Shown: positions 1 to 64,000 of the stretch, in pieces
How the letters are laid out: each line of letters starts with the position of its first letter
Numbering within the stretch: position 1 is the first letter of the stretch
Assembly: GCF_003781945.1 (NCBI RefSeq)
Contig: NZ_RJJW01000002.1
Location: forward strand, 251,476 to 315,475
From: Halorubrum sp. CSM-61
GTDB taxonomy: Archaea > Halobacteriota > Halobacteria > Halobacteriales > Haloferacaceae
Length of the DNA: 64,000 bases
Reading direction: 5' to 3'
Notes under the pieces: model-generated
Told to the model about the DNA's origin: nothing
The model's input: the letters and a program-made list of their open reading frames with translations, nothing else
The model's database searches: none
Made by a program: the position numbers and the translations under genes

Positions 1-140
1 TTATAGCCGAGCGACTGGGGCTTTGGAGGTGTTCACCGTCGATCCGCCGCCAACCGTTTATAGCCGAGCGACTGGGGCTTTGGAGGTGTTCACCGTCACT
101 CTACGATCAACGATTTATAAGCGACCGGCGACGCCGACCA
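1..140 (+). repeat. Tandem 57-bp tail repeats (2.4 units) of the dispersed element
   Basis: Positions 1-40 recur identically at 58-97, and a third, diverged unit starts with TTATAA at 115, so the period is 57 bp. Each unit starts with TTATA(G/A), followed by a CTGGGGCTTTGGAGG block and GTTCACCGTC. The block equals the 3' end of the four full-length dispersed elements elsewhere in the window, but no element body is visible here. The array may continue to the left of the window. It lies downstream of polD2. Confidence 0.85.
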
Positions 141-182
141 CCGCTTAAAAGGCCCCAACAACCCCGGTCCAGCCCCGATCTT

Positions 183-3100
183 CTACATGAAGTCCGCGAT
201 CCCCGACTGCTTGTTGGTGTCGTCCTCGAAGATCGACTCAAGCGATTGGTCTAACACCTTCAGCCGCTGTTTCGTGTAGGGCCGGCAGCCGAACCGGTCG
301 GCGACCTCGATCGCCGTGTCGACGTACTTGCTCACCGACCCCTCGTGGACGGTGAGGTTCACGCGACCGCCGCACTCGCGGCAGTCGCCCGACAGCGGCA
401 TCCGGCGGTACTTCTCGCCGCAGTCGAGACACCGCGTCTCCTGCCGCGAGAACGCCCGGAGGTTCCCGATGATGTCCGGCAGGAAGTGGTACTCGATCAC
501 GCGCTCGGCCACGTCGGTCTCGTCGACCGCACGGAGCTTCCGGGCCAGCTCCAGCTGGGCGTCCATCTTCTCCATCATGTCACCGAGGGTCTTGTACGCC
601 GACAGATCCGGACCCATCGCGATGTCCGTCGTGTCGTGGGTGTGGCCGAACCCGTGGTACTCCTCGTCGGTCCCGAGCGTGTCCTCGCCGATCTGGATCA
701 GGTCCTCGACCGACTCCGGATCGGCCATCTCCAGCGTCGCGTCGTAGAACTCGCGCGGGTACTCCCGCGCGATGTCGACGTTGTGCGCCTCGTCGTCGAT
801 CTCCGAGGGATCGATCCGCGAGGACATCACGAGCGGCGCGTCCATGCGACCGCCGCGCTGGTCGGGGAGAAAAGTTTTCGAGAAGTTGAGAAGACCGTCC
901 ATGAGGAGCATCACGCAATCCTCGTCACCGTCGCAATTCCGACGTTTCGCGGCGTGAAAGTACGGATGAGCGTACCCCACGGCGGCCGACGTGAAACCCA
1001 CCACTCTCCCGACAGTCGCGGCGCTCGTGTGGGGCGCCATCCCGAAGACGAGCTCGCCGACGAGGTCGTCGCGCTCGTTCACCTCGTAGAAGCGGTCGAG
1101 CCCGTAGTACTGCTCCAAGAGGTCGTCGACGAAGTCCGCGGTCTTCAGCATGTGCTCGGCGGCGCCGTCGGAGAGGACGATGTCCTGCACTCGGAGCTCG
1201 ACGAGCTGGTCGTCGTGGCGCAGCGGCTCGCCGTCGATGTCGGTCTCGTAGCCGATCTCCCGGAGGTGGTCCGCGGTGACGTCGAGCTCCTCCGGGCGGA
1301 CCGACGTGACGGGGAGGTCGGTCATGTCGTACCTGACGGTGCCGTCCTTGAACGACGTGACGCCGTTCTTCGCGCGCAAGACCCCCTTCTCGATCGGCTC
1401 GGGGGTCTTGTTCCGCGAGGTGAGCCCCTGTACCCCTTTGAGGATCTCGAAGGACGCCTCGCGCTCGCCGACGTTCGCCAGCGCGGAGCGGTAGGCGTCG
1501 TTGAGGTCGACCTCCCGGTAGGTCGCCGCGGTCACCTCCCACTCGCAGCGCGGGCACTCGACGCGACCGGCCTCGTCGGGCTCGCAGACGGTGCCGCAGT
1601 CGCCGCACTCGTAGTGGAGGTCGGTGTGGACCTCGCAGTCCGGGCACTGCGCCCGGTACGTGTGCTCGCCGCACTCGGGACAGACGCGGTCGGAGACCTC
1701 CACCTCCAGCCGCCCCCGGTGGCCCGAGTCGTCCATGACGCTCGCGGCCTCCGCCACGTCGCGCTGGGGGCCGCCGGCCTCGTTGATCGGGAAGAGGGTG
1801 TGGACCGCGGGCGAGAGGTCGCGGCTCTCCGACTTCTCCGGGCGGCCCATCCGGTTACCGATCCGGGTCGGCGCCCGCTCGCGCACCTCGAAGGGCGCTA
1901 CCTCGTTGACGGCCCGGATGGCGTTCTCGCCGTCGTCCCACTCGCGGGCCGCCGCCGAGAGATCGTCCGCGTCCCACGTCTTCCGGAGCCCGTCGTCGAC
2001 CCCGAGCGACCGCGCGAGCGGGCGCCACGTGGGGATCCGGAGCGCGTCGGGCGTCGCGACGTGCTCGACTAACAGCGACTCTAACGCCGCCCGCGTCGTC
2101 TCCGTGCGCTCGACCGCGAGGACGCCCTCGACCACGTCGCCGGCGGCGACCGCGTCGGCGAGCGCCTCGAAGGCGTCGATCGACACGTCGTGCCAGAGGT
2201 AGGTGTACTCCGGGTGGAGCGGACAGTCGTACTCGCGCGCCCACGCGAGGGCCTCGTCGACGTCGGGGCGTTCGAGGTCGACGTGCGGGTCGTCCCGCAT
2301 CGCCTGCACGTCGGCGCCGGCGGCCTCGAACTCCTGGACCCACCACTCGGAGACGTACGACGCGGGCGCGAGCGGGTGATTGTTCTCGACGAACTCGCCG
2401 TAGTTGACGAGGTACTCGCCCAGATCGAGCACCTTCTCGACGCCGTTCCGGATCTCCTTCGCCTCCTCGGGGTCGTCGATCCGCCGGACCTCGCCGTTCG
2501 CGAGCCGCACCGTCGGCCCCTCGATGGAGTCGACGGGGACGACCCCGTGGGCCTTCCCCGGGCGCTCCGTCTTGATCTGAGTGCCCGCCGCGAGGAAGTC
2601 GTCGACGAGGTGCATCGTCGCCGGGTGGACCCCGCCGGTCGCGAACCCGTGGTTGCGCGCGCGACCGTACCGGAGCCGGAACCCGCCCGCCTCGCTCGGG
2701 TGGGTGAACACGGGGCGGCCGGCGATCAGGTCCCGGAGGAACTTCTGGGAGGACTTCGCGCGAAGGGGGCCGTCGGGCTCGGCGGCTCCCGAGTCGTCGT
2801 CCGCACCGTCTCCGTCGCTCTCGCCCTCTGCGTCCGCCTCCGAGTCGCCGTCGTCGTCCGCCTCCGCGCCGGCTTCCTCGGCGGTCTCGTCGCTCGCACC
2901 GTCCTCGTCGCTCGCACCGCCGCCGTCCTTCCCGATCGTCCCGTCGATCAGGTCCTGGAGCCACGGCCAGTCGACCTCGTCCAGATCGCGGGTGTACCGC
3001 TGGATCTTCGGGGCCTTCAGCGCGATCCCCTCGGCCGCGACGAGACACATCCCGCCGCGCGCGGAGTTGGTGTCGACCCGTTCCAAGTCGCGGAAGCCGG

Positions 3101-3770
3101 AGACCTCCTCGTCGCCCGTCGCCTCCCCGTCGAGCATGACGGGCATGTGCTGGGCGATGAACTTCGACTCCTTGTCCTTGGGCGTGTACTGGAGCCCGGT
3201 CTCCTTGTCGTAGAGGGCGATCTCCTCGGCGTAGCGCTCGACCTCCACGTCTCGGGGCTTGTACTCGTCGATATCGAGCAGCGACCGGGCGTAGTCGGCG
3301 ACGAGCACGGACAGCGCCTGCGCGGTCCCGCCCGCGGACCGGATCGGCCCGGCGTAGTAGACGTTGACGAACTCGGTGCCGTCGTCGTTCTCCAACAGCT
3401 CGACGCGGTCGATCCCCTCGATCGGCGCGGCGACGACCCCCTCGGTGAGCAGCGCGACCGCGGTCCGGACCGCGCCCTCGACCTTGCCGGCGCGGGAGTC
3501 GTAGTCGCCGACGGTCCCCTCGACGAAGTCGGTGACGAGCTCCAGCGCCGCCTCCTCGCGGGACATCTCGCCCTCCAGCTCGCGGACGCGCTCCGCGACC
3601 CCGTCGATCCCGAGGATGTTCTCGACGCGGTCCGCCATGTCGCGGGCGATCGGGATCTCGATCTCCGGTTTCGGGTCGTGGCCCTGCTCCTTGGCGGCCT
3701 CGGCCACGTCCCACGCCTCGTCGAGCCGGTCTTCGATCCGGGCGAAGTAGCGCTCGTCGTCCGGCCTCAT
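183..3770 (-). CDS. polD2: DNA polymerase D large subunit DP2
   Basis: Catalytic large subunit of the archaeal replicative family D DNA polymerase; it works with the exonuclease subunit DP1, which is not in this window. It has 1195 aa, normal for haloarchaea, and no intein is visible. There is an acidic low-complexity insertion at about residues 278-327 and a cluster of CxxC zinc-ligand pairs at about 695-740. The catalytic NCDGDED aspartates sit near 943-949, and a second zinc module (CLDCGEKY, CRECGG) near 1115-1135. The last residues, QSGIADFM, fit a PCNA-interacting box. The ATG at 3768-3770 gives a typical DP2 start (MRPDDERYFARIEDRL). It follows the PPC-domain gene by 16 bp, so the two are probably co-transcribed. 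Confidence 0.97.
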   Translation of the reverse strand: MRPDDERYFARIEDRLDEAWDVAEAAKEQGHDPKPEIEIPIARDMADRVENILGIDGVAERVRELEGEMSREEAALELVTDFVEGTVGDYDSRAGKVEGAVRTAVALLTEGVVAAPIEGIDRVELLENDDGTEFVNVYYAGPIRSAGGTAQALSVLVADYARSLLDIDEYKPRDVEVERYAEEIALYDKETGLQYTPKDKESKFIAQHMPVMLDGEATGDEEVSGFRDLERVDTNSARGGMCLVAAEGIALKAPKIQRYTRDLDEVDWPWLQDLIDGTIGKDGGGASDEDGASDETAEEAGAEADDDGDSEADAEGESDGDGADDDSGAAEPDGPLRAKSSQKFLRDLIAGRPVFTHPSEAGGFRLRYGRARNHGFATGGVHPATMHLVDDFLAAGTQIKTERPGKAHGVVPVDSIEGPTVRLANGEVRRIDDPEEAKEIRNGVEKVLDLGEYLVNYGEFVENNHPLAPASYVSEWWVQEFEAAGADVQAMRDDPHVDLERPDVDEALAWAREYDCPLHPEYTYLWHDVSIDAFEALADAVAAGDVVEGVLAVERTETTRAALESLLVEHVATPDALRIPTWRPLARSLGVDDGLRKTWDADDLSAAAREWDDGENAIRAVNEVAPFEVRERAPTRIGNRMGRPEKSESRDLSPAVHTLFPINEAGGPQRDVAEAASVMDDSGHRGRLEVEVSDRVCPECGEHTYRAQCPDCEVHTDLHYECGDCGTVCEPDEAGRVECPRCEWEVTAATYREVDLNDAYRSALANVGEREASFEILKGVQGLTSRNKTPEPIEKGVLRAKNGVTSFKDGTVRYDMTDLPVTSVRPEELDVTADHLREIGYETDIDGEPLRHDDQLVELRVQDIVLSDGAAEHMLKTADFVDDLLEQYYGLDRFYEVNERDDLVGELVFGMAPHTSAATVGRVVGFTSAAVGYAHPYFHAAKRRNCDGDEDCVMLLMDGLLNFSKTFLPDQRGGRMDAPLVMSSRIDPSEIDDEAHNVDIAREYPREFYDATLEMADPESVEDLIQIGEDTLGTDEEYHGFGHTHDTTDIAMGPDLSAYKTLGDMMEKMDAQLELARKLRAVDETDVAERVIEYHFLPDIIGNLRAFSRQETRCLDCGEKYRRMPLSGDCRECGGRVNLTVHEGSVSKYVDTAIEVADRFGCRPYTKQRLKVLDQSLESIFEDDTNKQSGIADFM

Positions 3771-3786
3771 CGCCGCGCGCCCGTTC

Positions 3787-4206
3787 TCAAAGCCATAGGT
3801 CGAGGTCGGTGGCCTCGTCGTGGGAGCGCTCCAGCGGCTCCGCGAACGCCCGCAGGTGACACTCGCCGGCCCAGACGGTCGCGGAGTCGAGGTGCCCCGC
3901 GAGCGCCTGCCCGCTCGGCCGCGACAGCACGACGTGCGTGTGCGCGAACACGTCGCCGTCGAGCAGCGAGACGTTGCCGACGCAGGCCGCGACCTCTAGC
4001 GGCTCGTCGAAGGACACCGAGCGGTACTCGGTGTCGTCTTGGTCGTAGAACCACACTTCCGCGTCCTGTACGGCCCCGAGCGCCGTGAACCAGCCCGCCT
4101 CGACGTCCTCCGCGCGGGCCAGGTCCTCGATCTCCTCCCGCCAGTCGGCGCCCGTCTCGAACCGCGCGACGTACTCCGCCGTCGGCTCGACTTCCCGATG
4201 GTGCAT
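3787..4206 (-). CDS. PPC/DUF296-domain protein
   Basis: A 139-aa single-domain protein of the PPC (DUF296) family, small trimeric beta-rich proteins related to the plant AT-hook PPC domain. Supporting features are a G(W)FTALGAV segment, LxGNVSLLDG, and the histidine pair in FAHTHVVLS, which is the conserved putative metal or ligand position in prokaryotic PPC proteins. There is no AT-hook. It lies just upstream of polD2 in the same orientation with only 16 bp between them. The molecular function of prokaryotic PPC proteins is not settled, so only the family is assigned. The start is the ATG at 4204-4206. Confidence 0.85.
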   Translation of the reverse strand: MHHREVEPTAEYVARFETGADWREEIEDLARAEDVEAGWFTALGAVQDAEVWFYDQDDTEYRSVSFDEPLEVAACVGNVSLLDGDVFAHTHVVLSRPSGQALAGHLDSATVWAGECHLRAFAEPLERSHDEATDLDLWL

Positions 4207-4263
4207 AGGAGTCGTCCACGACCGCCGAGGGCAAAAAGCCTTCAGTCGCGCCGTGAGAGTGAA

Positions 4264-4278
4264 TTGATATAGCGATAT
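4264..4278. repeat. Left copy of a 15-bp inverted repeat
   Basis: TTGATATAGCGATAT here is repeated in exact inverted orientation at 5362-5376. It lies about 58 bp upstream of the PPC-domain gene start, in an AT-rich patch unlike the surrounding GC-rich DNA. Confidence 0.7.
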
Positions 4279-4428
4279 TTGATTTAGCAGCTCGCGGCGT
4301 AGATCAACCCCGTCTACACAGAATCAGCGAGAAGCGAGCCAGACACCGGAGTATCGAGCAAATAGCTCTCGGAGATCGAAAACAGAGAGAACGGAACCGC
4401 GAGATCGGGGAAAAACCGAACGACCCGC

Positions 4429-4806
4429 TCAGAAGGGGGCCTGGGGGCCTTCGTCGTCACCGCCGTCGTCGGTGGTCTCGCCGGGGAAGGAGGGAGACAT
4501 GCCGCCACTGCTGGTGCCGCCGAGGTCGCCGTCCGCGCCGGAGTCCATACCGGTGTCGGCGTGGACCGTCTCGATCTCGGGGATCTCTTTGACCATCCGG
4601 GACTTGATCGCCTGGATCGTCATCGGGGAGATACCGCAGCCGGAGCAGGCCCCGCCGAGTTGGATCGTGACCTCGCCGTTCTCGCGGTCGAGGTGGCTGA
4701 TGGCGGCACTCCCGCCGTGCATCTGGATCTGCGGGAAGTTGCGCCGCAGGAAGTTCGTGATCCGCTCGCGGAGGTCGTTGTCCGCGTCAGTCGTGTCCGT
4801 GCTCAT
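4429..4806 (-). CDS. NifU C-terminal-domain Fe-S cluster scaffold
   Basis: A 125-aa protein with the NifU/Nfu C-terminal fold. The CSGCGISP segment holds the CxxC pair that binds an Fe-S cluster at the dimer interface, preceded by the typical ...GGSAAISHLDRENGEV... region (positions about 35-55). The family assembles Fe-S clusters and passes them to apo-proteins. The N-terminus (DNDLRERITNFLRRNFPQ) is typical. The last roughly 35 residues are glycine-, serine- and acid-rich and look disordered, as in other haloarchaeal copies. A TATA-like GCATAAGCC lies about 27 bp before the ATG, so the gene is probably leaderless and monocistronic. Confidence 0.92.
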   Translation of the reverse strand: MSTDTTDADNDLRERITNFLRRNFPQIQMHGGSAAISHLDRENGEVTIQLGGACSGCGISPMTIQAIKSRMVKEIPEIETVHADTGMDSGADGDLGGTSSGGMSPSFPGETTDDGGDDEGPQAPF

Positions 4807-4908
4807 GCCCGCGAATTGGCGTCCGGGCGGCTTATGCCTTTGGTTCGACGGGGCGCGTGCCGGGAAAACGGGCGTGTCGGAGGGGCGAACGGGCCAAACG
4901 CGATCGGT

Positions 4909-5238
4909 TCACTCCGGGCGGTCGACGCCCAGCGTCCGGTACAGCTCCGTCTCGATCCGGTCGACGTACTCGTCGAGCGTCTCCTCGAACGTCTCGTCGT
5001 CGACGGGGACCGCCCCCCGAATTCGCTCGCGGGGGTTCTCGGGGAGTTCGACGCGGAACTCGCCGTCCTCGTAGAACGGCTCGGACTCGTTGAGCACCGT
5101 CTGGTCGATCCCGTGGATCAGCTCCGAGTCGTACCGGTCGTTCATCTGGTTGAACGCGTTCTTGTACGCCCGCTGGAGCTCGTTGAAGTAGTTCGCGTAC
5201 TTGTCCTCGAACTTCTCGGGGTCGAACTCGTCGGCCAT
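4909..5238 (-). CDS. Small acidic haloarchaeal protein, DUF5783-like
   Basis: A 109-aa strongly acidic soluble protein (MADEFDPEKFEDKYANYF at the N-terminus). It resembles a haloarchaea-restricted family of unknown function (DUF5783, assigned from memory). It is predicted to be mostly helical, with no cysteines, signal peptide or membrane segment. Conserved-looking segments are ELQRAYKNAFNQMNDRYDSE and the C-terminal YVDRIETELYRTLGV. It sits upstream of the NifU-like gene in the same orientation with about 100 bp between them. Function unknown. Confidence 0.8.
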   Translation of the reverse strand: MADEFDPEKFEDKYANYFNELQRAYKNAFNQMNDRYDSELIHGIDQTVLNESEPFYEDGEFRVELPENPRERIRGAVPVDDETFEETLDEYVDRIETELYRTLGVDRPE

Positions 5239-5361
5239 ACCCGATCCGACGGCGCGGTGGGGAAAAAGCCGGTCGATCGTCGCTCAGGGGACCGGAACCG
5301 ACGTGCGAGGCCGTCGTCGCCGTCGATCGGGAATTAGGGCCCGATCGATGGTTTGAATCAT

Positions 5362-5376
5362 ATATCGCTATATCAA
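5362..5376. repeat. Right copy of a 15-bp inverted repeat
   Basis: ATATCGCTATATCAA, the exact inverse of 4264-4278. The pair brackets the NifU and DUF5783-like genes. This copy is about 80 bp upstream of the lipoprotein start and about 124 bp upstream of the DUF5783-like start. Confidence 0.7.
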
Positions 5377-5454
5377 ATTTGTTCTCGCGGGCCAGCTGTG
5401 CCCTATCGAGAGACTCCCCAGAAGACCCTTCACACGCTGGCGAACAGGGAAGGT

Positions 5455-6390
5455 ATGCGCCGACGCTCCCTCCTCGCTGGCCTGTCGGCCGCCCTCGGGG
5501 CGTTCGGCGGCTGCAACACGACAGGAGACGAATCGACTGATCCAGCAAACGAATCAACGACTGAAAACGAGTCGACCGATCCGGCAGACACACCGGGACC
5601 GACAACCGACTCGGAGTTTGCCGGGGTGTCGATGCCAGACCTTCCAGGCGAGAACGAGGTCACTTGGTACCACGAGTCCGACGAAACGACTCAGGGATTC
5701 GTCCGTCCGAGCACCGAAAGGACGGAACTGCCTGCTCAGATCGACTTCACGTACTACAACCGATCGGAGGAATCGACCGGCTGCGGCCACTGGAAACTCT
5801 ACAAACTGCGGGGCGACCGATGGTTCCACATCGGACCGTATGCTCACGACGGCATCTGCTTCAACCTCGCGGCGGGTGAAAGCGAGACGTGGACGATGGC
5901 GGCGGCGACCGGTGAGATGGACGACGAAGTGGACGACGAGAGTGCGGATCGCTACCCGTACCTCGGCGGCGGCCGCTACGCCGCCGTGGTGGGATACGGG
6001 CACGCGACGCCGAGGAGCGCCGCCCTCGTCGAGGTCGACGCGCCGCCGGTCTCCGTCGTTCCGACGGACGACGCGACGAGCGAGTCGGACGGGGACACAG
6101 TGACCGTCACCGAAGACCGGTGGCGGACTGCGGCCGACTCCGACGACGGAGATCGGGCCACCCTCACGCTGGAGCGAGCGCAGACCGCCGACCGCACGAT
6201 CATCGCCGAGCAGGTGATGCGTCGGCGGAACCGCTGCTACCGGAATCTGCTCGGGTTCACGGACGAAGCGATCGAACGGGTGGTCCTGCGGACGGACGGG
6301 CGAACCGCCGACCGAGTCGTCGTCGACGGCGAGACGGTCCGACTCCGGTACGGCGATCAGGCGTACCGCGTGACGAGGGGCGAGCCGTGA
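5455..6390 (+). CDS. Putative Tat-exported lipoprotein, function unknown
   Basis: A 311-aa exported protein. The ATG at 5455 gives MRRRSLLAGLSAALGAFGGC: an arginine-rich Tat-type signal ending in a GGC lipobox, so the mature protein is probably lipid-anchored outside the cell. A Thr/Asp/Asn-rich linker with NES/NDS-like glycosylation sites follows (to about residue 60). Next comes a beta-rich domain with paired cysteines (STGCGHWKLYKL and HDGICFNL) and a GGGRYAAVVGYG segment that resembles an immunoglobulin-like fold. The last roughly 100 residues form a separate domain (TVTEDRWRT ... GDQAYRVTRG). An in-frame upstream start at 5353 would bury the signal peptide and is rejected. It converges on copA. 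I do not recognise a named family. Confidence 0.8.
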   Translation: MRRRSLLAGLSAALGAFGGCNTTGDESTDPANESTTENESTDPADTPGPTTDSEFAGVSMPDLPGENEVTWYHESDETTQGFVRPSTERTELPAQIDFTYYNRSEESTGCGHWKLYKLRGDRWFHIGPYAHDGICFNLAAGESETWTMAAATGEMDDEVDDESADRYPYLGGGRYAAVVGYGHATPRSAALVEVDAPPVSVVPTDDATSESDGDTVTVTEDRWRTAADSDDGDRATLTLERAQTADRTIIAEQVMRRRNRCYRNLLGFTDEAIERVVLRTDGRTADRVVVDGETVRLRYGDQAYRVTRGEP

Positions 6391-6409
6391 TCGGGTCCGG
6401 CGGCCTCGC

Positions 6410-9088
6410 TCACCGCAGCCGACCGAGCAGCCGGTAGTCGCGGTCCGGCTCGTACCGGCGGAAGAGCAGGCTGTTGGCGAGCACGCTCACGCTCGAGAGC
6501 GCCATCGCACCCGCGGCCAGCGCGGGCTGGAGCAGGCCGAGCGAGGCGAGCGGGATCATCAGCGTGTTGTAGCCGAGCGCCCACACGAGGTTCTGTTTGA
6601 TCTTCTGAAGCGTCGCGTTCGAGATCCGGATCGCCTTCGCCACGTCGAGCGGGTCGTCGCGCATCAGCGTCACGTCCGCGGCCTCGATGGCCACGTCCGT
6701 CCCCGAGCCGATGGCGGTGCCGACGTACGCGACCGCGAGCGCGGGCGCGTCGTTGACCCCGTCGCCGACCATCATCGCCTGCCGGCCGTCGGCCTGTATC
6801 GATTCGATCGCCTCCGACTTGTCCTCGGGGAGGACCTCGGCCCGGACGTTCTCGGGGTCGATCCCGACCCGCTCTGCGACCGCGCGGGCGGTGCGCTCGT
6901 TGTCGCCCGTGATCATCATCACGTCGATACCGCGGTCCCTGAGGGCCGCCACGGCGTCCGCCGCGCTCGGCTTCACCGTGTCGGCGTCGGCGACGATCCC
7001 CACGAGCCGGCCGTCGTTCGTGCCGGCGGGCACGCGGGCGACGAGCATCGCCGTCTTCCCCTCGCTTTCGAGACGTTCCATCTCCGCCGCGGCGGGCGAG
7101 GGGTCGATCCCGTTGTCGCGCAGCAGTTTCCGGTTGCCGACCAGCACCTCGCTGCCAGCGTCGGACCCGTTCGACGCGACCGTCGCGCGGACCCCGTGTC
7201 CGGGGACGTTCTCGAAGTCGTCCGGCTCGGGGACCTCCAGTCCGCGCTCGCGCGCTCCCTCGACGATGGCGCGGGCGAGCGGGTGTTCGCTGCCGCGTTC
7301 GGCGATCGCGGCGAGCCGGAGCACCTCGTCTTCCGGGTCGCGGGCGGGGTCGGTGGTAGCGGTATCGTCGTCGCTCTCCACTCGCTGCGCCGCACCCCCG
7401 TCGGAGAGCAGGTCGCCGTCGCGGTCGAAGGCGACCACGTCCGTCAGCTCCATCTCGCCTTCGGTGAGGGTCCCGGTCTTGTCGAAGACGACGGTGTCGA
7501 CGTCCTTGGCGCGTTCGAGCACGTCGCCGCCCTTGAACAGGACGCCGTGTCGGGCGCCGATCGTCGTGCCGACCATCGTCGCGGCGGGCGTCGCCAGCCC
7601 GAGCGCGCAGGGGCAGGCGATGAGCACCGAGGAGGCGAACACGACGACCGCGAACTCCGAGACCGAGATCCCGCCGCCCGCGGGCGCGGGGCCGCCGGCG
7701 ACGAGGTCCCACAGCGGCAGGGCGTCGACGAACCCGGAGAGCGCCTCCGGGAAGAGGAACCAGACGAGGCCCCACATGAGGGCGTTGGCGATGACCGCGG
7801 GGACGAAGTACGCCGAGATGCGGTCGGCGAGGTTCTGGATGTCGGGCTGGCGCGACTGCGCCTCCTTCACGGTGCGGACGATCTGCTGGAGCGCGGTGTC
7901 GGCGCCGACCTTCGTCGCCTCGACGACGAGCACCCCGTTCTCGTTCACCGTCGAGCCGACGACCTCGTCGCCCGCCTCCTTCTCGACGGGAACCGACTCC
8001 CCGGTCACCATCGACTCGTCGACCGCGCTCTGACCGTCGACGACGACCCCGTCGGTCGGGATCTTCTCGCCCGGACGGACCTTCATCCGGTCGCCGACCG
8101 CCACCTCGTCGAGGGGGACCTCCCGCTCGGTCCCGTCCTCGGAGACGAGCGTGGCCCGATCGGCCTCCATCTCCAACAGCGTCCGGAGCGCCTCGCCGGC
8201 GCGCCCCTTCGAGCGGGCCTCCAGGTAGTTGCCGAGCGTGATGAAGAGGAGGATGAACGCGGCGGTGTCGAAGTAGAGGCTCCCGGCGATCGCGCCCGAG
8301 AGCGCCGCGACCGAGTAGAGGTACGCGGTCGTGGAGCCGAGCGCGATCAGCACGTCCATGTTGGCGCGCCCGTTCGTCACGAGCGCCTTGTAGGAGTTCC
8401 TGTAGAACGGGCGCCCTAAGACGACCTGCACGGGCGTCGCGAGCAGGAACTGGACCCACCCGATCGAGACCCCGAAGACGGTCTCCGGGAATATCTCGCC
8501 GCCGAACAGCAGGTGATCGGTCATAAAGGCCAGCAGGGGAAGCGAGAGGACCGCCCCGAAGAGGGTCAGGCGGAGCTGCTTGCGGATCTCCTCCTCGCGG
8601 GCGGCGTCGCGGGCGTCCCGTCCGGCGTCGCCCGTCTCGCTCACGCTATCCTCAGCGTCTCCGTCCCCACCGCTCTCCCCCCGGACCGGCGAGTAGCCCG
8701 CCGACTCGATCGCGTCGTAGAGGTCGCCGAGCGAGGCGTCCGCGGGGTTGTACCGGACTTGCGCCTCGTCGGTCGCGTAGTTCACCGTCGCCTCGATCAC
8801 GCCGGGCGTGGACTCGAGGGCGTCCGCGTTGGCGTCCGCGCAGGACATGTCGGTGATCGCGACCGTGACCGTCTCGCTGACCGCGCCGTAGCCGGCGGCC
8901 TCGATCGCCGCGTAGATCTCGGCGAGCGACACCTCCTCGGGGTCGTACTCGACGGACCCCTCGTCGGTGGCGTAGTTGGCGTTCGCCGACGCCACCCCGT
9001 CGAGATCGCCGAGGGCGTCCTCGATCGTCGCCGAGCAGTTGGCACAGGACATGCCCGTGACGTTCAGGTGGGCTGTTCTCGTTGGCAT
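6410..9088 (-). CDS. copA: Copper-exporting P1B-type ATPase
   Basis: An 892-aa heavy-metal P-type ATPase, probably a Cu(I) exporter. An N-terminal HMA domain has GMSCANC. A second HMA domain follows with its metal-binding Cys pair altered ([10 protein letters not shown]). Then come membrane helices, the TGES actuator loop, the CPCALG transmembrane metal site (about residue 490), the DKTGTLTEG phosphorylation site (about 535), and [10 protein letters not shown]. The CPC motif together with [13 protein letters not shown] and the [14 protein letters not shown]-terminus fits the Cu+ subgroup. The ATG at 9086-9088 ([15 protein letters not shown]) is preferred to a start 21 bp upstream. The neighbouring regulator and chaperone genes and shared upstream motifs support copper as the substrate. 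Confidence 0.96.
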
Positions 9089-9118
9089 ACCTACTCCTAC
9101 GTGTCCCACCCTTAGGCG

Positions 9119-9172
9119 GTTTTCTGCTTCGAGACCGCGGCTCTAGCTCTGCCGAAACCTTCGATTCCAAAG
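9119..9172 (-). promoter_or_regulatory. Putative copper-responsive sites upstream of copA
   Basis: On the minus strand, GTCTCGAAGCAGAAAA (about 9135-9120) ends 31 bp before the copA ATG. It matches 14 of 16 bases of GTTTCAAAGCAGAAAA, found 35 bp before the copper chaperone start (10275-10290). A second motif, GATTCCAAAG at 9163-9172, also recurs at 10243-10252. The position just upstream of the expected TATA/BRE suits an activator. Binding by the neighbouring TRASH regulator is inferred. Confidence 0.55.
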
Positions 9173-9226
9173 TGACGTGCGTACCCGAGAGACCGGAGAC
9201 GAGAAACCGAATCGATCGACGACCTC

Positions 9227-9570
9227 ATTTAAAACGAGAGCGGTGGCGCGCGCCTCCGAGCGCCCGCAGGGCGCGAGGAGCGCGTGCGAGGGAGTCAGTC
9301 GTCCGGAGCGACGCGGAGGGCGACTGACGAGGTTGGGGAGGTGAGAGGTGCGGTTGCGGTGCGGGGCGGGGTGGGACTCAAAGGGGCAGTCGCGAGGGCG
9401 AAGCACGGCGCAGTAAGCACTGCAAGGAGCGAGCAACGCGAGCGACTGAAGCGCGCAACAAGTCGCGCGAGCCGTCGCGGCTGGGGATTTGGAGGTGTTT
9501 ACCGTCGATCCGCTGTCAACCACTTATAAACGAGCAGCTGGGGCTTTGGAGGTGTTTACCGACAAAATGG
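9227..9570 (+). repeat. Dispersed structured element, copy 2 (candidate ncRNA)
   Basis: The copy starts with the TATA-like ATTTAAAA at 9227, followed by GGTGGCGCG. A GC-rich 5' hairpin covers about 9246-9288. A perfect-to-wobble 11-bp hairpin lies at 9294-9328 (GTCAGTCGTCC / GGGCGACTGAC). The hallmark block GGGACTCAAAGGGGC is at 9373-9387. A long-range stem pairs CAGTCGCGA (9387-9395) with TCGCGGCTG (9475-9483), enclosing a purine-rich domain. The 3' block CTGGGGATTTGGAGGTG starts at 9481, and a tail unit with its own TTATAA begins at 9524, 43 bp downstream. It occupies most of the intergenic space between copA and the TRASH regulator; no protein is encoded here. Confidence 0.75.
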
Positions 9571-9593
9571 CTTATAAATACCCACCCACCGAA

Positions 9594-10193
9594 TTATACC
9601 CCCTCCTCCAGTCGCTGGTACCGATCCCGAAACCGCGACAGGCAGGACGGACAGCAGAAGTGGTACACCTCGCCGTCGATCCGGGCCGTCTCGCCTTCGC
9701 TATCGACAGAGTTCGAGCACTCCGCGCAGGTCAGCGCGAACTCCACCCCCTCGATCGAGGGCGTCCACTCGAACTCGTCGACCAACGTGATCGCGTAGTC
9801 CTCGACGGCGATCCCCTCGAACAACCCCTGCACCCACTCCCGCGCGGTCCGGCCCTCGACGCGGGCGTACACGCGGAGGTCGCCCTCAGCTGTAACGAAA
9901 ACGTGCTCGACGGCGTCGGCGTCCCGGAGCCGCTCCCGCGCCGCGTCGAGCGCCTCGGGACGGTTCGGCGGCAGATCCGCATCCACCAGCACCGGAACGC
10001 CGGCCCGGAGTTTCGTGCGGTCGACGTCGACCGTGAACCCCTCGATGACGCCGGTCTCCTGCAGCCGGGTGACCCGATCCGACACCGCCGGCCCGGACAG
10101 CCCCACGCGCTCGCCGATCTCGCTGAACGCCCGGCGGCCGTCCTCGGCCAGCAGCGACAGGATCTCCAAGTCCGTCTCGTCGAGGTCGCGCAT
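9594..10193 (-). CDS. Lrp/AsnC-type regulator with C-terminal TRASH domain
   Basis: A 199-aa DNA-binding regulator. The N-terminal helix-turn-helix of Lrp/AsnC type covers about residues 1-60 (DLDETDLEILSLLAEDGRRA ... GPAVSDRVTRLQETGVI), followed by an Asn C-type ligand/oligomer domain. The C-terminal TRASH metal-binding module has CAECSNS ... VYHFCCPSCLSRF (about residues 160-195). TRASH regulators of this layout control copper genes in Halobacterium, so copper sensing is likely here, between copA and a copper chaperone. The ATG at 10191-10193 (MRDLDETDLEILSLL) is chosen over an upstream in-frame start at 10250 because it matches the family start and lies about 25 bp from a TTATGTA box. Confidence 0.93.
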   Translation of the reverse strand: MRDLDETDLEILSLLAEDGRRAFSEIGERVGLSGPAVSDRVTRLQETGVIEGFTVDVDRTKLRAGVPVLVDADLPPNRPEALDAARERLRDADAVEHVFVTAEGDLRVYARVEGRTAREWVQGLFEGIAVEDYAITLVDEFEWTPSIEGVEFALTCAECSNSVDSEGETARIDGEVYHFCCPSCLSRFRDRYQRLEEGV

Positions 10194-10242
10194 GCGTTCC
10201 GGTACGGCTCCGATACATAAGACGGTTGGGCGGTGCGGTTCA

Positions 10243-10290
10243 GATTCCAAAGCGAAACCGGCTATCGAACCCCAGTTTCAAAGCAGAAAA
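10243..10290 (+). promoter_or_regulatory. Putative copper-responsive sites, divergent regulator/chaperone promoter
   Basis: GATTCCAAAG (10243-10252) and GTTTCAAAGCAGAAAA (10275-10290) both recur upstream of copA. They sit between the divergent starts of the TRASH regulator (10193) and the chaperone (10325). The second is 35 bp before the chaperone ATG, the same relative placement as at copA. Confidence 0.55.
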
Positions 10291-10324
10291 CGACAAACGT
10301 CGGCCCGCCCTATCGCCACGCGTC

Positions 10325-10522
10325 ATGAGCCAGACGATCACGGTCGAGGGGATGTCGTGCGGGCACTGCGAACAGAGCGTCACGGAGGCGCTCGAAGGCG
10401 TCGACGGCGTCGAGAGCGCGACCGCGGACCGCGAGAGCGACTCGGCGACAGTCGAGGGCGACGCCGACCCGGACGCCTTGGTGAGCGCGGTGAACGAGGC
10501 GGGCTACGACGCGTCGGCTTAA
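10325..10522 (+). CDS. Heavy-metal-associated (HMA) copper chaperone
   Basis: A 65-aa single HMA domain, CopZ-like. The Cu(I)-binding loop is GMSCGHCEQSV (residues 9-19), and the remainder gives the beta-alpha-beta-beta-alpha-beta pattern (GVDGVESATAD ... VSAVNEAGYDA). It is expected to carry Cu(I) in the cytosol and hand it to CopA. The ATG at 10325 is chosen since it starts directly at the domain (MSQTITVEGMSC). It is divergent from the TRASH regulator and shares upstream motifs with copA. Confidence 0.95.
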   Translation: MSQTITVEGMSCGHCEQSVTEALEGVDGVESATADRESDSATVEGDADPDALVSAVNEAGYDASA

Positions 10523-10550
10523 AAGACGCAGCAGTCGACTCGACTCTCGA

Positions 10551-11978
10551 CTACCGGTTCAGCGTGTGAATCGCCTGTCCGCGGGCGTTCTCCGCGGCCT
10601 CCATCACCGCCTCCGCGAGCGTCGGGTGGGTGTGGACCGTCGCCGCCACGTCCTCCAGCGTCGCGCCCATCTCGATCGCGAGCGCGACCTCGGCGACCAG
10701 CTCGGAGGCCTCCGGGCCGACGATCTGCCCGCCGAGCACGAAGCCGGTCTCCCCGTCGGCGACGAGCCGGACGAACCCCTCGGTGTGTCCGGTCGTCATC
10801 GCGCGGCCGGAGGCGTTGAAGGGCATCTCGCCGACGACCGGGTCGAACCCCTCGTCCTCGGCCTCCACTTCGGTCAGTCCCACCGTCCCGATCTCGGGGT
10901 CGGTGAAGACGGCCGCGGGGATCGCCTGCTGGTCCATCGCGGCCGGCTCGCCCGCGATCACCTCGGCGGCGACGATCCCCTCCTTCGAGGCCGCGTGCGC
11001 GAGCATCGGCTCGCCCGAAACGTCGCCGACCGCGTGGATGTGCTCGACCGCGGTGCGGGTGCGGTCGTCGGTCTCGATGAACCCGCGGTCGTCCGTCTCG
11101 ATCCCGGCCTTCTCCAGATCGAGCCCGTCCGTGACCGGCTGGCGGCCGACCGCGACGAGGATCTTGTCGACGCCGTACGTCGATTCGTCCCCGTCTTCCG
11201 TCTCCGTGTGGAGGAGGTAGCCGCCGTCCGCCCCCTCCGACCACTCGCTCGCGCCCTCGCCGAAGTGGAACTCGACGCCGAGCTCCTCGGCGCGCTTGCG
11301 CACGATCCGCTTTACGTCGTCCTCGTAGGGGTCGAGGATGTCGTCGAGCATCTCGACGACGGTTACCTCTGCCCCGAGCTTGGCGTACGTCGTCGCCAGC
11401 TCCATGCCGATGTAGCCGCCGCCGACGATCCCCAGCCGGTCCGGGACCGTGTCGGCGTCGAGCGCCTCGGCGGAGCTCCAGACGTGGTCCTCGGCGAAGT
11501 CGAAGCCGGGGATCTGGATCGGGCGCGAGCCGGTCGCGACGATCGCGTGCTCGAACTCGATCGACTCGGAGCCCTGTCCCTCCCCGCCGTGGGCGACGCG
11601 GGCGGTGTGCTCGTCGACGAACGAGGCGGTCCCAGACACGAGGTTGACGCCGTTCGCCTTACAGAGCTTCTCGACCCCGCTCGTGAGCCGGTCGACGACC
11701 CCGTCCTTCCACTCGACCATCTTCCCCATGTCGACGGCGGGGTCGGCGTGGATCCCCATCGACTCGGCGTTGCCGGCCTCGTGGGCCAGCCCCGAGCCCG
11801 TGATCAGCGCCTTCGAGGGAATGCAGCCGCGGTTGAGGCAGGCGCCGCCGTAGGCGTCCTTCTCGACGAGCGTCGTGTCGAGCCCCTCCTGTGCGGCGCG
11901 GATGGCGGCGACGTAGCCGCCCGGTCCCGCGCCGATCACCAGTACCTCCGTTCCGGTTGCGATGTCTCCGACGACCAT
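10551..11978 (-). CDS. lpdA: Dihydrolipoyl dehydrogenase (E3)
   Basis: A 475-aa flavoprotein disulfide reductase that reoxidises the lipoyl group of the E2 core using NAD+. An FAD-binding GAGPGGYVAAIRAAQ lies at the N-terminus. The redox-active pair is in GGACLNRGCIPSKAL (about residues 43-57), the NAD-binding GGGYIGME sits near 180, and the C-terminal HTHPTLAEAV carries the catalytic His-Glu. Its start overlaps the stop of the E2 gene by one base (TAATG), and it is the last gene of the E1alpha-E1beta-E2-E3 operon. Confidence 0.97.
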   Translation of the reverse strand: MVVGDIATGTEVLVIGAGPGGYVAAIRAAQEGLDTTLVEKDAYGGACLNRGCIPSKALITGSGLAHEAGNAESMGIHADPAVDMGKMVEWKDGVVDRLTSGVEKLCKANGVNLVSGTASFVDEHTARVAHGGEGQGSESIEFEHAIVATGSRPIQIPGFDFAEDHVWSSAEALDADTVPDRLGIVGGGYIGMELATTYAKLGAEVTVVEMLDDILDPYEDDVKRIVRKRAEELGVEFHFGEGASEWSEGADGGYLLHTETEDGDESTYGVDKILVAVGRQPVTDGLDLEKAGIETDDRGFIETDDRTRTAVEHIHAVGDVSGEPMLAHAASKEGIVAAEVIAGEPAAMDQQAIPAAVFTDPEIGTVGLTEVEAEDEGFDPVVGEMPFNASGRAMTTGHTEGFVRLVADGETGFVLGGQIVGPEASELVAEVALAIEMGATLEDVAATVHTHPTLAEAVMEAAENARGQAIHTLNR

Positions 11979-13645
11979 TAGTGTGACAACAGTAGCAGCG
12001 GGTGTTCAAGGTGTTCCATCACGGTGTTCGCGAACTCGGCCGCGACCGCGCCGTCGATCACGCGGTGGTCGATCGACAGCGACAGGGGGAGGGTCGGCGC
12101 CGCGACAACCTCGCTCGTTCCGTCTCGCTCCCGCACGACCGGGCGCTCCTCGATGGCGCCCAGCCCGAGGATCGCGGTCTCGGGGTAGTTGACGATCGGC
12201 GTGGCGTACTCGCCGCCGATGGCGCCGAAGTTGGTGATCGAGAACGTGCCGCCCTTCATCTCCGTCGGCTTGAGCTTGCGCTCGCGGGCGCGCGACGCGA
12301 GGTCCCTGACCTCCGCGGCCAGCTCGAAGAGCCCCTTCTCGTCGACGTCCTCGACGACCGGCACCATCAGCCCGGCGTCGGTCGCGACGGCGATCCCGAG
12401 GTTGTACTCGCCCTTCAACACGATCTCCTCGTCCTCTTCGCGGAGCTCGCTGTTGAGGTACGGGTACTCCTTGAGCCCCGCGACGATCGCCTTCATCACG
12501 AACGGCATGTAGGTGAGCGTCACGCCCTCCTCTTCCGCCTTCGGCTTCAGCTCCTCCCGGGCCTCCACGAGGGCGTCGACCTCGGCGGTGTCGTGGTGGG
12601 TGACGTGCGGGGCGGTGAACTTCGAGCGCTCCATCTGCTTCCCGATGGTGCGCCGTACGCCGCGGTAGGGGACGGTCTCGTCGGCCGATCCCGTCGCCGC
12701 GCTGGCGCCGGTCGTCGCGGAGCCTACGGCGGCACCGCCGGCATCGACGTCGACCGGCTCGGGTTCGGGCGCCGGGGCGTCTGCGCCGGCTTCCGCCCCC
12801 GACTCCAGCGCCTCCGCGTACGCCCGGACGTCCTCGCCGGTGACGAACGCCTCGCCGTCTCGGGTCTCGTCGGTCGGCACGTCGTCGACGTCGACGCCGA
12901 GATCGCGGGCGACCTTCCGGGTCGCGGGCGTCGCGAGCGTCGTCTCGCGGCCGGCGGGTTCGGGGGCGTCGGGCGCGGCCGCGGTCGTCGCCGAATCCCC
13001 GCCGGAGCCGTCGTCGCCCCGCTTTCGCACCGCGGATTTCCGGTCACCGGAGCCCACATCGGTCGGGGCCGGGGTCGGCGCCCCGTCGGACCCGGAATCG
13101 CTCGCGTCGTCGCCGCCCTCGGCGTGCGCCCGCACGTCGGCCTCGCTTATCCGGTCCCCGGGACCGCTCCCGTCGACCGCCGCGATGTCGACGCCCAGTT
13201 CGCGGGCGAGCCGCCGGGCCGACGGCGGCGCGAAGGTCCGACCGGACGGGGTGGTCGGCTCCGCCTCGGCGTCGGACTCCGACTCGGCGTCGGTGCCGGG
13301 CTCGGCATCGGGCTCGACACCGGTATCCACCTCGGGCTCGGCGGCCTCGCCTTCCGCGCTCGTCTCGCCGCCCGCTTCGGCGTCTCCGCTCTCCTCGCCG
13401 TCTTCGCCGACGCGGAACGAGATGATCACGTCGCCGACGGGGACGACGTCCCCCTCCTCGGCGAACAGCTCCTCGACGGTCCCGTCGTACCGCGACGGCA
13501 CCTCGACGAGCGCCTTGTCGGTCTCGACCTCCGCGACCGGCTGGTCCTCCTCGACGCGGTCGCCGGGCGCGACCAGCCACGTGACCAGCTCGCCTTCGGC
13601 GACGCCTTCGCCGACGTCGGGCAGTTTGAACTCCTCGATCGTCAT
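11978..13645 (-). CDS. 2-oxoacid dehydrogenase E2, dihydrolipoamide acyltransferase
   Basis: A 555-aa core subunit. The lipoyl domain (residues 1-80) carries the modifiable lysine in ETDKALVEV. After an acidic Ala/Glu/Asp linker come two peripheral-subunit (E3/E1-binding) domains: FAPPSARRLARELG at about 137 and LATPATRKVARDLG at about 231. The catalytic domain follows, with the HRVIDG active-site histidine near 525. Most E2 proteins of this size carry one such binding domain; two is unusual. Which 2-oxoacid is used cannot be read from sequence; haloarchaea oxidise pyruvate with a ferredoxin oxidoreductase, so branched-chain or other acids are plausible. The start overlaps the stop of a 16-codon reading frame (ATGA). 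Confidence 0.95.
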   Translation of the reverse strand: MTIEEFKLPDVGEGVAEGELVTWLVAPGDRVEEDQPVAEVETDKALVEVPSRYDGTVEELFAEEGDVVPVGDVIISFRVGEDGEESGDAEAGGETSAEGEAAEPEVDTGVEPDAEPGTDAESESDAEAEPTTPSGRTFAPPSARRLARELGVDIAAVDGSGPGDRISEADVRAHAEGGDDASDSGSDGAPTPAPTDVGSGDRKSAVRKRGDDGSGGDSATTAAAPDAPEPAGRETTLATPATRKVARDLGVDVDDVPTDETRDGEAFVTGEDVRAYAEALESGAEAGADAPAPEPEPVDVDAGGAAVGSATTGASAATGSADETVPYRGVRRTIGKQMERSKFTAPHVTHHDTAEVDALVEAREELKPKAEEEGVTLTYMPFVMKAIVAGLKEYPYLNSELREEDEEIVLKGEYNLGIAVATDAGLMVPVVEDVDEKGLFELAAEVRDLASRARERKLKPTEMKGGTFSITNFGAIGGEYATPIVNYPETAILGLGAIEERPVVRERDGTSEVVAAPTLPLSLSIDHRVIDGAVAAEFANTVMEHLEHPLLLLSH

Positions 13646-13692
13646 GCCTCGACCTCCTCGGGGATCGTCGGACCGCTCTCCGGTGTTGTCAT
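13642..13692 (-). CDS. Possible 16-aa leader peptide upstream of E2
   Basis: Between the E1beta stop (13718) and the E2 start is a reading frame MTTPESGPTIPEEVEA. Its TGA overlaps the E2 ATG (ATGA), and it contains a GGAGGT Shine-Dalgarno-like run just before the E2 start. It could couple E2 translation to upstream ribosomes. It may equally be chance sequence providing the ribosome-binding site. Confidence 0.3.
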   Translation of the reverse strand: MTTPESGPTIPEEVEA

Positions 13693-13717
13693 GGGGTGGA
13701 GTTCCTGGGGAGCCATC

Positions 13718-14704
13718 TTAAAACTCGACCGCCTCCCTGATACCCTCCTCGATGCGCGCCGCGGTCGGGAGGTAGTAGTCCTCCAGCGCGTACAGCGGGT
13801 ACGGCACGTCGAACCCGGTGACGCGTCCGACCGGCGCCTCCTGGTACAGCAGCGCCTCCTCCTGAATGATCGCCGTGATCTCGGCCGCGAGCCCGCCGGT
13901 CTTCGGCGCCTCGTGGACGACGACGGCGCGGCCGGTCTTCTCGAACGCCTCGATTATCGCCTCGCGGTCGAGCGGGGAGACGGTTCGGAGGTCGACGACC
14001 TCGCAGTCGATCCCCTCCTCGGCGAGGCTCTCCGCGGCCTCCAGCGTCGGGCGCGTCATGGCGCCGTAGGTGAACAGCGCCACGTCGCCGCCCTCACGGC
14101 GGGTGGCCGCCTCGCCGATGGGGACGGTGTACGGCTCCTCGGGCACCTCGTCGCGGAACGCCCGGTAGATGAGCTTCGGTTCGAGGAAGATCACCGGGTC
14201 GGGGTCGCGGATCGACGCCGCCAACAGCCCCTTCGCGTCGTAGGGGGTCGAGGGGATGACGACCTTCAGCCCGGCCTCGTGGGCGTAAAAGGCCTCCTTC
14301 GACTCGGAGTGGTGCTCTGGCGCCCGGATCCCGCCGCCGTAGGGGGCACGGAGGGTCATCGGCAGGTTGAATCGCCCCCGGCTTCGGGTGCGGAACCGGG
14401 CCATGTGAGAGACGATCTGGTCGAATCCGGGGTACATGAACCCGGAGAACTGGATCTCGGGGACCGGCCGCAGCCCCATCGCGGCCATGCCGACCGCGCA
14501 CCCGACGATCCCCGACTCCGCGAGCGGGGTGTCGACGACGCGGTCGCCGCCGAACTCGTCGAACAGGCCCTCGGTCGCGCGGAAGACGCCGCCGTTCTTC
14601 CCCACGTCCTGACCCAACACGAGGACGTCGTCGTCCTCGCGCATCTCGGTGTACAATCCGTCTCGGACCGCCTGTACCACGGTGAGGTTCTGTGTCTCGC
14701 TCAT
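13718..14704 (-). CDS. 2-oxoacid dehydrogenase E1 component, beta subunit
   Basis: A 328-aa transketolase-like beta subunit that forms the alpha2beta2 thiamine-diphosphate E1 enzyme. Typical segments are VLGQDVGKNGGVFRAT at the N-terminus, the TPLAESGIVGCAVGMA stretch with the cofactor-contacting acid, and FSGFMYPGFDQIVSHMARFR. The C-terminal domain has VSPLDREAIIEAFEKTGRAV and the HEAPKTGG motif. The ATG at 14702-14704 directly abuts the stop of E1alpha, indicating translational coupling in the operon. Confidence 0.96.
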   Translation of the reverse strand: MSETQNLTVVQAVRDGLYTEMREDDDVLVLGQDVGKNGGVFRATEGLFDEFGGDRVVDTPLAESGIVGCAVGMAAMGLRPVPEIQFSGFMYPGFDQIVSHMARFRTRSRGRFNLPMTLRAPYGGGIRAPEHHSESKEAFYAHEAGLKVVIPSTPYDAKGLLAASIRDPDPVIFLEPKLIYRAFRDEVPEEPYTVPIGEAATRREGGDVALFTYGAMTRPTLEAAESLAEEGIDCEVVDLRTVSPLDREAIIEAFEKTGRAVVVHEAPKTGGLAAEITAIIQEEALLYQEAPVGRVTGFDVPYPLYALEDYYLPTAARIEEGIREAVEF

Positions 14705-15832
14705 TCACTCCTCCAGGAACGCCGCATCGCCGTGCGTCTCGCGGAACGCCGCGAACTCCTCGTACTGCCGCTCCAGCTCGGGCGGGAGCTCCGCGTACGC
14801 GTGCTCGAACATCTCCTCCGGCTTCGGCCGCGCCTCGGACTCGGCCGCCTCGATGGCCTCGGCCACCCGCGTCTCGACTTCGGTCTCGATCTCGGCGACG
14901 CGCTCGTCGTCGAGCACGCCCTCGGACCGGAGGTACGCTTCCAGCCGCGGGATCGGGTCCTTGCGCTTCCAGCGCTCGACCTCGTCGTTATCGCGGTAGA
15001 CCGTCGGGTCGTCGGCGGTCGTGTGCGCGCCGAACCGGTACTGGACCGCCTCGATCAGCGTCGGGCGCGGGCGGTCGGTCTCGGGGTCGCGCGCCTTCTC
15101 GACGGCCGCCTCCGTGACGCTGTACACCGCGAGCGGGTCCATCCCGTCGACCTGTACCCCGTCGATCCCGTACGCCTCCGCCTTCTGGGCCAGCGTGGCG
15201 CTCCGCGTCTGCCGCTCGCGGGGCACGGAGATGGCCCACTGGTTGTTGTTACAGAAGAAGACGGTCGGCGTGTCGAACACGCCCGCGAAGTTGACCCCCT
15301 CGTGGAAGTCGCCCTCGCTGGTCGCGCCGTCCCCGAAGTAACAGAGGAACACCTCGTCGGTCCCGCGGAGCTCCGAGGCCCACGACGCGCCGGTGGCGTG
15401 CGGGACCTGCGAGGCGATGGGGACCGCGACCGGGAACACGTTCACGTCCTTCGGCGTCGCGTTGCCCGCCTCGTGGCCCATCCAGTAGAGCAGGGTCTGT
15501 TTCAGCGGGAGCCCGCGGACGAGGGCGGCGCCGTGCTCGCGGTAGGAGGGGACGATCCAGTCGTCCTCGGCGAGCGCGGTCGCGGAGCCGACCTGTGCGC
15601 CCTCCTGACCCGACAGCGGCGGATACGTCCCCATCCGCCCCTGCCGCTGGAGGCTCACGGCGCGAGCGTCGAAGTGCCGCGCCAGCCGCATGTGCCGGTA
15701 TATCCCGACGAGCTCCTCGTCGTCGAGGTCGGGCACGTCGCCGACGACCTCGCCGTCCTCGTCGAGCACGCGGACCGGATCGTCGTACGCCCTGTCGAAC
15801 ACGCTCACGGACGAAGCCACCTCTTCATACAC
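14705..15832 (-). CDS. 2-oxoacid dehydrogenase E1 component, alpha subunit
   Basis: A 375-aa thiamine-diphosphate-binding subunit. The ThDP motif runs from GDGATSEGDFHEGVNFAGVF to the NNN about 30 residues later. It also has YREHGAALVRGL and the phosphorylation-loop-like FGAHTTADDPTVYR. It decarboxylates a 2-oxoacid and passes the acyl group to E2. The start used is a GTG (MYEEVASSVSVFDR); an in-frame GTG a few codons later is also possible. An AT-rich ATAATACC lies about 23 bp upstream, consistent with a nearly leaderless operon promoter. First gene of the E1-E1-E2-E3 operon. Confidence 0.95.
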   Translation of the reverse strand: MYEEVASSVSVFDRAYDDPVRVLDEDGEVVGDVPDLDDEELVGIYRHMRLARHFDARAVSLQRQGRMGTYPPLSGQEGAQVGSATALAEDDWIVPSYREHGAALVRGLPLKQTLLYWMGHEAGNATPKDVNVFPVAVPIASQVPHATGASWASELRGTDEVFLCYFGDGATSEGDFHEGVNFAGVFDTPTVFFCNNNQWAISVPRERQTRSATLAQKAEAYGIDGVQVDGMDPLAVYSVTEAAVEKARDPETDRPRPTLIEAVQYRFGAHTTADDPTVYRDNDEVERWKRKDPIPRLEAYLRSEGVLDDERVAEIETEVETRVAEAIEAAESEARPKPEEMFEHAYAELPPELERQYEEFAAFRETHGDAAFLEE

Positions 15833-16094
15833 GAACGGTTCGCCGCCCGGGTATTATGGTTTTCGTAGATAGTTTATTATAGTCAGAAATCGGTGGGAGG
15901 GGTGAGAGACTGTCCATCAGATTCGAGAAGAATCGGACGTTTTTGAACAATTCAGGCCGTCCCCGGCAATATTTTCGCCAATATCGTCGTTTCGCGGAAT
16001 AGTACCAAACGATCGGGTAAGTTTATCTGCGGATCGGAGGCGCGGCTAGCCGCGGGAGCGATCGACAACAGAAGTCGCGGCGAACGGCCGGCGG

Positions 16095-16499
16095 CTATCC
16101 GAGTCGGAAGGAGGGTTCGTCGGGCTCGCCGTCGAGGTCTTCGAGCTGGATCACCTCTTCGTCGCCGTCCTCCAGCTGCTCGCGGAGGTAGTTGACGTAG
16201 CGTTTGTGCTCCTCCAGCTGCTCGCGGAGGTGGTCCGCCTCGAGCTCCAGCCGCTCGTGCTCGCGCACGAAGCTCTTCGGGACCTCGATCTTCGGGGGGA
16301 ACGACTCCCCGCTCTCGCCCATGCTGTCGAGCTCCGCCTCCGGGACGACCCGGACCTGTCCGTCGTGGGCAACGAGCGTATCCACGTAGTCCCGGAAGAC
16401 GGCCGACAGCGAGATGTCTCGCTCCTCGGCGATGTCGCGAAGGGTCTCGAACGCGTCCTCGTTGACGCGGAACGAGATCGTCTTGTTCTTGTTGCCCAT
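16095..16499 (-). CDS. Ribbon-helix-helix protein with C-terminal coiled coil
   Basis: A 134-aa protein. The first roughly 45 residues (KTISFRVNEDAFETLRDIAE) fit a ribbon-helix-helix DNA-binding fold. The middle is mixed, and about residues 85-120 form a leucine-rich coiled coil (HERLELEADHLREQLEEHKR). The C-terminus is acidic. Start: the ATG at 16497-16499 lies about 27 bp from a CTTAAGTA box, so the gene is probably leaderless; a start 18 bp upstream is less likely. It is probably a transcriptional regulator or a DNA-bound architectural protein. It stands alone between the E1alpha promoter region and rpa3 operon; the target is unknown. Confidence 0.75.
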   Translation of the reverse strand: MGNKNKTISFRVNEDAFETLRDIAEERDISLSAVFRDYVDTLVAHDGQVRVVPEAELDSMGESGESFPPKIEVPKSFVREHERLELEADHLREQLEEHKRYVNYLREQLEDGDEEVIQLEDLDGEPDEPSFRLG

Positions 16500-16522
16500 T
16501 ATCGAACCGTTCGTCACGCAAC

Positions 16523-16530
16523 CTACTTAA
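16523..16530 (-). promoter_or_regulatory. TATA box of the ribbon-helix-helix gene
   Basis: CTTAAGTA on the minus strand, centred about 27 bp upstream of the ATG at 16499. The placement implies a leaderless transcript and decides the start choice. Confidence 0.55.
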
Positions 16531-16647
16531 GCGTTTGTCAGACAGTCGCAAGAGTGAAATTTCGGACCCGGACGGGTCCGGATCGCGCCGGCCGGGTTCA
16601 GGTCTCGGATCGCGCCGGCCGCGTCGGATCGGATCGCACCGTTCGCG

Positions 16648-17334
16648 TCAGGGCTCCGGCGTGCCGGCCGAATCCGACCCGTCGGGGGCGGTCTCGTCGC
16701 TCGCGGCATCGTCGCTCGCGGACCCGTCGCCCGCGGACCCGTCGCCCGCGAGCTCGTCGCCGTCGCCCTCGTCGAGGTCTTCCAGCGCCGACAGCGCGGC
16801 GGCCTTGTACGTCTCGGGGTCGAGGTCGTACTCCTCGCGGGCCATCCGCGCGTACTCGTTCCCTTCGTCGTCGAACGCGGCGACGCGCTCGATCGTTCGC
16901 TTGGCCGTCTCGGCGACCCAGCGGTCGCGGGTGGCGGCGTCGACCTCGGTGATCGATTCGGGGCGGACCGAGACCCGGACGGTGCCGTCGTCGGTCTCGT
17001 ACGTCCGGGGCTTCCCCACGACTGCGACGTAGGCGGGCGGTTCCAAGTCCCGGAGTTTGGAAGCGGCTTCCGGCTGGTACTGGCCGGCGTACACGAAGAA
17101 CGTGCCCGTCGGGTCGACGATGCGGCCGCGCCAGTACTCGCTGTCCTCGCCGACGTCCTCCTTCTCCGTGAGCGTCCCCACGAAGAACACGCGGTTCGAG
17201 GACTCGCCCGTCGGCAGCAGCGCGTAGACGGGGGCGCGCTCGTCGTCGGACTCGGTGAACGTGTAGCCGGCGTCGTTGAACTCGCTCGCGAACACGCGCC
17301 GGGCGACCTCTCGGGTGGGTGCGGATTGGCTCAT
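16648..17334 (-). CDS. rpap3: RPA-associated protein
   Basis: A 228-aa haloarchaeal RPA-associated protein (COG3390 type), encoded next to RPA and known in Haloferax to act with it in DNA damage survival. An OB-like core is suggested by REVARRVFASEFNDAGY, NRVFFVGTLTEKEDVG, WRGRIVDPTGTFFVYAGQYQ and PAYVAVVGKPRTYE. The last roughly 40 residues are an Asp/Ser/Ala/Gly repeat tail. It starts one base after the rpa3 stop, so the two form an operon. The number 3 rests on the size and zinc finger of its partner. Confidence 0.88.
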   Translation of the reverse strand: MSQSAPTREVARRVFASEFNDAGYTFTESDDERAPVYALLPTGESSNRVFFVGTLTEKEDVGEDSEYWRGRIVDPTGTFFVYAGQYQPEAASKLRDLEPPAYVAVVGKPRTYETDDGTVRVSVRPESITEVDAATRDRWVAETAKRTIERVAAFDDEGNEYARMAREEYDLDPETYKAAALSALEDLDEGDGDELAGDGSAGDGSASDDAASDETAPDGSDSAGTPEP

Positions 17335-17335
17335 T

Positions 17336-18262
17336 TCAGATCGACCTCGCTTCGATCAGCGCGGCTTCAACGTCGACGCTTCCGGGCTCTTCCATCTCGT
17401 CGACCAAGACGTACCGGCCGAAGGTGGGGCCGGTGACGCGGTAGTACCGCCCGAGCACGTCGTCGCCCATCTCCTCGGCGACGACCGTGGTGTCGAGCGC
17501 GTCCATCGCCATGTCCTTGGCCTCCTCCAAGCCCATTCCGGTGAGCTCCTCGGTGGCCTCGCGGTCGAAGATGACCTCGGTGACGGTCTCGCCGTCGTCG
17601 AGGACGCCCTTGATCCGGAGGTCGAACTCGCCCTCGACCTGGCCGTGCTCGGAGCACCGCCCGTTCTGGAGGACGCGCGTGCAGTCGTCCTCGGGGCACC
17701 GCTTGATCAGCCCGGAGCCGGACTGGATGTCCACGAGGGCTCCCTCGACGGTGTCGGCGTTGTCGCCGACCTCGATCTCCTCGTCGATCTCGGTGATCTG
17801 GGTGGTCCGGTTGAGCTTCACCGAGTAGCTCCCCTCGTACTCGTCGGTGACGACGTTGGAGAGCTCGTACGCCTGTCCCTCCGTCAGTTCGGGGAGATCG
17901 GAGGTCTCGAAGGCGACGAACTTGATCGTGCCCGACTCGTCACCTAAGAGCCCGACCTGCGAGATCGAGTCGCTGCGGGGCTCCCAGAGGTCGACCAGCT
18001 TCACGCGCAGGTCGACCCACTGTTCGTCCTCCTCGATCTCGTCGACCAAGACGGACTCGCTGCCGCCGCGGCCGAGCTCGTCGCGCTCCATGCCGGCGTC
18101 TTCGAGGTAGCTGTTGGTGACGCTCCGGCGCGCCTCGTCGAGGGGGACGCGGTACTCGTTGACGAGGTTCTCCAGTCGCTCCTCGACCTCGTCGGCGCCG
18201 ACGTCTAGGTGGTCCGAGAACTGTTCCGCTATCGCTTCCGCTTCCTGTCGCAGTTCGCTCAT
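17336..18262 (-). CDS. rpa3: Replication protein A, single-stranded-DNA-binding subunit
   Basis: A 308-aa archaeal RPA. OB folds are indicated by VDLRVKLVDLWEPRSDSISQ and GLLGDESGTIKFVAFETSDL. A zinc finger, CPEDDCTRVLQNGRCSEHG (about residues 187-205), precedes a C-terminal domain. It binds and protects single-stranded DNA in replication and repair. The size, the C4/C3H-type finger and the downstream partner gene match haloarchaeal Rpa3. The ATG at 18260-18262 (MSELRQEAEAIAEQF) is chosen over an in-frame start 30 bp upstream, which adds only a basic stretch. Confidence 0.92.
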   Translation of the reverse strand: MSELRQEAEAIAEQFSDHLDVGADEVEERLENLVNEYRVPLDEARRSVTNSYLEDAGMERDELGRGGSESVLVDEIEEDEQWVDLRVKLVDLWEPRSDSISQVGLLGDESGTIKFVAFETSDLPELTEGQAYELSNVVTDEYEGSYSVKLNRTTQITEIDEEIEVGDNADTVEGALVDIQSGSGLIKRCPEDDCTRVLQNGRCSEHGQVEGEFDLRIKGVLDDGETVTEVIFDREATEELTGMGLEEAKDMAMDALDTTVVAEEMGDDVLGRYYRVTGPTFGRYVLVDEMEEPGSVDVEAALIEARSI

Positions 18263-18514
18263 GGGGTGTCTCCGCCTCCGGTCGTGTTTCAATGGGAGGC
18301 GTACGACGGTTGGTTCCTCACGGTATTAAAACGTACGTGACCGCGGTGAAAGTGAACGTATCCAGGCGTCTCACGCCCCGTACCGCGGGTTCATCCGATC
18401 GAGGCGACGGGTTCCGACGCGGCCCGTCGCGCCGACGTCTGACGCCCGTCAGCCACGCGCGGGCGCCGTTTCGAGTGGAACGGTACCATGCAAAACGTCC
18501 GCAGGCAACGATCC

Positions 18515-18999
18515 TTTATAAACAGACACGCGGTGGCGTGCGCCTGCGAGCGCCCGGAGGGCGGGAGCAGACCGCGCGAGGGAGTCGGTGGTCCGGAGCA
18601 ACGCGGAGGACCACCGACGAGGCTGGGGAGGCCTGAGGCTGCGGTCCCGCGAGCGACCGACGGAAGCGAGCGGGAGCACGGAAGCCGCAGCGCCGAGCGC
18701 AGCGAGGCGACCGTCTTCCGGCGGTCGCTGTGCGGGTGGGACTCAAAGGGGCAGTCGCGAGGGCGAAGCACGACGACGTAAGTACCGCAAGGAGCGAGCG
18801 GAGCGAGCGACTGAGGAACGTGGTTCGAAACGGCGGAGCCGTTTCGTCATCGCCAGAAATCGGAGATTTCTGGCTAGCAGTCAGAACGCTTCGCGTTCTG
18901 ACGACATCACGAAAGGCGCTCCGCGCCTTTCGAACGACAACGAGTCGCGCGAGTCCTCGCGGCTGGGGATTTGGAGGTCTTCGCCGCCGATCCGCTACT
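18515..18999 (+). repeat. Dispersed structured element, copy 3 (candidate ncRNA) with expanded hairpin arm
   Basis: Starts with TTTATAA at 18515, then GGTGGCGTG at 18532. A perfect 11-bp hairpin covers 18584-18618 (GTCGGTGGTCC / GGACCACCGAC), at the place of the 9294-9328 hairpin of copy 2 but with different paired bases. The hallmark ACTCAAAGGGGC block is at 18741-18752. The long stem pairs 18752-18764 with 18953-18965 (13 bp with two GU pairs). Between its arms are four consecutive perfect hairpins (18826-18932) that the other copies lack. The 3' block CTGGGGATTTGGAGG starts at 18963. A mobile cassette then interrupts its tail. No protein gene is supported between 18263 and 19072. Confidence 0.75.
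18826..18932 (+). repeat. Array of four perfect hairpins with 3-nt loops
   Basis: The four hairpins are 18826-18846 (9-bp stem, loop GGA), 18852-18874 (10-bp stem, loop GGA), 18880-18902 (10-bp stem, loop TTC) and 18910-18932 (10-bp stem, loop TCC). Spacers are 5, 5 and 7 nt. All stems are perfectly complementary and all four differ in sequence. They lie in the apical part of the long stem of element copy 3. Confidence 0.9.
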
Positions 19000-19007
19000 G
19001 GTTATTT

Positions 19008-19438
19008 GACTGTGTTGAAACTCTCTTCATCAGACATAACATCGTCTGGAACAGCTGGTCGCTGAAGAATGCTTAGTTACCGCGTCGTTCTTCCTCGACT
19101 TTTTCTGCTTGTTTATTTATTTTGGCGAGTTCGCGGACTTGCTGGCTGTCCGACCCGCCGTGACCGATTCGGACGGACAAGTCCAACGGTGACGGAACAA
19201 AGCGATCTTCGTCTTCCTCCTCACCTCGTTGATTACCGGATTCCTCGTTGGATTTCTCACCTCCTCTGAATAAGTCGAGGAACACCTCCCAAACACTGAG
19301 GGCCATATGTGCCACCTATGAGTTATTGGAAAATAAGTGTTCACACGGTTCCATCAGTAGCGCCAAATAATCGATGTCTCACCTGTCTTGACCGCAACCG
19401 GGTCAGATTGAGTCACCAGTTGAGGATTTCAACAAGCC
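19008..19438. mobile_element. 431-bp non-autonomous cassette with 8-bp target duplication
   Basis: The cassette is flanked by direct repeats GGTTATTT at 19000-19007 and 19439-19446. Its ends are GACTGTGTTGAAACTC (left) and, reading inward from the right, GGCTTGTTGAAATCCTC. Both match the ends of the 598-bp cassette at 38464-39061, including a subterminal hairpin in the left end (CAGAC ... GTCTG) and a TGACC ... GGTCA hairpin in the right end. No transposase is present. An 8-bp duplication and passenger-bearing cassettes fit the IS1595 family; that assignment is from general knowledge, not a search. It interrupts a tail unit of element copy 3. Confidence 0.85.
19073..19306 (-). CDS. Small passenger protein in the 431-bp cassette, hypothetical
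   Basis: A 77-aa reading frame (MALSVWEVFLDLFRGGEKSN at the start), entirely inside the mobile cassette. Its N-terminus is amphipathic, the middle very acidic, and the C-terminus charged and probably helical (VRELAKINKQAEKVEEE). A TTATTTT box about 27 bp upstream (about 19331-19338) suggests a leaderless transcript. A GTG three codons earlier (19315) is an alternative start. I recognise no family; it may be non-functional. Confidence 0.4.
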   Translation of the reverse strand: MALSVWEVFLDLFRGGEKSNEESGNQRGEEEDEDRFVPSPLDLSVRIGHGGSDSQQVRELAKINKQAEKVEEERRGN

Positions 19439-19502
19439 GGTTATTTATAAGCGAGCGGCTGGGGCTTTGGAGGTCTTCACCACAGCGTCACCGATTTATA
19501 AA
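19439..19502 (+). repeat. Tail unit of element copy 3, displaced by the cassette
   Basis: TTTATAAGCGAGCGGCTGGGG with CTTTGGAGGTCTTCACC, ending near a further TTTATAA at 19495-19501. CTGGGG starts at 19459. Subtracting the 431-bp cassette plus one 8-bp target copy places it 57 bp after the CTGGGG at 18963, the same period as in the other arrays. Confidence 0.8.
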
Positions 19503-19583
19503 CATTCAACGCCGGCTCCACCCACGGATCGATCAACCGCCTCTCGCCAACGGACCTATATCCGACGCGCCGGTACGACCTCC

Positions 19584-19886
19584 ATGGACGACCGACTCGA
19601 ACGCGTCATCCGCCAGCAGCTCCGCAAGGCGGGCAAGCAGTTCGAGGAGGCCAAGCGGGCGTACTCCGAGGCGAAGGATGACCCCGCGGGCGACGCCGCG
19701 GGAGCGAAGCGGTACGGCCTCCCGACCGACGACGAGGGACGCGCCCGGATCGTCTGTCGCCGGCACGCGGAGCGCCGGTCCGTCCCCGTCGACGAAGAGG
19801 GCCGACCGTCGTGTTTCGAGGGCGGGCACCCCGACTGCGAGGGGTGCGCGGAGGACGTGCGGGAGGGGTTCGTAGAGACTTGGTGA
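19584..19886 (+). CDS. Small conserved haloarchaeal protein, function unknown
   Basis: A 100-aa protein. The N-terminal helical, charged half (DRLERVIRQQLRKAGKQFEE) is followed by a cysteine/histidine-containing half, IVCRRHAERRSV ... RPSCFEGGHPDCEGCAEDV. Four cysteines and a nearby histidine may bind zinc. It resembles a haloarchaea-only family (DUF7091, from memory). The ATG at 19584 is used because the conserved domain starts there; an in-frame upstream start at 19467 would translate the tail repeat. It stands alone downstream of the repeat region. Confidence 0.8.
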   Translation: MDDRLERVIRQQLRKAGKQFEEAKRAYSEAKDDPAGDAAGAKRYGLPTDDEGRARIVCRRHAERRSVPVDEEGRPSCFEGGHPDCEGCAEDVREGFVETW

Positions 19887-19975
19887 GCGCGGGGAGGGGC
19901 GGTGAGTAGAGAGTCCGGAAGCCCTCGCGAGAGACCACCCAAAGGCGTTTCTCTCCCGGCGTCTTCACACGACTC

Positions 19976-21187
19976 ATGAAACGGACGACCGTCGTCGCGG
20001 TGCTCCTCGTCGGGGTCGGCGTCGGGCTCGCGGCCTCCGGCTTCTTCGCCGGGACGGGCGGCGAGGGGCCGCCGCCGACCGCCGAGGAGCCGGCGCCGCC
20101 GGATATCGACGAGGCGTCGCTCATCGAGGTCGCCGGTGACTACCGCCTCTGGCCGTACACGAGCCGGAGCACCTCCGCCGAGGGACGGACCCTCGCGATC
20201 AACGTCCTCTTCCACGCCGACGCGGAGACGACCCGGGCGGCGATCGAGGGCCAGGCGGAGACCGACTGGGAGGAGACCGACGAGAACGAGTCGGCGGCGA
20301 CCGGCGGCGAGCAGGTGCGGGCGATCGCCGAGCGCGACTGGGCTGACGCGCACAGCTCCGACCGCTACAGCTACGTGTCGGGGCCGAGCGGCGGCGTCTG
20401 GCTGGCGGAGACGTTCGAGCTCCACGACGGGGCGTACCTCGGCGTGCGCGACCACCTCCGGGCGTACGAGTCGCCGGACGGCGCCTACACCGCGGTGCAG
20501 GCCCACGAAGAGTACTACGACTGGTTCCGGCTCCGCCACACGGTGCCAGGGATCGACGACCCGGCGGTCCGGCTCGAAGACGAGTTCATTTACGGCGCGG
20601 TCGACGCCGAGGTCAGCCGCGAGTACCGCGGCATCGAGGGCGGCTGGAGCGACGGCTGGGTCTCGGTGATCGAGCTCGCGGCGCTGGCGACGCTGTCCGG
20701 CGCGCTGCTTCGACGCCGAACGCCGGCCGCGGCGATCGAGTTCGCGAACCGAGCCCGACGAGAGGCGGTTCGGCACGCGGACGCCGCGGTGCTCGGCGCG
20801 GCGCTCGCGGCCCTCGTCGTCGGCGTCCGGGTCGCGGGGGTCGCGTTGGAGACCGCCTACCCCGCCCTCGGACCGAAGGTCATCGCCGCCCCGCTGTACC
20901 TCGTTATCGCGGTCGGGATCCCGGCGCTCGTCGTCGCTCGAGCGCCCGAGACGGAGCCGAGCGCGGCGCTTCTCGGCGTCGTCGGCGGACTGGGCGCGGG
21001 GTTCGTGATCGACTTCGCCGCGCTCGGCGTGGCGGTGCCGCCCGACCTCCTCGTCCACCGGGTCGCCCTCCTCGCCGCGCTCGGCGTCGTCGCGATGGGA
21101 CGCGCCGCCGCCGATCGCCCGGTACTCGCCGCGGGGCTGGCGGCGTGGGCGGTCGGGCTGGCGCTCCCGCTCGCCGACGTGATCTGA
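19976..21187 (+). CDS. Membrane protein with extracellular domain, hypothetical
   Basis: A 403-aa protein. One N-terminal hydrophobic segment (TTVVAVLLVGVGVGLAASGF) is followed by about 210 mostly hydrophilic residues predicted to lie outside the cell (SLIEVAGDYRLWPYTSRS, HEEYYDWFRLRHTVPGIDD). The last roughly 180 residues have about five or six hydrophobic segments. No catalytic motif is evident. It precedes the solute-binding lipoprotein gene in the same orientation with about 100 bp between them, which may or may not mean shared function. Family not recognised. Confidence 0.8.
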   Translation: MKRTTVVAVLLVGVGVGLAASGFFAGTGGEGPPPTAEEPAPPDIDEASLIEVAGDYRLWPYTSRSTSAEGRTLAINVLFHADAETTRAAIEGQAETDWEETDENESAATGGEQVRAIAERDWADAHSSDRYSYVSGPSGGVWLAETFELHDGAYLGVRDHLRAYESPDGAYTAVQAHEEYYDWFRLRHTVPGIDDPAVRLEDEFIYGAVDAEVSREYRGIEGGWSDGWVSVIELAALATLSGALLRRRTPAAAIEFANRARREAVRHADAAVLGAALAALVVGVRVAGVALETAYPALGPKVIAAPLYLVIAVGIPALVVARAPETEPSAALLGVVGGLGAGFVIDFAALGVAVPPDLLVHRVALLAALGVVAMGRAAADRPVLAAGLAAWAVGLALPLADVI

Positions 21188-21285
21188 GGGGTCGATTCGG
21201 CGGACCCGTCGGATCTATCGGGGGTTCGATCCGACGGCGACACCGCAGAAGAGATATACGCCGGGAGCGAAACAGCGACGAACGC

Positions 21286-23256
21286 ATGGCGCGACAGGTC
21301 GGTCGGCGAGAGCTGCTCGCCGGAACGGGAATCGCGGCCCTGAGCGCCGGCTGTCTCGGGCGTACGCGGAACATCGCGGGACGCGAGCGGTCCTCGCAGC
21401 TGACCCTCGAGATCAACGCCCCGCCGGCCGACAGGGACCCCAACGCGATCCGGATCGCGCGGCACCTCGCGCAGAACCTAGACGCGGTTGGCGTCGACGC
21501 CCGGATCAACACTCTCGGATTCACCGACCTCCGGCGGAAGGTGCTCATCAACCACAACTTCGACGTGTACGTCGGACAGTTCCGGGAGGCGGAGCCGTTC
21601 GACCCGGACGCGATGTACGCGTTCGCTCACTCGCAGTTCGTCGCGGAGTCCGGCTGGCAGAACCCCTTCGGATTCACCGACATCAACGGCACCGACGAGC
21701 TGCTCGGGAGCCAGCGTCGGGTCGAGGGCGACGAGCGACGCGAGGCCGTCACGGACCTCCAGCGGGCCCTCGGCGAGCTGCAGCCGTTCACGGTCGTCGC
21801 GTTTCCCGACCCGCTCACGGCGGTCCGCGAGGACCGCTTCGAGAACTGGACGAACCGGCAGCCGCTGTCGGTCGGGGGACTGCTCGGCTTAGAGCGCGTC
21901 GGCGCGGCGGACGTGGGCGAGGGCGGGACCGCCGACGGAAACGAGACCGACGACGGCGCCAACGAGACCGCCGACCGCAACGAGACCGACGGCGATCTGA
22001 TCGACGACAATCCCCTCACGGACGGCGACGACGGCGAAAACGACGCCGCGACCCTCCGGCTCGTGACGACCGACGAACGCATCACGCAGAACTGGAACCC
22101 GATCGCCGCGGAGTACCGGCGATACGGCACGTTCACTTCCCTGCTGTACGACCGGCTCGCGCTGGTCGACGGCGGGGAGGTGATCCCGTGGCTCGCCGCC
22201 GACTGGAAGCGGGTCGGCGGTTCGGGCATCGAGGTCTCGCTGCGGGACGCCGACTGGCACGACGGGGAGCCGGTGACGGCCGACGACGTCGCGTTCACCT
22301 ACGAGTTCCTCCGGGACACCGCGATGGGAGGCACCGAGTCGCCGGTGCCGACGCCGACGTTCCGCGGCCGCGTCTCGGCCGTCGACGAGGCGACCGCCGT
22401 CGACGAGGCGACGGTTCGGCTGACGCTCGACGGCGTCAACGAGCCGGTCGGCGTGCGCGCGCTCCAGGTCCCGATCCTCCCGAAGCACGTCTGGGACGAG
22501 CGAACCGGCGTGGCGACGATCGCCGGCCTCGAGTTCGACGCGGAGACGACCGAAGCCGTGGTGACGAACAACGAGAACCCGATCGGGAGCGGCCCGCTGC
22601 GCTTCGTCGAGGCCGCCCCGGAGGAGTCGGTCGCCTTCGAGCGCAACCCGGACCACTTCCTCGTGCGCGAGGTGGGCGGCGACGGGTCGACCGGTGGCAC
22701 CGACGACGGCGGCTCGACCGGTGACGAGACGGACCGGCTCGCGGGGATCCCCGAGCGGTTCCGCGGAAAGCCGGCGTTCGACCGGCTGGAGATCCAGGTG
22801 ATGGGGTCGGACGTCGCCGCGGTGCAGGCGGTCGGCGACGGGTTCGCGGACGCGACCGTCTCGAACCTCGGGCCGGACTCCGTTCCGCGGATCGGACGAG
22901 AGGCCGACGCGCGACTCGTCACGGGACGGTCAGGCGGGTTCTATCACGTCGGGTACAACACCCGGCGCGCGCCGCTGTCGAACCCCCGGTTCCGCGGGGT
23001 GCTCGCGTCGCTGATCGACAAGCAGACCCTCGTCGACAGCGCGTTCGACGGGTACGCCGATCCCGCCGCCTCGCCGCTCGCCGCCACCCCGGAGTGGGTG
23101 CCCTCGGACCTGCGGTGGGAGGACCGGGAGAGGGACCCGTTCTACCCGTTCGTCGGCGAGTCCGGATCGCTCGACGCCGAGACGGCCCGCGACCGGCTCC
23201 GCGAGGCCGGGTACCGGTTCGACGAGGAGGGACGACTGCTCGCGCCGGGGACATGA
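21286..23256 (+). CDS. Tat lipoprotein, family 5 solute-binding protein in permuted domain order
   Basis: A 656-aa exported protein of the oligopeptide/nickel-binding family (SBP_bac_5). The start at 21286 gives a twin-arginine signal and lipobox (GRRELLAGTGIAALSAGC). Residues about 35-205 resemble the C-terminal lobe of the family (ARHLAQNLDAVGVDARINTL, then DPDAMYAFAHSQF and NPFGFTDINGTDELL). An acidic NET-rich linker covers about 206-256. The canonical N-terminal part follows (YDRLALVDGGEVIPWLAADW, WHDGEPVTADDVAFTYEFL), ending at EAGYRFDEEGRLLAPGT, exactly where the C-terminal lobe normally begins. The order is therefore circularly permuted. No permease genes are nearby. Its stop overlaps the next start. 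Confidence 0.9.
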   Translation: MARQVGRRELLAGTGIAALSAGCLGRTRNIAGRERSSQLTLEINAPPADRDPNAIRIARHLAQNLDAVGVDARINTLGFTDLRRKVLINHNFDVYVGQFREAEPFDPDAMYAFAHSQFVAESGWQNPFGFTDINGTDELLGSQRRVEGDERREAVTDLQRALGELQPFTVVAFPDPLTAVREDRFENWTNRQPLSVGGLLGLERVGAADVGEGGTADGNETDDGANETADRNETDGDLIDDNPLTDGDDGENDAATLRLVTTDERITQNWNPIAAEYRRYGTFTSLLYDRLALVDGGEVIPWLAADWKRVGGSGIEVSLRDADWHDGEPVTADDVAFTYEFLRDTAMGGTESPVPTPTFRGRVSAVDEATAVDEATVRLTLDGVNEPVGVRALQVPILPKHVWDERTGVATIAGLEFDAETTEAVVTNNENPIGSGPLRFVEAAPEESVAFERNPDHFLVREVGGDGSTGGTDDGGSTGDETDRLAGIPERFRGKPAFDRLEIQVMGSDVAAVQAVGDGFADATVSNLGPDSVPRIGREADARLVTGRSGGFYHVGYNTRRAPLSNPRFRGVLASLIDKQTLVDSAFDGYADPAASPLAATPEWVPSDLRWEDRERDPFYPFVGESGSLDAETARDRLREAGYRFDEEGRLLAPGT

Positions 23257-24104
23257 GCCCGCTGCTGTCGGTCGTGAGTTCGCTCGCGCTGTGGGTGGGA
23301 TCCGCCCTGCTCGTCGCGAGCGTCGCCATCGTCGGCCCGCGGCGACTGTACGCGCTCTGGGACGACCTCCGCGACCGCCTGTGGGAGATTCGGAAACCGC
23401 TCGCCGGGCTCGTGGTGGTGCTGATAGCGAGCGCGATCGGTCGGAGCTCCCTGCAGACGGTCTCCGAGCTGTTCGGGCTCCAATTGACGTGGGCCATCTA
23501 CGCGCTGGAGGGGGACTTCGTCGCGTGGATACAGGCGACGTTCGCCTCGCCGCGGCTGACGATGTACTTCTCGTCGGTGTACGTGTACGGGTACGTGTTC
23601 CTGCTGTCGTTCCCGTTTCTCGCGTACCTCGCCCTGCCGCGGACGGCGACCGTGAAGCGGCTCGTCGTCGCGTACGCGCTCAACTACGCGATCGGCCTCG
23701 TGGTCTACACGATCGTCTTCGCGCACGGGCCCCGAAACGTCATGCCCGACATGGTGACGTCGCTGCTTTTCACCCACAATCCGGAGTTCATGGCGCTGAC
23801 GGGCGAGGTGAACGAGCCCGCGAACGTCTTCCCCTCGCTTCACACGTCGCTGTCGGTGACCGTGGGGACGTTCGCGGTCCTGACCCGGCGGGAGTACCCG
23901 CTGTGGACCCCGATCGCCGCGTGGCTCGCGACGAGCGTGGTGATCGCGACGATGTACCTCGGAATCCACTGGCTCACCGACGTGTTCGGCGGGATCGCGC
24001 TCGCGCTCGGAGCCGTGTACCTGTCGTACCGGATCGTCGACGAAGCGGAGGAGGAAGGCGAGCGCGAGACCGACGGCGACGGCGAGAGTGAGGACGGAGA
24101 GTGA
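23253..24104 (+). CDS. PAP2-superfamily integral membrane protein
   Basis: A 283-aa protein with about six transmembrane helices. The PAP2-type active site is visible as NVFPSLHTSLSVTVG and GIHWLTDVFGGIAL, the two histidine-containing motifs. The family hydrolyses or transfers phosphate groups on lipids such as isoprenoid diphosphates or inositol phospholipids. The SLHTS form resembles the Aur1/Ipt1-like branch. The C-terminal roughly 25 residues are acidic. The ATG at 23253 overlaps the lipoprotein stop (ATGA), so the two are translationally coupled. The substrate is not deducible. Confidence 0.85.
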   Translation: MSPLLSVVSSLALWVGSALLVASVAIVGPRRLYALWDDLRDRLWEIRKPLAGLVVVLIASAIGRSSLQTVSELFGLQLTWAIYALEGDFVAWIQATFASPRLTMYFSSVYVYGYVFLLSFPFLAYLALPRTATVKRLVVAYALNYAIGLVVYTIVFAHGPRNVMPDMVTSLLFTHNPEFMALTGEVNEPANVFPSLHTSLSVTVGTFAVLTRREYPLWTPIAAWLATSVVIATMYLGIHWLTDVFGGIALALGAVYLSYRIVDEAEEEGERETDGDGESEDGE

Positions 24105-24130
24105 TCCGGATGGGTCGAACGCGGCGGTGA

Positions 24131-24796
24131 TTACCCCTCGACGAGCCGTTCGAGCTGTTCCGGCGGCACCGCGCCGCGGGCGGCGTGGCCGTCGTAGGCG
24201 AACGTCGGGACGCCGGTGACCCCGCGCTCCCGCGCCGCCGTGAACAGGTCGGTGACGCGGTCGCGGAGGTCGTCGTCTCCGAGGGCCTCGTCGACGATCG
24301 CGGGGTCGAGCCCGTCCACGCTCTCCGCGACGTCGACGAGCACCTCGCGGTCGCCGATGTCGCGGCCGTCCTCCCACAGCGCCGCGAAGACGGCCTCGTC
24401 GAACGCGAGCCACGAGTCGGGCGCGGTCTCTCGGACGTGCACCGAGACGATCTGCGCCGGGAGCGAGTCCACGTCGGTCCGGAGCTCCTGTGCCATCTCG
24501 GCGTCGTACTCCTCCTGGAGCCGCCGGACGTTCTCGCGGGCCTGCTCGTAGTACGCCTCGTCTTTCCCGTCGTCCGCGGAGTCGTCGATCTCGCCGTCCG
24601 GGCCGCGCTTGCCCGCCCGGAGGTCGAAGGGGTGCCAGTCGATTTCGAGCGGCTCCTCGCGCGTCTCCTGATACCGCGCGAGCGACTGTCGCCCGAGGTA
24701 ACAGAACGGGCAGACGTAGTCGGAGTAGATCGTGATCGACTCGGTCGCGTCGGGATCGCGCGCGTCCGCGGCGTCCGCCGCGTCGGTGTTCGACAT
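24131..24796 (-). CDS. DsbA/FrnE-family oxidoreductase
   Basis: A 221-aa thioredoxin-fold protein of the DsbA family. The active-site YVCPFCYLG lies near residue 30, the central helical insertion includes [15 protein letters not shown], and the fold closes with [20 protein letters not shown], where GVP is the cis-proline loop. No signal peptide is seen, so it probably acts in the cytosol, as FrnE-type proteins do, on thiol/disulfide exchange or glutathione-independent reactions. The start is the ATG at 24794-24796, directly preceded by GGAGGT. It is divergent from thiD. Confidence 0.9.
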
Positions 24797-24851
24797 ACCT
24801 CCGATTCGGCCGCGAGGGGCAAAGGCCGTTCGGCGGCGGCGATCGCCACGG

Positions 24852-24876
24852 TTTAAGATAACCGGGTTGTACAACC
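24852..24876 (+). promoter_or_regulatory. thiD promoter with perfect 12-bp palindrome
   Basis: A TATA box, TTTAAGA (24852-24858), lies 24-30 bp before the thiD ATG, which implies a leaderless transcript. GGTTGTACAACC (24865-24876) is a perfect palindrome between the TATA box and the start codon, over the expected transcription start. A repressor operator, perhaps thiamine-responsive, is inferred. Confidence 0.6.
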
Positions 24877-24881
24877 AGCAT

Positions 24882-25709
24882 ATGACAACCGCGCGCGACC
24901 CCGTTTCGCCGCCCGTCGCGCTCTCGATCGCCGGCAGCGACAGCGGCGGCGGGGCGGGGATACAGGCCGACCTGAAGGCGATGACCGCACACGGCGTCTT
25001 CGGGACCGCCGTCGTGACGGCGACGACGGCCCAGAACACCCGCGGCGTCCGCGACGTGCACGCGGTGCCGGCGGCGCACGTCGCGAGCCAGTGCGACGCC
25101 GTCTTCGACGACTTCGACGTGGGCGCGGTCAAGACCGGGATGCTCGCGGCGGCCGAGACGGTCGAGACGGTGACCGGGCTGGTCGCGGGCGTCGAGGCCC
25201 CGGTCGTCGTCGACCCGGTGATGGTCGCGACGAGCGGCGACCGCCTGCTGTCGCCCGAGGCGGAGGCCGCCTACGAGGGGCTGATCGAGGCGGCGACGCT
25301 CGTCACCCCCAACGCCGACGAGGCCGAGGTGCTGGTGGGCGACCCGGTCGACACGCCGGCCGAGGCCGAGCGCGCGGGGCGGGAGCTGGTCGCCGCGGGC
25401 GCCGACGCCGCGCTCGTGAAGGGCGGCCATATCGACGACGGAGACTCTGTGACCGACACGCTCGTTGTCGGGGGCGAAAAAGAAGACGCGACCGCGCTCC
25501 GCTTCGAGAACCCCCGCATCGCGACCGACGCGACCCACGGGTCCGGCTGCGCGCTGTCGAGCGCGATCGCGGCCCGACTGGCCCGCGGCGAGCGACTCCG
25601 CGAGGCGGTCGCCGCCACAGTCGACGAGATGGGGGCCGCGATCCGCCGCGGCTACGACGTGGGCGAGGGGCCCGGCGCGGTGAATCCGACAGTTCTGGGC
25701 GAGAAGTGA
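24882..25709 (+). CDS. thiD: Hydroxymethylpyrimidine/phosphomethylpyrimidine kinase
   Basis: A 275-aa ribokinase-family enzyme that phosphorylates HMP and HMP-phosphate in thiamine biosynthesis. The N-terminal [20 protein letters not shown] is the ThiD signature. [15 protein letters not shown] and [10 protein letters not shown] are typical, and the C-terminal [18 protein letters not shown] carries the anion hole and catalytic region. There is no C-terminal ThiN or ThiE fusion. The ATG at 24882 is set by the family N-terminus and the promoter spacing. Confidence 0.96.
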
Positions 25710-25734
25710 GCGGTCGGCTCCCGATCGTCCGGCC

Positions 25735-25806
25735 CCGTCGAATCCGTTTCTTCGGAGATACTCTCGTCCGAAACAGCCGGTCGCCAAAGCGTACTTTTGA
25801 CCGATA
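25735..25806 (+). mobile_element. Decayed end of the cassette family
   Basis: GTCGAATCCGTTTCTTCGGA, then a hairpin (CGGA ... TCCG), AAACAGCCGGTCG and TTTTGACC align with the inward sequence of the 39061 end of the 598-bp cassette and the 19008 end of the 431-bp cassette. No matching opposite end or target duplication was found, so this is probably a remnant. It lies between the thiD stop and element copy 5. Confidence 0.5.
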
Positions 25807-25876
25807 GCGGGAGTAGGTATTGCACGTTAGTTGATCGAGGTTTTATACGTGATCGGGTGACGTTGCTAGCGGCTGT

Positions 25877-26164
25877 TTATAAGCGAACTGCGATGCTACG
25901 GTGGAGGCTTCCAAAGCCCCAGCCGTGAGGGCGGCGCACGCTTGCTGCGCTCCTCAGTCGCTCGTTTCACTCGCTCCCTGTGGTGCTTACGTCGCCTGCG
26001 CCGCCCTCACGGCTGCCCCTTTGAGTCCCGCCCCGCACAGCAACGCGCCTCACACCTCCCCAGCCTCGTCGCTGGCGGCTGTCGCCGCCAGCGACTCCCT
26101 CGCGCGTGCTGCTCGGCCGCGAGGCGGCCTCGCAGGCACGCGCCACTGCGTTGTAGCTTTAAAA
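25877..26164 (-). repeat. Dispersed structured element, copy 5 (candidate ncRNA), minus strand
   Basis: Read on the minus strand, the copy starts with TTTTAAAG (26164-26157) followed by AGTGGCGCG. A 12-bp perfect hairpin lies at 26095-26068 (GTCGCTGGCGGC, loop GACA). The GGGACTCAAAGGGGC block follows, then a 19-bp perfect stem between 26015-25997 and 25938-25920. It ends with CTGGGGCTTTGG and a diverged tail whose TTATAA is at 25882-25877. The stem bases differ from those of the copy at 39082-39443 at several positions, always on both strands. No protein gene is supported between 25710 and 26288. Confidence 0.8.
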
Positions 26165-26170
26165 GCGATC

Positions 26171-26219
26171 ATCGGCGTCACTCACGGTTGCTTTTAAATA
26201 TTGAAGCGCGGACGCCGAT
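26171..26219. repeat. 9-bp inverted repeat upstream of element copy 5
   Basis: ATCGGCGTC at 26171-26179 and GACGCCGAT at 26211-26219 form a perfect inverted repeat around an AT-rich centre (CTTTTAAATATTG). It lies just upstream of the copy-5 TATA-like box and just downstream of the small membrane protein gene. Role unknown. Confidence 0.45.
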
Positions 26220-26288
26220 CTGCAATACTCACTCCCGCTATCACTCATCGGCTGACGGTTTCAGCGGGACCGCTCACCGAGTCCGAAC

Positions 26289-26492
26289 TCACTCCCCGTC
26301 GGCGCTCGCGAAGAACTCCACGTCGCCGGCGATGACCGCGCTCGCGATCACCGCCGCGCCGACGAGCACGGCGACGACGAGCGTCGTCAGGGTCACGCCG
26401 AGCGTGTCGCCGCCGACCGCGACGCCGACGAACGCGCCGACGGCTCCGCCCACGCCGCCCGCGATGATCGCGAGCGTCTTCGCCTCGCTCAT
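26289..26492 (-). CDS. Small two-helix membrane protein, hypothetical
   Basis: A 67-aa protein with two hydrophobic segments (LAIIAGGVGGAVGAFVGVAV and VTLTTLVVAVLVGAAVIASA) joined by a short GGDT turn, plus an acidic C-terminus. The glycine-zipper pattern in the first helix suggests oligomerisation or tight helix packing. A TTTATCTG box sits 20-27 bp before the ATG. No family is recognised and the function is unknown. Confidence 0.7.
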   Translation of the reverse strand: MSEAKTLAIIAGGVGGAVGAFVGVAVGGDTLGVTLTTLVVAVLVGAAVIASAVIAGDVEFFASADGE

Positions 26493-26594
26493 AGGTGTCG
26501 GTTCGTCAACACGGCAGATAAACGTTCGCGTCGGGTTCTCTCGGGTGATAACGCCTCGTCGCGGTCGCCGCGTCGCGTCCGATCCGCGACCGCC

Positions 26595-27533
26595 TCAGCG
26601 AGGGTACCGTCGGCCGAGGTCGACGTTCGGTCCGTCGGCGTCGGTTCCCTCGTCGCCTTCCCCCTCTCCCTCGCTCTCACCCTCATTGCCGCCCGGACTC
26701 ACGCTCCCGGTGCGATAGCCGGCCATGTCGAGGGTGACGTACTCGAACCCCGCGTCGGTGAGGTGCTCGTGGACCGCGTCGGCGAAGGCGGGATCGAGCG
26801 CGCGCTCCAGCTCGTCGGGCGCGATCTCGACGCGCGCGAGCCCGTCGTGGTCGCGGACGCGGAACCCCTCGAACCCCCACTCGCGGAGCACCCGCTCGGC
26901 CTTCTCGACGCGAGTCAACCGCTCCTCCGTCACCTCCAGCCCGGTCGGGATCCGCGAGGAGAGACACGCCATGGAGGGCTTGTCGGCGACCGACAGGTCG
27001 TACGCCGCGGCGATCTCGCGGACCTCGTCTTTCGTGATCTCGGCGTCCAAAAGCGGCGAGAACACGTCGAGCTCCTCGACCGCGCGCAGGCCGGGGCGGT
27101 GGCCCTCGCCGGGGTCGTCGGCGTTGGTCCCGTCGCAGACGGTGCCGATACCGAGCTCTTGAGCCGTCTCGTACATCCGGCCGAGCCGCATCGTCCGGCA
27201 GTGGTAACACCGGTCGCCGTCGTTGGCGACGAAGTTCGGGTCGTCGAGCTCCGAGAAGGTGACCGTCTCGTGGCGGATTCCGATCTCGTCGGCGACCCGC
27301 GTCGCGTCGTCGAGCTCCGCGGCCGGCAGCGTCTCGCTGCGCGCCGTACAGGCGACCGCGTCGTCGCCGAGCGCGTCGCGCGCGAGCGCCGCGACGACCG
27401 CGGAGTCGACCCCGCCGGAGAAGGCGACGAGGACCCCGTCGCGCTCGGCGAGCGCGTCGCGGGCGGCCGCCGCTTTCGCCGCCGTCTCGGGGGCGAGGTC
27501 GCTCCCGTCGGCGGCGAGGGTGTGCTGGCTCAT
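26595..27533 (-). CDS. larE: ATP-dependent sacrificial sulfur transferase LarE
   Basis: A 312-aa PP-loop enzyme that inserts sulfur into the nickel-pincer nucleotide cofactor of lactate racemase-type enzymes. VLVAFSGGVDSAVVAALA near residue 33 is the PP-loop. GDRCYHCRTMRLGR carries a CxxC pair, and KPSMACLSSRIPTG carries the cysteine at the site expected for the sulfur donor. Three cysteines in these positions could indicate the Fe-S-cluster version of LarE, but this is inference. The C-terminal roughly 25 residues are an acidic Gly/Glu tail. larB is in the same window (62486-63268), but no larC is seen. Confidence 0.9.
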   Translation of the reverse strand: MSQHTLAADGSDLAPETAAKAAAARDALAERDGVLVAFSGGVDSAVVAALARDALGDDAVACTARSETLPAAELDDATRVADEIGIRHETVTFSELDDPNFVANDGDRCYHCRTMRLGRMYETAQELGIGTVCDGTNADDPGEGHRPGLRAVEELDVFSPLLDAEITKDEVREIAAAYDLSVADKPSMACLSSRIPTGLEVTEERLTRVEKAERVLREWGFEGFRVRDHDGLARVEIAPDELERALDPAFADAVHEHLTDAGFEYVTLDMAGYRTGSVSPGGNEGESEGEGEGDEGTDADGPNVDLGRRYPR

Positions 27534-27666
27534 GAACCCGGATTCGCGGTCGGCGGGAAAAAGCGCGTCGGCCGCGGACGATCGGGATCAAGTGGGGTCG
27601 ACGTGGCCGCCCTGGCGGCTCGGGACCCCCTATCCTTTTGCGCGTTGCCGCGATACCCGCGGACAG

Positions 27667-29697
27667 ATGGAGTTGGAGGCGATCCCCGGCGTCGGCGCGA
27701 AGACGGCCGCGGCGTTACGCGAGCTCGACGATCCGGTCGCGACCGTCGAGTCCGGCGACGTGGCCGCGATCGCCCGCGCTCCCGGCGTCAACGAGGCCCG
27801 AGCGGCCCGCATCGCCCGCGGCGCGATCCGACGGCGACACGGCGACGACGGGCGCGTGCTGGCGACCGACCGCGCCCGCGAGGTGTACCGGGAGGCGATC
27901 GACCTGCTGCGCGAGCGCACCGTCACCGACTACGCCGCGAAGCGGCTGGAGACGTTCTACCCGAGCGCCTCGGCCTCGCGGATCGACGAGGCGCAGGCGT
28001 TCGTCGAGGACGCGGTCGAACGCGACCCCGACCCCGCGATCCGCGAGGCGCTGGCCGGGGTCGAACCGCTGGCGGACCCGCCGACCGTCCGGGTGCGCGA
28101 CCGCTGTCTCGCGACGGCCGACGCCGAGACCCTCGCCCGCGCCGAGTCGGCGGTCCCGGAGCTGTCGGTCGAGACGGTCGAGGACACTCGCGATATCTCC
28201 GAACTCGCGCGGTCGTACGCGACCGTGATCGTCTTGGACGAGGAGTTCGCCGGGCTCGACGTCGAGGGCGACGTTCACGTCCGCCCGAACGCCCTCGACG
28301 AGCCCGCCGAGACCGTCCCCGAGCGCCTGCTCGCCTTCTTCGCCGCGAACCGCGAGCGGCTGGAGGCCGCCGCGGCGGTCCACGAGGCGGCCGCGGCGGC
28401 GGGCGATCCCGTCGCCGACGGCGACCCCGCGGCCGACCTCGACCGCCTCCGCGACGCGCTCGCGCGGCTCGACGACGACGGGACGGTCGTCGGCGACGGA
28501 GAGCTCGAACGGCTGACCGCCGCCGTCGACGATCTCGACGCCGCGGTGTCGACCGCGGAGTCGGTCGCCGACGACCGGCTCCGTGAGGCGATCCGCGAGC
28601 GCGACGTGACCATCGAGGGGACCGACTTCCTCTCCCTGGTCGAGCAGGGCGCCCGCGTCGACTCGCTTCTGGACCGCGAGCTGGCCGACGAGTACGACGA
28701 GGCCATCGAGCGCGCCCGCGAGCACCTCGCGGACGCGCTCCGCTTGGAGCCCGAGGAGGCGGAGCTCGCCGACCGCGTCTTCGGCGGCGACCCCTCCTTT
28801 CCGGTCGAGCACGACGAGAGCGCGGTGTCGCGGCTCCGCACCGAGCTCTCGGCGGCGCGCGACCGACGGGCCGCCCGGCTGAAGGCGGAGCTCGCGAGCG
28901 ACCTCGGCGACCTGCGGGAGCCCGTGGAGGAGCTGGTGCGCGACGCCCTCGAACTCGACGTGGAGCTGGCGATCGCGCGGTTCGCGCGCGACTTCGACTG
29001 CGTCATGCCCGAGGTGGTCGACCCGGACGGGGGCCGCGAGGAGGGAGCCGGCGAAACGGCGGGCTTCCGCATCGAGGGCGGTCGCTCCCCGCTCCTCGAC
29101 GTCGACTTCGAGGACGCCGAGCCGGTCGACTACGCGGTCTCGGGCGCGACGCTCCTCTCGGGGGTCAACTCCGGCGGGAAGACCTCCACGCTCGATTTGG
29201 TGGCGCTCGTGGTGGTGTTGGCGCAGATGGGGATGCCGGTCCCCGCCGAGTCGGCAAGGGTCGAACGGTTCGAGGAGGTCCACTACTACGCCAAGTCGCA
29301 GGGGACCCTCGACGCGGGCGCGTTCGAGGCGACGCTCCGGGACTTCGGCGATCTCGTCGAGGGCGCGGACGGCCGGCTCGTGTTGGTCGACGAGCTGGAG
29401 TCGATCACGGAGCCGGGCGCCTCCGCGAAGATCATCGCCGGCATCCTCGAGGCGCTCGACGAGCAGGACGCCACCGCCGTCTTCGTCTCCCACCTGGCTC
29501 GCGAGATCCGCGACGCCGCCGACTTCGACGTGGCGGTCGACGGGATCGAGGCCGCCGGGCTCGTCGACGGCGAGCTCCGGGTGAACCGCTCGCCGCGCAA
29601 GGGACACCTCGCGCGGTCGACGCCGGAGCTCATCGTCGAGAAGCTCGCCGGCGACCGCGGCGGCGACTTCTACGGGGACCTACTGGAGAAGTTCTGA
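27667..29697 (+). CDS. MutS-like ATPase with N-terminal helix-hairpin-helix
   Basis: A 676-aa protein. Two helix-hairpin-helix elements lie at the N-terminus (IPGVGAKTAAALRELDD, APGVNEARAARIARG). A long helical middle (about 80-460) corresponds to the MutS core/clamp region without a mismatch-recognition domain. The C-terminal MutS-type ABC ATPase has SGVNSGGKTSTLDLVAL (Walker A, about 497), LVLVDELESITEPG (Walker B, about 572) and FVSHLAREI. It belongs to the archaeal MutS5/MutS-like branch and lacks an endonuclease (Smr) domain. A role in DNA repair or recombination is inferred, not in classical mismatch recognition. The ATG at 27667 begins the HhH domain. Confidence 0.88.
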   Translation: MELEAIPGVGAKTAAALRELDDPVATVESGDVAAIARAPGVNEARAARIARGAIRRRHGDDGRVLATDRAREVYREAIDLLRERTVTDYAAKRLETFYPSASASRIDEAQAFVEDAVERDPDPAIREALAGVEPLADPPTVRVRDRCLATADAETLARAESAVPELSVETVEDTRDISELARSYATVIVLDEEFAGLDVEGDVHVRPNALDEPAETVPERLLAFFAANRERLEAAAAVHEAAAAAGDPVADGDPAADLDRLRDALARLDDDGTVVGDGELERLTAAVDDLDAAVSTAESVADDRLREAIRERDVTIEGTDFLSLVEQGARVDSLLDRELADEYDEAIERAREHLADALRLEPEEAELADRVFGGDPSFPVEHDESAVSRLRTELSAARDRRAARLKAELASDLGDLREPVEELVRDALELDVELAIARFARDFDCVMPEVVDPDGGREEGAGETAGFRIEGGRSPLLDVDFEDAEPVDYAVSGATLLSGVNSGGKTSTLDLVALVVVLAQMGMPVPAESARVERFEEVHYYAKSQGTLDAGAFEATLRDFGDLVEGADGRLVLVDELESITEPGASAKIIAGILEALDEQDATAVFVSHLAREIRDAADFDVAVDGIEAAGLVDGELRVNRSPRKGHLARSTPELIVEKLAGDRGGDFYGDLLEKF

Positions 29698-29723
29698 GAC
29701 GGGGAGGAATCGGCCGCGCGGCG

Positions 29724-30140
29724 CTACCGCTTCGGGTTGGACGATCGGTAGTTCTCGATCTCGACCACTTTTCGCGTCTCTTCGTGTGTGAGGTCGCTGT
29801 CGGCGGATACCACCGGCGAATCGAGTTCGCGTCCGACGGCCGCGACGGTCGCGTCGACGCCGTCGAGGAACGGTCCCTGGGCGCCGACCTCGTCGGCGAC
29901 GTATCCCGCCTCCTCGGACACCGCTTCGTCGACCGCGTAGACCTCCGTCCAAGCGAGCGCGCCGATCGCGTCGTCGACCGACGCGTCGGGGAGGTTTCCG
30001 ACGCCGACCAGCGTCTCGGCGTAGGCCGGTGCGGGTGCGATCCACGCCTCTCGGTCGCCGTCGTTCGCCTCGTAATACCGCTCGACGGCCGGTTCTCCGT
30101 TCAGGTAGTCGATGAGAAAGTTCGCGTCGAGGACCTTCAT
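29724..30140 (-). CDS. vapC: PIN-domain toxin VapC
   Basis: A 138-aa PIN-domain ribonuclease, the toxin of a VapBC pair. Acidic metal ligands are visible in KVLDANFLIDYLNG (Asp5), in the WTEVYAVDE region, and in the C-terminal GVDATVAAVGREL ... VVSADSDLTHEE. The family cleaves tRNA or other RNA when freed from its antitoxin. Its ATG overlaps the vapB stop by 4 bp, the usual antitoxin-toxin arrangement. Confidence 0.9.
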   Translation of the reverse strand: MKVLDANFLIDYLNGEPAVERYYEANDGDREAWIAPAPAYAETLVGVGNLPDASVDDAIGALAWTEVYAVDEAVSEEAGYVADEVGAQGPFLDGVDATVAAVGRELDSPVVSADSDLTHEETRKVVEIENYRSSNPKR

Positions 30141-30382
30141 AAACGCTCGCTGAGTCGACGCATCCGTTCTCTCTGCTCGGCTTTTGCCTCCTCACGTCTC
30201 TCGCGAAGCCGGTCGGCCTGCTCGTCCGACAGTAGTCCGAACCCGTCGTGGAAATCGCTCTCGTTCCCCTCCGACAGCAACCGTTCGAGCACGTCGTTGT
30301 AACTCTCTCCGCTCTGCCGACGGCGATCGAGGTGTCGTTTCACCCGGTCGCTCACCCGGATCTGCTCGTCCGCCGTTGCCAT
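30137..30382 (-). CDS. vapB: VapB-type antitoxin
   Basis: An 81-aa antitoxin. The N-terminal DEQIRVSDRVKRHLDRRRQS is a short DNA-binding/dimerisation segment of the type seen in archaeal VapB proteins (DUF7557-like, from memory). The rest is a charged helix (RLRERREEAKAEQRERMRRL) that should wrap around VapC. It is translated first and overlaps vapC by 4 bp. A palindrome between its TATA box and ATG suggests autoregulation. Confidence 0.88.
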   Translation of the reverse strand: MATADEQIRVSDRVKRHLDRRRQSGESYNDVLERLLSEGNESDFHDGFGLLSDEQADRLRERREEAKAEQRERMRRLSERL

Positions 30383-30387
30383 TTCGC

Positions 30388-30405
30388 GTCAACGTTGGCG
30401 TTGAC
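30388..30405 (-). promoter_or_regulatory. Putative vapBC operator
   Basis: GTCAACG and CGTTGAC form a perfect inverted repeat with a 4-bp spacer, placed between the AT-rich TATA region (AATATTC, about 30412-30418) and the vapB start at 30382. The position is typical for toxin-antitoxin autorepression. Confidence 0.65.
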
Positions 30406-30447
30406 ACGGCTTGAATATTGGGCCGTGAGGGGGTCCCGTCGTGAGGG

Positions 30448-31707
30448 CTACAACAGCACCGCGCCGGCGAGCCCGAGGAAGACGAAGAAACCGAGCACGT
30501 CGGTCGCGGTCGTGATGAAGATGGTCGCCGACGTGGCGGGGTCGTAGCCCAGCTTGTCGAGGACGAGCGGCGTGAGCGCGCCGAAGAAGCCGGCGATGAC
30601 GAGGTTCGCGACCATCGACACGCCGATCACGGCGCCGAGCAGGACTCCGAACTCACCGTACGAGAAGGCGGTCGCGATGACCGCCACCAAGGCCCCGGTG
30701 ATGACCCCGTTCGCCGCGCCGGCGATCGCCTCGTTCGCGATGACGCGCTTCCCGGTCGAAAGCGACACCTGGCCGAGCGAGATGCCGCGGACGGTGACCG
30801 CCATCGACTGCGTGCCGGCGTTGCCACCCATCCCCGCGACCACCGGCATGTACGCGGCGAGGATCGCGACGGCGGCGATCGTCGACTCGAAGAGCCCGAC
30901 CACCGCCGCGGCCATGAACGCGGTCGCGAGGTTGAGGACGAGCCACTTGTACCGCCGCCGGACCTTCTCGACCGGCCCGTCGAGCACGCTCTCCTCCTCC
31001 GCGACGCCGGTGAACTCGTAGAGCGTCTCGCCGGCGGCCTCGTCGATCAGCCGGAGGAGGTCGCTCGCGTAGATCACGCCCAAGACGTCGCCGTCCTCGT
31101 CGAGCACCGCCACGGTCCGCTCGCTGTTCTGCCGGAACACCGCGAGCACCTCCTCGTCGTCGCGGTCGTACCGAACCGAGGGCGTCTCCTGGAGGTGGTC
31201 CGTGATCCGCTCGGTCTCCGGGTCCGCCACCGAGATCGCCGCGCCGGGAAGCTCGCCGAGGAGCTCGTCCCCGTCGGTGACGAGGATCGTCGGTACTCGT
31301 CCCGTGCGCTCCTCGAAGCGGCGGACGCGCTCGGCCACCGCGTCGAACCCCCGGCTCCGATCGACGGTGACGTAGTCGAGGTTCATCAGCCCGGCCGCGC
31401 TCTCGGGGTCGAACGACAGCAGGAAGTCGATCTTCTCGCGGCGCTCGGCGTCGAGGGTCGCGAGCACCGCCTCGCGGGTCTCCGGGTCCGCGTATCCGAG
31501 CACGTCGGTCACCTCGTCCGGATCGAGCCGGTCGGTGAACGCCTCCAGTTGCGACCGGCTCATGTCCGCGACGAGCGCCTCCCGAGCGCTTTCCGGGAGC
31601 GAGAAGAACACGTCGCGCCGCTCGTCTCGCGGGAGGTCCGCGAACGGCACCGACGGCTCCAACGACATCGAGATGGTCTCCCCCGCGTCCTCAGCCTGAG
31701 TCGCCAT
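30448..31707 (-). CDS. mgtE: Magnesium transporter MgtE
   Basis: A 419-aa Mg2+ channel/transporter. The cytoplasmic N domain (FADLPRDERRDVFFSLPESA) is followed by paired CBS domains (about 125-250, including TVAVLDEDGDVLGVIYASDL). Five transmembrane helices follow, with the conserved GMGGNAGTQSMAVTVRGI in the second membrane segment and the ATSATIFITTATDVLGF loop lining the pore. The N and CBS domains sense intracellular Mg2+. The ATG at 31705-31707 is preferred; a GTG 24 bp upstream is possible. Confidence 0.94.
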   Translation of the reverse strand: MATQAEDAGETISMSLEPSVPFADLPRDERRDVFFSLPESAREALVADMSRSQLEAFTDRLDPDEVTDVLGYADPETREAVLATLDAERREKIDFLLSFDPESAAGLMNLDYVTVDRSRGFDAVAERVRRFEERTGRVPTILVTDGDELLGELPGAAISVADPETERITDHLQETPSVRYDRDDEEVLAVFRQNSERTVAVLDEDGDVLGVIYASDLLRLIDEAAGETLYEFTGVAEEESVLDGPVEKVRRRYKWLVLNLATAFMAAAVVGLFESTIAAVAILAAYMPVVAGMGGNAGTQSMAVTVRGISLGQVSLSTGKRVIANEAIAGAANGVITGALVAVIATAFSYGEFGVLLGAVIGVSMVANLVIAGFFGALTPLVLDKLGYDPATSATIFITTATDVLGFFVFLGLAGAVLL

Positions 31708-31801
31708 ACGATTGCGGCGCGACTGACTCACTAAATGGTACCGGGCGTGCGGCGATGCGGGGGTGCGGGCGTACGGAGGTGCTACACCAAAGTTCCCGCC
31801 C

Positions 31802-34753
31802 TCAGTCGTCGTCCGCGGCCGCCGGCTTCCGGCGGTCGTCGCGCGGCCCCTCCAGCTCCACGTCGGGGAGCATGTCGCGGAGGTACCGACCGGTGTGCGA
31901 GTCCTCCTCGCGGGCCACGTCCTCCGGGGTCCCGCCGGCGACCAGTTCGCCGCCGCCGTCGCCGCCCTCGGGACCGAGGTCGATCACGCGGTCGGCGTTC
32001 TTGACGAGGTCGAGCTCGTGTTCGATGACGACGGCCGTGTTGCCGGCGTCGACGAGGCGGTGGAGCACGTCGATCAGCTTGCGCTCGTCCTCCTTGTGGA
32101 GCCCCGTCGTCGGCTCGTCGAGCAGGTAGAGGGTGTCGCCGGTCGCCTTCTTGCCGAGCTCCTCTGCGAGCTTCACGCGCTGCGCCTCGCCGCCGGAGAG
32201 CGTGGTGGAGGGCTGGCCCAGCTCCATGTAGCCGAGCCCCACGTCCTTCAGCAGCTTCAGGCGGCGCTGGAGCCCCCGGTGGCTCTCGAAGAAGTCGTAC
32301 GCCTCGTCGACGCTCATGTCGAGCACGTCCGAGATGGTCGCGCCCTTGTACTCCACCTCGAGCGTCTCGTCGTTGTAGCGCGCGCCGCCGCACTCCTCGC
32401 AGGGGACGTACACGTCCGAGAGGAAGTTCATCTCGATCTTCACGGTCCCCTGTCCGCCGCACTCCTCGCAGCGCCCGCCCTTCACGTTGAAGGAGAAGCG
32501 GCCCTTCTCGTAGCCGCGGCGCTTCGCGAGCTTGGTCTCCGCGAACAGCTCGCGGACGTAGTCGAACACGTCGGTGTACGTCGCGGGGTTCGAGCGCGGC
32601 GTCCGGCCGATCGGCGACTGGTCGATGAGCCGCACCGTCTCGATCCCCGCTTTCCCCTCGATCGCGTCGTGCTCGCCGGGGTCGACCGAAGTGTTGTCGT
32701 TCATCTCGCGGACGAGTCCCTTGTACAGCACGTCGTGGACGAGCGTCGACTTCCCGGAGCCGGAGACGCCCGTGACCGTCGTCAGCGTCCCGAGCGGGAC
32801 CGACACGTCGAGGTCCTTGAGGTTGTGCTGGCGGGCGCCCCGCACCGTCAGCTCGCCGTCCGGCTCGCGGCGCTCGGCGGGTACCGGGATCTCCCTGCGG
32901 CCCGCGAGGTAGTCGGCGGTGATCGAGTCGTCGGCCGCGACGATGTCGTCGAAGTCGCCCTGCGCGACCACCTCGCCGCCCCGCTTGCCGGGGCCGGGCC
33001 CCATGTCGATGATCTCGTCGGCGCGGCGCATCGTCTCCTCGTCGTGCTCGACGACGACGAGGGTGTTCCCGAGGTCGCGGAGCCCCGCGAGGGTGTTCAG
33101 CAGGCGGTCGTTGTCGCGCTGGTGGAGCCCGATCGACGGCTCGTCTAAGACGTACAGCACGCCTACGAGCCCCGAGCCGACCTGCGTCGCGAGCCGGATG
33201 CGCTGGCTCTCGCCGCCGGAGAGCGTCGACGCCTCGCGGTCGAGCGTGAGGTACTCCAGGCCGACCTCCTCCATGAAGCCGAGCCGGGCGCGGATCTCTT
33301 TTAAGATCTCCGCGGCGATGGTCGTCTCGCGCTCGTTCAGCTCCGCCTCCATCCCCTCGAAGTGCTCGCGCGCCTCGGCGATCGACATCTCGTTGACCTC
33401 GGTGATCGCGGTGCTCGCGACGAACACGTGCCGCGACTGCTCTTTCAGGCGGGTGCCCTCGCACTCCGGGCACGTCGTCACGGCCATGTACTCCTCGATG
33501 TGGTCGCGGGCGCGCTCGGAGTCGGTCTCGACGTGACGGCGCTCTAAGTTCGGGATGACGCCCTCGAACCGCTCGGTCTTCTCGCGGGTGCCGTTCTTGG
33601 TGGTCCACTCGAAGTGGACCAGATCGTCGGTGCCGTAGAGGAACTGCCGCCGGATCGACTCGTCGAGCTCCTCGAAGGGCGCGTCCAGCGAGACGCCGAA
33701 GTGGTCGGCGACGTTGTCGAGCTGGCGGGAGTAGTAGGTGCGGTCGTAGCTCCACGGCTCGAAGACGTGTTTGAGGGGCTTGGAGGGGTCCTCGACGACG
33801 AGGCCCTCGTCGACCTCCTTCGTTGAGCCGATCCCCTCACACTCGGGACAGGCCCCGTAGGGGCTGTTAAAGGAGAACGAGCGCGTCTCGATCGCGGAGA
33901 ACTGCACGTCGGAGTTGGGGTTGCCCAGCTCCTCGGAGAACTCGACGACGAGCCGGTCGTCGCGATCGGCGTCGGCCGCGAGCGATCCGGTCGAGCGCGC
34001 GTTCGACGCGAACGGCACGTCCTCGGGCGGGTCGGGGACGATCAGCTTGAGCGCGCCGTCCGCCTCCTCCAAGGCGGTCTCGACGGAGTCCGTGATCCGC
34101 GACCGGGCATCGGACGAGATCGTCACGCGGTCGACGATCACGTCGATCGTGTGGTCGTAGTTCTCGTCGAGGTCGGGGTCGTCCAAGGTCAGGTCGATCG
34201 GCTCGCCGTCGACCTCGACGCGGGCGTACCCGTCGCTCACGAGCTCCTCGAAGCGGTCCTCGAACGCGCCCTTCTGGTCGCGGACGACCGGCGCCGCGAT
34301 CTTCGCGCGGGTGCCCTCGGGCAGGTCGAGGATCTGGTTCACCATGTCCTGTGCGGACTGCTCGCCGACCTCCTCGCCGGTGACGGGGTCGTACTGGGTG
34401 CCGATCCGGGCGTACAGCAGCCGGAGGTAGTCGTGCAGCTCGGTGACGGTCCCCACGGTCGAGCGGGGGTTGTTCGCGGCGTTCTTCTGGTCGATCGAGA
34501 TCGCGGGCGAGAGCCCCTCGACGGACTCCACCTGGGGTTTGTCCATCTGCCCGAGGAAGTTGCGGGCGTACGCCGACAGCGACTCGATGTACCGGCGCTG
34601 TCCCTCGGCGTAGACGGTGTCGAACGCGAGCGACGACTTCCCCGACCCGGAGAGCCCGGTGACGACGGTGAACTCCTCCCGTGGAATCCGGACGTCGAGG
34701 TCCTTGAGGTTGTGCTCCTCGGCGCCGCGGACCTCGATGTAGTCCTTGCTCAT
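31802..34753 (-). CDS. uvrA: Excinuclease ABC subunit A
   Basis: A 983-aa DNA-damage-recognition ATPase of nucleotide excision repair. The first ATP site is [20 protein letters not shown]. The first zinc module has [13 protein letters not shown], and [20 protein letters not shown] is an ABC signature. The second site is [16 protein letters not shown], followed by the CEECGGQG ... CEECGGARY zinc module and the second [17 protein letters not shown]. The C-terminus is short and charged. The ATG at 34751-34753 ([17 protein letters not shown]) is chosen over a GTG 12 bp upstream. UvrB and UvrC are outside the window. Confidence 0.97.
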
Positions 34754-34855
34754 CTTGTACCTCACTATTGCGTGCGCGCGCGGGAATACCCGTCGGTCTC
34801 GGCGGTCTGCGGCGCTGGCGGCGAAGGGAGCAGACGAAGGAGACTCGGGTGCCCG

Positions 34856-37099
34856 TCAGCGCCCGACGAGCTCCGAGGGCGGCGAGAGGTTCCGCCGGCC
34901 GCCGAACGTGACGAGGAACAAGACGCCGATACCGACGCCGTACGCCGCCATGAGCGGGAGCGTCGCGAGGATCATCGTGATCACGTCGGCGGGAGTGAAC
35001 ACCGCCGCGAACAGCATGATCCCGACGGTGACCTCGCGCCAGCGGTTCCGGAAGACCCGGTAGGGAACTCCGGCGTTGTTCAACAGGAGCATCGCGATCG
35101 GGATGTCCGCGAGGAAGCCGATCCCGATCGTGGTGTAGATGACGAGCCAGAAGAAGTCGCCCACCTGGTAGGTGATTATCATATCGGCGAGCCGCGCGTC
35201 GGTGACGAGCCAGCCGATGAGGCTGGGCGCGATGTACGCGTAGCCGAGGGCGAAGCCGCCGATCAGACCGGCGAACAGCGCGCCCGCCCAGAGGTACACC
35301 TGGTAGATGTGCCCGGCGACGAAGCCGCGCTCGCGGAGAGCGGGCCACGCGTAGTAGAGCACGACCGGGAACACGGCGACGATCCCGAGCAGCACGGAGA
35401 ACTTCACCATGAAGATCAGCGCCTCGACCGGGTGGAGGGTGATGATGTTGATCCCGCCCTCGATCTCGGCGGGGACGCGGGACTCCAGATCGTTGCGAAC
35501 CGTCCCGAGCCCGCCGAGGTACAGCCACGTGAACGCGGCCGCCATCACGCCGCCGAAGACGGCGACGAGCCGGAACGACCGCGAGCGCAGCGAGTCGAAG
35601 ATGAACTTGAGGTCAGTGTAGTAGCCGCCGATGTCGTCTTCGGCCTCCTCCTCGTCGCCGTCGGTGAGCTCGGAGAGGAACGTGGAACTCGCGCGGGAGG
35701 TGCGGTCCTGAACGGTTCCCACGAGGCCGTCGTCGCCCGCGCCGCCGGTACCGCCCGCCCCACCGCCTCCGGTCCCCGCCGCGTCGGCGCCCGAGGTGCC
35801 GTCGGCGTCTCCATCTCCGTCTCCGCCTTCGTGTACCGCGTCGAACCGGTCGAGGATCGCCTGCGCCTTCTCCGGGTCGTCGTCGTCGATCGCGGCCTGC
35901 GCGAGCGCCAGCGACTCCTCCTCGTCCATCTCCGCGAACGCGTCGTCCGGGGCGGCGCGCACGCCGGCCGCGTCGAGTTCGCTCACGTCGATGGCCGCGG
36001 GGTCGCCGTACTGGTAGCCCGCGCTCGTCGTGTCGAGGTCGGCGTAGACGGCCCACAGCGTCGCGACGGCGACGAACGCGAACGCCCACACGGCGGCGTA
36101 GATCCCGGCCGTCGTCGCGGGGTCGGCTCCGAGGCCGGCGCCGGGCTCGAGGAAGCGCCAGTCGCTGCCGGCGAGCCGGAGGAGGTCGTTGAGGCCCGTC
36201 CGGCCGCCGTACTCGTAGAAGGCGTAGACGAGCCCGCCGCCGAGGACGGCCGCGCCGCCGACGACGTTCCAGTGGTTCCGCGCGGCGCCGAACACGTCGA
36301 TCCGGTCGGAGCTCCGCTTGGCCGTGACGACGAGCTTCGCGAGGTAGAGGCTGAAGCCGTACAGGGCGATGAGCGGGAACGCCCACATCAGCTGGGTGAA
36401 CGGGTCCGGCGGGGAGAACATCGCGCCGAAGACGAAGATGGCGACGACCGCGTAGCGCCACTTGTCGCGGAACGTCTCGTACTGGACGATCCCCGAGTAG
36501 GAGAGGCCGGTGATGAGAAGCGGCATCTGGCCGGCGAGCCCGAAGGACAGCGAGAGGAAGACGATGAACTCCGTCCACATCACGATCCCGTAGGTCGGCT
36601 GGAGCCCGGCCTCCAGCCCGAAGCCGGCGAGGAACGAGAACATGATCGGGAAGAAGGCGTAGACGCCGTAGGCGACCCCCACGGTGAAGAGCCCGGCTCC
36701 GAGGAGGAAGATCGCGGCGAGCTTCCAGCGCGGGACCGGCGACTGCGGCCACGCCCCGCGGGCGCGGAGCTCGTCGCGGGCCACGTAGATGAAGGGCGGA
36801 ATCGCGAAGATCACGCCGACGATCAGCCCGATCTTCGCCTGCAGGAGGATCACCTCGAACGGGGTCGTCGCGATCACGTCCGTCTCGGCGGCGACCGCGG
36901 GCGACATGTTCGCCTCGGTGACCGCTCTGAGAGCGTCCCAGACGTACACGCGGAGTGCCCAGAACGTCGCGAGGAACCCCAACAGGAAGACGACGAACAC
37001 CTTCTGAAGGTCTTTCTGCACCGACCGGAGGAAGGCCTTCGCCGACTCGCGTCCCTCCGCGAGCGACTGCTGGGTATCCTCGTCGAGGGCACTCGCCAT
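34856..37099 (-). CDS. tatCt: Twin-arginine translocase TatC, fused double form
   Basis: A 747-aa membrane protein made of two TatC-like halves (about residues 20-270 and 490-735). A membrane and acidic linker section lies between them (residues about 290-480), including a long Asp/Gly/Ala stretch. Each half has six hydrophobic segments (LLGFLATFWALRVYVWDALR and LVAVFGGVMAAAFTWLYLGG start them). The second half keeps PFEV/HPVEALIFMVKFS and FRNRWREVTVGIMLFAAVF. This fused form is the known halophile-specific TatCt. It recognises folded Tat substrates at the membrane. The ATG at 37097-37099 is used. It is divergent from tatCo. Confidence 0.93.
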   Translation of the reverse strand: MASALDEDTQQSLAEGRESAKAFLRSVQKDLQKVFVVFLLGFLATFWALRVYVWDALRAVTEANMSPAVAAETDVIATTPFEVILLQAKIGLIVGVIFAIPPFIYVARDELRARGAWPQSPVPRWKLAAIFLLGAGLFTVGVAYGVYAFFPIMFSFLAGFGLEAGLQPTYGIVMWTEFIVFLSLSFGLAGQMPLLITGLSYSGIVQYETFRDKWRYAVVAIFVFGAMFSPPDPFTQLMWAFPLIALYGFSLYLAKLVVTAKRSSDRIDVFGAARNHWNVVGGAAVLGGGLVYAFYEYGGRTGLNDLLRLAGSDWRFLEPGAGLGADPATTAGIYAAVWAFAFVAVATLWAVYADLDTTSAGYQYGDPAAIDVSELDAAGVRAAPDDAFAEMDEEESLALAQAAIDDDDPEKAQAILDRFDAVHEGGDGDGDADGTSGADAAGTGGGGAGGTGGAGDDGLVGTVQDRTSRASSTFLSELTDGDEEEAEDDIGGYYTDLKFIFDSLRSRSFRLVAVFGGVMAAAFTWLYLGGLGTVRNDLESRVPAEIEGGINIITLHPVEALIFMVKFSVLLGIVAVFPVVLYYAWPALRERGFVAGHIYQVYLWAGALFAGLIGGFALGYAYIAPSLIGWLVTDARLADMIITYQVGDFFWLVIYTTIGIGFLADIPIAMLLLNNAGVPYRVFRNRWREVTVGIMLFAAVFTPADVITMILATLPLMAAYGVGIGVLFLVTFGGRRNLSPPSELVGR

Positions 37100-37220
37100 A
37101 CGGGACCGGAAGTCCGTCGCCGTTATCAACCTTTTCGACCGCGCTCGCGTCCGCGCGTCGGGCCGACGCTCGCCGCCATCCGAAAAGGCCTATAGTCACC
37201 CGGTTGCCTAGAAGAAGTGA

Positions 37221-38444
37221 ATGGACGACTCGGACCGGTCGCGTGACGAGCCCTCGGCCCCCGACGACGACTCGGTCGACGACGACGGGAGGGTCGACAG
37301 CGCCGACGCCGACGAAGCGGCCGAAACGGGCGACGAACCCGTTGAGAACGGTCGATCGGCCGACGACGGAGCGGGCGACGAGTCGGAGTCCGTCGAGTCG
37401 GAGGTCTCTCCCGAGGTCACGCCGGAGATCGGCGCGAACGGGGACGACGCGGGCGACCCGAGCAACGCGGCCGACGAGGACGACGAAGGCGGCACCTTCG
37501 ACGCGCACGAGCCCGGGAGCGCGAAACACCTCGACGACAGCGAGAAGCCGGACCTCACCGGCGGTTCGGCCGACGACGACTCCGGCGACGAAGACGGCGA
37601 AGGCGGCGACTCCACCCGCCCTGACCTCCCCGAGGACGCTCCCGACGCCCCGACCGTCGAGGACGGCGGGGTCGCGGGCGGGGGGACGGCCGTCGAAAGC
37701 GACGAGGAGTTCTCGGGGTTAGAGGCGCCGGAGACGGACGAGGAGATGCCGCTCGCGGCCCACATCGAGGAGATGATGCGGCGGCTCGCCGTCGTCTTCG
37801 CCATCGGCGGGCTGGCGACGCTGGTCGTCGTCACCGAGTCGACGGAGCTCATCAACTACTTCTGGAGCTACCACATCCCCGCGCCGATGGAGAACCGGCC
37901 GCGGCTGTACGGCCCCCTCGAACTCCCGCTCACGCGGCTGAAAGTCGCCGGACTCGCGGGCGTCGTGGTCGGGCTCCCGGCGTTCGTCTACCAGACCTAC
38001 CGGTTCATGAAGCCGGGGCTGTACGAGAACGAGCGGCGCTACTACCTCGCGGCGGTCCCGACGAGCCTCGTGCTCGGCGGGGTGGGGATCGCGTTCGCGC
38101 ACTTCCTCGTGTTGCCCGCGATCTTCTCGTATTTCACCACCTACACCTCCGACGCCGCGACGATCGCCTTCGGGCTCGCGGAGACGTTCAACCTGATCGT
38201 CATCATGCTGGCGTTCATGGCGATCGTCTTCCAGATCCCGCTTTTCATCATGCTCGCGATCATGATGAACCTCGTCACCCGGCAGTGGCTGGAGGCGAAG
38301 CGGCTGATCTTCTGGGGGTCGTTCCTCGGGATCGCCTTTTTGTTCAGCCCCGACCCGACCGGGATGGCGCCGATCATCGTGACGCTGACGATGATCGTGT
38401 TGTACGAGGGGACGCTGGCGGTGCTGCGCTGGACCGGGAACTAG
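37221..38444 (+). CDS. tatCo: Twin-arginine translocase subunit TatC
   Basis: A 407-aa protein. About 170 N-terminal residues are almost entirely acidic, Ser- and Gly-rich and probably disordered. A standard six-helix TatC core follows, starting at EEMPLAAHIEEMMRRLAVVF. Family features are the HIEEMMRRL motif, PAFVYQTYRFMKPGLYENER, FAHFLVLPAIFSYF and FLFSPDPTGMAPIIV. This is the single-length halophile TatC, encoded next to and divergent from the double TatCt. A CCTATAGTC box sits about 27 bp upstream of the ATG. Several Tat-signal lipoproteins are encoded in this window. Confidence 0.94.
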   Translation: MDDSDRSRDEPSAPDDDSVDDDGRVDSADADEAAETGDEPVENGRSADDGAGDESESVESEVSPEVTPEIGANGDDAGDPSNAADEDDEGGTFDAHEPGSAKHLDDSEKPDLTGGSADDDSGDEDGEGGDSTRPDLPEDAPDAPTVEDGGVAGGGTAVESDEEFSGLEAPETDEEMPLAAHIEEMMRRLAVVFAIGGLATLVVVTESTELINYFWSYHIPAPMENRPRLYGPLELPLTRLKVAGLAGVVVGLPAFVYQTYRFMKPGLYENERRYYLAAVPTSLVLGGVGIAFAHFLVLPAIFSYFTTYTSDAATIAFGLAETFNLIVIMLAFMAIVFQIPLFIMLAIMMNLVTRQWLEAKRLIFWGSFLGIAFLFSPDPTGMAPIIVTLTMIVLYEGTLAVLRWTGN

Positions 38445-38455
38445 ATCTGGGATTG

Positions 38456-38463
38456 GGTTTTTG
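38456..38463. repeat. 8-bp target duplication, left copy
   Basis: GGTTTTTG, identical to 39062-39069, immediately flanks the left terminal repeat of the 598-bp cassette. Confidence 0.85.
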
Positions 38464-39061
38464 GGCTCTGTTGGAATCCTTAGAAAGTAACACATTCTGA
38501 CCGAGGTGTGGTCAGTACAGGGGCCCCAGGAATCGCTCAATAAAGAACGATAGCAGACCGATCTGTACGAGTTATCCGGGCAGTCAGTCAGCGCCTTCTG
38601 ACTCCTCGGTAGTCGTCTGTCTAACTGGGAATATCTCCGTGTCGGGTTCGTCAAACGGACTGTCAGGTCCGGTGAGCCATGCGGAGAGGTAGACGACACA
38701 GGCGGCGACGACAGCCGGCAGCAGTTGGACCGTGAAGACGCCGTAGACAACCGTGACAGCGATCGTAGCGCGAGTGAGTGTGTGGCGTTCTGCGCCGCCG
38801 TAATACACCAGCACGGCGACGACGAGCGCTGAAAGCAGGAACCCTGCTCCGATTAGAGCTCGGGCCATGACTATCCAATACGCAAGTCCACAGACGCCAA
38901 TCAGCACCAGCGCCGCGACGATATAATTACGCTTCAGGGAGGGCATGGTGATCCCGTTTCATCCGAACATATTAAATTACAGTTATTAGTCACGAAGCAG
39001 TTCTCATCGACCGGCTGTTTCAGACAATAATATGTCTGAAGAATAGGAGTTCAACAGAGCC
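38464..39061. mobile_element. 598-bp transposase-free insertion cassette with passenger gene
   Basis: Terminal inverted repeats are GGCTCTGTTGGAATCCTT on the left and, inward from the right, GGCTCTGTTGAACTCCTA (15 of 18 identical). They are flanked by the perfect 8-bp duplication GGTTTTTG. Subterminal hairpins occur at both ends (CTGACC ... GGTCAG left, TCAGACA ... TGTCTGA right). The base composition is less GC-rich than its neighbourhood. The only reading frame is a small membrane protein; no transposase is present. The structure fits a mobile insertion cassette moved in trans, most likely by an IS1595-family transposase (8-bp duplications); the family is inferred. Confidence 0.88.
38584..38946 (-). 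CDS. Passenger membrane protein of the 598-bp cassette
   Basis: A 120-aa protein with about four hydrophobic segments (YIVAALVLIGVCGLAYWIVM, ALIGAGFLLSALVVAVLVYY, ATIAVTVVYGVFTVQLL, AVVAACVVYLSAWLTG) and a polar C-terminus. It is wholly inside the mobile cassette, and its codons are less GC-rich than those of surrounding genes. A TTTAATA box about 27 bp before the ATG suggests a leaderless transcript from a promoter carried by the cassette. No family recognised; it is not a transposase. Confidence 0.7.
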   Translation of the reverse strand: MPSLKRNYIVAALVLIGVCGLAYWIVMARALIGAGFLLSALVVAVLVYYGGAERHTLTRATIAVTVVYGVFTVQLLPAVVAACVVYLSAWLTGPDSPFDEPDTEIFPVRQTTTEESEGAD

Positions 39062-39069
39062 GGTTTTTG
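39062..39069. repeat. 8-bp target duplication, right copy
   Basis: GGTTTTTG, identical to 38456-38463, immediately flanks the right terminal repeat of the 598-bp cassette. Confidence 0.85.
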
Positions 39070-39081
39070 TGATCCGTTTGT

Positions 39082-39443
39082 TGTCGCGGAGGCCATCGCC
39101 AAAGATCCAGCCGCTCGCTTATAAGCCGTTGACTGCGGATCGACAGTGAACACCTCCAAAGCCCCAGCCGCGAGGAGGGCGCATGCTCGCTGCGCTCCTC
39201 ACTCGGTCGCTCACGTTGTTCGCTCCCTCGTTGCGGTGCTTACATCGCCTGCGCCCTCCTCGCGGCTGCCCCTTTGAGTCCCGCCCCGCACAGCGACCGC
39301 AGCCTCACGCCTCCCCAGCCTCGTCGCTCGCTCGGGGCTCCCTCCGGTCGCCCACGTCACTCGCGACTCCCTCGCGCGTGCTCCTTGCGGCCGCCTTCGG
39401 CGGCCACTCGGAGGCACGCGCCACCGCACATCTTCTTATAAAT
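39082..39443 (-). repeat. Dispersed structured element, copy 6 (candidate ncRNA), minus strand
   Basis: Read on the minus strand, the copy starts with ATTTATAAG (39443-39435), then GCGGTGGCGCG. A 5' hairpin has GGCCGCC / GGCGGCC arms. A second stem domain lies between GTCGC and GCGAC (39366-39323). The GGGACTCAAAGGGGCAG block follows, then a 19-bp perfect stem between 39268-39250 and 39183-39165 enclosing about 66 nt. It ends with CTGGGGCTTTGGAGG and GTTCACTGTCGATCCGC. A tail unit with TTATAA is 43 bp downstream (39124), and a diverged CTGGAT is 57 bp downstream. It sits between the 598-bp cassette and argF; no protein gene is supported between 38947 and 39475. Confidence 0.8.
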
Positions 39444-39475
39444 AGCTCTCGGTCAAGCCAACTCTCGCTCAGCTC

Positions 39476-40375
39476 TCACTCCCCGCCGAGCAGCTCGACG
39501 AGCAGCGCGTTCTGCGCGTGCATCCGGTTTTCGGCCTGGTCCCAGACGAGCGCGCGGTCGGACTCCAACACGTCGTTCGTGATCTCCTCGCCGCGGTGCG
39601 CGGGTAGGCAGTGCATCACCTTCGCGTCGGTGCCGGCGAGCAGGGCGTCGTTCACCTGAAACCCCTCGAAGGCGGCGAGCTTCTCCTCGCGCTCGTCCTC
39701 CTGTCCCATCGAGATCCACACGTCGGTGTAGACCACGTCGGCGCCGTCGATCGCGGCCTCGGGGTCCGTAGTGGGCTCCACGTCGGCGCCGAACTCCGCG
39801 GCGCGGTCGAAGACGGCGGGGTTCATCCCGTACGCTGCGGGGGTGGCGACCTCGACGTCGATCCCGGCCATCGTCGCGCCGACGACGAACGACTGCCCGA
39901 CGTTGTTGCCGTCGCCGACCCACGCGACCGTGGCGTCCTCGCCGACCGTCTCGCGGATGGTGAGGAGGTCGGCGAGCGTCTGGCACGGGTGCGCCTCGTC
40001 CGTGAGCCCGTTGATCACGGGGCAGTCGGCGTGTGCGGCGAGGGTCTCGACGTCCTCGTGGTCGAACAGCCTGGCCATCACGCCGTCGACGTACCGGCCG
40101 AGCACGCGCGCGGTGTCGCGCAGCGGCTCGCCGTGACCCAACTGGATGTCGTCGGGGCCGAGGAACATCGCGTGGCCGCCCAGCCGGGTCATTCCCGTCT
40201 CGAAGGAGACGCGGGTCCGAGTCGAGGGCTTCTCGAAGATCATCCCGAGCGTCGCGTCGCCGAGTCGGGGGTCGGTCTCGCCCGCCTTCATCGCGGCGGC
40301 GCGGTCGAGCAGGGCGTCCAGTTCGGCCGGCGTCACGTCGTCGATGTCGAGGAAGTCGTCGGTGGCGAGTGGCAT
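39476..40375 (-). CDS. argF: Ornithine carbamoyltransferase
   Basis: A 299-aa enzyme that converts ornithine and carbamoyl phosphate to citrulline. STRTRVSFE (about residue 53) binds carbamoyl phosphate. HPCQTLADLLTI, GDGNNVGQSFVVGATMAG and HCLPAHRGEEITNDV are the family motifs, with catalytic Cys in HCLP. It lies 107 bp downstream of argE, after a terminator-like hairpin, so it probably has its own promoter. It is the last gene of the arginine cluster. Confidence 0.96.
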   Translation of the reverse strand: MPLATDDFLDIDDVTPAELDALLDRAAAMKAGETDPRLGDATLGMIFEKPSTRTRVSFETGMTRLGGHAMFLGPDDIQLGHGEPLRDTARVLGRYVDGVMARLFDHEDVETLAAHADCPVINGLTDEAHPCQTLADLLTIRETVGEDATVAWVGDGNNVGQSFVVGATMAGIDVEVATPAAYGMNPAVFDRAAEFGADVEPTTDPEAAIDGADVVYTDVWISMGQEDEREEKLAAFEGFQVNDALLAGTDAKVMHCLPAHRGEEITNDVLESDRALVWDQAENRMHAQNALLVELLGGE

Positions 40376-40445
40376 GGGTAAGTCGTCTGTGTGGATGATC
40401 GGATCGGTGGTCGTGTCGGAGTTCTCGGTGAGGCGTTACGCCGGT

Positions 40446-40483
40446 TCAAAAAGAGGCGGCGTCACGGTCGGTGCCGTGACGCC
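40446..40483 (-). terminator. Hairpin plus T-run after argE
   Basis: GGCGTCACGG (40458-40467) and CCGTGACGCC (40474-40483) form a 10-bp stem with a 6-nt loop. It is followed on the minus strand by CTCTTTTTG. It starts at the argE stop codon and separates argE from argF. Confidence 0.7.
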
Positions 40484-41682
40484 TACGGTCGGTCCCGGCA
40501 GACGTCGCTCAACACCGCCGTCGCGCGGTCCAACTCCGAGAGGGGGAGCCGCTCGTCGGGCGCGTGGTCGAGGTCCGAGTTCCCGGGGCCGTAGGTGACC
40601 ATCGGGCAGTCCCACGCGGCCGCGAACAGGTTCATGTCGCTCGTCCCGGTCTTGCGCAGCAGGCGGACGTCGCCGCCGGCGCCGCGGATCGCGACGCGGA
40701 ACGCCCGCGCCAGCTCCGTGCGGGGGCTCTCCATCACCGGCGGGATCGGCTCCTTCCAGTGGACCGAGCCGGTCGACAGCTCCGTCTCGGCCAGCTCGTG
40801 AATCTCGTCGACCGTCCGGTTCGGCGGGACGCGGAGCTGCACGTCCATCGTCGCCTCGACCGCCAGTCCGTCGTCGGTGAGCCCGCCGTCGACCGAGACG
40901 GGCTTGGTCGTCACCTGCTCGAAGACCGGCGTGTCCTCGTCTGCGGGATCGAAGGTCTCCTCGACGCCGTGCCACCAGTCGATCGCGTGCTGGATCGCGT
41001 TCGGCTCCGGCCGCGAGGTGTGGCCGGACTCGCTCGTGTTCACGTACGTCCCCGCGAGGAAGCCGCGGTAGCCGAGGGTGACGCCGTCCCAGCCGGAGGG
41101 CTCGCCGTTCACCACGGCCTCGGGCGCGTCGCGGTCCTCGACGATGTGGCGGGCGCCCCGCGAGTTCGTCTCCTCGCCGGCGACGCCGACGAACGAGACG
41201 CCCGTCTGGACCGCCGCGACCGCCATCGCGACGAGCGGGCCGGTGGCGTCCACGGTCCCGCGGCCCCAGAGCACGGGTTCGCCCGGCTCGCCGACCTCGT
41301 CGTCCTCGGCCGCCGGCTTCACCTCGACCGGGATGTCGCCCGGGACGGTGTCGACGTGCGAGGTCAGCAGGACGGCGTCGCTGGCGGGCGCGCGGACGTT
41401 GCCGACCTCGTCGATCCACGCCTCCCGGCCGTTGGCCTCGAAGAAGTCGACGAGGCGCTTCGCGGCCTGCTCCTCCTCGCCCGAGGGCGAGGGGATCGAC
41501 ACCATGTCGTACAGCAGCTTCCGAGCCGGCGTGTCGCAGGCCTCGGGGTAGCCGCCGCCGGCGACCACGTCGGTGCCGGCCGCGGACGACTCGTCGGAGA
41601 CCGGCTCGGTCGCCGCGTCGGTCGTATCCGTGTCGTCCGCGTCGTCGGCGTCGTCCGCCTCGCGCTCCGTCCCGGTCGACAT
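40483..41682 (-). CDS. argE: LysW-type ornithine/lysine hydrolase (ArgE/LysK)
   Basis: A 399-aa M20-type metallopeptidase that releases ornithine (and/or lysine) from the LysW carrier protein. After about 40 acidic residues the core begins (TPARKLLYDMVSIPSPSGEE). Metal-binding features are LLTSHVDTVPGD, GRGTVDATGPLVAM and GVAGEETNSRGARH (catalytic Glu pair), and a C-terminal KTGTSDMNLFA. Its ATG overlaps the argD stop (ATGA). With lysW, argX, argB, argC and argD it completes the carrier-bound pathway; the context next to argF, argG and argH favours ornithine/arginine. Confidence 0.92.
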   Translation of the reverse strand: MSTGTEREADDADDADDTDTTDAATEPVSDESSAAGTDVVAGGGYPEACDTPARKLLYDMVSIPSPSGEEEQAAKRLVDFFEANGREAWIDEVGNVRAPASDAVLLTSHVDTVPGDIPVEVKPAAEDDEVGEPGEPVLWGRGTVDATGPLVAMAVAAVQTGVSFVGVAGEETNSRGARHIVEDRDAPEAVVNGEPSGWDGVTLGYRGFLAGTYVNTSESGHTSRPEPNAIQHAIDWWHGVEETFDPADEDTPVFEQVTTKPVSVDGGLTDDGLAVEATMDVQLRVPPNRTVDEIHELAETELSTGSVHWKEPIPPVMESPRTELARAFRVAIRGAGGDVRLLRKTGTSDMNLFAAAWDCPMVTYGPGNSDLDHAPDERLPLSELDRATAVLSDVCRDRP

Positions 41683-42809
41683 CACCCGATCACCTCCGCG
41701 AGCGCGTCGACGACCGCGTCGGCGTGCTCGCGCTCGATCGTCAGCGGCGGGAGCAGGCGCAACACGGTGCGGCCCGCCGGCAGCGCGAGCACCTGATGCT
41801 CGATTGCCAGGTCGCGCAGCAGGCGGTTCGACCCGCGCTTCACCTCGATGCCGATCATCAGGCCGTCACCGCGCACGTCGCGGACGTCGTCGCCGAGGCG
41901 CTCCTCGATCTGCTCGCGGATGTACGACCCCATCTCGGCGGCGTGCGCGGGGAGGTCCTCGCGCTCGATCACGTCGAGGGTGGCTCCGGCGGCCGCGGAG
42001 ACGACGGGTCCGCCGGAGAACGTCGAGCCGTGGTTGCCGGCGTCCTCGGCGACCCAGTCGCGGCACAGCGTCGCGCCGATCGGGAGCCCGCTGGCGAGCC
42101 CCTTCGCGGTCGTGAGCACGTCGGGCACCACGCCGTGTCTCTCGGCGGCCCACAGCGACCCGGTGCGGCCGAGCCCGGTCTGGATCTCGTCTAAGACCAT
42201 CGCGGCCCCCGCCTCGTCAGTCGCCTCGCGGACCGCCTCGAGGTACTCGGTGGCGGCGGGGTTGATCCCGCCCTCGCCCTGCAGGGGCTCTAATATCACC
42301 GCGGCGGTCTCGTCGTCGACCGCCTCGCGCATCGCGTCGGCGTCGCCGTACTCGACGAACTCCACGCCGCCGGCGAGCGGCTCGAACCCCTGCTTGTACT
42401 TCTCCTTCCAGGTGGTCGCGAGCGCGCCCATCGTCCGGCCGTGGAACCCCTGCGTCGTCGCGACGATCTTCTCGCGGCCGGTCGCGTGGCGCGCGAACTT
42501 CAGGGCGGCCTCGTTGGCCTCGGTGCCGGAGTTACAGAGCCAGACGTTGTTCACGTCGCCCGGTCCGGCCTCGGACAGTTGCTCGTACAGCGCCGTCCGC
42601 GCCGCGTGCGGGTACGACGCCTGCACGTACATGAGCTCCTCCAGCTGGCTCGTCGCGGCGTCGACGACCTCGGGGTGGCAGTGACCCACCGGCGTGCACG
42701 CGTAGCTCGCGCCGAAGTCGAGGTACTCGGTCCCGTTCGGGTCGGTGAGCGTCACACCGTTCCCTGAGGCGATCTCGATCGGCTTCTCGGAGAAGACGAA
42801 GCCGCTCAT
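41682..42809 (-). CDS. argD: LysW-aminoadipate/acetylornithine-type aminotransferase
   Basis: A 375-aa class III PLP aminotransferase that aminates the carrier-bound semialdehyde. The PLP lysine is in LTTAKGLASGLPIGATLC, with LDEIQTGLGRTG (cofactor Asp) and NSGTEANEAALKFAR (phosphate binding). It overlaps argB upstream by 4 bp and argE downstream by a few bases, so translation is coupled along the operon. Whether it serves arginine only or also lysine cannot be settled from sequence. Confidence 0.95.
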   Translation of the reverse strand: MSGFVFSEKPIEIASGNGVTLTDPNGTEYLDFGASYACTPVGHCHPEVVDAATSQLEELMYVQASYPHAARTALYEQLSEAGPGDVNNVWLCNSGTEANEAALKFARHATGREKIVATTQGFHGRTMGALATTWKEKYKQGFEPLAGGVEFVEYGDADAMREAVDDETAAVILEPLQGEGGINPAATEYLEAVREATDEAGAAMVLDEIQTGLGRTGSLWAAERHGVVPDVLTTAKGLASGLPIGATLCRDWVAEDAGNHGSTFSGGPVVSAAAGATLDVIEREDLPAHAAEMGSYIREQIEERLGDDVRDVRGDGLMIGIEVKRGSNRLLRDLAIEHQVLALPAGRTVLRLLPPLTIEREHADAVVDALAEVIG

Positions 42810-43723
42810 GCGGTCTCGCCCTCCGTATCGGCCTGCTCTGCAATCGCGGTGCGTTCGATCGTCGTCCCCTCGCCGCCGAGCGCGGCGACGATCGGGTCGC
42901 GGACGTTGGCGTCCGCAACGATCACGCGCCCGGAGCCGCCCGAGAGCGCCTCCTTCGCGGCCATCACCTTCTTTCCCATGAACCCCTCGGCGGCGGCCTC
43001 GACCGCGTCGAGCTCGTCGGGCGTCGCCGCCGACTCGATCAGCGTGTCGGGGTCGTCGGGGTCCGCGTATACGCCGGCCACGTCCGTCAGCAGGACGAGG
43101 TCGGCGTCGAGCGCGCCCGCGACCGCGGCGGCCGCCCGGTCCGCGTCGGTGTTGACGGGCGTGACGCCGCCGTCGCTCTCTTTGCCTTCCATCGGGGGCG
43201 AGACGACGGGGGTGTAGCTGTCGGCGAGGAGGCCGGAGAGGAGGTCGGCGTTCACCGACTCGATCCGGCCGGAGTGCTCGCCGCGGCGGATCTTCTTCTT
43301 GCCGTCCTCGACCACGCGGACCGCCGACTTGCGCGGCCCCGAGAGGAGCCCGCCGTCGACGCCGCTCAGCCCGACCGCGTCGACGCCGGCCTCGCGGAAC
43401 CGCGCCGTCAGCTCGGTGTTGAGCTTGCCGGCCATCGCCATCGTGAACGCCTCCATCGTCTCGGCGTCGGTGAACCGGCCCGTGACGCCGGAGGCGGACT
43501 CGACGTACTCGGGCTCCATGCCGAGCCGCTCGATGGTCTCGTCGACGACGGTGGAGCCGCCGTGGACGACGACGACCTCGCGCCCGTTGGCGGCGAGGTG
43601 GGCCACGTCGCCGACCGCGCCGGCCGGATCGACCGCCTTCGCGCCGCCGATCTTGACGACCACGGGCGGCTCGTCGGCGGGGTCGGAGTGCTCGCCCGCG
43701 CCGGCCGACCGCTCGTCGCTCAT
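42806..43723 (-). CDS. argB: LysW-glutamate/aminoadipate kinase (ArgB/LysZ)
   Basis: A 305-aa amino-acid kinase that phosphorylates the side-chain carboxylate of the LysW-bound amino acid. The N-terminal VVVKIGGAKAVDPAGAV follows about 20 acidic residues. Other features are VVVHGGSTVVDETIERL, VSPPMEGKESDGGVTPVNTD, VLLTDVAGVYADPDD and a C-terminal GFMGKKVMAAKEALSGG. The ATG at 43721-43723 (MSDERSAGAGEHS) is used; it overlaps the argC stop by 4 bp. Confidence 0.95.
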   Translation of the reverse strand: MSDERSAGAGEHSDPADEPPVVVKIGGAKAVDPAGAVGDVAHLAANGREVVVVHGGSTVVDETIERLGMEPEYVESASGVTGRFTDAETMEAFTMAMAGKLNTELTARFREAGVDAVGLSGVDGGLLSGPRKSAVRVVEDGKKKIRRGEHSGRIESVNADLLSGLLADSYTPVVSPPMEGKESDGGVTPVNTDADRAAAAVAGALDADLVLLTDVAGVYADPDDPDTLIESAATPDELDAVEAAAEGFMGKKVMAAKEALSGGSGRVIVADANVRDPIVAALGGEGTTIERTAIAEQADTEGETA

Positions 43724-44796
43724 GGCGACCCCACGGGGTGGAGCCCCTGGAACTCCAGGCCGGCCTCTTCGGGCAGCCCGAGCGCGACGTTCGCCGCGTG
43801 GACCGCCTGTCCGGCGGATCCCTTCATCATGTTGTCTATCGCCGAGAAGACGACGATACGCCGGTTGCCGGGGTCGAGCTCGAAGCCGACCTCGCCGTGG
43901 TTGGTGCCGGCGACCGCCTTCGGCTCGGGGTAGCGGTAGACGCCGCCCCCGCCGGAGACGATCCGCATGAACGGCTCGTCGGCGTAGGCGCCGCGGTACG
44001 CCTGCCACAGGTCCGCCTTCGAGACGGGCTCGTCGGGGAAGACGTGGCAGGTCGCGCTCGCGCCGCGCACCATCTCGACCGCGTGGACGGTGAAGGAGAC
44101 GTCGAGCCCGAGGTACGCGCCGATCTCCGCCTCGTGGCGGTGGCTCGTGGGCGCGTACGGGCGCACGACGCCCGACCGCTCCGGGTGCGAGGAGGCCGCG
44201 CCGCCGCCGGCGCCGCCCTCCGAGGAACCGACCTTCACGTCGACGACGACCTCGCCGGTGTCGGGGCCGAGCGCGCCCGCGTCGACGAGGGGCTTCAGCC
44301 CGAGCATCGTCGCGGTCGCGTTACAGCCGCCGCCCGCGATCAGGTCGGCGCCGGGGAGGTTCTCGCGGTTGAGCTCGGGGAGCGCGTACTCCGCGCGCTC
44401 TAAGTACTCGGGCGACTCGTGGCCGTCGTACCACTCGTCGTACAGCTCCGCCTCGGGCAGGCGGAAGTCCGCCGAGAGGTCGACGACCGTGTCGGCGGCC
44501 TCGAAGTACTCGTCGATCCGCCCCATCGAGACGCCGTGCGGCGTCGCCGAGAACAGCACGTCGACCGACGCCAGATCGTCGGGGTCCGAGAAGCGCAGGT
44601 CGAGCCCGCGCAGGTTCGGGTGCGAGCGACCGACCGTCATGTTGTCGGCCGACCGCGACGTGGCCTGCACCACGTCGAAGGCGGGGTGGCCCGAGAGGAT
44701 CCGCAACAGCTCGCCGCCGGTGAATCCGGTGCCGCCGACGACGCTCGCGGTGTACGTCTCGTCGGTCGTCGAGTCGGCCTCGTGGTCGGCGCTCAT
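43720..44796 (-). CDS. argC: LysW-glutamyl/aminoadipyl-phosphate reductase (ArgC/LysY)
   Basis: A 358-aa NADPH-dependent reductase that makes the carrier-bound semialdehyde. The N-terminal nucleotide fold is TASVVGGTGFTGGELLRIL. The catalytic cysteine is in LIAGGGCNATATMLGLKPLV, and a GSSEGGAGGGAASSHPERSG stretch is typical of the LysY branch. The ATG at 44794-44796 overlaps the argX stop by 4 bp. Like its neighbours, it has a short acidic N-terminal extension. Confidence 0.95.
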   Translation of the reverse strand: MSADHEADSTTDETYTASVVGGTGFTGGELLRILSGHPAFDVVQATSRSADNMTVGRSHPNLRGLDLRFSDPDDLASVDVLFSATPHGVSMGRIDEYFEAADTVVDLSADFRLPEAELYDEWYDGHESPEYLERAEYALPELNRENLPGADLIAGGGCNATATMLGLKPLVDAGALGPDTGEVVVDVKVGSSEGGAGGGAASSHPERSGVVRPYAPTSHRHEAEIGAYLGLDVSFTVHAVEMVRGASATCHVFPDEPVSKADLWQAYRGAYADEPFMRIVSGGGGVYRYPEPKAVAGTNHGEVGFELDPGNRRIVVFSAIDNMMKGSAGQAVHAANVALGLPEEAGLEFQGLHPVGSP

Positions 44797-45701
44797 GCGC
44801 TCGCCTCCGTGGCGTCGTCGTCCCCGGCGGCGTCGTCGGCCGCCGCGGCCGCCTTCGCCTCCAGCCAGTCGACGACCCTCGCGGGCACGTCGACGTCGGT
44901 GGCCGAGTCGAGCGCCTTGAACTCGACCGTGTGGTTCACCTCGTGGACGGTGTACTCGCCGGAGCCTGTCCCGCCGACCTCCATCAGGTCGACGCCGAGC
45001 ATGCCGCCGCCGACCGCCTCCGAGGCGCGCTCGACCAGATCGAGCGCGCGGTCGTCGAGGTCGAACGACTCCGTCTCGCCGCCCTTCGCGGCGTTCGTGA
45101 GCCAGTGGTCTGACGACCGGGTCATCGCGGCGACCGGCTCGCCGTCGACCGCCAGCGCGCGGATGTCGCGGCCGGGCTTGTCGACGAACTCCTGGATGTA
45201 GAACACCTTGTGCTCGTAGTGGCCGAGCGTCTCCTTGTGCTCTAAGATCGCCTCCGCGGCGTTCCGCGTGTCGATCTTCGCCATCAGCCGGCCCCACGAG
45301 CCGACGACGGGCTTGAGCACGCAGGGGTAGCCGAACTCCTCGATCGACTCCATCGCGGCCTCCTTCGTGAACGTCACTTCGGTCGCCGGAGTCGGGATCT
45401 CGGCCTCGGCGAGCGCGAGCGAGTTCTTCGCCTTGTCGGCGCAGACGTCGCCCGTCTCCGGGGAGTTGATCACGGGGACACCGTAGCTGTCGAGGAACTG
45501 CGTCGCGTACAGCGACCGGCTCGTCGACAGACAGCGGTCGACGACCAGATCGAGGTCGGCGACGTCGGCCGTGGTCGACTCCAGCCCGAACCGCTCCTTG
45601 CGGACGTCGATCTTGGTGACCTCGTGGCCGCGCTCGCGGAGCTCGCCGAGCAGCAGCTTCTCGTCTTTCCGGATCCGCGAGTAGAGGATCCCTATTTGCA
45701 T
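44793..45701 (-). CDS. argX: Glutamate/aminoadipate-LysW ligase (ArgX/LysX)
   Basis: A 302-aa ATP-grasp ligase that joins the alpha-amino group of glutamate (or aminoadipate) to the C-terminal glutamate of LysW. MQIGILYSRIRKDEKLLLGE starts the protein. Other features are CVLKPVVGSWGRLMAKI (ATP grasp), FYIQEFVDKPGRDIRAL and GVDLMEVGGTGSGEYTVHEV (Mg2+/ATP), and EVNHTVEFKALDSATDVDVP. The N-[T/F]-EF motif is used to separate Glu-specific ArgX from LysX, and this NHTVEFK sequence would need alignment for a firm call. The ATG at 45699-45701 is chosen over a GTG 9 bp upstream. The C-terminus is Ala/Asp-rich. Confidence 0.92.
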   Translation of the reverse strand: MQIGILYSRIRKDEKLLLGELRERGHEVTKIDVRKERFGLESTTADVADLDLVVDRCLSTSRSLYATQFLDSYGVPVINSPETGDVCADKAKNSLALAEAEIPTPATEVTFTKEAAMESIEEFGYPCVLKPVVGSWGRLMAKIDTRNAAEAILEHKETLGHYEHKVFYIQEFVDKPGRDIRALAVDGEPVAAMTRSSDHWLTNAAKGGETESFDLDDRALDLVERASEAVGGGMLGVDLMEVGGTGSGEYTVHEVNHTVEFKALDSATDVDVPARVVDWLEAKAAAAADDAAGDDDATEASA

Positions 45702-45742
45702 GTCGACCACTCGCGTGTCGCGGTCGTGGCGGTCGTCGCCAT

Positions 45743-45931
45743 CTACTCGCCCCAGTCCTCCTCGAGTTCGGGGGCCTCCTCCAACACGACGGGGTCCAGC
45801 GAGATGACCTCCAGCTCGGTCCCGGTGACCGGGCTGTCGATGATCTCGCCGACCTCGACGTCGGCCGGAAGTTCGATCTCCTCGCCCGTGATCGGGTCCT
45901 CTGCCATCACCGGGTCAGTGTCGCTCGTCAT
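45743..45931 (-). CDS. lysW: Amino-group carrier protein LysW, lacking zinc cysteines
   Basis: A 62-aa acidic carrier protein. The C-terminal EEDWGE, whose last Glu is the attachment site, is intact. The usual two CxxC zinc pairs are absent: the positions that normally read CPxCG and CPxCG here read DPITG (residues 12-16) and SPVTG (33-37), so the protein has no cysteine at all. EVGEIIDSP and LEVISLDP are typical. The start at 45931 is set by a TTTATG box 24-35 bp upstream; a Met nine residues in is an alternative. It is the first gene of the lysW-argX-argC-argB-argD-argE operon. Confidence 0.92.
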   Translation of the reverse strand: MTSDTDPVMAEDPITGEEIELPADVEVGEIIDSPVTGTELEVISLDPVVLEEAPELEEDWGE

Positions 45932-45954
45932 CGTACCTCCTACTGGGCCGTGAA

Positions 45955-45966
45955 CCCGCATAAACC
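45955..45966 (-). promoter_or_regulatory. TATA box of the lysW operon
   Basis: GGGTTTATGCGG on the minus strand, centred about 29 bp before the lysW ATG; it implies a leaderless operon transcript. The remaining 45967-46204 stretch up to the argH stop holds no gene. Confidence 0.6.
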
Positions 45967-46204
45967 CTTCGGACTTGTAATTCAGTTTACAATAAATAGA
46001 CTAGCCGCTAACGGACGAAAATCGGTCGTACGAACGCCGTGTGAAATCCGATGTCAGATTTCAATAGTTAGTGTGTCCCCTCGCGGGGACGGCGGCGTCG
46101 TCGGCGGTCGCGGGTCGACCGTCGACGGCACCGATCGTCGCGGTGGTCGCCGCCGTCGCAGTCGCAGTCGTCGGGTCGTCGGATCGCCCGCGCGGACCGG
46201 CGGC

Positions 46205-47722
46205 TCACGCATACGAGTCCACCTCCGCGTCCAGCAGCTCCGCCGCCGCCGCGAGCGACTCCCGCTCGTCGGCCAGCGCCGCGTCGTCGGCCTCGATCCC
46301 CGCCTCCGCGGTCGCGAGCTCGTCGGCGACCGCCTCGGGAGCGGGTCCGCCGGCGGAGTCGCGACTCGCGACGCTGGCGGCGGGATCGAGCGCGGACTCC
46401 ACGTCCTCCCGGCTCACGTGCGCCGAGAGGGGCTCGCCCGTCACCTTTCGAGTGGCCTCGTCAACTTTTGCGGCCGCGGCGGCCGGCGAGTCGCCGTCGG
46501 AGACGGTCTCGGCGGCGGTCGCGACGATCTCGTGGGCGGTCCGGAAGGGCAGCCCGCTCATCGCGAGCAGGTCGGCCACGCCCGTCGCCGTCGAGAACCC
46601 CTCGCCCGCGGCGTCCGCGAGCGCCGCCTCGTCCCAGTCGGCGGTCGCGACCGCGCCCGCGGCGACCGCCGTCGCCTCGCGCACGTCGTCGGCGATCTCG
46701 AACACGCCCGCGTGGGCGCGCTGGAGGTCGCGGTTGTACGCGCGGGGGAGCCCCTTCAGCAGGCTCAGCGTTCCGGTCGCCTCGCCGATCGCGTCGCCGG
46801 CGACGCCGCGGGTCAGCTCCAGCGTGTCCGGGTTCTTCTTCTGGGGCATGATCGAGGAGGTGGAGGAGTACGCGTCCGACAGCTCCACGAACCCCTTGTT
46901 CGAGAAGAGGATGAGGTCCTCGGCGAGCCCCGACAGCGTCGTCGCGAGCGTCGCGCACGCGGTCGACCCCTCCGCGAGGAAGTCGCGCGCCGACGCCGCG
47001 TCGGTCGAGTTCCGGACGGTCCCGTCGAACCCGAGCAGCTCCGCGGTGCGGTCGCGGTCGATATCGAAGGGCGTCCCCGCGAACGCCGCCGCGCCGAGCG
47101 GAGACAGGTTGACCCGGTCGTACGCGTCGAGCAGGCGCTCGGTGTCGCGGGCGACCCCGCCCTCGTACGACAGGAGGTAGTGCGCGACCGTCGTCGGCTG
47201 GGCCGGCTGGAGGTGGGTGTAGCCGGGCATCGCGGTCTCCGCGTGCTCGCTCGCGACCTCGACGAGCGCCTCGCGGAGCGCGACCGTGGCCTCGGCGGCC
47301 GCGAGCAGGTCCCCCCGCAGGCGGTACCGGATGCACGTCGCCACCTCGTCGTTGCGCGAGCGGGCGGTGTGCATCCGGCCGCCGTCCGGGCCGATCCGGT
47401 CGATGACGGCGGTCTCGATCGCCTCGTGAACGTCCTCTCCGTCGGGGAGTTCGCCGTGGCCGGCCGCCTCCACGTCGTCGAGCGCCCCGAGGATCTCGCC
47501 GGCGACCGCGCCGTCGACGATCCCCCGCTCGGCGAGCATCACCGTGTGCGCGCGGTCGACCGCGAGGTCCGCTTCGAAGATCGCCGCGTCGGCGGCGAGG
47601 CTCGACAGGAACTCGCGGGCGGGGCCGCCGCTGAAGCGGTCGCGGCGGACGGCCGTGCCGGTGGCGCCCGCCTCGTCGTCCGCGTCGGCGTCCGCCGCCG
47701 TGCCGGGGTCGTCGTCGGTCAT
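46205..47722 (-). CDS. argH: Argininosuccinate lyase
   Basis: A 505-aa fumarase-superfamily enzyme that splits argininosuccinate into arginine and fumarate. Motifs seen are MHTARSRNDEVATCIRYRL, GYTHLQPAQPTTVAHYLLSY and the signature SSIMPQKKNPDTLEL with its catalytic serine. The N-terminus has about 20 acidic residues, and the C-terminal tail (about 430-505) is Ala/Glu-rich. It starts immediately after the argG stop (no gap), so the two are translationally coupled. Confidence 0.96.
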   Translation of the reverse strand: MTDDDPGTAADADADDEAGATGTAVRRDRFSGGPAREFLSSLAADAAIFEADLAVDRAHTVMLAERGIVDGAVAGEILGALDDVEAAGHGELPDGEDVHEAIETAVIDRIGPDGGRMHTARSRNDEVATCIRYRLRGDLLAAAEATVALREALVEVASEHAETAMPGYTHLQPAQPTTVAHYLLSYEGGVARDTERLLDAYDRVNLSPLGAAAFAGTPFDIDRDRTAELLGFDGTVRNSTDAASARDFLAEGSTACATLATTLSGLAEDLILFSNKGFVELSDAYSSTSSIMPQKKNPDTLELTRGVAGDAIGEATGTLSLLKGLPRAYNRDLQRAHAGVFEIADDVREATAVAAGAVATADWDEAALADAAGEGFSTATGVADLLAMSGLPFRTAHEIVATAAETVSDGDSPAAAAAKVDEATRKVTGEPLSAHVSREDVESALDPAASVASRDSAGGPAPEAVADELATAEAGIEADDAALADERESLAAAAELLDAEVDSYA

Positions 47723-48964
47723 CTAGCTGTGGTCGGCGTCGATTCCGTCCGTCTCGCCGGAGCCGTCCGTCGCCAGCTCGGGCTTCGAGACCGACTCCTT
47801 CACGTCGTTCGCGAGGCGCTCCTGCAGCCCGTGGTACTTCGCGACGCCCGTGGCGTCCTCCTGTGCGATGCCGGCCACGTCCTCGGTGTTGAACGAGGCC
47901 ATCTCCTCGGAGTAGACGGCGTACTCGGAGTCGCGGGCGACGACGCGGCAGTTCCCGCCGGAGACCTTCACCGTCGCCGTCCCCGTCACCACGTCCTGCG
48001 TCTCGTCGATGAACGCGTCGAGCGCGTCGACGACCGGGGCGAAGACGAGCCCCTGGTACGCCTTCTCGGACCACTCCTGCTCGATCCCCTTCTTGAAGGA
48101 ACGCTCGTTCTTCGTGAGCACGAGGTCTTCGAGCGCCTGGTGGGCCGTGAGCAGGACGGTCGCGGCCGGGTGCTCGTAGTTCTCGCGCACCTTCAGCCCG
48201 AGCATGCGGTCCTCCATCACGTCGGTGCGGCCGATCCCGTAGCCGCCGGCGTACTCGTTGAGGTGCTGAATGAGCGGGACGGGGTCCATCTCCTCGCCGT
48301 CGACGGCGACGGGGACGCCCTCCTCGAAGGCCACCTCGATGGTGGTCTCGCCCTCCGGCTCCGCGGTCCACTCGTAGATGTCCTCCGGGGGCTCGTAGTT
48401 CGGGTCCTCCAGTTCGCCGCCCTCGACCGCGCGCGACCAGATATTCTCGTCGATGGACCAGACGCCGCCGTCGCCGGCCTCGACGGGCAGGTCCTTCTCG
48501 GCGGCGTAGTCGATCTCCCACTCGCGGGTGAGACCGAGCTCGCGGACGGGCGCGATCACTTCCAGGTCGGAGCCGCGCCAGACGGCCTCGAACCGGAGCT
48601 GGTCGTTCCCCTTCCCCGTACAGCCGTGCGCGATGGCGTCACAGCCCTGCTCCTCGGCGACGCCGAGGATCGCCTCGGCGATGACGGGGCGCGCGAGGGC
48701 GGTGCCGAGCGGGTAGCCCTGATACGTCGCGTTCGCCTTCACCGCGTCGTAACACAGGTCCGCGAACTCCGCCTTCGCGTCGACGACGTGGATGTCGAGC
48801 CCGAGCGCCTCCGCGGTCTCCTCGGCCTCGTCGAACTCCTCGGTCGGCTGCCCGACGTCGACGTTGACGCCGATGACCTCGTCGTAGCCGTACTCCTCCT
48901 TCAGGAGCGGCACGCAGACGGTCGTGTCGAGTCCCCCACTGAACGCGAGTGCAACGGTTGCCAT
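47723..48964 (-). CDS. argG: Argininosuccinate synthase
   Basis: A 413-aa ATP-dependent ligase joining citrulline and aspartate. The PP-loop ALAFSGGLDTTVCVPLLKEE is at the N-terminus. HGCTGKGNDQLRFEAVW, SIDENIWSRAVEGGELEDP and YGIGRTDVMEDRMLGLKVRE are ArgG motifs. The ATG at 48962-48964 is set by a GAATTTAAG box 22-33 bp upstream, which implies a leaderless argGH transcript. First gene of the arginine cluster. Confidence 0.97.
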   Translation of the reverse strand: MATVALAFSGGLDTTVCVPLLKEEYGYDEVIGVNVDVGQPTEEFDEAEETAEALGLDIHVVDAKAEFADLCYDAVKANATYQGYPLGTALARPVIAEAILGVAEEQGCDAIAHGCTGKGNDQLRFEAVWRGSDLEVIAPVRELGLTREWEIDYAAEKDLPVEAGDGGVWSIDENIWSRAVEGGELEDPNYEPPEDIYEWTAEPEGETTIEVAFEEGVPVAVDGEEMDPVPLIQHLNEYAGGYGIGRTDVMEDRMLGLKVRENYEHPAATVLLTAHQALEDLVLTKNERSFKKGIEQEWSEKAYQGLVFAPVVDALDAFIDETQDVVTGTATVKVSGGNCRVVARDSEYAVYSEEMASFNTEDVAGIAQEDATGVAKYHGLQERLANDVKESVSKPELATDGSGETDGIDADHS

Positions 48965-48985
48965 TACCGGAGTAAAACGGCCTAT

Positions 48986-48997
48986 ACCTCTTAAATT
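48986..48997 (-). promoter_or_regulatory. argG TATA box
   Basis: GAATTTAAGAGG on the minus strand, about 27 bp from the argG ATG. A leaderless argGH transcript is inferred. Confidence 0.6.
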
Positions 48998-49000
48998 CAC

Positions 49001-49323
49001 CGCTTTAGATATTGGAAGGAATTGGCGGCGGCGACGCTATCCGACGACGTAGCTGTCACTCTCCGGAACGGAACGGCGCGAACGCGACGAGGAAGGAAGT
49101 TATTGGCCCGAAGGGGCCGGTCGTCGCGCCGCGCCGGAAGCCGGTCGCGGCGGTCGGACGCCTCGTCGCGGTCGCGGGGCTCGTCGGCCTCGGATAAGGG
49201 CGGCGTCGAGACGAGCCTCCGCGGTCATCACGTGTACCTACCCGAGTTTCAGTATAAAAAGATTCCGCACCTAACGGCCGATCGCAACGTTTGCCGGCCG
49301 GAGGCGGCGGCTACGGCGTCGCC
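49001..49323. other. Intergenic region with an orphan plus-strand TATA-like box
   Basis: No gene is supported in this 323-bp stretch between argG and hemL. Apart from the argG upstream sequence, the only notable signal is TATAAAAA at 49253-49260. Read on the plus strand it would start a transcript near 49282, antisense to the 3' end of hemL. No reading frame follows it. Confidence 0.4.
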
Positions 49324-50661
<1,338 letters not shown>

Positions 50662-50848
50662 ACCGATCGGTTGGTCGGGAGGGCTGAAAGTAGTTGCCGA
50701 ACCGGGCGGCGAGACCGACGCCGGACCGGCGGGTTTCGCGTCGCCCGCCGCCGCTCGGGGTCGCAGCGTCAGGTGAAAAATCGCGCGTCGGGAGGGAGTC
50801 GCTCCCGTCGAATTCCGATTTCGCGGTCGGTTCCGTCGCTACCGGAGC

Positions 50849-52528
50849 CTACACCGCCTCCGGACCGGTCGTGCCGGTGCGGACCTGCAGCGCGTCCTCG
50901 ACCGGCATGATGAACACCTTGCCGTCGCCCGGCTCGCCGGTCTTGGCGGCGCCGGCGATCGCGTCCGCGACCTCGTCGGCCGGGATGTCGGCGACGACCA
51001 CGTCGATCTTCACCTTCTGGTGGAGGTCGACGGTGAACTCCTCGCCGCGCCACTGGCCCGTCTTCGCGGGCTGACTGCCGCGGCCCGAGACGTTCGTCAC
51101 GGTGAGCGAGGGCGCGTTGATCTCCGCGAGCGACTGCTTGATGGCCCCGAGCTTGTCCGGGCGGACGACCGCCGTGACCATCTTGATCTCCGAGCCCGCC
51201 TCCTCGCCGCCGTCGGCGCGCGGGGACTCGTCGGTAGTGTCGACGACGGAGGGACCGCCGTCCGTCGCGACGTTCGCCTTGCCGAACTCGGGGTACGTCT
51301 CGACGCCGTGCTCGCTGACGTCGAGCCCGTCGCGCTCGTGGTCGGGGGTGACGCGGGCCTGACCGGCGGCCTTGAACGCGCCGAACACCACGCCGGTCGC
51401 GACGACCGTCCACGCGGTGATGACGGCGACGCCGATCACCTGCGAGACGAGCAGGTCCATCGAGAAGCCGTCGACGTGGACGAACGGCAGCGCGAGGACG
51501 CCGATGACGCCAGCGGAGCCGTGAACCGGGAAGACCGCGCACACGTCGTCGATCTTCATCTTGTCCGAGACGAACTCGAACACGAGCGGGAGCTGGAGGC
51601 CGCAGATCAGCGCGACGAGGACGGCGCCCCACCAGGTGATCGCGTTGGCGGTGCCGGTGACGGCGACGAGCCCCGCCAGGACGCCGTTTGCGACGTACAG
51701 GGTGTCGACCTTCTTCGTGAGGTACATCGAGCCGAGCGCCGCGCCGACGGCCCCGGCGCCCATGCCGAGCGTCGTCGTCAGGGCGACGCGGCCGACCGCG
51801 GCGTAGCCACCGAGCGCGAGCTCGCCGGACTCCGTGACCGAGAAGACGGTCGCGGTCGTCCCGACGTTGAAGCCGTACCAGCCGAACGCCAGGATGAGGG
51901 TACCGAGCACCGCGAACGTCATCGAGTGACCGGGGATGACGTTCGTGGAGCCGTCCTCGGCGTAGCGGTCCATGCGCGGCCCGAGCATGTACGCCGCGGT
52001 GAGGCCGGCGATGCCGCCGACGCCGTGGACGATCATCCCGCCCGCGAAGTCGGTGAAGCCGAGCCCGGCGCCGCCGAGGAAGCCGCCGCCCCAGGTGATG
52101 CCCGCGACGACCGGGTAGATGACCGCCGAGATGGCGATCGTGTACGCGACGTACGCGCGGAGCTTCGCGCGGCCGGCGACCGCGCCGGAGACGATCGTCG
52201 CCGCCGTCATCGCGAAGACGGCGCCGAACAGCCAGCTGTTGACCCACCCGCCGTCGCTGAGGGCCGACGCCGGGGAGAACCCGCCGCCGCTCGCGACGCC
52301 TTCGATCCCGAAGCCGATCAGGAAGTACACGAGGACGCCGACGCCCCACGTCAGCAGGTTCTTCGTGAGCTGGTTCGCGACGTTCTTCGCACGTACCTGC
52401 CCCGCTTCGAGCATCGCGAAGCCGGCGTGCATGAAGAAGATCAGGAAACAGACCACGGCGACCCACATCAGGTTCACGCCCTCCGCGAGGACGCTCGGGT
52501 CGATGCTCGCGAGTACGCCGGTCGTCAC
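50849..52528 (-). CDS. Ammonium transporter fused to a PII signalling domain
   Basis: A 559-aa fusion. Residues about 1-400 are an Amt/Mep/Rh ammonium channel with about 11 helices: [52 protein letters not shown] (pore His) and [15 protein letters not shown] polar linker follows (about 405-445). Residues about 447-559 form a GlnK/PII domain: [19 protein letters not shown], a T-loop [39 protein letters not shown] and [19 protein letters not shown]. The usual uridylylated Tyr of the T-loop tip is absent. In Haloferax, amt and glnK are separate neighbouring genes. The start is a GTG; a TATA box lies about 95-103 bp upstream, leaving a 5' leader. Confidence 0.95.
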
Positions 52529-53036
52529 GCTTCGACCACCTCAACTGAACGTTCGTCTTTCGAACAGCGCATTTCATCCGTGTTCATGTGCTGAATCACG
52601 TTCCGATAACGGGGAACAGGAACATATAAACGTTTGAGTTGAGATTCACAAAAAATCTTCTTAATAATACGGAGAATGTCAGATATAAGGACGTATCCAT
52701 GGTGTATAAGGATATATTCTCGGCTCATTTCTCGCAATCCTTGCGACCGAATCGGACGAGCGTTTTGTAATATAATTGAGTATATTCGATAGAGGGGCGG
52801 ATTTGGGGTGCCACAGCACCGCGCGCGGTCAGTGCTGGCGATTCTTGCCGCGCGGGTTTCCGGACGAAACCGGCGTTGTGGCGTCAAACACCCGATATCG
52901 CGGGTTTCGGGCGCTTCGAGAGGAAGTTTGCGTTTGTCAACCGGATACGCGATCTAGTTCGTGATCCGGCGATCGAGCCGCGAACTCGTGTTCGTATCGG
53001 CGGGTTCCGGGGAGTCGAACGACGGATCGGACCGGG
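52529..53036. promoter_or_regulatory. AT-rich regulatory region upstream of the amt-PII gene
   Basis: No gene lies in this 508-bp stretch. The TATA box TTTATATG (minus strand, 52631-52624) predicts a transcript start near 52600 and a leader of about 70 nt. Two direct TATAAGGA repeats (52684-52691 and 52705-52712) are 21 bp apart, two helical turns, and lie upstream of the TATA box. The part from 52640 to 52800 is much richer in A+T than the genome around it. The sequence from 52800 to 53036 shows nothing recognisable. Confidence 0.5.
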
Positions 53037-54068
53037 TTACTCCGGCTTCAGCCCTTCGCCCTGCACGCGCATCACGGCCTCGCCGTCGGCGAGGTTCGGC
53101 GCGTCGACGAGGCGGACGATCCGCTTGTCGCCCTTCGACTTCCGGAGGTAGATCCGGAACGTGGAGGCGTGTCCGAGGATGTTCCCGCCGATCGCCTGCG
53201 TCGGGTCGCCGAAGTAGGAGTCGGGGTTGGAGGCGACCTGGTTCGTGACGAGGATGGCGGTGTTGAACAGATCGCCGATCCGCATCAGGTCGTGGAGGTG
53301 TTTGTTGAGCTTCTGCTGTCGCTCGGCTAGTTCGCCCCGCCCGACGTACTCCGCGCGGAAGTGGGCCGTCAGCGAGTCGACGCAGACGATCCGGATGGGC
53401 CACTCGCCCTCCTCGTGCTCGCCCGCCAGTTCCTTGGCCTTCTCGGCCAGCAGGATCTGGTGGTTGGAGTTGAACGCCTTGGCGACGTGGATCTGGTCTA
53501 AGAAGGCCTCGATCAGTTCCTCCATCGCCTCCTCGTCGCTCGGCGTGCCCTCGATCTCGCGACGCTCCATCTCCTCGGCGAGGATCTCGTCGTCGAGCCC
53601 GCGGACCATGTCGTCGATCCGCTCCGGGCGGAACGTGTCCTCGGTGTCGACGAAGATGCAGCCGCCGTCGAGCCCGCCGTTCTCCGGCAGGAGCTGGACG
53701 TTGACCGCCATCTGGTGGGTCACCTGCGACTTCCCGGACCCGAACTCGCCGTACACCTCGGTGATCGACTGCGTCTCGATGCCGCCGCCGAGCAGGTCGT
53801 CGACCTCGTCGATCTGCCACGAGAGCTTCCCGATCTCCTGTCGGCGCTCCAGCACGCTCGCGCCCGTCTCGAAGCCGCCGACGTCGGCGGCGTCGCGGGC
53901 GGCGTTGATGATGTCGCTGGCCGACGACTCGCCGATGTCGGCGGTGTTCGACATCTCGCCGGGGCTCGCGACCGCGATCGACTGGTAGCTCTCGAACCCG
54001 TTCTCGACGAGCTTGTCTGCGGTGGCGGGGCCGACTCCGGGGAGGTCCTCGAGTTCGTCTTCTGGCAT
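53037..54068 (-). CDS. radA: Recombinase RadA
   Basis: A 343-aa archaeal RecA/Rad51 protein for homologous recombination. The N-terminal helix-hairpin-helix domain is [20 protein letters not shown]. Walker A is [17 protein letters not shown] and Walker B is [16 protein letters not shown]. The L2 region is [20 protein letters not shown], and the C-terminus is [16 protein letters not shown]. Haloarchaeal radA often carries an intein; none is present here. The ATG at 54066-54068 is used, with a TTTATACC box 25-32 bp upstream; a GTG two codons earlier is equally spaced and possible. Confidence 0.97.
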
Positions 54069-54092
54069 GTACACGTCCCTTGTTCGCCATCC

Positions 54093-54100
54093 GGTATAAA
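54093..54100 (-). promoter_or_regulatory. radA TATA box
   Basis: TTTATACC on the minus strand, 25-32 bp before the radA ATG; the transcript is probably leaderless. Confidence 0.65.
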
Positions 54101-54266
54101 GACTGGTTTACACCCGAGTGAAAGTGAAAACCGGGCGGGAACGGCGCTCCGGAATGGCTCGGTACCGTATATAAGACGTAGTACGAATTCGGCGGTGCGC
54201 CGACGGGGCGGAACTGATCGTCTCGCCGATCGGCGGCGGCGCTCCCCGCGCTCTCGCCCAGTCGTC

Positions 54267-54767
54267 TCAGAACCCGACGCGCCGGACGTACGCCAGATCG
54301 CGTATCTCGACGAGCAGGTCGCCGGAGAGGTCGGCGTCGGTGATCACGTACAGCTTCGGGTCGTCGGTGAACTCCGGGTCCTCGCTCAGCACCTGTCGGA
54401 TCGAGACGCCGTGATCCGCCAAGATTCCGGTCACCTCAGCGACGATCCCGGCCTCGTCGGCGGCCGCGACCTCGATCGTGAGCACCGTGAGATCCAGCAC
54501 CGGGGCGAGATCCATCAGGCTTGGCACCGACGAGATGTTGGTGAAGATGCGTTTCAGCTCGGGGTCGGCCAAGATCGCGTCGGTCGTCGAGTCGACGACG
54601 CGCCGGTCGACGTCGAGCTCGCGCGCGATCCCGGTGTAGGGGATCTCGATCCCGCCGGAGACGACCCGTCCCTCCTCGTTGACGGAGAAGCCGCGCTCTA
54701 AGAACAGCCGGATCACCGCCTGCTGGCTGGGTGACCCCTCGAACTTCTCGAGGATCTCGTCGAACAT
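54267..54767 (-). CDS. ACT-domain protein, putative regulator of amino acid metabolism
   Basis: A 166-aa protein of the archaeal COG2150 type. The N-terminal half looks like a winged helix (SQQAVIRLFLERGFSVNEEG ... IPYTGIARELDVDRRVVDST). The C-terminal half is an ACT ligand-binding domain (LTVLTIEVAAADEAGIVAEV, GVSIRQVLSED). It is annotated in archaea as a predicted regulator of amino acid metabolism; the target is unknown. A GCTTTTTAAGC box (54795-54805) lies about 33 bp before the ATG. It is upstream of radA, which has its own promoter. Confidence 0.88.
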   Translation of the reverse strand: MFDEILEKFEGSPSQQAVIRLFLERGFSVNEEGRVVSGGIEIPYTGIARELDVDRRVVDSTTDAILADPELKRIFTNISSVPSLMDLAPVLDLTVLTIEVAAADEAGIVAEVTGILADHGVSIRQVLSEDPEFTDDPKLYVITDADLSGDLLVEIRDLAYVRRVGF

Positions 54768-54821
54768 TGGTTGCTACGGTGCTCGTCGCTGACGGCTTAA
54801 AAAGCGGGGTACCGCGGAGTC

Positions 54822-55292
54822 TCAGTTCGTGACCACCGAGTAGACGCCGCCGAGGACCGTCCCGTAGACGACGTGGCCGACGAGGCTCTCGACGCCGACG
54901 TTCGGCAGCGGCGGCGCGCCCGGGAACCCGACGGCGCTCAACCAGATCGGCATCACGATCACCGCGAGCGCGACCCACACGAGGAGGCCGTAGGCCGCAC
55001 CGATGGCGAGACTCGATCCCAGCGAGTCGCTGAGGTCCGGCCTCAGATCCGCGACCGCGGCGAACACGAGACCGATGACCGCGCTGTGAGACATGTGGAC
55101 CGCCCAGCCGACGGCGCCGGCGGGGCCCTCGATACCGTACATCGCCGGGATCGCCATCTCCAGTACGCCGGGGGTCATCACCGACATCATCGCGCCGAAG
55201 ATGAGGCCCCCACCGAGCCCGCCGGCCACGCCGGCCTTCCAGTTCCCGGTCTCGGTCGATACGTCGGTCGCTGTCGCAGTTTTGGTTGCCAT
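54822..55292 (-). CDS. Four-helix membrane protein, DUF6789-like
   Basis: A 156-aa protein. After a Thr-rich start (MATKTATATDVSTETG) come about four hydrophobic segments: AGGLGGGLIFGAMMSVMTPG, the stretch after AVGWAVHMSHSAVIGLVFAA, AIGAAYGLLVWVALAVIVMP, and VGHVVYGTVLGGVYSVV. Histidines in HMSHS and GHVVYG lie in or near the membrane. It resembles a haloarchaeal family of unknown function often mislabelled as a histidine kinase; there is no kinase domain. The ATG at 55290-55292 is used. Confidence 0.8.
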   Translation of the reverse strand: MATKTATATDVSTETGNWKAGVAGGLGGGLIFGAMMSVMTPGVLEMAIPAMYGIEGPAGAVGWAVHMSHSAVIGLVFAAVADLRPDLSDSLGSSLAIGAAYGLLVWVALAVIVMPIWLSAVGFPGAPPLPNVGVESLVGHVVYGTVLGGVYSVVTN

Positions 55293-55449
55293 GTGTGAAC
55301 TATACTCACCCGACAACCGGTAATAGCTGCCGGTAGTGTGCGTCTCGGGCGCACGTTCCCGGAAGATGTTTTCGCCTACTGTTACTACTGGCACGGAATT
55401 ACCATTCCTGTCGGGCCGGTCGACCACTTCCGCTCCGGCACCCGACCCC

Positions 55450-55454
55450 TTTTA
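55450..55454 (+). promoter_or_regulatory. TATA box of the XPD-like helicase gene
   Basis: CTTTTAG with TTTTA 25-29 bp before the GTG at 55479. It supports a leaderless GTG start rather than the longer in-frame frame that begins at 55338. Confidence 0.55.
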
Positions 55455-55478
55455 GCCGATGGCGACGAACCTCGTCCC

Positions 55479-57704
55479 GTGTCAGAGTCGCCGCATCTCC
55501 GGTTCTTCCCGTACGAGGAGCCGTACCCGAACCAGCGCGAGGCGATGGGCAGGATCGCCAACGCCCTGGACCGCGGACAGGACGTGCTGTTCGAGGGCGC
55601 GCCCGGGACGGGGAAGACCCTCTCCGCGCTCGTGCCCGCCCTGGAACACGCCCGCGAGCACGACCGCACGGTCGTGATCACGACCAACGTCCACCAGCAG
55701 ATGCGGCAGTTCGTCGAGGACGCCCGCGCGATCACCCGCGAGGAGCCGATCCGCGCGGTCGTGTTCAAGGGCAAATCGAGCATGTGCCACATCGACGTCG
55801 ACTACCAGGAGTGTCAGACCCTCCGGGACACCACCCGCGAGATGGTGGAGACGGAGAGCGAGGTCCGCGAGCTGGAGGCCCGCCAGCGCGAGCTGCTGGC
55901 CGAGAGCCGCGAGGGCGACGCGGGGGCCGCCGAGGCCCGCGAGTCGGTCATGGAGGAGCTCGACGAGTTAGAAGACGATATCGACGAGTACGAGACCGCG
56001 AACGTCTGCGCCCACTACCGGAACAACCTCGTCGAGGACACCGACGAGTTCTTCGGCTGGCTGTTCGAGGACGTTCGCACCCCCGAGGACGTGTACGCGT
56101 ACGCGGACGAGCGCGAGTTGTGCGGCTACGAGCTGCTGAAGGAGGGGATGGAGGGCGTCGATCTGGTGGTGTGTAACTACCACCACCTGCTGGACCCGAA
56201 CATCCGCGAGCAGTTCTTCCGGTGGATCGACCGCGACCCCTCCGAGATAATCACCGTCTTCGACGAGGCCCACAACGTCGAGGACGCCGCCCGCGACCAC
56301 GCCACCCGCACCCTCACCGAGAACACCCTCGACGCCGCCGTAGAGGAGCTCGCGGAGAGCGACGACTCCCGCGCCGAGGCGGCCGAGAACGTGGTCCGGG
56401 CGTTCCGCGACGCGCTGGTAGAGACCCGCGACGACGCGCTCGGCGTCGGGCAGCGCGAGTCGGTCGGCGAGAACTGGGAGGACCTCGCTATCGCCAACGA
56501 CGACCGCCGCGACGACCTCACGCTCGCGTTCCTCCGCAACTACGAGGGGAAGGGGATCGACACGGAGACCGAGCTCGCCGTCCAGCTCGGGCAGGCGCTC
56601 GACGAGGAGTACGAGCGCCGCTACCGGGACGGCGAGACCACGACCCGCACGGAGTGTCAGACCCTGCAGGTCGCCCGGTTCGTCTCGACGTGGATGGAGG
56701 AGGGGACCGAACTGGGCCAGTACCCGGTCGTCTCCGTGCGCCGCGACGGCGCCACCGACGAGGTGTACGGGCGCGCGGAGCTGTACACCTGCATCCCCCG
56801 TCGAGTCACCCGAGAGCTGTTCGACGAGGTCGCCGCCTCGGTGCTGATGAGCGCGACGCTGCGCCCCTTCGACGTCACGAAGGACGTGCTCGGCCTGGAG
56901 GACGTGGCGTCGCTGGCGTACGAGATGGGGTACCCCGAGGAGAACCGGCGGACGTTCGCGGTCGACACGCCCCCGCTGTTCGCCTCCGAGCGCAACGACC
57001 CGGAGACGCAGGAGACCGTGGCGTCGCTGCTGCGCGACGCGGTCCGATTCACCCCGGGGAACACGCTCGCCTTCTTCCCCTCCTACGCCGAGGCGGAGCG
57101 CTACTACGAGCGGCTCGGCGGGTCGGCGGGCGGCGGGGGAGGAAGCGACACCGGCGCCGGCGGCGGGCTCGCGGGCGCCGGCCTCGGCACACTCTACCTC
57201 GACGGCCCGGGCGAGGACGAGGAGGACCTCCGCCGGCGGTTCGTCGAGAGCGACGGCGCGACGCTGTTCACGTCGCTGTGGGGGACGCTCGCCGAGGGCG
57301 TGAGCTTCGACGGCGACGACGCCCGGACGGTGGTGGTGGTGGGCGTGCCGTACCCGCACCTCTCGGACCGGATGGAGGCGGTCCAAGACGCCTACGACCG
57401 GGCGTTCGCCGACCGCGACCGCGCCCGCGATCCCGGCTGGGCGTACGCGGTCGAGATCCCGACGATCCGCAAGACGCGACAGGCGCTCGGTCGCGTCGTC
57501 CGCGGCCCCGAGGACTTCGGCGTCCGGATCCTCGCGGACCGCCGGTACACGTCGGCGGACATGGGGAAGTACTCGGTCCGCGGCGCGTTCCCGCCGGAGG
57601 AGCGCGAGGAGCTGCTCGATATCGACCCCAAGAAGCTGAAGTTCGCGATGCTGAACTTCTACGGCGACCACGACGCGTACGACGGGGCACCGCCGGAGCC
57701 GTGA
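55479..57704 (+). CDS. XPD/Rad3-family ATP-dependent DNA helicase
   Basis: A 741-aa superfamily 2 helicase of the XPD/DinG group, moving 5' to 3' on DNA in repair. Motifs: YPNQREAMGRIANAL (Q-like), FEGAPGTGKTLSALVPAL (Walker A, about 38), four cysteines for the 4Fe-4S cluster (SSMCHIDV, YQECQTL, ANVCAHY, ELCGYEL; about 102-214), and TVFDEAHNVEDAARDH (DEAH, about 261). The C-terminal motor has VLMSATLRPFDVTKDVLG, LFTSLWGTLAEGVSFDG, and TRQALGRVVRGPEDFGVRIL (motif VI). A Gly-rich loop sits at about 548-565. The GTG start at 55479 is supported by the TATA spacing and the family start (SESPHLRFFPYEEPYPNQRE). Confidence 0.94.
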   Translation: MSESPHLRFFPYEEPYPNQREAMGRIANALDRGQDVLFEGAPGTGKTLSALVPALEHAREHDRTVVITTNVHQQMRQFVEDARAITREEPIRAVVFKGKSSMCHIDVDYQECQTLRDTTREMVETESEVRELEARQRELLAESREGDAGAAEARESVMEELDELEDDIDEYETANVCAHYRNNLVEDTDEFFGWLFEDVRTPEDVYAYADERELCGYELLKEGMEGVDLVVCNYHHLLDPNIREQFFRWIDRDPSEIITVFDEAHNVEDAARDHATRTLTENTLDAAVEELAESDDSRAEAAENVVRAFRDALVETRDDALGVGQRESVGENWEDLAIANDDRRDDLTLAFLRNYEGKGIDTETELAVQLGQALDEEYERRYRDGETTTRTECQTLQVARFVSTWMEEGTELGQYPVVSVRRDGATDEVYGRAELYTCIPRRVTRELFDEVAASVLMSATLRPFDVTKDVLGLEDVASLAYEMGYPEENRRTFAVDTPPLFASERNDPETQETVASLLRDAVRFTPGNTLAFFPSYAEAERYYERLGGSAGGGGGSDTGAGGGLAGAGLGTLYLDGPGEDEEDLRRRFVESDGATLFTSLWGTLAEGVSFDGDDARTVVVVGVPYPHLSDRMEAVQDAYDRAFADRDRARDPGWAYAVEIPTIRKTRQALGRVVRGPEDFGVRILADRRYTSADMGKYSVRGAFPPEEREELLDIDPKKLKFAMLNFYGDHDAYDGAPPEP

Positions 57705-57752
57705 GTCGGGGACGGCGAGGGAGAGCCGCCACCGACCTCTCGCCCTCCTCCT

Positions 57753-58112
57753 TCACCCCGGCCGCGCCGCGAGCAGCACCGCGACCCCGAGCAGCACGAT
57801 TCCGAGCAGCGTCGTGATCACCGCGTGTATCACGGTCATCCCGACGACGAGCCGCCGCGGCTGGTCGTAGCTCCACGCGAACATGGCGGCGTCGACGACG
57901 AGCGCGGCCGCGACGATCAGCGCCTCGGGGAGGGCGAAGGCGCCGCCGACGACGCCGATCACCGCGGGGAGCGGGCCGACGTAGAGCGCGCGGCGCGGGT
58001 CCACGTCGCCGAGGACGTTCCGGGCGGCGAGGTGGGCAGTCAGGGAGAGGAACAGCGCGAACAGGACGGTCGTCCCCAGCACCGACGCCGGCGTCACCGT
58101 CTGCAGGAGCAT
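57753..58112 (-). CDS. Small four-helix membrane protein, hypothetical
   Basis: A 119-aa protein with four hydrophobic segments (SVLGTTVLFALFLSLTAHLA, LYVGPLPAVIGVVGGAFALP, LIVAAALVVDAAMFAWSY, MTVIHAVITTLLGIVLLGVA). Between the first two is DVDPRRALYVGP, and before the last is YDQPRRLVVG. It resembles a haloarchaeal family of unknown function (DUF7473-like, from memory). It lies downstream of tbp-independent sequence and converges with the helicase gene. No functional motif seen. Confidence 0.75.
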   Translation of the reverse strand: MLLQTVTPASVLGTTVLFALFLSLTAHLAARNVLGDVDPRRALYVGPLPAVIGVVGGAFALPEALIVAAALVVDAAMFAWSYDQPRRLVVGMTVIHAVITTLLGIVLLGVAVLLAARPG

Positions 58113-58172
58113 GGGCCGACTACGGGACGCCGGGTAAAAGTGGTCGCGGAATCGGATCGGGCGATATCGTCG

Positions 58173-58730
58173 TCAGGCGAGCAGCCCGAGCCCGTCCAGC
58201 TCCTCGACGATCACGTCGACGGCGGCCGCGGCGTCGTCGGGGCTCGTCCCGCCCGTGACGACGAGCTTCCCGCTGCCGAACAGGAGCGCCACCACGTCGG
58301 GCTCGTCGATCCGGTAGACGAGGCCGGGGAACTGCTCCGGCTCGTACTCGATGTGTTCGAGTCCCAGTCCGATCGCGATCGCGTTGAGGTTGAGGCTCTC
58401 GCCGAGGTCGGCGGAGGTGACGATGTTCTGGACCGTGATCTCCGGGTCCTCGATCGGGATCTGGAGCTTGCGGAGCTCGTCGAACACGATCGCGAGGCTC
58501 TCGTGGACGGCCTCGATGGAGTTCGCGCCCGTACAGACGATCTTCCCGGACCGGAAGATCAGCGCGGCCGACTTCGGGTCCGTGGTGCGGTAGACGAGGC
58601 CGGGGAACTGCTCCGGATCGTAGTCGGCGCCCTCCAGGTCCATCGCGACGCTCTGGAGATCGAGCTCCTGCCCGATCCCCGTGGAGGCAACGACGTTCTC
58701 TATCGTGATCGTCTCCTTCGGATCGGCCAT
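58173..58730 (-). CDS. tbp: TATA-box-binding protein
   Basis: A 185-aa basal transcription factor. Two direct repeats of the saddle fold are visible: ITIENVVASTGIGQELDLQS ... QFPGLVYRTTDPKSAALIF, and ITVQNIVTSADLGESLNLNA ... QFPGLVYRIDEPDVVALLF. Each contains the GKIVCTGA/GKLVVTGG motif. It binds promoters together with TFB. The C-terminus is acidic (VDVIVEELDGLGLLA), typical of haloarchaea. The ATG at 58728-58730 is used. It is divergent from trm-G10. Confidence 0.97.
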   Translation of the reverse strand: MADPKETITIENVVASTGIGQELDLQSVAMDLEGADYDPEQFPGLVYRTTDPKSAALIFRSGKIVCTGANSIEAVHESLAIVFDELRKLQIPIEDPEITVQNIVTSADLGESLNLNAIAIGLGLEHIEYEPEQFPGLVYRIDEPDVVALLFGSGKLVVTGGTSPDDAAAAVDVIVEELDGLGLLA

Positions 58731-58817
58731 TTCTACTTCACTACACACTTGAAGCACGTAAAAAGGTGGCTGGTCGGAACCGCTATCCTCTTGCGACCGG
58801 CGACCCGACTCCGCGGC

Positions 58818-59918
58818 GTGTACTGGCTCGAACTCGCCGGCGAGGAGGACGCGTTCGCCGCCCGCGAGGCCGCCGTCGCGGCGACGGGCGTGGAGCTGCT
58901 CGCGCCGGGGGTCGCGCGCGCCGGGAGCGTCGGTCGCGGGGACAGCGCTGGCGACGGAGAGAGCGTCGACGGCGTAGGAAGCGCCGGCAGTCGGGAGAGC
59001 CCGGTCCGCCGCCTCGCCTACACCCGCGCCGCCCACGAGGCGATCGCCCGGACGGACGCCGAGATCGACGCCGCCGCGGCGGCCCTCGACGCGGCGCCGC
59101 TCGACCGATCGGGCGCCGTCGCGGTCCGCGCCCGCAACGTCCGGAACACCACCGACGTGTCGACGAGCGCGGCCGAGCGCGAGCTGGGCGGCGTCCTCGT
59201 CGACCGCGGGTTCGACGTCGACCTCGACGACCCCGACCACGTCCTGCGCGCGCTGTTCGCGGCCGGCGAGCGCGACGAGCACGAGGCGGTCCCGGGCGCG
59301 GACGGCGGCGACGCCGCGGTCTGCGCGCTCGGGTGGGTCGCCGTCGAGGCCGCCCGCGACTTCGCGCCGAAGCCGACCGACCGCCCCTTCTTCCAGCCGG
59401 GGAGCATGGCGCCCGCCGACGCCCGGGCGTACGCCAACCTCGCCGGGGCGGCGCCCGGGCGGACCGTCCTCGACCCGATGTGCGGCACCGGCGGGCTCCC
59501 GCTGGAGGCCGGGATCGTCGGGAGCGGCGCGGTCGCGTGCGACGCCCAGGCGAAGATGGTCCGCGGGACGCGCGAGAACCTCCGGGAGTACGTGGGTGCC
59601 GCCTCCGACGGCTCCGTCCCCGACTGGCACGTCGTCCGCGGCGACGCCACCGCTCTCCCCCTGCGCGACGACGCCGTCGACGGGGTCGCGTTCGACGCCC
59701 CGTACGGCCGCCAGTCGAAGATCGCCCGCCACGAGCTCGCCGACCTCGTGGGGGGCGCGCTCGCGGAGGCCGCCCGGGTCGCGCCCCGGGCCGTCGTGAT
59801 CGCGGACCGCGACTGGCGCGGGGAGGCCCGGACGGCCGGCTGGGGGGTCGACGCCGCCTTCGAGCGCCGAGTTCACCGGTCGCTCACTCGGCACGTCCTC
59901 GTGCTCGATCGGGAGTGA
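58818..59918 (+). CDS. tRNA (guanine(10)-N2)-dimethyltransferase
   Basis: A 366-aa Trm-G10-type enzyme that methylates G10 of tRNA. An N-terminal THUMP-type domain contains a low-complexity Gly/Ser/Asp insertion (about 45-65). The C-terminal SAM-dependent methyltransferase has TVLDPMCGTGGLPLEAGIVG (motif I) and GVAFDAPYGRQSK (motif IV, DAPYG rather than the common DPPYG). The start is uncertain; the GTG at 58818 begins VYWLELAGEEDAFAAREAAV, which matches family N-termini, and a TTG at 58791 is possible. Divergent from tbp. Confidence 0.88.
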   Translation: MYWLELAGEEDAFAAREAAVAATGVELLAPGVARAGSVGRGDSAGDGESVDGVGSAGSRESPVRRLAYTRAAHEAIARTDAEIDAAAAALDAAPLDRSGAVAVRARNVRNTTDVSTSAAERELGGVLVDRGFDVDLDDPDHVLRALFAAGERDEHEAVPGADGGDAAVCALGWVAVEAARDFAPKPTDRPFFQPGSMAPADARAYANLAGAAPGRTVLDPMCGTGGLPLEAGIVGSGAVACDAQAKMVRGTRENLREYVGAASDGSVPDWHVVRGDATALPLRDDAVDGVAFDAPYGRQSKIARHELADLVGGALAEAARVAPRAVVIADRDWRGEARTAGWGVDAAFERRVHRSLTRHVLVLDRE

Positions 59919-60051
59919 TCGTCGATCGCGGGGAATCACCGGGGAACCGAGCCGGTTCCACCGTCCCGAGAGTGAACGATCGGCCGCCGATACCCGGCGG
60001 TTGAGCGTCGCAGACGACAAGTTTCAGTTACACCGTTCCCGCGGGCAACGG

Positions 60052-60056
60052 TTAAG
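60052..60056 (+). promoter_or_regulatory. orc TATA box
   Basis: TTAAG, in GGTTAAGTG, 25-29 bp before the orc ATG at 60081; suggests a leaderless transcript. Confidence 0.5.
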
Positions 60057-60080
60057 TGGGCGGCCTGTCGTGGTGTTCAC

Positions 60081-61208
60081 ATGACCGGGGACGCCGGCGG
60101 CGACATGCTCTCGTGGGACGAGTCGGTGTTCCGCGACGAGTCGGTGTTCGAGATCGACCACGTCCCCGAGACGTTCCGCCACCGCGAGAGCCAGCTCGAG
60201 AGCTTGAAGTACGCGCTCCGCCCCGCCGTCCGCGGCTCCCGCCCGCTCAACACGATGGTGCGCGGCCCGCCCGGCACCGGGAAGACCACCGCGGTCCAGA
60301 AGCTGTTCGGCGAGCTCGGCGCCCGGACCGACGTGCGAACCGTCCGCGTGAACTGTCAGGTGGACTCGACGCGGTACGCCGTCTTCTCCCGGCTGTTCGA
60401 GGGCATCTTCGACTACGAGCCGCCCTCCTCCGGGATCTCCTTCAAGAAGCTGTTCGGGCAGATCACCGACCGCCTCGTCGAGGAGGACGACGTGCTCGTC
60501 GTCGCCTTGGACGACGTGAACTACCTCTTCTACGAGAACGAGGCGTCCGACACCCTCTACTCGCTTCTGCGCGCCCACGAGGCGCACTCCGGCGCGAAGA
60601 TCGGCGTCATCGTCGTCTCCTCCGATCTGGGCCTCGACGTGATCGACGACCTCGACACCCGCGTCCAGTCCGTCTTCCGGCCCGAGGAGGTGTACTTCCC
60701 CGTCTACGACGCCACCGAGATCTACGACATCCTCTCCGAGCGCGCGAAACGCGGGTTCCACGACGGCGTCATCGGCGACGCCGAGCTTGAGCGCGTCGCG
60801 GACCTCACCGCCGAGAGCGGCGACCTGCGGGTCGGGATCGACCTCCTGCGTCGGGCGGGGCTGAACGCGGAGATGCGCGCGTCGAAGACGATCGCCGAGG
60901 AGGACGTGGAGTCGGCGTACGACAAGTCCAAACACGTCCACCTCTCGCGGTCGCTCCGCGGGCTCTCGGACTCCGAGCGCGCCCTCGTCCGCGTGCTCGC
61001 CGAGAACGACGGCGAGCGCGCCGGGGCGGTGTACGAGGCGTTCCACGAGGAGACGGGCCTCGGCTACACCCGCTACTCGGAGATCATCAACAAGCTCGAC
61101 CAGCTCGGCGTGATCGACGCGGAGTACGCCGAGGTGGAGGGCCGCGGGCGCTCGCGGGAGCTCACTCTGGCCTACGAGGCCGAGGCGGTGTTAGACCGGC
61201 TGGAGTGA
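60081..61208 (+). CDS. Orc1/Cdc6 replication initiator family protein
   Basis: A 375-aa AAA+ ATPase. NTMVRGPPGTGKTTAVQKLF (Walker A, about 55-74), VVALDDVNYLFYE (Walker B) and the sensor region VSSDLGLDVIDDLDTRVQSV are seen. A C-terminal winged helix begins at about 285 (SLRGLSDSERALVRVLAEND, TGLGYTRYSEIINKLDQLGV). Haloarchaea have many paralogues; only those beside origin-recognition boxes define origins. No clear origin-recognition box pair is seen upstream (59919-60080), so this copy may not sit at an active origin. Confidence 0.93.
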   Translation: MTGDAGGDMLSWDESVFRDESVFEIDHVPETFRHRESQLESLKYALRPAVRGSRPLNTMVRGPPGTGKTTAVQKLFGELGARTDVRTVRVNCQVDSTRYAVFSRLFEGIFDYEPPSSGISFKKLFGQITDRLVEEDDVLVVALDDVNYLFYENEASDTLYSLLRAHEAHSGAKIGVIVVSSDLGLDVIDDLDTRVQSVFRPEEVYFPVYDATEIYDILSERAKRGFHDGVIGDAELERVADLTAESGDLRVGIDLLRRAGLNAEMRASKTIAEEDVESAYDKSKHVHLSRSLRGLSDSERALVRVLAENDGERAGAVYEAFHEETGLGYTRYSEIINKLDQLGVIDAEYAEVEGRGRSRELTLAYEAEAVLDRLE

Positions 61209-61279
61209 GCCCGCCGTCGCGTGCCGGCTCGCTCCCCGACCCCGACGCCTTTTCAACGGCCCCGCACGCACTCGACTTC

Positions 61280-62029
61280 ATGAAGACGAGCGGCGGCAGC
61301 GACGCGGCGAAGCGACGCGCGGGCGAGTCGGCGGCCGAGGCGGTCGCCGACGGCGACGTGGTCGGCCTCGGCACGGGCTCGACGGCGGCCCACGCGATCC
61401 GACGGCTCGGTGACCGGGTCGACTCGGGCCTGGACGTCAGGGGCGTCGCCACCTCCTTCGCGAGCCGCGAGCTCGCCGCCGACTGCGGGATCCCCCTGCT
61501 CGACCTCGACGAAGCGGTCGGCCCCGACGCGCCGGGGATCGACGTGGCGATCGACGGGGCGGATCAGGTCGCGGTCGGCGGGGAGGGCGACGAAACGGGG
61601 AGCGACGCGGCAGACATCGGCGTCGGCGCCCTGATAAAAGGCGGCGGCGCCGCCCACGCCCGCGAGAAGCTTGTCGACGCGGCGGCCGATCGCTTCCTCG
61701 TCGTCGCCGACCCCTCGAAGGAGACGCCGCTCCTCGACCGGTCCGTACCGGTAGAGGTGCTCTCAGCCGGTCGATCTGCCGTCGCTGAGGCGGTCCGGGC
61801 GGCCGGCGGCGAGCCGACTCTGCGGCGCGCGGAGCGGAAGGACGGACCGGTCGTCACGGACAACGGGAACCTCGTGCTCGACTGCGCGTTCGGCGAGATC
61901 GACGACCCGGACGCGCTGGCGACGAGGCTGGCGACGACGCCCGGCGTCGTCGAGCACGGGATCTTCGTCGGGCTCGCGGACGAGGTCCACGTCGGGACGG
62001 AAACGGGCGTGCGGGTCGCGAGGCGGTGA
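61280..62029 (+). CDS. rpiA: Ribose-5-phosphate isomerase A
   Basis: A 249-aa enzyme interconverting ribose 5-phosphate and ribulose 5-phosphate. DVVGLGTGSTAAHAIRRLGD is the phosphate-binding start, DVAIDGADQVA carries catalytic acids, IKGGGAAHAREKLVDAAADR carries Lys, and FLVVADPSKETPLL and the C-terminal TTPGVVEHGIFVGLADEV are typical. The ATG at 61280 (MKTSGGSDAAKRRAGESA) is chosen; the in-frame GTG at 61205 would add an unrelated Pro-rich stretch, and a CTTTTCAA box lies about 27 bp upstream of 61280. Confidence 0.95.
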   Translation: MKTSGGSDAAKRRAGESAAEAVADGDVVGLGTGSTAAHAIRRLGDRVDSGLDVRGVATSFASRELAADCGIPLLDLDEAVGPDAPGIDVAIDGADQVAVGGEGDETGSDAADIGVGALIKGGGAAHAREKLVDAAADRFLVVADPSKETPLLDRSVPVEVLSAGRSAVAEAVRAAGGEPTLRRAERKDGPVVTDNGNLVLDCAFGEIDDPDALATRLATTPGVVEHGIFVGLADEVHVGTETGVRVARR

Positions 62030-62040
62030 GGAGTCGGCGA

Positions 62041-62072
62041 ACCGGCGGACCGGCGGACCGGCGGACCGGCGG
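62041..62072 (+). repeat. Four perfect tandem copies of ACCGGCGG
   Basis: An 8-bp unit is repeated four times without change, between the convergent rpiA and DUF1931 genes. It is probably a slippage-prone microsatellite in non-coding DNA. Confidence 0.9.
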
Positions 62073-62131
62073 ACGCGTCGCTCGCCGATCGGCGGGTGCA
62101 CAAAAAATGAAGAGCGGAAAGCGCGTCCGTC

Positions 62132-62299
62132 TTAGAGGTCGCGAGGCTGGACCGTCTTCCGGTCGTTGGCCTCGGCGCGGCGCGCGGCGTCTTCGAGCAG
62201 CTCGTCCACTTCGTCGTCCAGCGCGTCGTAGAAGTCCGAAGCGACGTTCTTGTCGTCCAGGGCTTCCTTGACGGCCGCTTTGACAATAAGGTCTGCCAT
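62132..62299 (-). CDS. DUF1931-type single histone-fold protein
   Basis: A 55-aa protein (MADLIVKAAVKEALDDKNV ... YDALDDEVDELLEDAARRAE ... RKTVQPRDL). The helix-long helix-helix pattern and the final TVQPRDL resemble a histone-fold half, as in the DUF1931/NFYB-like archaeal proteins. It is strongly acidic, so DNA wrapping like a true histone is doubtful. The ATG at 62297-62299 lies about 27 bp from a TTATTAAC box (62323-62330), which decides the start. Confidence 0.85.
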   Translation of the reverse strand: MADLIVKAAVKEALDDKNVASDFYDALDDEVDELLEDAARRAEANDRKTVQPRDL

Positions 62300-62485
62300 G
62301 CGCTCGACGCTATCCATCGACAGTTAATAAGAGTTCCTGAATTCGCCCGCGAGGGAGGCCGTGCGGGCGGTTCGCGGCGATGTACCGGAGCGCTCCCTTA
62401 TAAACTTTGTGAGAGCGAGAGGCGATCGGCGCCGAGATCGGTGGAGATCGATAGGTATGACACCGTTCGGCCCCCACGAGCGACC

Positions 62486-63268
62486 ATGCGCGACACGCTC
62501 GAGGCGCTCGACGCCGGGGATATCGGCGTCGCGGAGGCGGAGTCACGGCTCGCTGGCTACGCGACCACGGCGGCGGGTCGGTTCGACGCCGCGCGTGAAG
62601 GACGGCGCGGGATCCCGGAGGCGATCCTCGCGGAGGGGAAGACGCCCGCGGAGGTCGCGGCGCTGACGACGACCGCGGTGGAGACGACGGGTCGGGCGCT
62701 CGTCACGCGGACGGACGCCGACGACGCGGCCGCGATCCGGACGGCGTTCACGCCGGGCCCCGACGCCGACGGCGAACTGAGCGCGACCGTTGACCACGAC
62801 GAGCGGACCGGCACCGTCGTCGTCCACGCCGGCGACTTCGAGCGCCCGGACCTCGACGCGACCGTCGCGGTCGTCGCGGCCGGCACCGCGGACGCGGCGG
62901 TCGCGGGGGAGGCGGCGGTCGTCGCCCGCGAGATCGGCGCGACGATCGACCGGATCGACGACGTGGGGGTCGCGAACCTCGACCGGATCTTGGACCAGCG
63001 CGACCGGATCCGCGAGGCGGACGTTGTCGTGGTCGCCGCCGGCCGCGAGGGGGCGCTGCCGACCGTCGTCGCGGGGCTCGTCGCCGCGCCGGTGATCGCG
63101 CTCCCGGTCTCGACCGGCTACGGCGTCGGCGGCGAGGGCGTCGCGGCGCTGGAGGGCGCGCTCCAGTCCTGTTCGGTGCTCACGACGGTGAACGTCGACG
63201 CCGGCTTCGTCGCCGGCGCGCAGGCGGGGCTGATCGCTCGGGCGGTCGACGCGGCCGGGTCCGAGTGA
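62486..63268 (+). CDS. larB: Nickel-pincer cofactor biosynthesis protein LarB
   Basis: A 260-aa PurE-like enzyme that carboxylates and hydrolyses nicotinate adenine dinucleotide, the first step of nickel-pincer nucleotide synthesis. The N-terminal helical part (MRDTLEALDAGDIGVAEAES) is followed by REGRRGIPEAILAEGKTPAE. The PurE-like domain then has VVAAGTADAAVAGEAAVVA, VVVAAGREGALPTVVAGLV and ALPVSTGYGVGGEGVAALEG. The ATG at 62486 is used because family members start there. larE is elsewhere in the window; no larC is seen. Confidence 0.92.
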   Translation: MRDTLEALDAGDIGVAEAESRLAGYATTAAGRFDAAREGRRGIPEAILAEGKTPAEVAALTTTAVETTGRALVTRTDADDAAAIRTAFTPGPDADGELSATVDHDERTGTVVVHAGDFERPDLDATVAVVAAGTADAAVAGEAAVVAREIGATIDRIDDVGVANLDRILDQRDRIREADVVVVAAGREGALPTVVAGLVAAPVIALPVSTGYGVGGEGVAALEGALQSCSVLTTVNVDAGFVAGAQAGLIARAVDAAGSE

Positions 63269-63438
63269 CTGTCAGCTCCGAGCGACGGCTCTGAGCGACT
63301 GTCGAGCGCGAGCGACCGCCGGGGTGACGCCCGAATTCGGTAGCGTTTATAAGTGATTTTCCGGAATCTGACGGGGGTGAGAAAGGGTATTTGTTCGTCG
63401 AACGCCTACGATCGGTCGCCGGTGAAAGCCGGTACCAA

Positions 63439-63591
63439 ATGCCACGATGTGACCACTGCGGGTCGCACGTCTCGGACCGTTTCGCGCGCGTGTTCGCAGA
63501 CGAGCACGGCGACCTGAACGCCTGTCCGGACTGCTCCGCGAACGCCGGGATCGCCGAGGTCTCCCGGGACCGCGCCGGCACCGGAGACTGA
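63439..63591 (+). CDS. Small zinc-finger protein, DUF7563-like
   Basis: A 50-aa protein with two CxxC pairs, MPRCDHCGSHVSDRF and LNACPDCSANAG, so a single zinc site is likely. Such CxxC-CxxC mini-proteins are abundant in haloarchaea; members of this type (DUF7563, from memory) have no defined role. A TTTATAAGTG box (63345-63354) lies about 85-95 bp upstream, so a leader of about 65 nt is possible. The ATG at 63439 begins at the zinc domain. Confidence 0.8.
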   Translation: MPRCDHCGSHVSDRFARVFADEHGDLNACPDCSANAGIAEVSRDRAGTGD

Positions 63592-63666
63592 CGCGCCGAT
63601 CCCGCCGCGAAGCCGAGCGCGAGCGAGACCGGCAGCTATTCGTTTCCGTCGCGCCGAGCCGGTGGC

Positions 63667-63939
63667 GTGTCGACGCCGAGTCGGGAGTCGTCCCACTACG
63701 TGTACGTCATCGAGTGCGCCGACGGCACGCTCTACACCGGCTACACCACCGACGTGGAGCGGCGCGTCGCCGAGCACGACGCCGGCGAGGGCGCCAAGTA
63801 CACCCGCGGGCGGACCCCGGTGACCCTGCGCCACGTCGAGTCGTTCGAGTCGCGGTCGGCGGCGATGTCCCGCGAACACGCGATCAAATCTCTGTCGCGC
63901 GCCGAGAAGGAGGCGCTCATCGAGACCGACCGCGACTGA
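63667..63939 (+). CDS. GIY-YIG nuclease-superfamily protein
   Basis: A 90-aa single-domain protein of the UPF0213/YhbQ type. The motif reads YVYVIECADGTLYTGYTTDV (the YVY/YTG pair), followed by ERRVAEHDAGEGAKYTRGR (Arg, His), HVESFESRSAAMSREHAIKS (catalytic Glu) and LSRAEKEALIE. It may act on DNA ends or structures; the cellular role is not established. The start is a GTG at 63667. Confidence 0.9.
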   Translation: MSTPSRESSHYVYVIECADGTLYTGYTTDVERRVAEHDAGEGAKYTRGRTPVTLRHVESFESRSAAMSREHAIKSLSRAEKEALIETDRD

Positions 63940-63960
63940 GACTCCGGTTCCCCCTCGTCC

Positions 63961-64000
63961 CTACTCGACGAGCCGCTCGATCTCGGTGACGAGGATGCCG
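63961..64000 (-). CDS. C-terminal end of an unidentified gene (partial)
   Basis: A minus-strand frame running in from the right edge ends in GILVTEIERLVE and a TAG at 63961-63963. It converges with the GIY-YIG gene. Only 12 codons are visible, so no function can be assigned. Confidence 0.4.
   Translation of the reverse strand, partial: GILVTEIERLVE

Follow-up and report, generated by a model that had tools for sequence, protein, structure and literature searches.

A class Halobacteria-wide family of structured, dispersed and partly mobile elements, putatively transcribed as non-coding RNA

Four folded elements found in a 64-kb window of a Halorubrum genome (the window being the whole stretch of DNA analysed) belong to a large family whose existence is confirmed and for which no description was found in the libraries and papers searched. 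Its helices stay paired although their sequences vary almost without constraint, and the forward strand is the one that has been selected to fold. With moderate confidence, we favour the reading that this is a class Halobacteria-wide family of structured, dispersed and partly mobile elements, in which the forward strand most likely gives rise to a non-coding RNA of about 250-400 nt; transcription and a biochemical role are inferred from sequence. An earlier sequence-only reading had proposed a dispersed folded family and a candidate new haloarchaeal ncRNA, and this proposal was supported, with the reservations that there are no transcript data and that folded single-stranded DNA (ssDNA) is not excluded.

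The element consists of a 5' domain (two hairpins and the GAGGYTGGGGAGG joint) followed by a 3' domain. The sequence-only reading had listed four copies with coordinates, strands and an order of parts, all of which held on sequence inspection (Table 1). The joint occurs exactly four times in the window against 0.15 expected by chance, and a covariance model of the 3' domain recovered the same four, with E values from 1.8e-27 to 3.3e-12. Two copies had been said to possess a perfect long stem of 19 bp, and those at 39082 and 25877 do; the copies at 9227 and 18515 have another type of stem, which a tandem GA/GA step interrupts, and in copy 18515 extra hairpins are additionally inserted in the long-stem arm. 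The covarying helices also held, with overwhelming cross-genome covariation, as did the pairing of CTC-AAAG with CTTT-G-GAG around a GGG/GGG internal loop, to which a genus-level compensatory swap can be added.

Table 1. Parts of the four element copies, by position in the window.
Feature	Position	Strand	Basis
Copy 1, whole element with two tandem 3' tail units	9227-9570	+	sequence
Copy 1, hairpin 2	9294-9328	+	sequence; allele comparison
Copy 1, 3' domain	9373-9495	+	covariance model, E 3.8e-26
Copy 2, whole element; 3' domain enlarged by inserted hairpins	18515-18999	+	sequence; model
Copy 2, hairpin 2	18584-18618	+	sequence; allele comparison
Copy 2, 3' domain with extra hairpins	18738-18977	+	sequence
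Copy 3, whole element, class bearing terminal inverted repeats	25877-26164	-	sequence; model
Copy 3, hairpin 2, near-perfect palindrome	26068-26095	-	sequence; allele comparison
Copy 3, 3' domain	25908-26029	-	covariance model, E 1.8e-27
Copy 3, left terminal inverted repeat GCGGGAGTGAGTATTGCAGATC	26217-26238	-	genome-wide repeat count
Copy 3, right terminal inverted repeat (ACTCCCGCTATCGG)	25802-25815	-	sequence
Copy 4, whole element (5' domain, 3' domain, 3' tail unit)	39082-39443	-	sequence; covariance model
Copy 4, TATA-like box TATTTATAA	39436-39444	-	sequence; kept in orthologous leaders
Copy 4, hairpin 1	39374-39421	-	sequence; folding
Copy 4, hairpin 2	39323-39367	-	sequence; stem differs wholesale between copies
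Copy 4, conserved GAGGCTGGGGAGG after hairpin 2	39310-39322	-	motif count in window
Copy 4, G-tract 1 of proposed quadruplex (GGG before GGGACT)	39284-39286	-	GGG conservation
Copy 4, 3' domain GGGACTCAAAGGGGCAG ... CTGGGGCTTTGGAGG	39153-39282	-	covariance model, E 1.7e-25
Copy 4, stem 3 5' arm CAGCCGCGAGGAGGGCGCA	39250-39268	-	sequence; folding
Copy 4, stem 3 3' arm TGCGCCCTCCTCGCGGCTG	39165-39183	-	sequence; folding
Copy 4, second TATA-like box, in 3' tail unit	39119-39125	-	sequence

The 3' tail unit is present in tandem repeats in many copies. Two tandem units at the left edge of the window (15-28 and 72-85, +) belong to a fifth copy lying just beyond it, at G000:C23:251154-251276, where the window itself spans G000:C23:251476-315475. 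A solitary tail motif, CTGGGGCTTTGGAG, was found at 19459-19472 (+), about 480 bp past copy 2, with the rest of the element missing.

A family of four proved to be too small an estimate. Covariance model matches gave at least 150 copies in the 3.7-Mb Halorubrum genome, a lower bound that equals the number of candidates scored by the model, and the 17-mer GGGACTCAAAGGGGCAG occurs there exactly 134 times and not once when read backwards. The exact core motif was placed by name in Halorubrum species and is carried by further genomes of the same genus. A distribution restricted to Halorubrum was ruled out, as other genera carry a G variant of the core. Written as GGGACTSAAAGGGGC, the core was matched in 250 of the 391 genomes of Halobacteria searched, from 61 of 86 genera, and a reversed-core control gave two matches in total across the Halobacteria genomes. 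Outside the class, only 2 of 242 genomes of the wider phylum contained the core, with a single match each, which is the chance level. Copy number per genome varied from 1 to about 150, and plasmid matches were obtained in Haloarcula marismortui, Har. hispanica, Natrinema, Halobaculum, Halobacterium sp. DL1, Halorhabdus and others. Neither the viral contig collection, searched for the exact Halorubrum motif, nor a similarity search for the element in phages gave a match, so there is no sign of a viral origin. The earlier statement that this is no named RNA held: Rfam 15 gave no match in the window at the strict gathering threshold, a permissive search of copy 4 gave nothing convincing (best E 0.69, unrelated), and no match was found among 20 loci from several genera. 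Nothing on this folded element family was found in the literature searched, the core motif string included.

Across the 117 Halorubrum copies examined for pairing, 86-96 nt, mostly 90-92 nt, separate the core from the closing CTGGGG. Each of the stem 3 positions 0-9 is paired in 85-100% of these copies, the majority of positions in at least 97%; a single position shows as many as four pair types, and mutual information reaches 1.17 bits. An alignment of 33 sequences (A1) contained 50 double-change cells versus 11 in shuffles, and none of 500 shuffles reached any of five measures. RNAalifold, run without a supplied structure, paired the middle that the sequence-only reading had called a purine-rich domain into two-base-pair steps separated by GA/GA, and these steps show compensatory changes (for example, CG 17, GC 10 and UA 5 at column pair 59-72); this domain is not unstructured, and its helix alternates between Watson-Crick doublets and tandem G.A. 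The cross-genus alignment A2 (42 distinct rows) showed 192 double changes versus 66 in shuffles and a covariation score of 0.517 versus 0.140 shuffled, and sliding the structure by 1-3 columns gave at most 0.088. Fitting A2 to the model biases it towards the structure; A1, made without such fitting, agrees with it. The criterion for a structured RNA, that compensatory changes across independent sequences exceed those of shuffled and slid controls, was met.

The clearest compensatory change lies in the core. The core helix reads ACTC-AAAG / CTTT-G in Halorubrum and ACTG-AAAG / CTTT-C in the other genera, a clean C-G to G-C swap that has been fixed between them. This helix (S-AAAG/CTTT-S) and stem 3 flank an internal loop in which GGG faces GGG, with GGGYGGG just ahead. 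Four G-tracts of three or more are conserved (GGGYGGG, AAAGGGGC and GGGGCTTT). The first GGG, which lay outside the search seed, is kept in about 97% of 187 Halorubrum copies and in 30 of 37 others, while its neighbours vary; the fourth is nearly invariant, with the caveat that the search which located this tract used a relaxed form of it. We infer from sequence that the four tracts may form a three-layer G-quadruplex between two duplexes, a structural proposal for which there are no data on K+-dependent folding.

Tandem GA/GA steps point to the strand that folds. Among distinct sequences, 32 stem-3 arms and 35 hairpin-2 stems retain them, and in the other genera at least one tandem GA is present in 113 of 118 distinct hairpins versus 11 of 118 after shuffling. 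The TC/TC tandems expected on the opposite strand are absent from the other-genus hairpins (0 cases). That tandem G.A is kept and T.C never is indicates that one strand has been selected to fold, and points to the forward strand. Two further signs point the same way, the excess of G.U over A.C in stem 3 (66 versus 16, or 38 versus 13 without the outermost pair) and the position of the conserved G-tracts on the forward strand. Hairpin 2 shows no such excess (6 G.U versus 13 A.C). Folding energies were favourable on both strands and thus cannot choose between them.

These steps also bear on the possibility that the family is functionless foldback or MITE DNA, in which stems are perfected by template-switch palindrome correction and gene conversion and the covariation merely reflects the mechanism of mutation. 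Perfect palindromic hairpins common to unrelated loci and species, the subset with terminal inverted repeats (TIRs) and the tandem duplications of the 3' tail speak for it. However, correction would erase mismatches, yet GA/GA tandems are kept and TC/TC tandems never, the arm length is held at 90-92 nt in most copies, and neither the conserved unpaired G-tracts nor the genus-level C-G/G-C swap is explained. We regard this alternative as unlikely; palindrome correction alone was rejected, since the G.A tandems are retained.

Whether the folded strand is RNA or DNA is less settled. GNA triloops close 70 of 118 distinct other-genus hairpins versus 5 of 118 shuffled ones, whereas GNRA was seen twice and UUCG not at all. 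Loops of the d(GCGAAGC) type are exceptionally stable in DNA, and RNA favours GNRA and UUCG. The triloops are the main argument for DNA over RNA; no open-access paper on stable DNA hairpin loops that would support it was found in the literature searched, and the GNA loop may do no more than continue the G.A stacking of the arms.

In several genera, two cores were observed head to head, about 45-47 bp apart, with the ends CCAGAAAGCCCC...GGGGCTTTCTGG and a partly palindromic spacer (loci L241, L254 and L258 and genomes G154, G097, G063 and G396). This arrangement is not typical of Halorubrum, and no TATA-like box was seen in the spacers read from head-to-head copies of other genera.

A folded ssDNA remains a serious alternative. 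The element would then be a non-autonomous mobile element like REP/BIME or the ends of IS200/IS605, its forward strand folding when single-stranded (on the lagging strand, in transfer or in transposition) and being recognised by an HUH-type or other ssDNA-binding enzyme. In favour of this are the dominance of GNA triloops with GNRA and UUCG nearly absent, the likeness of the head-to-head pairs to BIMEs, a polymorphic insertion seen in both orientations at one site (site 3, below) and the variable copy number. Against it, ssDNA gives no role to the TATA-like box kept in orthologous leaders or to a promoter-like block in Haloarcula, the element exceeds a REP by far in size and complexity, a partner enzyme was not identified, and ancient orthologous copies remain paired, though a mobile copy need not stay so after insertion. 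With REP/BIME sequences the family shares intergenic location, high copy number, palindromic and covarying stems, a bias to convergent gaps, and the occurrence of both single copies and head-to-head inverted pairs. It differs in having 120-400 nt and two domains as opposed to 20-40 nt, in not meeting the GTAG-type tetranucleotide criterion (its conserved strings are others), and in its proposed quadruplex core and a TATA-like box at a fixed distance.

This box, together with a relative in Haloarcula, provides good sequence hints for the reading that we favour, transcription into RNA. The fixed spacing claimed for the box in the sequence-only reading held, with a box in 90 of 150 Halorubrum copies versus 4 of 150 in a control stretch. 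In most of these 90 copies it lies at -13 to -16 of GCGGTGG; the remaining 40% of copies have no recognisable box. The gap between box and GCGGTGG is only about 8-9 nt, so with a normal start about 20-25 nt downstream the 5' end of a transcript would lie within the first (5') arm of helix 1. At site 4 the element starts 52-55 bp past a gene that we take, from reading its sequence, to be ornithine carbamoyltransferase-like, with constant orientation in twelve species, and in these orthologous leaders the box is kept while the remaining leader is saturated.

Haloarcula contains a related unit of about 400 bp that places a strongly conserved block, CGTTTC...GAATAGTATATAAA, ahead and the same 3' module at its end, with a different apical arm (TCAGCGACCCCTATCC...GGATATGTCGCTGA). 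It was located in Haloarcula marismortui pNG500 (L261:3001-3446) and Har. hispanica pHH126 (L262:2501-2917), in both of which it is divergent from a SOSS/RPA-like gene, and also at loci L246, L252 and L260. It has no Rfam match and is unannotated in the two plasmid records, except that a small hypothetical ORF overlaps it on the opposite strand in pHH126. The promoter-like block is the best hint that the 3' module may work as RNA, an inference from sequence for which there are no expression data.

Gene context was counted with heuristic gene calls. The earlier statement that all copies are intergenic largely held: they lie in gaps between called ORFs, with few exceptions genome-wide (7 tested copies fall inside a heuristic ORF call). 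Among 137 copies with both flanks called, 49 were in convergent, 72 in tandem and 16 in divergent gaps, as compared to 163, 424 and 165 of 752 background gaps, so that convergent gaps are over-represented (36% versus 22%) and divergent gaps under-represented. The tandem-gap copies were 38 codirectional and 34 antidirectional, and this balance speaks against a leader or terminator that serves one particular gene; a leader or riboswitch was rejected on these grounds. A transcript-end element, acting on adjacent genes as a terminator or 3'-UTR stabiliser in the way proposed for REPs, gains support from the convergent excess. The balanced orientation, the absence of a T-run directly past the fold in the copies read and the separate TATA-like box preceding the element make this alternative improbable.

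The elements were both inherited and moved. At site 1, where copy 1 lies, every one of the 16 genomes that make up one clade (coding identity 80-91%) has the element, in full or in part and in the same orientation, and the more distant genomes examined all lack it; 127 of 130 stem pairs form in the ten orthologs with a 3' domain, though the stems differ between species. For copy 4, 11 other species retain an ortholog, either complete or in part decayed, at the corresponding position and in the same orientation. Some orthologous copies have been deleted or have decayed, so a single copy is dispensable. At site 3 our genome carries a copy with TIRs, several relatives lack it and three carry an element in the opposite orientation; presence, absence and both orientations were thus seen, with flanks too diverged to read a target-site duplication. 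It follows from the polymorphic, TIR-bearing site 3 and the vertically kept site 1 that some members of the family move as non-autonomous DNA units and others are old and passed on by descent.

The left TIR occurs exactly 23 times in the genome, 22 times beside this element. Like MITEs, the TIR-bearing subset forms units of about 450 bp with polymorphic insertion; in contrast to them, most Halorubrum copies lack TIRs, an autonomous parent transposon with ends of this TIR class (class A) was sought in the genome and not found, and a covarying RNA-like fold is not a MITE property. No known MITE or IS, which the sequence-only reading had named as a possible refutation, explains the whole structure. 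A short sequence, TGTTGAAA...CAGACA...TGTCTGAAACAGC..GGTCG, was observed directly 3' of copies 4 and 2 (39003-39060, -, and 19010-19069, +); related pieces flank many TIR-class copies, and it resembles the end of another mobile element.

The nearest known kinds are transposon-associated structured RNAs and REP/BIME, and the element fits neither. Like HEARO/omegaRNA, the family is a multi-copy, large, covarying and dispersed structured RNA candidate with copies both with and without a mobile unit; it differs in lacking an Rfam match (no transposon-associated RNA model reached its gathering score), in having no nuclease gene seen beside the window copies, and in its GGG/GGG core, G.A helices and vertical inheritance at ancient sites. 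We considered a solo omegaRNA, the scaffold of a guide RNA for a TnpB/IscB-like nuclease that has spread without the nuclease gene. Such guide RNAs are known beside IS200/IS605 elements in archaea (PMC12558985), and a multi-copy structured RNA with a conserved 3' end would agree with this. The lack of an Rfam match, transposon-associated RNA families included, and the partial conservation of the Halorubrum sequence past the conserved end (GTTCACCGTCGATCCG), which is not guide-like, make it very unlikely. Haloarchaeal intergenic sRNAs, for example those catalogued for the single species Haloferax volcanii (PMC3956466, PMC4983044), share the intergenic location and possibly a promoter; no class-wide structured family of up to 150 copies was found described in the haloarchaeal sRNA literature searched.

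In the RNA reading, the element would be transcribed from its own promoter, and the putative G-quadruplex between two helices would be very stable in the molar K+ of haloarchaeal cells. The rigid fold would be the working feature, predicted to be bound by protein as an RNP scaffold (the protein partner is inferred), and selection would act only on shape and core, not on sequence. Copies would have spread as non-autonomous DNA units (the TIR-bounded subset) and then been inherited, their helices being renewed by compensatory mutation and, probably, gene conversion between copies. A bolder version, which we hold to be less likely than not, is a new ncRNA class confined to haloarchaea, with a quadruplex locked between two duplexes, arms of Watson-Crick doublets and tandem G.A, up to 150 promoter-driven copies per genome, and conservation of shape but not sequence. 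If the RNA reading is true, a well-studied archaeal class carries a large structured RNA family missing from the RNA libraries searched, at copy numbers normally seen only for transposons. It would offer thousands of natural variants of one fold, suited to the study of tandem G.A helices and quadruplex-duplex junctions at molar potassium, and would make the retention of a dispersed element for its shape alone testable. If the folded form is ssDNA instead, it would be an unusually elaborate folded mobile DNA.

In hairpin 2 the stem has a wholly different sequence from copy to copy. Some hairpins are perfect palindromes, common to unrelated loci and species, and the sharing of hairpin alleles between several loci suggests gene conversion as a possibility, inferred only from these shared alleles. 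At loci L009, L024, L028, L146 and L154, hairpin 2 has an unchanged core with a central GGCGCTTATAAGCGCC, and several compensated base differences lie in its outer part; these variants hint at step-wise or template-driven renewal of the stem. Separately, the arm of copy 2 (window 18830-18945, +) contains several short perfect inserted hairpins, such as GAAAGGCGCTCCGCGCCTTTC and CAGAACGCTTCGCGTTCTG, and similar hairpins recur elsewhere within copies of other species and genera.
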